From IMG/VR virus record IMGVR_UViG_3300044568_000907, positions 1 through 28,021 of that record: a stretch of DNA of 28,021 nucleotides; one strand, written 5' to 3'. The position numbers were made by a program, and so were the translations under genes. The notes under the pieces were generated by a model, which was given only the letters and a program-made list of their open reading frames with translations, was not told the origin of the DNA and did not search any database. This document shows, in pieces, positions 1 to 28,021 of this stretch; the stretch's first letter is position 1; every line of letters begins with the position of its first letter. This DNA is from a virus.

Positions 1-206
1 GTCAGAACTCCACTTGCTGGTGTACCCAATGCTGGTGTAGTTAGCACAGGGCTTGTCAGGGTCTTATTCGTCAGCGTATCAGTCGTGGCTTTCCCGATTA
101 GTGTGTCGGTTCCAGTTGGAAGTGTTAGTGTTCCTGAGCCTGCAACCAGTGGCGCTGTGACTGAAATCAAACCGCTAGTGTCTCCGGAAAATCCGATGCT
201 CGCCAT
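1..206 (-). CDS. Tail-tip/fibre-like structural protein, N-terminal part only (runs off the window)
   Basis: The frame opens at an ATG whose last base is 204, behind an AAGGGAG ribosome-binding site, and stays open to the window edge, so only the first ~68 residues are seen. It starts [12 protein letters not shown] and contains [12 protein letters not shown], a low-complexity Ser/Thr/Gly motif very common in phage tail-fibre and tail-collar proteins. It is the last visible gene of the minus-strand late operon, and its ribosome-binding site lies inside the end of the preceding gene. A role in the distal tail is inferred from position and composition; the receptor-binding part, if any, lies outside the window. 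Confidence 0.7.
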
Positions 207-207
207 A

Positions 208-435
208 TTATTCTCCCTTAGGAAATTGAGTTTTTACAGCCTGTATCTCAGCTTTCCAAGCATCCAGACCACCGTGAAAGATGGTGTCTAGCTGGTCTAC
301 TATTGGTGGATAGGCAGCAGCGCGTAGTTCAGCGTAGGTTGGCGGTACTGGAATCGGCAATGCAGCAATTTCTTCTGCTGTCAGTTGGATTACTTTTATC
401 TCACCTGTTTGGCAATTTACTTCTGTGCGTTCCAT
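208..435 (-). CDS. Small conserved phage protein among tail genes (possible tail-fibre chaperone or accessory)
   Basis: This is a 75-residue protein with a clear AGGAG site before its ATG. The C-terminal half carries [20 protein letters not shown] followed by KTQFPK, a pattern I recognise from small proteins encoded beside tail fibres in many phages (Y-P-x-x-x-x-Q-L-D...W...Y/F-P). Those are usually annotated as hypothetical or as tail assembly accessory proteins. There is no signal peptide or membrane segment. It sits between two tail-fibre-like genes, two bases upstream of the next start, so it is co-translated with them. Membership of the family is fairly clear; the biochemical role is unknown. 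Confidence 0.7.
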
Positions 436-444
436 TATTTGCTC

Positions 445-1149
445 CTATTCGTACAAGATGTTGACTGAACCAGCATCGAAGGTGTCTGTGCCGTTTACTG
501 TGGTTAGACGAATTCGGTCTAGTGTAGCAATAGTTCCATTACCACCACCAATAACAACCAAGACAGTGCTATTTTTCCCAGTATGAGAAGAAACCCATGT
601 AGAGCCACTAGAATTTATTAAAGTAATAATCCCAGATGATAAAGATGCTGCTGCATCAGTATAAAATGAAAATCCTGCGGTGCTATTTAGGCCACCAGAA
701 TTACTTGCTTGTCCTAAAACATTTGTAGTTGAAACATACCCAGTGCTTACAACGCCGCCACTATTACCACCTTGTATTAAAATTGAAGATGTACCACTGA
801 GACTTACCCCATTCAACATCACAGTAATACGCTTTACCCAGCTAGGTATGCTTGTGAAGTCAACGCTAGTACCTGATGTAGTCGCTACTGCTGTTCCACT
901 TGTCAAAGGATAGAGTATCCCTGTAGAGCCAGCTACAGTGCTTGAGCCTGTGATAGCACCAGTTACTCCTAGTGTGCTGGTTAATGTCACTGCACCCGTA
1001 GCCGCCAGAGTACCAGTTACAGCCACACTCGCGCTGGTCACAGCAACTACTGTAGTTCCATTACTATTTAAGTTGAGAATGCCAGAGGCATCGCCCGTCA
1101 TCGAGATGCCACCTGCCCCACTAGTTTGGGCTGAAATCGTAGATGCCAT
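445..1149 (-). CDS. Tail fibre/tail-tip-like structural protein
   Basis: This 234-residue protein is rich in Ser, Thr, Gly and Ala. The first ~75 residues are a repetitive beta-type stretch (TGTLAATGAVTLTSTLGVTG, then GSSTVAG). The second half holds a more ordered domain beginning around residue 85 with alternating hydrophobic residues (SWVKRITVMLNGVSL) and ending DTFDAGSVNILYE. This resembles the C-terminal domains of phage tail-fibre or collar proteins that follow a repeat shaft. An AGGAG site precedes the ATG. It lies directly downstream of the T7-type fibre gene and may be a second fibre subunit or tip attached to it. The structural role is inferred; no enzymatic motif is visible. Confidence 0.65.
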   Translation of the reverse strand: MASTISAQTSGAGGISMTGDASGILNLNSNGTTVVAVTSASVAVTGTLAATGAVTLTSTLGVTGAITGSSTVAGSTGILYPLTSGTAVATTSGTSVDFTSIPSWVKRITVMLNGVSLSGTSSILIQGGNSGGVVSTGYVSTTNVLGQASNSGGLNSTAGFSFYTDAAASLSSGIITLINSSGSTWVSSHTGKNSTVLVVIGGGNGTIATLDRIRLTTVNGTDTFDAGSVNILYE

Positions 1150-1160
1150 TTATATATCTC

Positions 1161-2504
1161 CTAAAGAATTGCCCAGCGAGAGCCGCTAGGAACAGTAACC
1201 ACCACGCCAGATCCGAGCGTGATGGGTCCGACAGAGAATCCATTTTTAGATGTTGTCAAAGTGTACGATGATGTTACCGACTGAGCATTCTCGTAGATTG
1301 CTCCGTTGGCCTGCGCTCCACCAACACCGCCCCATGCACCAGCAACGTATCCCTCGAATCCAGCAATGGTTGAGTTGTATCTCAACATCCCATTTATTGC
1401 ACTTGCAGTACGTTGACCTGTAGTACCGGCGGGTAGTGTTGCTGATCCAGTAGCGGAATCCTTAGACACTACAACTGTAGCATCCAGTGCTACATAGTCC
1501 CAGGCTGAGCCTGAGTAAACTAGGACTCTGTTGGCCACTGTATTGAAATACAAGTCACCGGCAGTCAGTGCCCCACCACTTGGGTCCAGAGTAGGATTGG
1601 ATGCGAAAGCGCCAAAGTATGTATTCGTGAACGATGCAAGACTGGCTGCTGCCGCTGATGCTGATGCAGATGCGTTACTAGCCTGGGTAGTTGCTATCCC
1701 AGCTTGTGTAGTCGCTATGCCAGCTTGTGTTGTAGCAGTGCTTGCTGATGACGCTGCATTATTGGCTTGCGTTGTAGCGGTCCCTGCCGATACAGCTGCT
1801 GCCGATGCCGAAGCTGCTGCTGCTGCCTCAGATGCTGCCGCTGCTGCTGCATCTACCAGAAGTCCCCACTTAGCTACGTCAGCATTGCTCGTGATAGGCT
1901 GAGTCCCAACTGAGGTATGAGCTGTTAAGCAGATGTAAATGTTGTTATTAGACGTATCCTTGATGATGTCGTATACAAGGTATGCTACTCCAGCTGACCA
2001 ATTTCCACGGTACGTACCAACAGCATTACTCGTGCTTGGATTGCCACTGCCATCGAATGACAGGAACTTGTTTGCCCTGACGGTATTGACAGGCAGCGTC
2101 ATATTGACTGAGGTTGGATCTGTTACAGGAGCCTTCAGAGATCTCTCGGCAGTCTCAGCAACCTGCTGCACCAAGATAGTCTGGGAGTCCATCTCACTGT
2201 TAACAGTACCAGCAAAGAAGTCTCCGCCAGTAGTGAAGTCAGTGGTACGCTCTATAGCCCTAGAGCCGGTGATCGTAATTCTGTCTGAACCTGTAGCTGC
2301 AACCACTAAGGTGATAGATCCGGTCCCAAGGGTGGGGCTGATCGTTACCGTGTAATTAGTGGTGATCGTGAGTAGTGTTGTGTTCTTATATACGGCAATG
2401 TCAGCACTAGATAGCACTTCGAATGGGAAGGCGTACGGTCCAGCACCAGCAGATCCGGTGTAAACAATGCGCCTCGATACGTTACTAATTGGATAATTTG
2501 CCAT
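1161..2504 (-). CDS. Tail fibre with T7 gp17-like N-terminal attachment domain
   Basis: This 447-residue protein has an N-terminal ~150 residues matching the T7 tail-fibre attachment domain pattern: YTGSAGAGPYAFPFEVLSS, then VTISPTLGTGSITL, ITGSRAIERTTDF and a conserved Q-x-x-x-x-x-x-AETAERSLKAP helix that binds the tail. Residues ~215-290 are an Ala/Ser/Thr-rich shaft with a repeated ATTQAGI unit. The C-terminus (SGVVVTVPSGSRWAIL) is a frequent fibre ending. The protein is shorter than T7 gp17, so host-binding tips may be supplied by the following fibre-like genes. The ATG follows GGGAG and overlaps the upstream stop by one base (TAATG), which favours translational coupling. Confidence 0.85.
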   Translation of the reverse strand: MANYPISNVSRRIVYTGSAGAGPYAFPFEVLSSADIAVYKNTTLLTITTNYTVTISPTLGTGSITLVVAATGSDRITITGSRAIERTTDFTTGGDFFAGTVNSEMDSQTILVQQVAETAERSLKAPVTDPTSVNMTLPVNTVRANKFLSFDGSGNPSTSNAVGTYRGNWSAGVAYLVYDIIKDTSNNNIYICLTAHTSVGTQPITSNADVAKWGLLVDAAAAAASEAAAAASASAAAVSAGTATTQANNAASSASTATTQAGIATTQAGIATTQASNASASASAAAASLASFTNTYFGAFASNPTLDPSGGALTAGDLYFNTVANRVLVYSGSAWDYVALDATVVVSKDSATGSATLPAGTTGQRTASAINGMLRYNSTIAGFEGYVAGAWGGVGGAQANGAIYENAQSVTSSYTLTTSKNGFSVGPITLGSGVVVTVPSGSRWAIL

Positions 2505-5461
2505 TATTTTGCTCCCATCCCAAGATCTTCAATCATGCTAGCTTTGCGCTCCGCTAGATCCCTAAGTTCTTCACTATACTCAGAATTCTTATACAGTATT
2601 TCACGTGCTTTGCCAAATACATCCTCAAACTCATTCCTCAACAAAGTCTGTTGCTGATACAGTGGAAGCGACACAAAGGCTTCGTGCCCACCAAGGTCCA
2701 AGATTCTTTGTTTGAGGTTAAGCCCAGCTGGGTCATTAGCGATCTCAAGCAGCTTATTATATTGCTGAGTATTAAGATCAACCTTCGCGGTTAATCCCTT
2801 GCTGATAGGGATGGAGACATTCCGCTGCGGCATCGATACATTGGCGTGGGTCTGGATCAAGATCTGATTAGCCTCATCCGTCTTTCCCTTAGTAACCCGT
2901 AATGGTGACATATGGAATCTAGCGTCTGTCTCATATTGCAGTGGCTCAGCAAATATATTAAGCTTATTAGGAAGGTTGTCACTCAGTCCTGGCGTGGCAT
3001 TCATTAGCTTATTCATGCCCTCCATCATCCCCTTGATTAGAATAGGGGTGTTTGGATCAACCTTATAATCCCTTCTGTATGGGTCAGTCTTTTCCCGTAC
3101 CGAAGACAGCATCCCACTCAGAGGGACTACAGCCTTGCCAGCAAACACGGTGACAGAACTGCTGAGCGTATCTATTAACTTCTCCGTCTTCTTCTGTTCA
3201 GCCCCATAAGTTCCACCGAGCGCCTCGGAAACGTTAGTTAATCCTTGGAAGAATGGCTGATCCATCATATACGAATAGAATCCATACGACAGAGCTACCG
3301 CGTATTCGTTAACCCTACTGTTGTCGCTCTCATATCTAACGTAATCTACATAATTAGACGCTGAAGCAAGGAAGGCTCCAAGTGGCTCCATGCCCATATA
3401 AGAGACAAATGTCTTGCCCTCATAATCTCCGGTGCCAAATCTTACATCTGTATTGAGCTTTGAGAATAACGCCCTCTGCTCGTCAGATAAAGAGCCATTA
3501 AATACCATGCTGTAAGGCTGCCAACCTTGGTTTATAAGAGCCTCGCGAGCACCCTTGTCTGCTGGACCACCACCAGTAAGGTTATTGTTCGCAGCATGAT
3601 TCGCCATAACAGACGCCACACCAGTTCCCATACCAATCTTAGCCATCGCCATATCAACTGTCTTAGAGTCACCAGCGAGATCAGACCTAACGCGCTTACT
3701 CAATAATCCTAACGCAGCCAAAGGACTCCTCTCCAATACCTGTAAGGATATGTTGATTGGAGCTGTAAGGAATGGCATATTGATTTTAGCAATAAATCCA
3801 GTCCACGAATCCTCGTTGGTTAGTGATTGCAAGGACTCAAACTTTCCCTCTAATGGCTTTGTAAACGTGGCCTCCCTAGCCAAATCCATAATTTCATCTG
3901 GAGGAGAGTCGTAGATATCGTCCATAGTTTTATTGAATATGGATTCCGCATCTTTGGCTGAGCTGCCTTTGGCTATTGCTGCCCTGTAAGCTTCTTCGGA
4001 GTTCCTTGTCGCGTAAGCTGACAGCTCACCACGGTAAGTAAATCCTTTAAAGAACTCATCTGCCGTTAATAAGGACCGGCCAGGCAGCGTTGCAACGAAG
4101 TTCAATCCCTTGACTGCAAAGGCCATAGGACTGTCTGCGTTGTAATCAAATATCTGAGTCCTAGCTTTAGCTAACGCTATCTTTGTTGGGTCTAATACTG
4201 TCTTTGGATATCCAGATCGGAATGCGTGCGAGGCCATTGACATTCCATCTCTCATTGCAGAGTTGAATGAAAATAGCTGTGCCAATACTTCCGATGATCT
4301 ATACTGGTCTTGAGTCCCTAGACCCAATGTCTTTCTAGTTGATCCAATAGCAACCGCACCAACCTTCTCTGCTAGTCGCATCGGGGCAAATATAGCGTTA
4401 CTCATAAAGTTACGAACATGAGTTCCTGGCCTAGCTAGCAGGCCATTAATATAAACAGACATGAGTCTAGCCTTAATGCTGCCTGTAGCTGCAACATCTA
4501 TCAATTCAGACCTGCTCTTAGCAGTCAAGTTTGGATCAAGGAATTTACGTGACCAATCCCTCAGTTCTGACTGGGTAGTGAACCCGCCAATTGCATCGTC
4601 AAACGATACGTCTGGGCTAGACTTAACTCTCATGATAGATAGCGATTGAGCTACATTGGTTTTGTAGTTCTTAATGCTGCGCTGCAACGTGCTATGGAAG
4701 GCAATAGTCTGCGTGGCATTCAGCATCTCAGCTTGAGTAGCCGTACCATTGGATATTTTGGTGGCTAGATTCAATAAGTGATCTGCACTACTTGCTTGCG
4801 CTACCAAGACAGCACGTACTGTAGATGGATCTACTGATGCCTTACGTTCCAATAGATCACTGATAACCTTGGAGCTGTAGCCTGAATCCTGCATTTTCTT
4901 AACTAGCTCAGACTCTGATTCAGCCCATGTCTTCCTCTCCGTTGTTATCCCTGCGTACTTTGAGATAGCACTGATAACGCCGGATAGATCACCATCCTCC
5001 TTAACTACATCGTAGTTAAACACTTCTGACGGAGGCTTAGCGGCGCCAACAGGAAGCGCCTCGATCCTAGCCTTCTCTACAGCAGATTGGGTGACGACAC
5101 CTTCAGGAGTTAATGTTGGACCAACGATAGGTGGCTGTACAGCTTTGACCTGACTCTTAATGCTCGGGCCTCCAGGCTCTGGAACTAGACCTTTAACTTT
5201 AATAGCAGTCTCAAGCTGGGACTTAACTTCCTCTGGAGTAGCCTCAAGCCCAGTCTTTTGCCTAGACTTTATTTCAGGAGCTTTGCGAGTGATAGATTTA
5301 ATTATTACCGAACCAAGACCGGCCATCTTCTCAAATTGAGGCTGATCCTCTGAGTTAGTAGGGTCAGGCAAAGAGACTGGTGGCTGCTCACTAATAGGCT
5401 CAATGGGGTTGCTGCTTACGCCATCAATAATTGACTGATTCAAATCATACTTTGTGGCCAT
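2504..5461 (-). CDS. Large internal/ejection virion protein with polyvalent-protein (LPD38-like) region
   Basis: At 985 residues this is the largest gene in the window. It sits where T7-like phages encode gp16, the big internal core protein released into the cell at infection. The N-terminal ~150 residues are Pro-rich and poorly ordered. A mid-protein region (~residues 540-680) has AREATFTKPL, INMPFLTAPINIS, LERSPLAALG, a Gly/Ala stretch and NQGWQPYSMVF. I recognise that series from large polyvalent phage proteins (LPD38-type). No transglycosylase motif is obvious. The ATG follows GAGGG and overlaps the previous stop (TAATG). The ejection role is inferred from position, size and family resemblance. 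Confidence 0.7.
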   Translation of the reverse strand: MATKYDLNQSIIDGVSSNPIEPISEQPPVSLPDPTNSEDQPQFEKMAGLGSVIIKSITRKAPEIKSRQKTGLEATPEEVKSQLETAIKVKGLVPEPGGPSIKSQVKAVQPPIVGPTLTPEGVVTQSAVEKARIEALPVGAAKPPSEVFNYDVVKEDGDLSGVISAISKYAGITTERKTWAESESELVKKMQDSGYSSKVISDLLERKASVDPSTVRAVLVAQASSADHLLNLATKISNGTATQAEMLNATQTIAFHSTLQRSIKNYKTNVAQSLSIMRVKSSPDVSFDDAIGGFTTQSELRDWSRKFLDPNLTAKSRSELIDVAATGSIKARLMSVYINGLLARPGTHVRNFMSNAIFAPMRLAEKVGAVAIGSTRKTLGLGTQDQYRSSEVLAQLFSFNSAMRDGMSMASHAFRSGYPKTVLDPTKIALAKARTQIFDYNADSPMAFAVKGLNFVATLPGRSLLTADEFFKGFTYRGELSAYATRNSEEAYRAAIAKGSSAKDAESIFNKTMDDIYDSPPDEIMDLAREATFTKPLEGKFESLQSLTNEDSWTGFIAKINMPFLTAPINISLQVLERSPLAALGLLSKRVRSDLAGDSKTVDMAMAKIGMGTGVASVMANHAANNNLTGGGPADKGAREALINQGWQPYSMVFNGSLSDEQRALFSKLNTDVRFGTGDYEGKTFVSYMGMEPLGAFLASASNYVDYVRYESDNSRVNEYAVALSYGFYSYMMDQPFFQGLTNVSEALGGTYGAEQKKTEKLIDTLSSSVTVFAGKAVVPLSGMLSSVREKTDPYRRDYKVDPNTPILIKGMMEGMNKLMNATPGLSDNLPNKLNIFAEPLQYETDARFHMSPLRVTKGKTDEANQILIQTHANVSMPQRNVSIPISKGLTAKVDLNTQQYNKLLEIANDPAGLNLKQRILDLGGHEAFVSLPLYQQQTLLRNEFEDVFGKAREILYKNSEYSEELRDLAERKASMIEDLGMGAK

Positions 5462-5994
5462 TATTTACCCTCTAATGCAGCGGGAGTCTCGCCACTTTTT
5501 AAGATTGATCTGGATAGCTTCTTGGTTGCCATCTTCTTAACGGCTCTAGCAGTACCTGCTGCGAACTTGGGGATGCCCAAGGTAGAGATATCAAATGCGG
5601 CGGCAGCAACATCTGCTTTAGCGCTTTCCTTGATACCAGAAGTCATACCAGTTCCAGAGGTGATTGACTCTCCTCTACCCATCTTCTGTAATAGCTGTGG
5701 AGTACCTTGCTCCTGCCCATCCGAAGAACTACCTACAAATGGCACCAAGTCTCTCAGTGATAGCTCGACACCACCAACATTAACGGACCCCAAGCTCTGT
5801 AAGAATTGTCCAGCCTGCTCAAGTTTAATCCCAGAAGCTGACAAGGCATCCTCTAATTTAGATGGCTCAATAGCGCTCATCTGATCGGTAGGCTTCTTAG
5901 CCACCACACCAACTGATGCAGCCTGATTCATAGGAATGTCTGCGTGCTGATGCAGACTGTATTCATCCATGTATAGATCTTCAAATGTTTTCAT
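5461..5994 (-). CDS. Unrecognised protein inside the internal virion protein cluster
   Basis: This 177-residue protein starts MKTFEDLYMDEYSLHQHAD and has a hydrophilic middle (GRGESITSGTGMTSG, ~residues 107-121). Its C-terminal part is basic and alanine-rich (FAAGTARAVKKMATKKLSR) and could form an amphipathic helix. No domain is recognised. It lies between the 559-residue and 985-residue internal proteins, two bases after the former and overlapping the latter's start by one base, so it is very probably expressed with them and packaged or involved in their assembly. The ribosome-binding site is weak (GGAA), consistent with coupled translation. The function is unknown. Confidence 0.7.
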   Translation of the reverse strand: MKTFEDLYMDEYSLHQHADIPMNQAASVGVVAKKPTDQMSAIEPSKLEDALSASGIKLEQAGQFLQSLGSVNVGGVELSLRDLVPFVGSSSDGQEQGTPQLLQKMGRGESITSGTGMTSGIKESAKADVAAAAFDISTLGIPKFAAGTARAVKKMATKKLSRSILKSGETPAALEGK

Positions 5995-5996
5995 AT

Positions 5997-7676
5997 CTAT
6001 TCCGGTCCATGCAGGTCTTTTGCTGCCTTATAACGCTTATAAAGCCCACGCAGCCTTATTGCCTGAGTGTCATCTATACCCTGTCTCTCAATATAAACAT
6101 TTATATCGTGCTGTGCTGGCTTAAAGTCTGGGGCTACCTTGCTGAACGTAGCTGTTAGATCTTCCAAAACCTTCTTAGCTGCAACGCGCTCATTAGAACT
6201 ATTCCAATTATTTACCGCTGCTTTTGCTGCATCAAGTACAAGCGGGTATTTGGGAGAGCCGTCAGCATTAATTTGGCCTACTGCTTCCGTAAAATACTGG
6301 TTTAGAATTATCTTTCTTTGAGCTGTAGACTCCTTTAAGATCGCTAGCCCACCTGGATCTCCAGCAGATAAATCTAAGAATTTCTGAGCTGACTTAGTAT
6401 CCGTATCAAACTTCAATTTCATCAATGAGGTGCGCTGATCTTTAGTAAGCCTAGCCTCATCTTTTGGGTTAATGTCTCTATTAACAGCAGCTGACTGAGC
6501 AAGAGTTATAAACAACCTCTCCTGTGACTCTGTAGCCTTTGCAGAAGATGGACTGTTGTAATCTTCAAGCTGCTGCTTAGTGATCCCGCCATTGAGATAC
6601 GCATCTTTAATAATAGATCGAGCAGCTGGTGATCTATCGTTGGTTATTAGTAACGAACGAACAGCCCTCTCATTTACCAAGTTCTCAGATTCCCTCTGCT
6701 GCTTCATAGCCGTAAGGTTTGACGATACCTTATTAGCAACCATCGCTCCAACTGACGCCTTCTCTTTGGGAGTAAGCGTTTTCCACAACGGGGTCATGTG
6801 TCCAAAGTCGCCACTTGTGATCTGACGCATATTAGAACTATGATCTTCACTAGACGCATTATCAGCAAATGACTCTAAGAGAACTTGACGAACGTCCTTC
6901 TTATGCTCGGCAGCTAATGCCATAGCTCCTGGAGCATTTCCTGCTGCGGCAGCTGACCTATATAGAGCTACTTGGTTTGCGTCTATTCGTGCATTATAAT
7001 TTGCCAGCACATCTCTAGGACTCTGATCGCTAAACTCAGAAATCATGTGGGAGCGCTCACCAACCAACTGATCTTCAGCTAACCTATCACCCTTCATGGA
7101 TGCTAGGTTGGCAGCATCTTGAGCAAACTTAATAACGCCGTGTTTGTACGCTGTATTAGCAGATGCAGATGCGGAAGCTTGGAGTCTGATGGCAGACTCA
7201 GGATCTAATGATGCAAGAGATTTAACAGCCCCATCTATTGGATGACGTAACTCATTATTCAGAGAAGCTAGATCCTTAATCTCACCAGAATCAATCCGCC
7301 GTGTAATGTCCGTGTGCTTAGCTACCAGATCAGAGTGCAGCTCAACTTGAGCCTGCGCCCCATACAGTTTGCGTATTGTATCTCTAGCTCGTGTACCGCC
7401 AACAGGAATAAAGTCTTCAGCCGTTATCCCACTCTCAGCACCCTTCTTCAGTTGCTCTATGGTAACTGGGTTATCAAAAGCGTATTGAGCTGCCTGCCTC
7501 TCTACAGCGACGCCAGTTTGCTCAAAAGCAAAAGCTGACACTCTATTTAAAGCTGCTGCTATATTGTTTGGCTGAACTATGCCGGTAACAGTAAGACCAG
7601 GTATGTCTTTAGATACTCCTGGCAAACCGGATTGGCCGTACCTAGCTAAGTCTTCTGTTTGTTGATAACGTGGCAT
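5997..7676 (-). CDS. Internal virion/ejection protein (T7 gp15-like by position)
   Basis: This 559-residue protein is almost entirely helical and charged, with many Ala, Lys, Asp and Gln residues (for example DLVAKHTDITRRIDSGEIKD and LVNERAVRSLL). It has no membrane segment or catalytic motif. It begins MPRYQQTEDLARYGQSGL, a style typical of internal core proteins. It follows the gp14-like gene and precedes the very large internal protein, the order gp14-gp15-gp16 of T7-like phages. The start codon has a GAGG site. The assignment rests on synteny, length and composition; T7 gp15 is longer (about 750 residues), so this is a shorter or divergent counterpart. Confidence 0.65.
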   Translation of the reverse strand: MPRYQQTEDLARYGQSGLPGVSKDIPGLTVTGIVQPNNIAAALNRVSAFAFEQTGVAVERQAAQYAFDNPVTIEQLKKGAESGITAEDFIPVGGTRARDTIRKLYGAQAQVELHSDLVAKHTDITRRIDSGEIKDLASLNNELRHPIDGAVKSLASLDPESAIRLQASASASANTAYKHGVIKFAQDAANLASMKGDRLAEDQLVGERSHMISEFSDQSPRDVLANYNARIDANQVALYRSAAAAGNAPGAMALAAEHKKDVRQVLLESFADNASSEDHSSNMRQITSGDFGHMTPLWKTLTPKEKASVGAMVANKVSSNLTAMKQQRESENLVNERAVRSLLITNDRSPAARSIIKDAYLNGGITKQQLEDYNSPSSAKATESQERLFITLAQSAAVNRDINPKDEARLTKDQRTSLMKLKFDTDTKSAQKFLDLSAGDPGGLAILKESTAQRKIILNQYFTEAVGQINADGSPKYPLVLDAAKAAVNNWNSSNERVAAKKVLEDLTATFSKVAPDFKPAQHDINVYIERQGIDDTQAIRLRGLYKRYKAAKDLHGPE

Positions 7677-7686
7677 TACATCATCC

Positions 7687-8265
7687 TCACTTAGTAGATG
7701 CAGTAGAAGACTTAAGGGTTGGAGCGTTAGTAGCTAGATTGGAGCCAAATGACATTACACTACTTGCAGCGTCAGCGTAATGGCCCATTGCAGCTAGGTT
7801 GCCAGCATCTATTAGCATAGCGCCTTGTATCTCACCGAATGTACGTGATGTTGTAGCGGCCGCTTGTAACGAAGCAATATCTTGCCCAGCCATCTTCTCA
7901 CTAATACTTTGAGTTAATCCAGCAGATCCTTGGAATCCAGAAACTCCGCCAGCAAAGCCTCTAGCTGCTGCTGCTCCATTAATCTGCTGTAACTGTCTCA
8001 GCTTGAGGTTAGCCTCTTGCTCGTATTGCAAAGCTTGACGCTCCCCTTGCACATCAGCTTGCAATGCCTGCACTCTAGCTTGACGCTTCTGTTGCTTAGC
8101 TGCTCCCACAGAAGAAGCGGCAGCCATTCCAGCAGACGCAGCTGCCAAGGCAACTCCAATCCCAATGAGAACTGGCACTGGAATATGTAAAGACATCTTC
8201 TTCCCTACGGGCTTAAATGCCTCTAAGGAATACATATCCCACTCATTATATGATCTACCGTTCAT
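7687..8265 (-). CDS. Internal virion protein, T7 gp14-like, with hydrophobic N-terminal segment
   Basis: The chosen ATG (8263-8265) gives 192 residues. It has a strong AAGGGAG site and starts one base after the upstream stop. The longest frame begins 42 bases earlier, inside the nozzle gene, with no site. A second in-frame ATG at 8196 also has an AGGGAAG site and would start MSLHIPVPVLIG, so an internal start is possible. Residues ~24-50 are a hydrophobic Gly/Ala segment (VLIGIGVALAAASAGMAAAS), followed by a Lys/Arg/Gln-rich helix (KQQKRQARVQALQADVQGER) and a Gly-rich end. This membrane-plus-coil plan is that of podovirus gp14-type ejection proteins that form the first channel through the envelope. 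Confidence 0.75.
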   Translation of the reverse strand: MNGRSYNEWDMYSLEAFKPVGKKMSLHIPVPVLIGIGVALAAASAGMAAASSVGAAKQQKRQARVQALQADVQGERQALQYEQEANLKLRQLQQINGAAAARGFAGGVSGFQGSAGLTQSISEKMAGQDIASLQAAATTSRTFGEIQGAMLIDAGNLAAMGHYADAASSVMSFGSNLATNAPTLKSSTASTK

Positions 8266-8266
8266 C

Positions 8267-10273
8267 TTAACTCCCTTGGTAAACAGCCACTTTATATTCC
8301 ATGCCAAGTACAGTCAGCTTCAGTGGAGCCGATTGAGTAATGACAATCCTTGCATCCTGAGTATACCCAAGAATGCCATTCAAAGTCTTTGTCCCAGTAA
8401 ACTCTGGCACAGGGTTATCCAACATATCTGCCGTATCAAAGGATCTAAATGGCACCTCGATGTCATTGATAACCATGTTCTGCGATCCTAACAGCATAGC
8501 GTTGACTTCAACAATCCGCTTTTTAAATCCAATCCTAACGCCGGTAGATAGTCTCAACTCTACAGGCATAGTCCTTATCTCAGTTGCAATTGGCAACCCT
8601 ACAACGTAGCTAGCAGTAGATGCTCTAGGGAAGGTAACAGTCCCACCACCAGGCACAACTTGGTTAGCCTGCACCAATCCGTCCAGTACAACATTGACAG
8701 TAGCTCCAACCAGATGTGCAACACTAGCTGTAGCAGCAGCACCACCACTCACAGCGCTATCCACATGGAGATCATGCTCAAACAGCTCAACATAATATTG
8801 ATATACGCTATTAACTAGGCGTTTAACCACAACGTATATATATGTTATATCGACCCCGACATCAACGAACGACCCGTTTATAGTCTTGAATTCAGATGGC
8901 GCTATAACAGACTGAGCACTTAATAGAGAGTATACGGCTATCGTTCCGTCATCCCCATTAGTTATCAGCAACAAGTCATTCTCATCGGTATCAACGGCAC
9001 GCCTCAAAGCCATCCGTGTCGGACCTTTAATTAAGTGTCCAGACAGTAAAGATATCTTGTTCGTCATGTACGTTAATTGCGTATCGCTAAACGCAATCTC
9101 GCTCAAGCTCTTACCCTGCCTCTGGATAAACATAACTCCAGACTCTAGCTGCTGCACCCTAACACCAGGCTTGGCACCATTCCTGCTGGTAGCAGTTACA
9201 AAGAATGAGCTTGGTGTGATCGGCTCTAAGCCCTGCTGGGGAACGTAGAACTCTCCACCAGTAGTAAGCACTAACAAGTCTCTAGCAGATATGATGTCAA
9301 CAATAGCGTTGTAAGTATTGGTATCTAACGTTGCCTCTACAGCATCGTCAGCGAATCCTTCTGTCGGATCAAAGTCAAAGAATAGCCCTACCTTAGATCC
9401 CCACAAAGTAGATGGCCGAGTCTTGCTGCCACCAAAATACAATCTACCTTGATGGAAGGTAACAGCTCTAGGCCAGCCACGCGATGCAGACCACACAGGC
9501 TCGTATCCAGATTCCAACTCCCATTTACCGGATGCAATGGCAGAAGTGCTAAAGACCGGAAACTCAAGAACAGCATTGACTACGGTGCCACTAACAAACT
9601 CAATGATCTTAGCCCTACCTTGCGGCGTCATATTGATATATTGACCAACAGATGCGCCACTAAAGGTTGCTGCGGCAGATGCTGTTAATACACACTTGCC
9701 AGACACTGAGCTAGGTGTTAGCGTACCAGCAGGGAGCGTAAATACGGGAGTGAATGCGTATTTAGGAACGCTATCGAAAGCTAAGACACTAGCTGTCCAC
9801 GTAGCATCCGTACCGCCACGTACAATCTTTACAGGGGGAAGGTTCTCATTGACAACTATAAGTGTGTCGGCAGATTGTGTCCAAACCAACTCACCAAGAA
9901 CGGATGCCGTTAAAGCAAATGCCGTAGTATCTAGGTACGAATTACCGCTACCATTGATGTTTGTGATTAGTACCCCTTGCCTAAACACGTGCATCCGATT
10001 ATGCGTAAAGCACAGCATATAGCTGTCGGTCACACTGAACTCAAAGGGAACTAGCCGGACTCCATTGGCAGCAGACTCTGCTCCAGTATTGGGTAGAGTG
10101 AACTTATACCGGAGTCCACCACGCCGAGTAACGCCGCCCTGTGGTTGACACAGAACATTGGTAGCCTTCTCCAAAGCGTTTTGATACGTCTTATCTAAAT
10201 CAAGACGTGCCCGAAGTAACGGGTCTAACTCACCAGTAGTGAAGTTGGTCTGGACTGTGACAAATCTTGCCAT
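8267..10273 (-). CDS. Tail nozzle / tail tubular protein B (T7 gp12-like)
   Basis: This 668-residue beta-rich protein has the family opening QTNFTTGELDPLLRARLDL, followed by CQPQGGVTRRGGLRYKF and VRLVPFEFSVTDSYMLCF. I recognise these as the signature of podovirus tail nozzle/stabilisation proteins. VTFHQGRLYFGGSKTRPSTLW (written here only in part: FHQGRLYFGG...RPSTLW) is another conserved block around residue 270. The protein would cap the short tail below the adaptor ring. It follows the gp11-like gene with a one-base TAATG overlap and no clear ribosome-binding site, which suggests translational coupling. The length is close to that of relatives. Confidence 0.88.
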   Translation of the reverse strand: MARFVTVQTNFTTGELDPLLRARLDLDKTYQNALEKATNVLCQPQGGVTRRGGLRYKFTLPNTGAESAANGVRLVPFEFSVTDSYMLCFTHNRMHVFRQGVLITNINGSGNSYLDTTAFALTASVLGELVWTQSADTLIVVNENLPPVKIVRGGTDATWTASVLAFDSVPKYAFTPVFTLPAGTLTPSSVSGKCVLTASAAATFSGASVGQYINMTPQGRAKIIEFVSGTVVNAVLEFPVFSTSAIASGKWELESGYEPVWSASRGWPRAVTFHQGRLYFGGSKTRPSTLWGSKVGLFFDFDPTEGFADDAVEATLDTNTYNAIVDIISARDLLVLTTGGEFYVPQQGLEPITPSSFFVTATSRNGAKPGVRVQQLESGVMFIQRQGKSLSEIAFSDTQLTYMTNKISLLSGHLIKGPTRMALRRAVDTDENDLLLITNGDDGTIAVYSLLSAQSVIAPSEFKTINGSFVDVGVDITYIYVVVKRLVNSVYQYYVELFEHDLHVDSAVSGGAAATASVAHLVGATVNVVLDGLVQANQVVPGGGTVTFPRASTASYVVGLPIATEIRTMPVELRLSTGVRIGFKKRIVEVNAMLLGSQNMVINDIEVPFRSFDTADMLDNPVPEFTGTKTLNGILGYTQDARIVITQSAPLKLTVLGMEYKVAVYQGS

Positions 10274-10887
10274 TAGTATCTAACAGCAATCAGTGAGAAG
10301 TCGTTAATGCTATTGTTTGGTTGGTTCATCCCATCCATATTCATGCAACTACGCATAAAGCCACCACGTCCGTTGTCGCCAGGCGTGCCAACAGCTATTG
10401 TTTGCCAGTAACCAGCCTTATCTACTTGGTCAGTGATTGGGATAGCAAGATGCCACGACATTAAATACTTTAATAACTGGACAAACCAGATGGGCATCTC
10501 TGTTTCTGGAACAGAGTATTGGTAATCTATGTATACGATTTCGCTATTGGTCAGTAACTTGCCACCCATAATCCTGTAATCAGTTCTAGGGCGTACATTC
10601 TGTGCTGCGGAATCGTAGACAGCACGTGGAGAGCCAAGCCTGTCGGCTGGAAGCTGATACTCGTAAGCGTATTCACTAACAGGGGTTGTTACTAATTGAG
10701 CTAACTGTGTCTTCTGTATCGCGAAACTCCACGGATACATCATTAAAGCTTGATCTCTAATGTTAGGATACAGTCTGTCAGAAACGGAAGATTCGTCAGT
10801 TCCTTCGGTAAACGAGGAAATGCCTTTTGCCCCAAGCATTAACAGAGCGTCAGAGCAGATTGATAGTGCGGTGTCTCCAGCGGCCAT
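10273..10887 (-). CDS. Tail adaptor / tail tubular protein A (T7 gp11-like)
   Basis: The 204 residues begin MAAGDTALSICSDALLMLGA, a hallmark of the gp11/head-to-tail adaptor family. They continue with YPNIRDQALMMYPWSFAIQK, YEYQLPADRLG and a C-terminal WYLMSWHLAIPITD-like helix (seen as LLKYLMSWHLAIPITD). The longest frame uses a TTG two codons upstream. The ATG at 10885-10887 is chosen because the AAAGGA site sits seven bases before it but would abut the TTG. The protein should form the dodecameric ring between portal and nozzle. It is the first gene after a strong inverted repeat, and the nozzle gene overlaps its stop codon. Confidence 0.9.
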   Translation of the reverse strand: MAAGDTALSICSDALLMLGAKGISSFTEGTDESSVSDRLYPNIRDQALMMYPWSFAIQKTQLAQLVTTPVSEYAYEYQLPADRLGSPRAVYDSAAQNVRPRTDYRIMGGKLLTNSEIVYIDYQYSVPETEMPIWFVQLLKYLMSWHLAIPITDQVDKAGYWQTIAVGTPGDNGRGGFMRSCMNMDGMNQPNNSINDFSLIAVRY

Positions 10888-10906
10888 ATTCAATCCTTTA
10901 GAACGT

Positions 10907-10937
10907 AAACCAACCCCCGTATTCTGAGGGTTGGTTT
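10907..10937 (-). terminator. Perfect 10-bp inverted repeat after the capsid/small head genes (weak terminator or processing hairpin)
   Basis: Bases 10907-10916 (AAACCAACCC) and 10928-10937 (GGGTTGGTTT) are exact inverted repeats with an 11-base loop. On the minus strand the stem is followed by ACGTTC rather than a long U run. Full termination is therefore doubtful; partial read-through or RNA processing is as likely. T7 places its late terminator at the equivalent spot, between the capsid gene and gene 11. Confidence 0.65.
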
Positions 10938-10949
10938 ATTGGAAGATAC

Positions 10950-11225
10950 TTAGTCAGTATCTGTTGCGCTTACAGTGGTTCCGTCTGCAATATCAACCAC
11001 GCCAGCAGTCGATACAGCGTTGACATAGGTCAACACAAGTGACGGCGTTGTGGTGTCATATACAAACAGAACATCACCGACATTCAGTAGCTGGTAAACG
11101 CTATTGAAGTAGCCAGCAGTATTAACTGTAGCTTGCGTATCAGCAGTTTTGTAGATGTACATAGAAGGAGCATTACCTGCCTTTGATGTACTAACTGCGT
11201 TAAAACCAGTGGAGGAAAAAGCCAT
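10950..11225 (-). CDS. Small capsid-associated (decoration-type) protein
   Basis: This 91-residue protein starts MAFSSTGFNAVSTSKAGNAP and contains IYKTADTQATVNTAGYFNSV, then short beta-type stretches and an acidic end. Small proteins with this A-T-V-x-T-A-G-Y-F-N core are common immediately after podovirus and other phage capsid genes and are usually listed as hypothetical head or decoration proteins. A classic AAAAGGAGATATA site precedes its ATG. It lies 14 bases after the capsid gene and before a strong hairpin, so it is probably expressed at high level with the capsid. Family resemblance is good; binding to the capsid surface is inferred. Confidence 0.75.
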   Translation of the reverse strand: MAFSSTGFNAVSTSKAGNAPSMYIYKTADTQATVNTAGYFNSVYQLLNVGDVLFVYDTTTPSLVLTYVNAVSTAGVVDIADGTTVSATDTD

Positions 11226-11239
11226 GTTATATCTCCTTT

Positions 11240-12082
11240 TTAGGATTCGCGAGCAACGATTGAAACAATACCTTCCGCATCAATCGTGATTGCACCGGCT
11301 GAAAATACAGTGTTCACGAGGAACGATGTCTTTTCTGGGATGTAATTGATTTCTGTGCGAGGAGATATTCCTTCTGCGTACCCAACTGAATCGCGGTGGA
11401 ATGCGAAACAAGTACGGTCCAGTGAGCTATCAACAACCAAACCACCTTCGGTACGGTCGCCAAGAACATGAAACTGGAAGCCAAGGTATGTGTTCAGCTC
11501 ACCAGAGACAAGCGCTTTGACTGTATTAAAGTCGGAGCTGGTCACTGACGTTTCTGACAACAAAGATGCCAAGCCATTTGCATGGATAATAATGTTGCGA
11601 CCTTCTGGGGGGACGTTGCTCTTGTCCAGAAGTTTCTTAGCTTCGCGCAACTTGGCCATGTTCATATTGGTATCAGAACCGCCGATATCGTTACTAACAG
11701 TCAAAGCTGTGCTAGATGCTGCTAGAGCATCAAGGATCAGTTGGTCTTGACGGCGGCCAATTGCATTAGCAAGAACTTGTGCCAACTCTTGACGCTCATC
11801 AAAGTTAACTTTAGTTTGGTTGAAAATGTCGCTGTATTCAGCAGCATTCCAATCAGCCAATGTGCAAGTGATGGTAGAGAAAGCAACATTGAGTGGGGTT
11901 ACATCAGCCTGTGGAATACGAGGAGTTGCTACACCACGGCCAACCTTTGGAAACTTTACGGTAGATCCTTCGACACCACGGCGCTGACGTACAGCACTTA
12001 CCAATTGAGCCTTGCCTTGGTAAGCCTGTTTTACTTCAGCATCGAATAGGGTGACAAAGGCGTTAGATAGAGATACGCTCAT
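11240..12082 (-). CDS. Major capsid protein
   Basis: The 280-residue protein opens MSVSLSNAFVTLFDAEVKQA and continues with AQLVSAVRQRRGVEGSTVKF, ADWNAAEYSDIFNQTKVNFD, AIGRRQDQLILDAL and FAFHRDSVGYAEG. This is the recognisable series of the small HK97-fold capsid proteins of T7-like and Bordetella-phage-type podoviruses. It sits between scaffold and tail adaptor. The ATG has an AGGAG site, and its leader is long and highly structured (see 12107-12230). A terminator upstream separates it from the scaffold transcript. The length is normal for the family and no insertion is seen. Confidence 0.9.
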   Translation of the reverse strand: MSVSLSNAFVTLFDAEVKQAYQGKAQLVSAVRQRRGVEGSTVKFPKVGRGVATPRIPQADVTPLNVAFSTITCTLADWNAAEYSDIFNQTKVNFDERQELAQVLANAIGRRQDQLILDALAASSTALTVSNDIGGSDTNMNMAKLREAKKLLDKSNVPPEGRNIIIHANGLASLLSETSVTSSDFNTVKALVSGELNTYLGFQFHVLGDRTEGGLVVDSSLDRTCFAFHRDSVGYAEGISPRTEINYIPEKTSFLVNTVFSAGAITIDAEGIVSIVARES

Positions 12083-12086
12083 TTGT

Positions 12087-12100
12087 GTTCTCCTAAGAAC
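12087..12100 (-). promoter_or_regulatory. Capsid ribosome-binding site displayed in a hairpin loop
   Basis: On the minus strand the sequence GTTCT-TAGG-AGAAC forms a 5-bp stem with a TAGG loop, four bases before the capsid start region. The Shine-Dalgarno AGGAG spans the loop and the 3' side of the stem. Its accessibility could therefore depend on whether this hairpin forms. Confidence 0.5.
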
Positions 12101-12106
12101 AGGTTT

Positions 12107-12230
12107 AAAAAAAAGGGTTTCGCTATTGGTGTGCCGTAGGATTACGGGCCTGGCTTGCTGATTACGTCAGCCAATCGTCAAGGATACTTGAATTAAGGGC
12201 CGCAAATACGGTATGCCTTAGAACCCTTTT
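12107..12230 (-). ncRNA. Structured leader RNA upstream of the capsid gene (closed multi-branch junction ending in a U tract)
   Basis: On the minus strand, bases 12222-12230 (AAAAGGGTT in RNA sense) pair exactly with 12111-12119 (AACCCTTTT), enclosing four local hairpins. These are TAAGG/CCTTA (12216-12220 with 12194-12198, continued by CCG/CGG), TCAAG/CTTGA (12187-12191 with 12178-12182, loop of four), GCTGA/TCAGC (12167-12171 with 12157-12161) and CCGTA/TACGG (12143-12147 with 12134-12138, loop of four). An alternative TGGCT/AGCCA pairing competes with the third. The closing helix runs into eight U residues (12107-12114). No open frame of note is present. This could be a regulated leader, an attenuator with a very large loop, or the 3' end of a separate small RNA. 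It lacks a T-loop and is not a tRNA. Confidence 0.55.
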
Positions 12231-12254
12231 ACATTATTATTATTACATAGTCAA
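12226..12254 (-). promoter_or_regulatory. Candidate promoter for the capsid transcript
   Basis: On the minus strand TTGACT (12254-12249) is followed after 17 bases by TAAAAG (12231-12226), in an AT-rich stretch just past the scaffold terminator. The -10 match is only 4 of 6. If used, transcription would start near 12219, at the foot of the first leader hairpin. The placement is logical but the evidence is modest. Confidence 0.35.
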
Positions 12255-12274
12255 ACACTTAGTAAAAAATGAGC

Positions 12275-12298
12275 AAAAAAAAACCCGCCGAAGCGGGC
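12275..12298 (-). terminator. Rho-independent terminator after the scaffold gene
   Basis: On the minus strand GCCCGC-TTCG-GCGGGT forms a stem with a stable TTCG tetraloop (12298-12283) followed by an uninterrupted run of T (12283-12275). It lies 18 bases beyond the scaffold stop codon and would separate scaffold from capsid transcription. Confidence 0.9.
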
Positions 12299-12316
12299 AA
12301 AGGGCACTACCAAGAT

Positions 12317-13084
12317 TTAATTCTGGAATTGAGCTGCAAACATCTTCTCTACTTTAGCTCTGTATGAGACATCTGTCTTGTATCTAGGGTCAGAAACCAT
12401 CTGATACAGCTCATCTTTAGACGGGGCACCATCTATAGGGGCGCTATTCATTGGGATTCGACCTTCATAACTCTGCCTTAACTTCATCAGAGCCTTGATC
12501 CCGTTGGCTGTGCCACCCATAACCTTAAATTCATTAAAGTCATCCGGTCCCCAGACTCCCTTGTTAACTAGACCATTGGCCCAGTCTACCATACCCTTAA
12601 TGATGGCATCCGAATTAGCCCCTAAAGACTTCTTTTCTTCAGCTGCATTAAAGTTTGACACCTCTGCTTTAGAAGCGTTTAACTCAACAACCTTTCCTAC
12701 GAGGGAGTCTAGTGCGGCTTGGCTAACTCCATACTCTTTAGCCCAACCTTCGACGTGCTGACGGACTGGATCGGTATCTGGAACAGAGCCGAATGCAGCG
12801 TAATCGTAATTGCCATCTACAGGAGCCTTGTGCTTTCCTTGGCTAATCTGCTTACGTAGGTCTGTCCATGACTTGGCGATAGCCTCAAGATCTGGCTCCG
12901 CGTCTTCTTTCTTCCAGAAATTCTCAGGCCACCACGCTGGGCGATCTGCCGGAGTATCACTCTCCTCTGGAACTCTATGATCTATAGTAACTTCTTGTGG
13001 CGCTACAACGTCTGTTGGTGATGTAATTCCTGCCAGTAAGCCCTCACTATTCTCTGATTGGGGCTGGCTCTTGCTTTCTTCCAT
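12317..13084 (-). CDS. Capsid scaffolding protein (T7 gp9-like)
   Basis: This 255-residue protein is acidic and Gln/Glu/Ser-rich at the N-terminus. It has a central DRPAWWPENFWKKEDAEPDL block, a helical middle (QAALDSLVGKVVELNASKAE) and a short basic helical tail (YRAKVEKMFAAQFQN) of the kind that contacts capsid subunits. It lies directly upstream of the capsid gene. The P-x-W-x-P-E-x-F-W pattern is common in phage scaffold-like proteins. The ATG has a GGAG-type site. The function is inferred from position, composition and the basic C-terminal helix. A strong terminator follows it, so scaffold and capsid amounts can be set separately. Confidence 0.82.
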   Translation of the reverse strand: MEESKSQPQSENSEGLLAGITSPTDVVAPQEVTIDHRVPEESDTPADRPAWWPENFWKKEDAEPDLEAIAKSWTDLRKQISQGKHKAPVDGNYDYAAFGSVPDTDPVRQHVEGWAKEYGVSQAALDSLVGKVVELNASKAEVSNFNAAEEKKSLGANSDAIIKGMVDWANGLVNKGVWGPDDFNEFKVMGGTANGIKALMKLRQSYEGRIPMNSAPIDGAPSKDELYQMVSDPRYKTDVSYRAKVEKMFAAQFQN

Positions 13085-13094
13085 TAATTACTCC

Positions 13095-13361
13095 TTAAAG
13101 TTTTTTTGACCTCTTAATTCTAGCTTCTAAATCCCTCACCACGGAACATTGCCCTTCTCTGTAATATCCGAAGCTTGGGTCCGACCCTGGAACGCATACT
13201 GGATGCTCTATGATGGTTTGTCTAAGCCACGCCAGCAGCTTAGCTCCATCCTCACTTCCAAACACACGAAGACATAACCGGTCAGTATCTTCCCTTGCAG
13301 TTATTACTTCCCGTATATCTGTAACGGTAGCTGACGCTAACCCTTCCCAACCATCTTCCAC
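13095..13361 (-). CDS. Bbp19-like small phage protein (head region)
   Basis: This 88-residue protein contains LRVFGSEDGAKLLAWLRQT, then CVPGSDPSFGYYREGQCSVV and an Arg/Lys-rich helical end. The F-x-x-x-x-G-x-x-x-L-x-W-L ... F-x-x-G-x-x-x-V pattern is that of the Bbp19 family, encoded among the head genes of many podoviruses. The start is a GTG with an AAGGA site nine bases before it; there is no in-frame ATG. Its first 25 bases overlap the end of the preceding gene in another frame. The family is often found between portal and scaffold, as here, but its function is not established. Confidence 0.75.
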   Translation of the reverse strand: MEDGWEGLASATVTDIREVITAREDTDRLCLRVFGSEDGAKLLAWLRQTIIEHPVCVPGSDPSFGYYREGQCSVVRDLEARIKRSKKL

Positions 13362-13576
13362 TTATTTGTATCCTTTTTCATCTTTGATAACTGTTTATTA
13401 ATCCACGATATACGCTTTGGAGGAGCGTCTGGTGGGGCTGGTGCAAACATTTGACATCCATGCACGTATTGATAGCTTTGATACTCCCAGTCAGGCTTCT
13501 TAGCACATAGTCCAAATCCATACTTAGACATATCTAAGGCTTGCAAGGAGAAGTTCTTGCAGTCTACGCACTTCAT
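13337..13576 (-). CDS. Small cysteine-rich (zinc-ribbon-like) phage protein
   Basis: The 79 residues start MKCVDCKNFSLQ and contain GFGLCAKKPDWEYQ and VHGCQMFAP. A C-x2-C pair followed by two more single cysteines in the first ~42 residues suggests one metal site. The rest is a Pro-rich linker and a Lys-rich tail. Similar C-x2-C-x-x-F...C...C proteins are common next to phage portal genes. The ATG overlaps the portal stop codon (ATGA), and its tail overlaps the next gene by 25 bases, so the three are translationally linked. The function is unknown; metal binding is inferred from spacing. Confidence 0.7.
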   Translation of the reverse strand: MKCVDCKNFSLQALDMSKYGFGLCAKKPDWEYQSYQYVHGCQMFAPAPPDAPPKRISWINKQLSKMKKDTNKWKMVGKG

Positions 13577-15159
13577 CCCATTATAGCGCCAGGGTTCTTA
13601 GCCATACCTTCAACAACTTTAGATGCAAGCTCTGGATTCTGCTGTGCAACCTGTTGAGCTGCATCGGTAGCCTGCTGAATCATCATCTGACGCTCGGCTG
13701 GGCTATTCATAATGACGCGAGGGATAGCCATCTTCTCTGCAATCAGATCTAGCATTGCGCTAACCTTAATCATCATCTTGCCTTCCTGCCCAATGCTCTC
13801 GGCTATCTTCATGAATTGAATAATGTTTTGCACTTCTTCCATAGACTGAGACATAGCCAATGGCGATACAGGGGTGATCTTAATCTCTAGCCCGTTCACG
13901 CGTAGTGGTAAGTCTATCAGCCCACGGTCATCCATTATATCCAGTATCTTGGATACTATAGGAATCATTGTTTCATTAATCAGTCTACCGAACGCAGAGC
14001 CAAGGTTTTGGGATAACTGCTTCATCCTCTCCATAACCTCAGTAGCGGATCTAGCGCTCATATTGTCTGGTGGCAGGCTCTCATCCAGCAGAATGGACTT
14101 AATGTTCATCCTCAAGTCATTCATAATGATCTGAGAGACATTAAAGTCACCAGCTCTAGGCAAAGGCTTCAGAGCCTCACCTTGTGGCCCACCGTTACGG
14201 GCAACAGGTATGATGGCACCAGGGCTTATTTGTACCGTGTTGGGATTGAGTACGCCATCGTCAGCAGCGGTGTAGACTCCGGCGATTGCTAGACTTGCAT
14301 TCTTCAGGACAAGCTCAAGAGTCTTGTTGAGCGTTTTAATATCTGGAAGCGCTGTAATTAACGGACCTCTGCCGTATATCTCACCAGCCACCTTCATGTA
14401 ACGTGCAACAATCCACGGGCTAGACTTCATTTTGCGGTACACAATCTGAGACTTACTCTCTTTGTGTATCACATAATACATAAATTCACTCTTTTCTGCA
14501 TCAAATATGGTTGCCTCAAGCAATTCCACGTCTTCTGTTGGAGTGTTCTCAACCAGAGTCTTAAGCCTGCCCTCAATGATAGCGTCACTCCACTGTTGCT
14601 GGATAGACTCAGCCTTAATACGCATCCGGCGGTAGACGTTATCCACTTTACCGTTAGCACCTTCCTCAAAAGCCACGAGGAATTGCGGTACTGGTATGAA
14701 GTTAATAGGATTAACGTCATCACCTGGCTGAATCATCATAACGGCGGTGCCAACACATAGGTCTAGGAGGAACTCCCCCATAGCAATGTCAAAGTTGGAC
14801 TGCTTAATTGCAGCGAACAGCTTGTCGTTGTAGACTTCTAGTGCTGTTTGAGCTTCAACCCGTCTATCCAAAGGGATATCTGGACCAGGCTCAAGTCGGC
14901 ACCACTTAGATTGTGGAGGGAAGATGCCAGATTGGATTCTATTGGCAAATCTTTGGGTTGAGTTGATGGCTGTAGCATCAAAGATACGGTTCATCTTCTT
15001 TGCACCACCTACATTACCATCGTAGAACCCGTCATACAGGTTACGTTGTGGCAAAGCGAACTCATAAGCGTCATCGTACAGGCTTCTGAAGTCCTCTTTC
15101 TTCCTGATCGCTATGTCATGTCTTTTTAAAATGTCAGCAACGGTCAGTTTCTTATCCAT
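13573..15159 (-). CDS. Portal (head-tail connector) protein
   Basis: This 528-residue protein has the podovirus portal signature. It has LYDDAYEFALPQRNLYD near the start, FDATAINSTQRFANRIQSGI, FPPQSKWCRLEPG, a beta-rich middle with FIPVPQFLVAFEEG, and a long helical C-terminal region (SARSATEVMERMKQLSQNLG, then AEKMAIPRVIM). It ends in a Gln/Ala-rich tail. The length and block order match the T7-like head-tail connector family (about 500-540 residues). It forms the dodecameric ring through which DNA is packaged. The ATG has an AAAGG site. The cysteine-rich gene starts on its stop codon. Confidence 0.92.
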   Translation of the reverse strand: MDKKLTVADILKRHDIAIRKKEDFRSLYDDAYEFALPQRNLYDGFYDGNVGGAKKMNRIFDATAINSTQRFANRIQSGIFPPQSKWCRLEPGPDIPLDRRVEAQTALEVYNDKLFAAIKQSNFDIAMGEFLLDLCVGTAVMMIQPGDDVNPINFIPVPQFLVAFEEGANGKVDNVYRRMRIKAESIQQQWSDAIIEGRLKTLVENTPTEDVELLEATIFDAEKSEFMYYVIHKESKSQIVYRKMKSSPWIVARYMKVAGEIYGRGPLITALPDIKTLNKTLELVLKNASLAIAGVYTAADDGVLNPNTVQISPGAIIPVARNGGPQGEALKPLPRAGDFNVSQIIMNDLRMNIKSILLDESLPPDNMSARSATEVMERMKQLSQNLGSAFGRLINETMIPIVSKILDIMDDRGLIDLPLRVNGLEIKITPVSPLAMSQSMEEVQNIIQFMKIAESIGQEGKMMIKVSAMLDLIAEKMAIPRVIMNSPAERQMMIQQATDAAQQVAQQNPELASKVVEGMAKNPGAIMG

Positions 15160-15192
15160 AGTAAACCTTTAAAGTTTTATGCACCCTAAATA

Positions 15193-15519
15193 TCATTTGC
15201 TTGGAGCGTCAGAAGCTTCGTCGTCATCAGCAAATGGGGACTTGCCAGCTTTAACACGAGTGCTCGCGTGGTCAAATGCTTTTTTCATTATAGATCTCGG
15301 CATATTGCTAAAAAAAGATTTATCCTTAAGATCTGTCTTTAACAAGTAATCAAGTTCTTTTTTATTAAGAGTTGGGACAATCAATGGGATGTCCATTTCC
15401 TCACCATTCATGCCAACCCCAACAGATATTTCTGTTGATACACCGCCATCTGGACGCTCAAGCTCGCCAAAGAACCCCATGCCTTTTGCAGAACCATCCT
15501 TTCTATCGCCATAGTCCAT
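15193..15519 (-). CDS. Conserved phage protein of unknown function
   Basis: This 108-residue protein has GMGFFGELERPDGGVSTEIS, then MDIPLIVPTLNKKELDYLL and an end with RVKAGKSPFADDDE. The order G-F-x-G-x-x-x-R-P-D-G-G-x-S-T-E ... P-x-x-V-P-T-L ... A-G-x-S-P-F is one I recognise as a widespread small phage domain, found alone or inside large polyvalent proteins. It is not a membrane protein and has no catalytic motif that I know. An AAAGG site precedes the ATG. It stands between the 194-residue structural protein and the portal, suggesting a head-related or packaging-related role, which is inference only. Confidence 0.7.
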   Translation of the reverse strand: MDYGDRKDGSAKGMGFFGELERPDGGVSTEISVGVGMNGEEMDIPLIVPTLNKKELDYLLKTDLKDKSFFSNMPRSIMKKAFDHASTRVKAGKSPFADDDEASDAPSK

Positions 15520-15550
15520 AATTAACCTTTAGTTTCAGCAAGTTGCACGA

Positions 15551-16135
15551 TTACTCATACCAGTCCAAGTGGACTTGAGCGATTTCAGCTGTGTTGCTGC
15601 GATTAGTAACACGAAATAAATAGGTGGTCAATGGGCTTAAAACGTATTCATCTATTCCTGCCGCCCCACCACTGCTCCCCGATCCTTGGCCGGTAATGAT
15701 TTGGCCAGCAAATAGCTCTGTTCCTATACTAGAGACTGTTGGATTAATAGTTGATGCGCTTTGGCTAGCAATTGTAGAAGACCTATTCCGCTTTTTCGTA
15801 ACTCCAGCTGTCCCATTGCTAACAGTTGAGCCTTCGTATATATAAAACTCAGCAGAGCCACCACACAGATAGGTGGCTACTATGTGTGGATATACGCCAC
15901 TGGCAAAGGCAACAGCTATGTCAAGACTTGCACCGGCCGCTAACTTATTACCGTTATTACGGGTAACGTACAGACAGTACGCACGACCCTCCTGTAATCT
16001 AAGGTGGTTAACATCTTCCGTTGGAAGCGGTTTGTCAGAGCCAACCAATTGCTGTACAGAGAACATATCTGTATAGCTTGGCGATACGCTAATAGAATGG
16101 GTATCAGTCGAATCCCTTAGTACAGTAATTGGCAT
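15551..16135 (-). CDS. Beta-rich phage structural protein (head fibre/decoration type)
   Basis: This 194-residue protein is rich in Thr, Ser, Gly and Val. It contains VYPHIVATYLCGGSAEFYIYEGS, which falls in the form H-I-V-x-x-Y-x-x-G-G-x-A-x-F-x-I-Y-E-G (about residues 79-100). Later come KKRNRSST and a GQGSGSSGG-containing loop, and it ends EYVLSPLTTYLFRVTNRSNT then HLDWYE. I recognise this block order from jelly-roll-like phage proteins encoded near portals in many phages, usually annotated as hypothetical structural proteins. The ribosome-binding site is weak. It lies two bases after the previous stop. Virion location is likely but inferred. Confidence 0.65.
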   Translation of the reverse strand: MPITVLRDSTDTHSISVSPSYTDMFSVQQLVGSDKPLPTEDVNHLRLQEGRAYCLYVTRNNGNKLAAGASLDIAVAFASGVYPHIVATYLCGGSAEFYIYEGSTVSNGTAGVTKKRNRSSTIASQSASTINPTVSSIGTELFAGQIITGQGSGSSGGAAGIDEYVLSPLTTYLFRVTNRSNTAEIAQVHLDWYE

Positions 16136-16137
16136 TA

Positions 16138-16374
16138 CTATTTAATACCAGCACCTAGAGACTCTGACATAACGCCGGTTTCAGGAGCCATCCGTTCTTG
16201 CGAGAGAAGTGCTCTGTTACCACCGGTAAGTCTGGTTTTCCTCTTAGCAGCAAGTTCCTCTGCCAGCTTGATCTTGGTAGCATCAGCATCGGCTGCCAAC
16301 TTTAAGGTTTCTTCCTTTTGCATTTGGAGCTGCTCTGCTGCTGCTGCTGCCCCACCGCCTCCGCCTCCACCCAT
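16138..16374 (-). CDS. Small Gly/Ala-rich phage protein
   Basis: The 78 residues begin with a run of seven Gly and five Ala (MGGGGGGGAAAAAEQLQMQK). A charged helix (EETLKLAADADATKIKLAEE) and KRKTRLTGGNRALL follow. The T-x-L-T-G-x-x-x-L-L or R-x-T-x-x-T-G-x-x-G-L-L motif after a Gly run is typical of short phage proteins located between terminase and portal. The ATG has a full AGGAGG site, so the protein is probably well expressed. It has no known activity. It may be a flexible linker-type virion or packaging component, but that is a guess from the composition. Confidence 0.65.
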   Translation of the reverse strand: MGGGGGGGAAAAAEQLQMQKEETLKLAADADATKIKLAEELAAKRKTRLTGGNRALLSQERMAPETGVMSESLGAGIK

Positions 16375-16375
16375 A

Positions 16376-16867
16376 CTACCTCCTAGACATTATGTAACAA
16401 TCCTGTTTGTCTTGAGTAAATTGAATTAACTTACCTTCAATATTAAAACCCAAGAATTCGCCCCATTTAACGGCTCTTTCATTACTGCTTTTAACATGAA
16501 TCTGCAATCTATGCAACTTTAAGGATATTTCACAGATGTCAGCGAAGGTTAGAGCACACTTAGATAAGGCTAACGGCCTCTTGAAGGTATCCTTACTAAG
16601 CAATGCCCACAACTCAGCAACTCCATGCCACATTAGTATGCAGCCAAATAAGGCTACAGGTTTGTTATGTAGGTGCACTGTCAAGGAGTAAGCGCCATAT
16701 CTCCTTTGTATTTCAATGGTTTGCTTTAAAACAGCAAGATGCTCACTTGTCAGTCCCCAAAACTCTACAGCAGCAATATTATCTACATCACCTATCTCTG
16801 ATGGCCTATATTCCACGCCAGCAATACGCGGCAAGTGTTTAATAACCTCTTTAATGTCCAAATACAT
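16376..16867 (-). CDS. GNAT-fold protein (T7 gp13/internal protein A-like acetyltransferase relative)
   Basis: From the ATG at 16865-16867 the protein has 163 residues. A longer TTG-initiated frame lacks a ribosome-binding site. It has the GNAT outline: an N-terminal helix, beta strands with LTVHLHNKPVALFGCI, and a C-terminal LHRLQIHVKSSNERAVKWGE helix followed by FLGFNIEGKL, the usual N-x-x-A-x-x-x-x-x-x-x-G-F acetyl-CoA-fold ending. T7-like phages carry such a protein as gp13. Here it directly follows and overlaps the large terminase by 17 bases without its own clear site, which implies coupled translation. Whether it is an active acetyltransferase cannot be judged; the pyrophosphate-loop motif is weak. 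Confidence 0.6.
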   Translation of the reverse strand: MYLDIKEVIKHLPRIAGVEYRPSEIGDVDNIAAVEFWGLTSEHLAVLKQTIEIQRRYGAYSLTVHLHNKPVALFGCILMWHGVAELWALLSKDTFKRPLALSKCALTFADICEISLKLHRLQIHVKSSNERAVKWGEFLGFNIEGKLIQFTQDKQDCYIMSRR

Positions 16868-18410
16868 CGAAGTCAGCGTTAATAACTGTCTTAGCAAAGA
16901 TTGTAGAGGAATGCGACTGCGTGCTTCTGGTCATCCTTTTATGCTCGCCACCACCAAGCAGTAGGTAGCCAAACGCATCACCTACGTGGGAGTGCTCATT
17001 CTTGTTAGGCGCATCTCTAAACCTCTCGTGGCCAGCTCCAACAGAGATTCTCTTGAAGTGATAGCCACCAGACAGGGACTTTCTAAGCATCTTGCAGGAA
17101 GTAGATACAATCAGGCCAGGCTTCCCAGCGATTAGCCTCTGCATCGGAGCTGCACCAGACTCGCGCCTTACCTTGAAGTCATTAGATGGAGTAGGTTGCG
17201 CCCTCAATCCTAGTGTTCTAAGGTGGTCAAACGCTGTAACCTCATAGATCTGGTCCCGCTGCATCCCAGCAGGATCACCCCATATCATTACTTGGGCATT
17301 AGGAAACCTAGCATTTAACTCAGCAAGTAATTGCTGGCCGAATCTCTCCAGACCCATGTCAGAAGTAACGATCTCGTGCAGGACTATCCATCTACCATTG
17401 TTCAAACGTTGGCCTATAACCGCAGCAGGGGTTAATCCAAAGTCTAAACCTATCTGTATGGGCAGGGATGGGTCGTATTCAACGTCCCCACTCATTAGAG
17501 CATCGTTATATTCAATCCAGACAGGTTTACCTTCTTGCACATAGGTATACTTACCTTCTGCATAACACCTGATCCAGTCCAAGTTCTTGCCGGCAAGCAT
17601 CTGTATGTAGTAACCAGGAGGCAGGTTATTGATGTTCTCAGCCCTCTGGTTGATCTTCCACCACCTACCTGATGCAAAGATATGGTCATTAGCTTCTGGG
17701 TTCTCAGGGAGATCTCCAGGAGCAACCTCTATAACTCCACCTGGTTGTTTAAAGAACTCCCATCCATACTTACCGGTAACCTTTTCCTTTTCTGCCATAC
17801 GGAACCACCAATGATCGTCATCCATTGGGTTAGTATCCATCCATATGCCATGCCAAGAGGGGCCACCATCCCTTTGTGTGGGGTAACGACCAACCCGATG
17901 GGTAAGTCCGTCGATGACTGCTTTTGGCAGCTCTCGCGCCTCATTAACCCAAGCGCCGGTAAGCTCAAGGGACAGTAGCTTTCGGACATCCTTAGGCTGA
18001 TCTAGCGCAAGGAAGATGACTTCGCAATCAATACCAGCGGCACCACCCCTAGATGGCAGTCTGATATGATGAGTAATAGGTGGGGTCCACAGCATATGTC
18101 CAAAGGTATTCTCTGGGAACATATCTATCCAAGTCTTGATAGTAGTGGTCTTTAGTTCTGGATAACTGTTTCTAACGATAGCAAAGCGGGTGTACCTTAT
18201 CCCGTCTATAGGAGAAGGCTTCTGCTTAACAGCTCGCAGCATTATCTCAGCACAGCAGGCATATGACTTACCGCTACCTACGGCACCCATAATGCCTCTA
18301 ACAAAGGCATCTGAGCGTATGAAGTCGTAGACTACGGGTGATTTACTGAAGTCAAGGTTAAGACCGGCAACCCCAACCTCTTTCTGGCTACGTTCTTTAG
18401 TCTTAGACAT
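16851..18410 (-). CDS. terL: Terminase large subunit (packaging ATPase/nuclease)
   Basis: Translation from the ATG at 18408-18410 gives 519 residues (MSKTKERSQKEVGVAG). The longer frame runs through the small-terminase gene and its extra residues do not resemble the family. Walker A is GAVGSGKS at ~residues 42-49, and the Walker B region is LELTGAWVNEARELP. The nuclease domain shows QIGLDFGLTPAA, MIWGDPAG and HVGDAFGYLLLG with the expected acidic residues. It overlaps the small subunit stop by eight bases. The enzyme docks on the portal and pumps DNA into the prohead. All core motifs appear intact. Confidence 0.92.
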   Translation of the reverse strand: MSKTKERSQKEVGVAGLNLDFSKSPVVYDFIRSDAFVRGIMGAVGSGKSYACCAEIMLRAVKQKPSPIDGIRYTRFAIVRNSYPELKTTTIKTWIDMFPENTFGHMLWTPPITHHIRLPSRGGAAGIDCEVIFLALDQPKDVRKLLSLELTGAWVNEARELPKAVIDGLTHRVGRYPTQRDGGPSWHGIWMDTNPMDDDHWWFRMAEKEKVTGKYGWEFFKQPGGVIEVAPGDLPENPEANDHIFASGRWWKINQRAENINNLPPGYYIQMLAGKNLDWIRCYAEGKYTYVQEGKPVWIEYNDALMSGDVEYDPSLPIQIGLDFGLTPAAVIGQRLNNGRWIVLHEIVTSDMGLERFGQQLLAELNARFPNAQVMIWGDPAGMQRDQIYEVTAFDHLRTLGLRAQPTPSNDFKVRRESGAAPMQRLIAGKPGLIVSTSCKMLRKSLSGGYHFKRISVGAGHERFRDAPNKNEHSHVGDAFGYLLLGGGEHKRMTRSTQSHSSTIFAKTVINADFDVFGH

Positions 18411-18846
18411 CAGGAGATCCGTTCTCAATAATGTCTGGTGTCCTAATATTAATACCAATAACACTAGGTTTATCAGAGTCTTGTGGAGAATCCAGCAATC
18501 CAGAGGCTTTCGCAAGCAATCTGAGCACTCCAACCTTATCAAACAGCTCTATATCTAGGGTATTGTAGGAGTTACCATCCTTATCAGTCCTAGTATTGCA
18601 CTTAATGGACTTAATGGCTTGAAGTGCGTGCTCGGGGATCTCGTTAGATGGCTTTACTGTAATGTTACCTTGAGCATCCCACGACATGATATCCGTGAGC
18701 TTAGTGTTAGCCATAGATAACAAGGCGTAGGATACCGCTTCCTTGTTAGCTTCTAGTGTTGCAGATCTCTTTAAATCACTCTGTATCGTCCTGATACCAC
18801 CGTAATTCTTCAAGGATGGTATCTTCTTTGCGAAACTATCTGACAT
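18403..18846 (-). CDS. Terminase small subunit-like protein
   Basis: This 147-residue mainly helical protein contains NKEAVSYALLSMANTKLTDI, PSNEIPEHALQAIKSIKC and LDIELFDKVGVLRLLAKASG, ending with Asp/Pro-rich residues. The pattern I-x-x-I-K-...-K-x-x-x-L-x-x-L-A-x-x-x-G-L is the usual C-terminal half of phage small terminases. The ATG has GGAG six bases before it. It sits immediately upstream of and overlaps the large subunit, the normal arrangement. It would recognise the packaging site and stimulate the large subunit. The assignment rests on position and C-terminal pattern rather than a clear DNA-binding motif. Confidence 0.75.
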   Translation of the reverse strand: MSDSFAKKIPSLKNYGGIRTIQSDLKRSATLEANKEAVSYALLSMANTKLTDIMSWDAQGNITVKPSNEIPEHALQAIKSIKCNTRTDKDGNSYNTLDIELFDKVGVLRLLAKASGLLDSPQDSDKPSVIGINIRTPDIIENGSPDV

Positions 18847-18849
18847 TCA

Positions 18850-19203
18850 TCACTCCGTCTGTGGGATCACATCTACAGCGACTAAGCATCTGCCACCCTT
18901 AAATGGAACACCTCTTTGTACATACAGCTTATCTACTTGGCTATCATCGTCATATACACCAGCATCCATCAAACTATCCAATACTGCTTTACAGATATTA
19001 TCTATATCAAACAATCTCTTGCTTCTAGGACATACAATGATACATACAGACAGTCTCGCATCCCCTAACTTAGGTACATTGTTCTCAGATACATAATCCG
19101 CTACAGCTTTCTTAAAGATAACTCCAGCTTTAGATATGAACCGTCTATTCCCATTAGCTCTCCAATAAGTATTAACTGAAGGGGGATACGGAAGCATTAA
19201 CAT
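18850..19203 (-). CDS. rusA: RusA-type Holliday junction resolvase
   Basis: This 117-residue protein, the usual RusA length, opens LPYPPSVNTYWRANG. It carries the active-site segment RLFDIDNICKAVLDSLMDAG then VYDDDSQV, with Asp ~66, 68 and 87 in the positions of the three catalytic aspartates, and the conserved Lys at ~72. RusA resolves branched DNA; in phages it is used to clear junctions before packaging or during recombination. It is placed just before the terminase genes, suiting the first role. The ATG has a GGAG site, and the start follows the upstream stop by one base. All key residues are present. Confidence 0.9.
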   Translation of the reverse strand: MLMLPYPPSVNTYWRANGNRRFISKAGVIFKKAVADYVSENNVPKLGDARLSVCIIVCPRSKRLFDIDNICKAVLDSLMDAGVYDDDSQVDKLYVQRGVPFKGGRCLVAVDVIPQTE

Positions 19204-19204
19204 C

Positions 19205-19744
19205 TTAACTCCACTGAGTAGCCATTGCTTTAGCTATGCCAGTATACGTAATAGATCGCAGCTTCCATCTATCTGGTGACGGGGGCAGATTATGAACTCT
19301 TGCCTCTCTGCCTTCAACTATATCTGTAGGAAGTAGTTTAGGTAGGTTCTTTAGCCATAAACAAGTAGCCTTAGTCTCTCCATGACCGAACTGCCAAGGT
19401 TGGATAATCTGATCTGGCTTTCTTATTCTACTAGAGATAATGCTTATAGGGTTCTCAAGCGCAATCTTAGGTATAGGTGCGTTAAGGAGTGCATCTACAA
19501 ACCACAGGGCTTCTGCTTGCTCTGGAAGCTTATCCTTGAACCATCTCGCACCACTTACGCATAGATGGGTACAGGGAGGATGGGCTATCATCAAGTCCCA
19601 CCCATCGTTTAGCACAGAAAGAACGTCTGCATGGATATGCTTACCTTCTGCTGCGATGAGATCACAGGACCAGGCATCGTGGCCCAGCTCATTAAACGCA
19701 TCTCTTACTACACCAGAGAACTCGCAAGCCACTAACACTCTCAT
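19205..19744 (-). CDS. Short cytosine-DNA-methyltransferase-like protein
   Basis: This 179-residue protein has a motif-I-like start (MRVLVACEFSGVVRDAF, with a F-S-G loop), AHPPCTHL at ~residues 54-61 (the PPC motif that holds the catalytic cysteine in 5-cytosine methyltransferases) and LENPIS (ENP/ENV motif). It is much shorter than full restriction-type enzymes and has no visible target-recognition domain. Short phage proteins with this layout are common and their activity is often unproven. The gene is the first after the long non-coding region, so it heads the packaging-structural operon. It may protect phage DNA; that is inference. Confidence 0.7.
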   Translation of the reverse strand: MRVLVACEFSGVVRDAFNELGHDAWSCDLIAAEGKHIHADVLSVLNDGWDLMIAHPPCTHLCVSGARWFKDKLPEQAEALWFVDALLNAPIPKIALENPISIISSRIRKPDQIIQPWQFGHGETKATCLWLKNLPKLLPTDIVEGREARVHNLPPSPDRWKLRSITYTGIAKAMATQWS

Positions 19745-20174
19745 CTCTATCCCGCCATAACTGTCATACAGAAGTATAAGCTATCTTTAATAAATACTGC
19801 AAGATAAATATAACTTGCTATTAGGGAGAGATGGATATACTATTATGTCTTGGGGGCATAACCCACCCCTCGCAAATGTAGTGTCTGACAGATGCGGATA
19901 AACGTGGCGTACAGTAAGTGTTTCCTTAGTTACCTTGCCAGGATTGGATCTACAAGGAATTATCGGGGCACAGTCTACTGAGAGATAACTCTCTAGCCTA
20001 GATAAACAAGAAGACACATCCTTTTAGGATCTTTCCCTTTAATTATACGGGTAAGGTTCTATCTGTCTCTAAAATCCCACCTCATCGCATACTTAGTCCC
20101 ACCGCTATACCGTGATCTTCTGTAAAACATATACTTAATACGTACCTCTTCTATCAGGTTCCGTTACCAAAAAC

Positions 20175-20192
20175 AATTTTATATATAAAATT
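20175..20192. repeat. 18-base perfect AT-rich palindrome
   Basis: AATTTTATATATAAAATT reads the same on both strands. It consists only of A and T, so it should melt or extrude easily. It lies in the long non-coding region near repeated AAGTGGGAAA elements and may be part of an origin or a protein-binding site. Confidence 0.7.
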
Positions 20193-20210
20193 CAAAACAC
20201 CACATAGTAG

Positions 20211-20262
20211 AAGTGGGAAACCGGAGCAGAAAACACACCTCTTTTCAGGGTAAAGTGGGAAA
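20211..20262. repeat. Pair of AAGTGGGAAA direct repeats
   Basis: AAGTGGGAAA occurs at 20211-20220 and again at 20253-20262, 42 bases apart (close to four helical turns). The pair sits between the AT palindrome and the G-rich tract, which would suit binding of one protein to the same face of the helix. Confidence 0.5.
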
Positions 20263-20313
20263 ACTAGGAAATCTACCGAAAAGTTGAGAGGAAGCCCCTC
20301 ACCGCTACCGGTA

Positions 20314-20331
20314 GGGTGGGGGGGGATAGGG
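20314..20331 (+). promoter_or_regulatory. Predicted G-quadruplex motif
   Basis: GGGTGGGGGGGGATAGGG satisfies the G3-N1-7 rule (four runs of at least three G, short loops). It directly follows the palindrome CTACCGGTAG and is on the strand opposite to the flanking genes, so it would appear as a C-rich stretch in their RNA. Confidence 0.6.
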
Positions 20332-20451
20332 TGCCTTCCGCCACAAGTGTAATGTAATCAGCACCTTGCGCAGTGTGTACATATGAGTAGTGTGTTCAGT
20401 GCGCCATATCAGGCCCATATCGCTAGATGGGAATGAGGGGTGACAGTGACG

Positions 20452-21108
20452 CTACAGTGTGGATAGGTACACTCGAAGCTGAGTTAACGTTATTCCAGAT
20501 TCACACATCTTTTCCAGAATAAGAATATGTTCTTCAGTTCTTACAGAATTCCCACTTATACCCATGACCTCCCCCCAATTCAACAGTGATTCCCCACCTT
20601 GTGTAGGATTGACGGTAGATTCTGTTACCTTATTCCCACTGGCGCACTCTGTTATCTCTTTAACCTTACGTGGCCTACCTCTGCTCTTGTGAATTCCAGT
20701 CATCTTAACTCCCTTTAGTGGATGGATCGGTTCGATTAATGTATCTTGGGATATCCCTATTGCGTCCTCTGTATTGATGGTTACATCGTAAACCATGCGG
20801 CGCACACATCCACGAATCCCAGGTACGCCGTGGCGTTTAACTCTAACGATATATCCTACCTTCTCTATCTTTTGTAGCATCAATGCCATGTAACTCTTGG
20901 AACATCCGTAGTCTCTACCCAATGCGGTACAACTAACGAATGACATACCCGCATTGTTACAATAGGAAGCGTAGATCCCCAAGATCCTTAATTGGCTAAG
21001 AGATAACCTTTTCTCTCTGAATGCACGTAATGGGACAACACAGAATTTCCTCCCATCCTCCCTTTCTACTCTCTCAATCACCGGCTTATCTGGTAACACG
21101 AATCCCAT
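20452..21108 (-). CDS. Winged-helix DNA-binding protein with AT-hook (replication initiator or regulator)
   Basis: In this 218-residue protein residues ~34-92 form a winged helix-turn-helix: LSLSQLRILGIYASYC, then CTALGRDYGCSKSYMALMLQ and KIEKVGYIVRVKR. This resembles HTH_36/Rep-type domains. RGRPRK at 143-148 is an AT-hook core that inserts in AT-rich minor grooves. It is transcribed leftward from a promoter back-to-back with the small-gene cluster, and the long non-coding region with AT-rich palindromes lies immediately downstream. A replication initiator binding its own neighbouring origin, or a regulator of the divergent promoters, would both fit. The ATG has an AAAGGG site. Confidence 0.65.
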   Translation of the reverse strand: MGFVLPDKPVIERVEREDGRKFCVVPLRAFREKRLSLSQLRILGIYASYCNNAGMSFVSCTALGRDYGCSKSYMALMLQKIEKVGYIVRVKRHGVPGIRGCVRRMVYDVTINTEDAIGISQDTLIEPIHPLKGVKMTGIHKSRGRPRKVKEITECASGNKVTESTVNPTQGGESLLNWGEVMGISGNSVRTEEHILILEKMCESGITLTQLRVYLSTL

Positions 21109-21121
21109 TTAATACCCTTTC

Positions 21122-21140
21122 AGTGAAAGTGAAGACTCAC
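21122..21140. promoter_or_regulatory. Candidate operator (tandem AGTGAA and GTGA-N4-TCAC dyad)
   Basis: AGTGAA is repeated in tandem at 21122-21133, and GTGAAGACTCAC (21129-21140) is an inverted repeat with a four-base centre. It lies between the leftward -10 hexamer and the start of the winged-helix gene, where a bound protein would block that gene. Confidence 0.4.
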
Positions 21141-21171
21141 ATTATATATATTTAAGGGAGGGTATTGACAA
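21141..21171 (-). promoter_or_regulatory. Leftward promoter for the winged-helix gene
   Basis: On the minus strand TTGTCA (21171-21166) and TATAAT (21146-21141) are separated by 19 bases, in an AT-rich context. The -10 is perfect and the -35 is five of six; the spacing is longer than ideal. Its -35 overlaps the rightward -35. Confidence 0.55.
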
Positions 21172-21194
21172 TATGTATAGCTATTGACGATAAT
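21165..21194 (+). promoter_or_regulatory. Rightward promoter for the small-gene cluster
   Basis: TTGACA (21165-21170) is a perfect -35 and GATAAT (21189-21194) a five-of-six -10, with 18 bases between them. Transcription would start near 21201 and cover the 24-, 27- and 71-aa genes and onward. Confidence 0.7.
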
Positions 21195-21214
21195 TAGTAC
21201 GTGCACCATTCGCA

Positions 21215-21228
21215 CATTACATAAAAGG
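21215..21228 (+). repeat. Leader repeat copy 1 (CATTACATAAAAGG)
   Basis: This is the first of three near-identical 14-base elements that each end in the ribosome-binding site of a gene. The identical second copy is at 21315-21328, exactly 100 bases further on, and a third with one mismatch is at 21637-21650. Confidence 0.75.
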
Positions 21229-21236
21229 GATTAATC

Positions 21237-21311
21237 ATGACTAACGATACTTTCTTCTTTCTAATGCTAAACGCGGTATTGCTTGCAATCGTACTAATCT
21301 TGTCTATTTAA
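21237..21311 (+). CDS. 24-residue putative membrane peptide
   Basis: ATG at 21237 begins MTNDTFFFLMLNAVLLAI and the frame closes after ...VLILSI. After four polar residues the chain is one unbroken hydrophobic segment of about 20 residues, enough for a single membrane helix. AAAGGG lies eight bases before the ATG, within the CATTACATAAAAGG element, and a good promoter lies upstream. It is far below usual gene-calling limits. The repeated leader and the promoter argue that it is real; the function is unknown. Host-membrane takeover, inhibition or lysis timing are possible. Confidence 0.55.
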   Translation: MTNDTFFFLMLNAVLLAIVLILSI

Positions 21312-21314
21312 TCC

Positions 21315-21328
21315 CATTACATAAAAGG
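21315..21328 (+). repeat. Leader repeat copy 2 (CATTACATAAAAGG)
   Basis: Identical to copy 1 and placed at the same distance (eight bases after the element) from its ATG. The two copies point to duplication of a translation-initiation cassette or of a whole small gene. Confidence 0.75.
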
Positions 21329-21336
21329 ATATAACC

Positions 21337-21420
21337 ATGTTATATATTCTCGAAGTGTTATCAGTTGCTGGAATGTTCGCTCTGTTAATCCTGGTGTTGC
21401 TAATTGGTGGCGCAGCATGA
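21337..21420 (+). CDS. 27-residue putative membrane peptide
   Basis: ATG at 21337 begins MLYILEVLSVAGMFALL and ends with a Gly-Gly-Ala-Ala tail. It is hydrophobic from residue 7 to 23 with a single Glu near the start, predicting one membrane helix. The ribosome-binding element is identical to that of the 24-residue gene. Its stop codon overlaps the start of the 71-residue gene (ATGA), a typical coupled junction, which supports its being translated. It has no recognisable relative. Together with the 24- and 35-residue peptides it forms a set of three short membrane proteins in one operon. Confidence 0.55.
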   Translation: MLYILEVLSVAGMFALLILVLLIGGAA

Positions 21421-21632
21421 ATAAGTTTACCCCTAAGATAGACCTAGCATCAAACGATAGGTTGCAATTATGGTTATCCGATACAGACATCAAAAAGATT
21501 AAAAGGAGTAAATCATGGAAGGCTACTGTAACTGCTATGGATACAGGAGTGGTTTATAAAGTAGCGGGTTGTCCTTGCTCCTGTCCAAAATGCTATTGCG
21601 ATGCGTACGTTATATCAAGTAAAACACTTTAG
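21417..21632 (+). CDS. Small basic protein with cysteine cluster
   Basis: This 71-residue protein starts MNKFTPKIDLASNDRLQLWL and has a lysine-rich middle (DIKKIKRSKSWKATV). A tight cysteine cluster, CPCSCPKCYCDAY, with five cysteines in ten residues lies at ~53-62. The cluster could hold zinc or an iron-sulphur centre; the spacing C-x-C-x2-C-x-C matches no family I can name with confidence. It starts on the stop codon of the 27-residue gene and ends 25 bases before the next start. An early regulatory or host-interaction role is a guess from position. Confidence 0.65.
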   Translation: MNKFTPKIDLASNDRLQLWLSDTDIKKIKRSKSWKATVTAMDTGVVYKVAGCPCSCPKCYCDAYVISSKTL

Positions 21633-21636
21633 CACC

Positions 21637-21650
21637 CATTACATAAGAGG
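21637..21650 (+). repeat. Leader repeat copy 3 (CATTACATAAGAGG)
   Basis: Differs from copies 1 and 2 at one base. It supplies the GAGGAAG ribosome-binding site of the 242-residue cysteine-rich gene, whose ATG follows seven bases later. Confidence 0.7.
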
Positions 21651-21657
21651 AAGTAAA

Positions 21658-22386
21658 ATGAAGACAGCAAAAAAGCCTACAGGCTATATCTTGTATCGTG
21701 GTAAATCAGAATTAAACGGCAAGCCTATTGTAGTTATTGCAATAACAAATAGCACCAATTCCAAAACTGGCAACATGGTACAAACTTACATAATGGCCGA
21801 TAATGGACTATCGCCGGTTGTATCGGCTCGGACCCTGGAAGACGCGGCCGTGTGTGGTGACTGTAAGCACCGAAGGGGTTTAGGCGGTTCATGCTACGTT
21901 AACCTAGGCCAAGGACCCCGGTCTGTTATGTCTGGTGTATTGCGTGGCATCTATCCATTTAATCCTGGTCAAGCTGCAATTGAATGCACCGGTCGCAAGG
22001 TTAGACTTGGAACATATGGCGACCCCGCGGCCGTGCCATTCCATATATGGGAAGACTTGTTAACGAATGCGGCCGGGAATACCGGCTATACTCATCAATG
22101 GCGCAAATTTAGATCAGCGAAAAGCTTGAAGCTTATGTCTTTAGTTATGGCATCCGCTGACAGTGAAGCAGATCGAATTGAAGCAATTGCACGCCGGTTT
22201 CGTACCTTTCGGGTCCGGTCCAGTGATGAGCCGATAATGGCCGGGGAATTTCAATGTCCGGCAAGTAAAGAAGCCGGTAAAAAGAAGACTTGCGGGGATT
22301 GCATGGCGTGCGACGGTGGAATAAGTAGAAAAGGATCACCGGTGATCGTGGTTCATGGTTCGCTTGCAAGCCGATTCTCTAATTAA
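21658..22386 (+). CDS. Cysteine-rich phage protein resembling the Gp88-type family
   Basis: This is a 242-residue protein; the ATG at 21658 (MKTAKKPTGYILYRGKSEL) is chosen for its GAGGAAG site over an in-frame ATG at 21601 inside the previous gene. Visible blocks are AAVCGDCKHRRGLGGSCYVN (~62-81), RLGTYGDPAAVP, YTHQW (~142), and near the end FQCPASKEAGKKKTCGDCMA followed by CDGG and VIVVHGS. The order C-x2-C...C-Y...G-D...Y-T...C...C-x2-C-x2-C...H recalls phage gene-product-88-type proteins of unknown function. The gene has at least ten CCGG tetramers, unlike its neighbours, hinting at a different origin. It probably binds metal. Confidence 0.6.
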   Translation: MKTAKKPTGYILYRGKSELNGKPIVVIAITNSTNSKTGNMVQTYIMADNGLSPVVSARTLEDAAVCGDCKHRRGLGGSCYVNLGQGPRSVMSGVLRGIYPFNPGQAAIECTGRKVRLGTYGDPAAVPFHIWEDLLTNAAGNTGYTHQWRKFRSAKSLKLMSLVMASADSEADRIEAIARRFRTFRVRSSDEPIMAGEFQCPASKEAGKKKTCGDCMACDGGISRKGSPVIVVHGSLASRFSN

Positions 22387-22425
22387 GGTATAAAAGCCGA
22401 TCCTATAGGGTCTATCGGACCTTAT
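22384..22425 (+). other. Hairpin after the cysteine-rich gene
   Basis: TAAGGT (22384-22389) pairs with ACCTTA (22420-22425). Inside it CCGAT pairs with ATCGG around the palindrome CCTATAGG. A second stem TGCGG/CCGCA follows (~22445-22464). A short T run (CTCTTTTG) lies downstream, so weak termination or mRNA stabilisation are both possible. Confidence 0.45.
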
Positions 22426-22467
22426 GGGATACTCTTTTGTACAATGCGGGGAATAATCACCGCACGG

Positions 22468-22501
22468 TATCTATTCACCTATCTATTCACCTATCTATTC
22501 A
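22468..22501 (+). repeat. 12-base tandem repeat (TATCTATTCACC, 2.8 copies)
   Basis: The unit TATCTATTCACC is present at 22468-22479 and 22480-22491, and its first ten bases again (last base changed context) at 22492-22501. It is immediately upstream of the ribosome-binding site of the acidic 43-residue gene, so changes in copy number would alter that leader. Confidence 0.8.
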
Positions 22502-22516
22502 TAAATGAGGTTATCT

Positions 22517-22648
22517 ATGGAAGACTTAGAATTCAGTGATTATGAATTAAACCAGGAAGACGACATTATCCTAGACATTGAGACAGACAGTTACCTGGAC
22601 AATCCTAGGCACAATCAAGCCTATTATATAAACAATGGGGATTATTAA
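22517..22648 (+). CDS. 43-residue acidic phage protein
   Basis: The frame starts MEDLEFSDYELNQEDDIILD with a GAGG site six bases before the ATG. Roughly a third of the residues are Asp or Glu, and only one Arg and one His are present, so the protein is strongly negative. Early phage proteins of this kind sometimes imitate DNA and bind host nucleases or polymerase; here that is only an idea from the charge. It ends directly against the ATG of the next gene (TAAATG). No family is recognised. Confidence 0.6.
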   Translation: MEDLEFSDYELNQEDDIILDIETDSYLDNPRHNQAYYINNGDY

Positions 22649-22756
22649 ATGATAAAGATATGGTTAACGCCAATTCTAGCGGCTGTCGCTGTCTGGATTG
22701 TCTTTTTTGGAATCTTACACGGATTAGAATATATGGCAAAAGTCTACGGACAATAG
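22649..22756 (+). CDS. 35-residue putative membrane peptide
   Basis: The sequence MIKIWLTPILAAVAVWIV then FFGILHGLEYMAKVYGQ holds one hydrophobic helix of ~20 residues (residues 5-24) with a short polar tail. GGGG lies eight bases before the ATG, and the start abuts the stop of the acidic gene. The stop codon is inside a CGGAC-AATA-GTCCG hairpin (22747-22760). A single-span membrane protein is predicted; topology and function are unknown. It is the third small membrane peptide of this rightward operon. Confidence 0.55.
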   Translation: MIKIWLTPILAAVAVWIVFFGILHGLEYMAKVYGQ

Positions 22757-22861
22757 TCCGGACAAAGTAACCAGGTACAAGGGGATTAATACGCCAGACT
22801 TTCGGCGCGTTACCTTGTGAGTGGGCGCTCACTAACGGTTAGCGGGTCAGTGACTGCTAAC
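22747..22861 (+). other. Series of hairpins in the convergent intergenic zone
   Basis: Successive stems are CGGAC/GTCCG (22747-22751, 22756-22760), CAAGG/CCTTG (22778-22782, 22813-22817) enclosing CGCC/GGCG (22792-22795, 22804-22807), GTGAG/CTCAC (22817-22821, 22828-22832) and GTTAGC/GCTAAC (22838-22843, 22856-22861). Another GCTAAC at 22879-22884 can compete for the last. No gene lies here. It may be a bidirectional terminator cluster or a structured 3' RNA. Confidence 0.5.
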
Positions 22862-22866
22862 ATTTC

Positions 22867-22898
22867 AAAAAAGCAAGCGCTAACTATCCGTATCAGCG
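22867..22898 (-). terminator. Candidate terminator of the leftward accessory operon
   Basis: On the minus strand CGCTGA pairs with TTAGCG (22898-22893 with 22884-22879, one G-T pair, nine-base loop). CTTGC and six T (22872-22867) follow. It lies ~160 bases after the metallophosphoesterase stop. The stem is short, so efficiency is uncertain. Confidence 0.5.
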
Positions 22899-22916
22899 AG
22901 TAACCCAGGATGCCAT

Positions 22917-23072
22917 ATGGGAAGGGGCGGGCATTTTGTAACTGGTCCAACAGCGGTTGGCGGCAGAATAGTTGGAGCTGGGCCGGAGAATTACTGTGGG
23001 TGCCCCACCAAAATCAAAGCCCCATATACTCTTGGAAAGTCTGGCTCGATAATAGGCCCTAAACCTCGATAA
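22917..23072 (+). CDS. Possible 51-residue Gly-rich protein
   Basis: From the ATG at 22917, with AGGA six bases before it, the frame reads MGRGGHFVTGPTAVGGRI and continues with ENYCGCPTKIKAP and GSIIGPKPR. It is rich in Gly, Pro and Lys with a C-x-C pair and looks more protein-like than the other five frames here. It would be the last gene of the rightward cluster and overlaps the end of the opposite-strand metallophosphoesterase by 14 bases. No relative is recognised. It could still be a chance frame, and the hairpin zone upstream argues for caution. Confidence 0.35.
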   Translation: MGRGGHFVTGPTAVGGRIVGAGPENYCGCPTKIKAPYTLGKSGSIIGPKPR

Positions 23073-23994
23073 TGTTACCTCTAAACTGCATATGGTTCTC
23101 ATCCCAGACTGAAGCCTTCTCTGGTTCCAGCATATGGCCATCATGGAAAGTAACCACGATAAAGCCAGCAACCCAGTTCCTCGGATTATCCTCCATATAG
23201 CCAGCAAATTGCTCTCCGTAGGGGTTAGCTAGGGTACCGCCATCAACGCCGAACCTGGTGCCGTTGTAGTCAGTGAACGGGGTTACTTTGAGAGAGTGCA
23301 GGTGTCCAGTTACCACGCTCTTGCCAGACTTCAGGGTATTGTTGTAGACAGCGTGAATACCATTATGATATCTGTGCTTAATCACCAACTCATCATTGAC
23401 CCAAGCGCTCCAGCACTGGTTCCAGCGAGGGAAGTGATCCTTGAGGGCAAACCCTTTAATACCTTCATACTCAGGTGACTGGGCCGCTAACCGAGTCTCA
23501 AACCTAGCATCGTGGTTGCCCAGCTGCCAGTATAACTTAGCATTCTTGCCGGCATCCTCAACCATCTGGGAGAACTCTTGGCAGGCTTCCAGCTCCTCTT
23601 TGACAGTAGGTGACTTATCCCAGCCTATCCTTGGCCATCTACTGGCACGTGCCCCATCAAATATATCGCCATTGAAGTGTACGGCAACAGGTTGCAACTC
23701 TTTGACAAACTTAACAAAGCCACGCTGGGCGGTAGTTCTCTCGCCAGGCCAGACATGAGCATCTGATCCGATTATATGGATGCCATTAAGTGTATCAATC
23801 TTGATACGTCCTGGTGCTTCCGGCAAAACATATACCTTACCTGATATTGCCGACAACACGGTGCCAGTCCTGTTCTCGACTGACCTCCGCCTTGTATGTA
23901 CCGCCCTCTCAGACATCTGTAGTCTTTTGGATACAGCCTTTGCACCACCTAACTCACGCCATATATTGATAAAGTCTTCGTCAGATACAACCAT
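23059..23994 (-). CDS. Calcineurin-like metallophosphoesterase with N-terminal helix-turn-helix
   Basis: From the ATG at 23994 (AAGGGGG site, one-base overlap with the previous stop) the protein has 311 residues; nine extra residues in the longest frame are discounted. Residues ~4-40 look like a helix-turn-helix (DEDFINIWRELGGAKAVSKR then LQMSERAVHTRRR). The catalytic domain has GSDAHVW (76-82), FNGDIFDG (107-114), QLGNHDARFE (157-166), IKHRYHNG (~205-212) and VTGHLHS (~228-234), the full set of two-metal ligands. Substrates in phages range from DNA ends to nucleotides; none can be chosen here. The HTH-phosphoesterase order suggests a DNA-related target. Confidence 0.85.
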   Translation of the reverse strand: MVVSDEDFINIWRELGGAKAVSKRLQMSERAVHTRRRSVENRTGTVLSAISGKVYVLPEAPGRIKIDTLNGIHIIGSDAHVWPGERTTAQRGFVKFVKELQPVAVHFNGDIFDGARASRWPRIGWDKSPTVKEELEACQEFSQMVEDAGKNAKLYWQLGNHDARFETRLAAQSPEYEGIKGFALKDHFPRWNQCWSAWVNDELVIKHRYHNGIHAVYNNTLKSGKSVVTGHLHSLKVTPFTDYNGTRFGVDGGTLANPYGEQFAGYMEDNPRNWVAGFIVVTFHDGHMLEPEKASVWDENHMQFRGNIIEV

Positions 23995-24317
23995 TAATGC
24001 CCCCTTGGCGCAGGCCGCCATATATCTTCTCGGATAACCATAATTGCAGTGTTGAACGTAACAATAACGGACTCGTTATATAGACAGTACGCAGGATTGA
24101 TATCCTCAAGTCTCATAAAAGCCCCCCAAGGTGCGGTTGCACTTGACTTGTAGAACAGGATAGGTTTGGATGGGAATGCGTCTAAAACTGTCTCGGTCCA
24201 GCAGGCACTGATATCGCCAGCGTTTGACCTGACTAAGCGTAAGTGCCACCCTGGAATCTCTTGTGCTTCGAGATCCAGTTTCAGGCTTTTAAAGATAATG
24301 TTCTTAAGGTTTTCCAA
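23994..24317 (-). CDS. Unrecognised protein of the accessory operon
   Basis: This 107-residue protein has Trp- and Pro-containing segments (QEIPGWHLRLVRSNAGDISA, then SATAPWGAFMRLEDINPAY). It ends in a beta-like stretch, VIVTFNTAIMVIRED. No membrane segment or motif is visible. No suitable ATG exists near the start. The TTG at 24317 is used with an AGG four bases before it, and it overlaps the preceding gene by 14 bases, so the true start may differ. The next gene begins on its stop codon. It is likely co-translated with DUF3310 and the metallophosphoesterase; the function is unknown. Confidence 0.55.
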   Translation of the reverse strand: MENLKNIIFKSLKLDLEAQEIPGWHLRLVRSNAGDISACWTETVLDAFPSKPILFYKSSATAPWGAFMRLEDINPAYCLYNESVIVTFNTAIMVIREDIWRPAPRGH

Positions 24318-24555
24318 TAGCCTGTTTAGATTCAGTAGCTTGCGTTACCTCAATCCACTTCTGTAAGTAATGCAATGCTTTTAGCTGATCTTCTAGGCCA
24401 CCCTTATCGTTGCACCTAGCAACATACTTAATGACATTGCCACGCAGGTATCCGATAAACTCTGCATCCGACATCCACGCGCTCATAGCATCCCAAGGTT
24501 GTATTGACTTGTGTGTGTAGTGTGTGCCACCAACCTGCCTACCGCTTGCGCTCAT
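24304..24555 (-). CDS. DUF3310 family phage protein
   Basis: This 83-residue protein has the family core GGTHYTHKSIQPWDAMSAW, then GYLRGNVIKYVARCNDKGG and DQLKALHYLQKWIE. These are the H-Y...I-Q-P-x-D, G-N-x-x-K-Y-x-x-R and D-L-x-K-A-x-x-Y-L marks of DUF3310. T7 gp1.7, a nucleotide-kinase-like protein that affects dideoxythymidine sensitivity, carries a related domain. A role in nucleotide metabolism is therefore possible but unproven here. The ATG overlaps the end of the signal-peptide gene by 17 bases. Confidence 0.85.
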   Translation of the reverse strand: MSASGRQVGGTHYTHKSIQPWDAMSAWMSDAEFIGYLRGNVIKYVARCNDKGGLEDQLKALHYLQKWIEVTQATESKQAIGKP

Positions 24556-24790
24556 ATACCCGTATCCCTAATCTGTCGTACAACTCCTGCACCCTGTTAC
24601 CATTCTGGTCAACTAATGATTCGACTTTAGTATTGAATTGGTCATATAATTCATATGCTGGCTTCACCGGCTTGGTGTCCGTTAGGCAAGGGGATTGGCA
24701 CGCCTCAATTTCCGCATTATATGCCATAACACGTGTAGAAAGGCAAATTAAAACAGCGACAAGCAACACTAAGCTACTCTTCTTTATCAT
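24539..24790 (-). CDS. Exported small protein with signal peptide
   Basis: The 83 residues start MIKKSSLVLLVAVLICLSTR. This is a classic signal sequence (Lys-Lys, ~14 hydrophobic residues, VMA before a likely cleavage at ~22/23). The mature part has two cysteines (EACQSPCLTD) and a helical, charged end (YDQFNTKVESLVDQNGNRVQ, ending YERKR). There is no lipobox at the cysteine in the hydrophobic core, so it is probably periplasmic rather than a lipoprotein. It is in the same operon as the wall hydrolase; an outer-spanin-like or superinfection role could be considered. The ATG has a GGAGG site. Confidence 0.65.
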   Translation of the reverse strand: MIKKSSLVLLVAVLICLSTRVMAYNAEIEACQSPCLTDTKPVKPAYELYDQFNTKVESLVDQNGNRVQELYDRLGIRVYERKR

Positions 24791-24819
24791 ATAACCTCCA
24801 TTAAACGTAAATTAAACAC

Positions 24820-25584
24820 TTAAATTGCACAGCCACACCCACCAAAGTCTAGCAACTCATCCAATGTAAGTTGCTTGCCATCTTCGATAGACAATCTAAA
24901 CTCTCTCAAGGTCTTGTAGGTAAGTTGTCCGTTCACTACTTCTCTTAGGAATGGTTTAGCATTGGGAACGGCATCATATACTGCTTGCTCTTTGTTCTCA
25001 TGGTCCAGGTATTGGTCCCTATCACCTGCCAGAAGCTTTGCATAATGACCAGCTCCTGCCTTGGGGCAGAATCCACCGCAGTTATTGTGGCCTAGACCGA
25101 ATGAGTAAAGCCTTGGTGGAGCTATACCATACTGCTTACTGTAGTCCTTTAGTATCATACGGCCATCTTCTACCAATGTTGACCTGTAGACATACGGAAG
25201 CTTTCTTGGTTGCAACCTGGTTAACCTATGTTCCTCAGTAATATCAATACCCAGATGTATCTCAACCTCATCAAAGTTCCAATGCCTTTTAATGAACTTG
25301 TCTAGGTATTCTCTCTTTAATATCTTGCTACAAGGATCTATCCTAGAGTTTCCCATGAACTTCACATCTTCAAACACCTGGAACGGTGTACGCCCCTCTG
25401 CAATGGTGATGTGCTGGCAACCCAAGAACGCACTGCATTCCTTCATAAAGCGGTACAGATCTTTGTCCTCTATAAGGGTGTCAGCAAACAAGGTAACCAC
25501 ATTCCCCTTGCCGTACTTGGAGACACACGACTCCGCTTCTGCAAAACTACCCATGCCACCAGAGAATGATATTATATGAATCAT
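24820..25584 (-). CDS. PP-loop ATP-pyrophosphatase family protein (PAPS-reductase-like)
   Basis: From the ATG at 25584 (AAAGG site) the protein has 254 residues; eleven extra residues of the longest frame are discounted. It has the N-type PP-loop FSGGMGSFAEA at ~7-17, FADTLIEDKDLYRFM (D-T...D residues) and DPCSKILKREYL (~94-105, the phage form of C-T-x-x-L-K). A late cysteine cluster reads NNCGGFCPKAG, and the tail is FGGCGCAI. These are marks of PAPS-reductase/DndC-like phage proteins that adenylate a substrate and may transfer sulphur. Whether it acts in sulphate reduction, RNA or DNA thiolation, or something else cannot be told. Confidence 0.8.
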   Translation of the reverse strand: MIHIISFSGGMGSFAEAESCVSKYGKGNVVTLFADTLIEDKDLYRFMKECSAFLGCQHITIAEGRTPFQVFEDVKFMGNSRIDPCSKILKREYLDKFIKRHWNFDEVEIHLGIDITEEHRLTRLQPRKLPYVYRSTLVEDGRMILKDYSKQYGIAPPRLYSFGLGHNNCGGFCPKAGAGHYAKLLAGDRDQYLDHENKEQAVYDAVPNAKPFLREVVNGQLTYKTLREFRLSIEDGKQLTLDELLDFGGCGCAI

Positions 25585-25591
25585 ATAGCCT

Positions 25592-25969
25592 TTAAACGTA
25601 AAAGTGGTGCTGGTCACAGGTAGTTAGCAGCCTAAGTTTGCTCCAACTCTTAGGCTTTTCTATCCACGTAGCATGGAAGTGGGTAGCCTCAAACTTACCT
25701 CCACCATACAACGCAGTCTTAGCAGCCCTCTCAGACTTCATCCAAGCCTCGCTATGCTTATTAGGCCGATGCTCTGGCTTAACTACCCCACCAGACATCT
25801 TCTCAGGCACCCAGCTGAACTGGTAGGGAGCTAATATTACCTTGGATATATCGCCACCTGGACCCATCCGGTTTAAGGCCACCTGTGCAATCTTGGTCAT
25901 ACACACCTCATTCTGATTGCGACCTTCGAACCAGACCGTCAGGGTTAACCACATCAAAAGTTCAGTCAT
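25592..25969 (-). CDS. SleB/CwlJ-type cell wall hydrolase (candidate endolysin)
   Basis: From the ATG at 25969 (AGGAG site; the longer TTG frame is rejected) it has 125 residues. It shows the Hydrolase_2 pattern: VWFEGRNQNEVCMTKIAQVA with the catalytic-type Glu at ~15, NRMGPGGDISKVI, APYQFSWV, THFHATWI and TTCDQHHFYV. These proteins cut peptidoglycan glycan strands or cross-links, and several phages use them as lysins. It lacks a signal peptide, so it would need a holin. It overlaps the 116-residue gene (ATGA) and lies close to a 39-residue membrane protein. Confidence 0.85.
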   Translation of the reverse strand: MTELLMWLTLTVWFEGRNQNEVCMTKIAQVALNRMGPGGDISKVILAPYQFSWVPEKMSGGVVKPEHRPNKHSEAWMKSERAAKTALYGGGKFEATHFHATWIEKPKSWSKLRLLTTCDQHHFYV

Positions 25970-26316
25970 GTGTTCTCCTCCCAATATTCACACTGGCATA
26001 CATATCTACCGGCATTGTGCGATGCGTTCCTGAGAAACGAGTGCGGTGCATCTGGATGAGTTTTGCATTTAACCCCACCATCATCAGCTCCATCATCCGA
26101 TTCCTTGCGCCAGTTATCAAGCTCCTCCTCCCTAGCACCTCCCGCATTCTTCTCTATCAAAGCGGCTATCGTTAGGCGTAACTCCTTGATACGCTTCAGG
26201 TAAGCAATTGATTTCCTTTTCTTTTGTATCTTGCCAGCGCCCAACATTGAGGCAACGTGCATCAACTGTAAGTGTTTTAAGAACTTTTCAATATCTATCA
26301 AGTCATCTTCATACAT
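25966..26316 (-). CDS. Helical protein with C-terminal Cys/His cluster
   Basis: In this 116-residue protein an N-terminal ~65-residue helical part (LIDIEKFLKHLQLMHVASM, then KKRKSIAYLKRIKELRLTI) is followed by an acidic linker. A segment with KCKTHPDAPHSFLRNASHN then YVCQCEYWEE (C-x-C, H, C-x-C) could bind zinc. It is not a membrane protein. A strong GGAGAAGGA site precedes the ATG, and the hydrolase starts on its stop. A lysis-related role is suggested only by the neighbour. No family is recognised. Confidence 0.65.
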   Translation of the reverse strand: MYEDDLIDIEKFLKHLQLMHVASMLGAGKIQKKRKSIAYLKRIKELRLTIAALIEKNAGGAREEELDNWRKESDDGADDGGVKCKTHPDAPHSFLRNASHNAGRYVCQCEYWEENT

Positions 26317-26331
26317 AATCCTTCTCCTGAT

Positions 26332-26451
26332 TTATAGTAACAATCCGATTAGATATCCAAAGATTCCAATGATGACTAGCACTGGCGCTACGGCCAGGCA
26401 TATCATCAACCACTCGTGGTGAGACAGCCTAGACCGCCATTTATTTCGCAT
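26332..26451 (-). CDS. 39-residue membrane protein next to the wall hydrolase (holin-like candidate)
   Basis: The frame reads MRNKWRSRLSHHEWLMICLA then VAPVLVIIGIFGYLIGLLL. It has a basic N-terminus and one long hydrophobic helix of ~25 residues reaching the C-terminus. It overlaps the end of the upstream gene by 11 bases and stops 16 bases before the next start, exactly filling an otherwise empty 124-base gap. AGGG lies ahead of the ATG. It is shorter than classical holins, but its position two genes from the SleB-type hydrolase makes it the best pore candidate in the window. No homology is recognised. Confidence 0.55.
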   Translation of the reverse strand: MRNKWRSRLSHHEWLMICLAVAPVLVIIGIFGYLIGLLL

Positions 26452-26677
26452 ACAGCGCCCTGATCCTCGACCGTACAAAGGTCAGAATGATGTCTTGATC
26501 TATCCCACCCCAGTTAACACGATTCTTTGCAGCCTCTCCATACGCCTTGAGCAAGCCAATCTCACCCATCTTAGCGACCAGAGAATGCGTTGGGTTATAA
26601 GTACCAATGCCACTTATAAAGGCTAACTCGTCTTTTGTTGTCCAGCATTTACGGTAGTCGAACACTTCACTTATCAT
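26441..26677 (-). CDS. Unrecognised small protein
   Basis: In this 78-residue protein, YRKCWTTKDELAFISGIGTY opens a compact helical protein with NWGGIDQDIILTFVRSRIRA near the end. The W-T-x-x-E-x-x-F-I-x-x-I-G-x-Y motif occurs in short phage proteins of unknown function. The ATG has a GGAGG site and overlaps the previous gene by 11 bases. No metal or membrane motif is visible. It lies in the accessory operon between the zinc-finger-like protein and the 39-residue membrane protein. Confidence 0.65.
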   Translation of the reverse strand: MISEVFDYRKCWTTKDELAFISGIGTYNPTHSLVAKMGEIGLLKAYGEAAKNRVNWGGIDQDIILTFVRSRIRALYAK

Positions 26678-26918
26678 TTGAAACCTCCATTTTAACTCCA
26701 GAAATTATGACTCGAATGTAATTCTTAACATAAGCCATACGCTTTTCAGGCGTATCCAACCCCATCTTATGGGTATACTTCAGTGCTTCTGATTGCCAGT
26801 GGTTATCGTAGTGCTCACGGCACAACTGGCCGGTTGTAGCGTATGAAACTATTGCATTGTTAGGACAGTTACGGTAACTACAGTTTATGTGGTTACTTCT
26901 TTCCGCTTCGTAGTACAT
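26667..26918 (-). CDS. Small zinc-finger-like phage protein, first gene of the leftward accessory operon
   Basis: The ATG at 26918 has a perfect AAGGAGG site six bases away, so the ten extra residues of the longest frame are dropped and 83 residues remain. NCSYRNCPNNAIVSYATTGQ then LCREHYDNHW gives C-x4-C...C-x2-H, a likely zinc site within the first 40 residues. A helical, basic C-terminal half follows. Zinc-ribbon proteins of this size are common in phage early operons and often bind nucleic acid or host proteins. The role is unknown. A TTGACA on the minus strand at 26976-26971 lies upstream. Confidence 0.65.
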   Translation of the reverse strand: MYYEAERSNHINCSYRNCPNNAIVSYATTGQLCREHYDNHWQSEALKYTHKMGLDTPEKRMAYVKNYIRVIISGVKMEVSNDK

Positions 26919-26947
26919 CAAACACCTCCTTTGTAAGTACGCAAACA

Positions 26948-26976
26948 CGGTAACTCACGCCTCAGAATTTTGTCAA
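26948..26976 (-). promoter_or_regulatory. Possible leftward promoter of the accessory operon
   Basis: On the minus strand a perfect TTGACA (26976-26971) is present with a poor -10 (TTACCG, 26953-26948) after 17 bases. The -35 and the location ahead of the first gene support it; the weak -10 suggests need of an activator or another start. Confidence 0.35.
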
Positions 26977-27009
26977 GATAAATATCTTCATAACCAGTAA
27001 ATATATTTG

Positions 27010-27039
27010 TTGACTTTGTGAAACAGGGGGCTTTATCAT
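27010..27039 (+). promoter_or_regulatory. Rightward promoter of the recombination genes
   Basis: TTGACT (27010-27015) and TATCAT (27034-27039), each five of six to consensus, are separated by 18 bases. The next gene with a strong ribosome-binding site begins at 27064. Confidence 0.65.
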
Positions 27040-27063
27040 GTTCTCGTCACACAAGGAGGCGAT

Positions 27064-27144
27064 ATGGATACAGAAGATAGACTAGATTACCAACAGCAGC
27101 ACGATGAACAACAACAACAGGAGATGGAAAATGAGAACGTCTGA
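27064..27144 (+). CDS. 26-residue Gln/acidic leader peptide
   Basis: ATG at 27064 follows a perfect AAGGAGG at ideal spacing, the best ribosome-binding site of the window. It encodes MDTEDRLDYQQQHDEQQQ and ends EMENENV. Nearly half the residues are Gln, Glu or Asp. The stop lies 14 bases inside the ERF gene, so ribosomes finishing it are set to start the annealing protein. It may be a genuine tiny protein or act mainly to couple translation. Nothing similar is recognised. Confidence 0.5.
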   Translation: MDTEDRLDYQQQHDEQQQQEMENENV

Positions 27145-27721
27145 AAGCATTACAGCAATAACACCAGCACTAATTGCAGCTCAACAGAGTATTACTTTTG
27201 CTGCCAAGAACGCACTTAACGGGCACTTAAAGAATACCTACGCCAATCTAGCGGCAGTAATCGAGGCTGTAAAGAACCCTCTTAACGATAACGGGATCGC
27301 GTTTATCCAGTCCATTACGGAGAGTGATGACGGTAAGCTAAGAATTACAACCAGGTTGATACACAAGTCTGGCGAGTGGATCGAAGATACAGCATCCTCC
27401 CCTATGCCCAAAGCAGATAGCCAAGGGTTAGGATCGGCCTGCTCTTATCTCCGCCGGTACACCTTGTCCGCAATGATGGGCGTATATCAGGATGACGATG
27501 ACGGACACGGTGCTAGAGCTGAGCCACCAGCACCAGAGAAGAAGGTTGCACCCAAGCCACTGGATGAAGAAAAGATGAAGATCATCCTTGAGATCTTGGA
27601 AGTAGCTGCAAAAAATGGCAGGGCTGAACTTGGTAATGTTTACAAAGAGATTCCAGATTCACCTGAAAAAGTTGCTGTGATTGCCGTACATGGTGAGAAC
27701 CTTAAAGGGAGAGCCAAGTGA
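27131..27721 (+). CDS. ERF-family single-strand annealing protein
   Basis: From the ATG at 27131 (AGGAG site) it has 196 residues; an upstream ATG at 27104 lies within the leader peptide and is less well placed. The ERF core is clear: NTYANLAAVIEAVKNPLNDN, GIAFIQSI, TTRLIHKSGEWIED, and SQGLGSACSYLRRYTLSAMM followed by GVYQDDDDG. A Pro/Lys-rich linker and helical tail complete it. ERF proteins pair homologous single strands and work with an exonuclease, and one begins on its stop codon (GTGA). All typical blocks are present. Confidence 0.92.
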   Translation: MRTSESITAITPALIAAQQSITFAAKNALNGHLKNTYANLAAVIEAVKNPLNDNGIAFIQSITESDDGKLRITTRLIHKSGEWIEDTASSPMPKADSQGLGSACSYLRRYTLSAMMGVYQDDDDGHGARAEPPAPEKKVAPKPLDEEKMKIILEILEVAAKNGRAELGNVYKEIPDSPEKVAVIAVHGENLKGRAK

Positions 27722-28021
27722 AACAGTTAACAGCTGAGTGGTTTGAAATCAGAGCTGGAAAAGTGACAGCCAGTAAGGTTTACGATGTCATATCTAAAAC
27801 CAAGTCTGGGGATTATGCTGCTGGACGTGCTAAGTACCACCTGCAACTGGTTACGGAGCGCCTGTCTAAGCAGATTGCCTCTGCATATGTAACGCCGGCT
27901 ATGCAGTGGGGTATTGATCGTGAGCCTGAAGCTAGGGTTCGCTATCAGTCAAGGTACGAGATGGTAGATGAGGTTGGATTCGTTGCCCATCCTATCATCC
28001 CAAACTCAGGTGCCAGTCCTG
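27718..28021 (+). CDS. YqaJ/lambda-exonuclease-type recombination nuclease, N-terminal part (runs off the window)
   Basis: A GTG start overlaps the ERF stop (GTGA), with GGGAG six bases before it. The visible ~101 residues begin VKQLTAEWFEIRAGKVTASK, the W-x-x-x-R-x-x-x-x-T-A-S pattern of YqaJ-type nucleases, and include TPAMQWGIDREPEARVRYQS with the conserved G-x-x-x-E-x-x-A-R. These are the first parts of the PD-(D/E)XK nuclease that resects DNA for an annealing protein. The catalytic Asp and Glu/Lys residues lie beyond the window, so completeness cannot be checked. Confidence 0.85.
   Translation, partial: MKQLTAEWFEIRAGKVTASKVYDVISKTKSGDYAAGRAKYHLQLVTERLSKQIASAYVTPAMQWGIDREPEARVRYQSRYEMVDEVGFVAHPIIPNSGASP

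Follow-up and report, generated by a model that had tools for sequence, protein, structure and literature searches.

What is the structured RNA that lies on the minus strand in front of the major capsid gene of this phage, and what would it do there? The window (the whole stretch of DNA analysed, 28,021 nt, positions 1 to 28,021 of IMG/VR record IMGVR_UViG_3300044568_000907) is a marine phage contig in which the terminase (large subunit included), portal (head-tail connector), scaffold-position, capsid and tail genes all lie on the minus strand. Its nearest isolate by capsid is Methylophilales phage MEP301, to whose capsid protein that of the window is 79% identical. An initial annotation made from the letters had proposed a closed multibranch RNA in the capsid leader, and the sequence features that it named are present: a complementarity of 9 bp between 12222-12230 and 12111-12119, four small hairpins, and a U8 tract (12114-12107) 24 bases before the ATG at 12082. 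Table 1 lists the features discussed below.

Table 1. Features of the capsid unit in the window, and the HTVC010P-type leader in other records
Feature	Position	Strand	Remarks
Scaffold-position gene	12317-13084	minus	upstream of capsid gene
Intrinsic terminator, GCCCGCTTCGGCGGGT then T-run	12275..12298	minus	dG -10.7; 3' of scaffold-position gene
Sigma-70-type promoter, -35 TTGACT (12254-12249), 17-nt spacer, -10 TAAAAG (12231-12226)	12226..12254	minus	predicted +1 is A at 12219
Conserved leader RNA core, ~103 nt, predicted +1 to +103	12117..12219	minus	R1 match 12113-12222, 86.3 bits
P1: outer AAGG/CCUU, internal loop CAUA/C, inner CCGU/GCGG	12195..12219	minus	covariation
P2: CAAG UAUC CUUG	12179..12190	minus	99.7% paired; compensatory changes at 4/4 pairs
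P3: GCUGA CGUAA UCAGC	12157..12171	minus	covariation
P4: outer GG/CC, internal loop C/CACA, inner CCGUA/UACGG	12128..12150	minus	covariation
U8 tract between RNA and Shine-Dalgarno	12107..12114	minus	not part of a terminator
Shine-Dalgarno AGGAG	12090..12094	minus	read directly
Major capsid protein gene, 280 aa	11240..12082	minus	ATG at 12082; phrog_3437, E 1.1e-54
91-aa gene directly 3' of capsid gene, in capsid unit	10950..11225	minus	phrog_18004, unknown function
Stem-loop AAACCAACCC...GGGTTGGTTT	10907..10937	minus	between 91-aa gene and tail tubular A gene
HTVC010P-type leader	L203:5798-5895, L311-L399		before capsid gene; hairpin AGUCU/AGACU and second interrupted hairpin

Capsid relatives were taken from viral contigs, the stretch upstream of the capsid gene was aligned, and a structure of 24 pairs was read manually and counted on 57 distinct sequences. 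In these, 92.4% of the cells are paired and 18 pairs have changes on both sides; slid versions of the structure reach at most 43.1%, an excess that is partly due to the structure having come from the same 57 sequences; the fold is better supported by the compensatory changes. We built a covariance model (R1), which located the RNA in further contigs, and 123 distinct sequences were gathered. Among 99 distinct relatives, in an alignment that was fitted to R1 and so leans towards the model, 95.4% of the proposed cells are paired (slid controls at most 43%), with compensatory changes at 19 of the 24 pairs and the second P1 pair formed in 92 of the 99. The top nine covarying column pairs of this alignment (mutual information with average-product correction) are all proposed pairs. 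Columns 62-71 are C-G or A-U in 94 of 100 sequences, a covariation that largely tracks one split between two groups, and a tertiary contact between them is only suggested.

The comparison with related phages that had been proposed as a check thus found extensive compensatory change in the four hairpins, and the structured minus-strand RNA stands. The proposed geometry fell: pairing of the fifth, closing helix is not conserved. That 9-bp helix is specific to the window phage, its columns being paired in only 31% of the cells among relatives, and the longest helices that the two regions can form in relatives do not exceed those in shuffles (5.3 versus 5.1 bp). Its 5' arm (12222-12230) overlaps the -10 box and is part of the promoter; since it lies 5' of the predicted transcription start, it is probably untranscribed. 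As read from the alignment, four hairpins follow one another and no multibranch loop closes around them. When the closing helix is included, the fold of this region has z = -2.47; when folding begins at the inferred transcript start, z is -1.28 and the minimum-free-energy fold differs from the conserved one, so single-sequence thermodynamics is weak evidence here. Strand counts in the RNA alignment give 32 G-U against 45 A-C cells, with 26 of the A-C in one pair, and we argue the minus-strand assignment from the promoter and the gene direction.

The helix lengths are about 4 bp for P1 inner, 4-5 bp for P2, 5 bp for P3, and 2-3 bp (outer) and 4-5 bp (inner) for P4. One internal-loop motif is common to P1 and P4 in reversed topology, a strand G-C-N-N-A-pyrimidine opposite a single C, and its C, A and opposing C are invariant or nearly so in both hairpins. 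The P3 loop is CGNNA, with C, G and A near-invariant, and just 3' of the P3 stem stands an invariant AAG (AAGC is near-invariant there). Counting those in the linker before P3, near-invariant unpaired bases total roughly 20. The RNA lies about 24-41 nt from the capsid ATG in nearly all matches with enough downstream sequence; in one of the matches with a capsid gene downstream (L090), the capsid match begins inside the protein.

Between the scaffold-position and capsid genes there are, in order, an intrinsic terminator, a sigma-70-type promoter and the leader RNA. In all 57 relatives scored, 5-7 nt separate the end of the best -35/-10 pair from P1, and in 39 of them exactly 6 nt (11% of shuffles at spacing 6), with a mean promoter match of 8.3/12 in real versus 6.8 in shuffled sequences. 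By this spacing the predicted +1 falls on the first base of P1 or within one base of it, and few unpaired nucleotides would precede the first helix. A terminator is found 45-83 nt upstream of the RNA in 52 of 60 loci compared to 39 of 610 control windows, and that of the window sets the capsid unit apart from upstream transcription. At the other end, a stem-loop 3' of the gene (~92 aa) that comes after the capsid gene keeps its position in 16 of 16 genomes read while its sequence varies, and the tail tubular genes come next. According to the terminator scan, a strong U-tail on this stem-loop is present only in L292 and L293; in the window it may be a leaky terminator, a processing site or a 3' stabiliser. 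Taken together, the comparison establishes that a conserved structured leader heads an insulated capsid unit, and its identity as a 5'-terminal capsid leader RNA is nearly certain from the aligned sequences.

The RNA is kept in more than 100 related phages, as a single copy per genome found only before the capsid gene. Out of 32 longer records, 30 have a strong full-length R1 match and one a partial match at a contig end; the remaining one, retrieved solely by a 20-base pattern, is a non-member. The isolate MEP301 carries the RNA, unannotated, at 23628-23745 on the minus strand (93.9 bits), and R1 finds no match in SI2, HTVC010P and Vibrio phages. Weak extra matches (E 0.01-0.26), considered as second copies of the kind seen in put systems, look like chance. 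One contig end (L083:1-240) shows an inverted scaffold-capsid junction with a second RNA copy at 43 bits, probably an assembly chimera, and in L005:2862-2969 the RNA is fused straight to the end of the scaffold gene, with neither terminator nor promoter (a deletion or a chimera). A pattern search of host genomes gave two matches, L200, which is not a true match, and L201, a contig binned as Rhodoferax that has the RNA (1850-1959) and a phage capsid gene and hints at a host or a misbinned phage. With its covariation, single copy and constant place before the capsid gene, the RNA supports the earlier suggestion of a cis-acting structured capsid-leader RNA.

Among the covariance models of Rfam 15, none reaches its gathering score in the RNA region, and a search for tRNA or tmRNA found none. 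A search of open-access papers found no description of the RNA. These results agree with the annotation, which knew no named family of this layout, and support placing the leader outside any named family. A packaging RNA of the phi29 pRNA type was considered and rejected: there is no Rfam pRNA match, and the window has a terminase large subunit instead of a phi29-type packaging ATPase. The manA and wcaG RNAs of cyanophages are likewise conserved structured RNAs of marine phages and stand in potential 5' UTRs (PMC2864571), but they accompany metabolic and related genes, and no Rfam model matches the leader RNA.

Related clades have capsid leaders of their own, and neither of the two leaders described here was matched by Rfam. 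In SI2-type phages, whose capsid is ~51% identical to that of the window, a different conserved leader lies directly behind a promoter, and its 5'-terminal bases pair long-range with some covariation (4 pairs, 6 double-change cells among 20 sequences). In this leader (L205:912-1006, L211-L261) an AUC at columns 78-80 has two possible partners, the 5' GAU and a second GAU further on; the AUC and both GAU change together in a few sequences, like a two-state switch. HTVC010P-type SAR11 phages have a third leader, in which 15 pairs are 98.1% paired and 8 have double changes (35 sequences); no start site was located in these phages, a point against the 5'-end protection proposed below. A second leader class is present in over a dozen SAR11 phages in culture. 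Weak SorX/ar14 matches near a class II leader are positioned upstream of it and were set aside. In L222 (1875-2000), and also in L212, L213, L249 and L255, the capsid frame seemingly starts ~40 codons earlier with a hydrophobic segment (in L222 MHRKILSLIYTFLDVVAVYIITALVVLAKR, read by eye).

As for function, our best reading overall, a tentative one that stops short of being probable, is a cis-acting leader that would secure high capsid expression. Stabilisation of capsid mRNA, one of the roles suggested at the outset, is a viable reading, and we offer protection of the 5' end, with or without a partner, as a possible mechanism. P1 and the compact fold would leave about one or no unpaired nucleotide at the 5' end, and such a paired end should hinder both pyrophosphate removal and 5'-end-dependent RNase E entry. 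The U-rich spacer would then lead on to the Shine-Dalgarno sequence. On the far side, the conserved stem-loop behind the 91-aa gene would close off the capsid unit, with less read-through reaching the tail genes, as for T7 gene 10. We favour 5'-end protection because a helix stands at nucleotide 1 in two leader classes and because RppH and RNase E depend on a single-stranded 5' end (PMC3997798). Such protection is established in E. coli and could be extended to OM43 or related hosts by analogy only; MEP301 is without an RNA polymerase gene of its own (PMC8024684). Protection alone is probably insufficient, since the invariant loops and linkers, the doubled internal-loop motif and the conserved P3 loop are not needed for it. 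The roughly 20 near-invariant unpaired bases suggest a partner, perhaps a conserved host component, that would also recognise the fold via the invariant loops.

The same invariant bases would fit a conserved host target of another kind, a put-like processive antiterminator, in which the nascent RNA would fold on host RNA polymerase just after promoter escape so that the enzyme resists pausing and termination across the late operon of ~18 kb. The location fits, in that a structured RNA begins near the predicted +1 of a promoter of host type, much as putL is found just 3' of PL (PMC9378689), and so do the lack of a phage polymerase in MEP301 (PMC8024684) and the terminator-like stem-loop after the second unit gene, strong and U-tailed in L292 and L293. 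We nevertheless regard it as unlikely: most genomes show no strong intrinsic terminator for 10-19 kb downstream, there is one copy per genome here versus putL and putR in HK022, the RNA has ~100 nt and four hairpins versus ~70 nt and two in put, and the upstream terminator suggests that the preceding late genes manage without the RNA. Control by the capsid or another virion protein, which would bind the leader and tune capsid synthesis to assembly, could explain why the RNA is found solely before the capsid gene and why leader folds differ from one capsid clade to the next, a pattern to be expected from coevolution of RNA and capsid. The leader class could equally track host group, though, and the structure stops ~40 nt before the ATG, leaving the Shine-Dalgarno sequence uncovered; we judge such control quite unlikely.

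There is only a slim chance that the element is a translation enhancer offering the ribosome a U-rich standby site, with no role in RNA stability. The spacer 3' of the RNA is U-rich in most relatives (T run of at least 5 in 42 of 61), but the run length varies, the predicted openness of the Shine-Dalgarno region is just moderate (0.43, folded without constraint), and so elaborate a fold is not required for such a site. The two copies of the C-N-N-A motif opposite C, in P1 and P4, with their constant bases, could be imagined as the pockets of a riboswitch-like small-molecule sensor. This is very improbable, given that Rfam riboswitch models find no match in the RNA region even at E up to 5, that no alternative terminator or Shine-Dalgarno-blocking helix is seen, and that the gene controlled is structural, not metabolic. 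Least credible is that the U8 tract, which does come after the RNA in the window phage, marks the 3' end of a separate small RNA or an intrinsic attenuator, both of which the annotation had entertained. P4 ends 13 nt before U8 and no hairpin abuts it, the terminator scan finds none at the RNA or 3' of it, the U-tract varies in relatives, and the 9-bp closing helix is not conserved and would probably not be transcribed.

The arrangement recalls several known systems. HK022 put RNAs (putL, putR) are cis-acting structured phage RNAs near the start of transcripts made by host sigma-70 RNA polymerase; put RNA binds the zinc-binding domain of the polymerase beta' subunit and thereby suppresses termination. 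But they have ~70 nt and two stem-loops and serve early genes from two sites per genome, whereas the leader has ~103 nt and four hairpins and stands once, in a late capsid unit. Leaders of the E. coli ompA type likewise open the mRNA of an abundant protein with a 5'-terminal hairpin, as a 5' stabiliser; here, in contrast, the sequence of loops and linkers is conserved, and an internal-loop motif is common to two hairpins. In T7, the order is gene 9, phi10, gene 10, T-phi, gene 11, gene 12. The phi10/gene 10/T-phi unit resembles ours in its succession of scaffold gene, promoter, structured leader, capsid, terminator-like hairpin and tail tubular A and B; T7 differs in relying on its own polymerase and in having a short hairpin as leader, whereas the phages studied here have a promoter of host type and a large, conserved RNA.

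HTVC010P-related phages rank with the most abundant viruses of the sea, and we know of no account of how they control their late genes using host RNA polymerase only. A conserved RNA heading the capsid mRNA offers a concrete control element that is open to testing, and it exists in a cultured pair, MEP301 and Methylophilales FZCC2181. The leaders may further form a superclass, with at least three different capsid-leader folds in the same place in three HTVC010P-related clades acting on a conserved host machine or on the capsid, a proposal that we consider somewhat doubtful; the targets may be RNA polymerase, the ribosome, decay enzymes or the capsid itself. If it is true, some of the commonest phages in the ocean would have their coat gene under RNA control.
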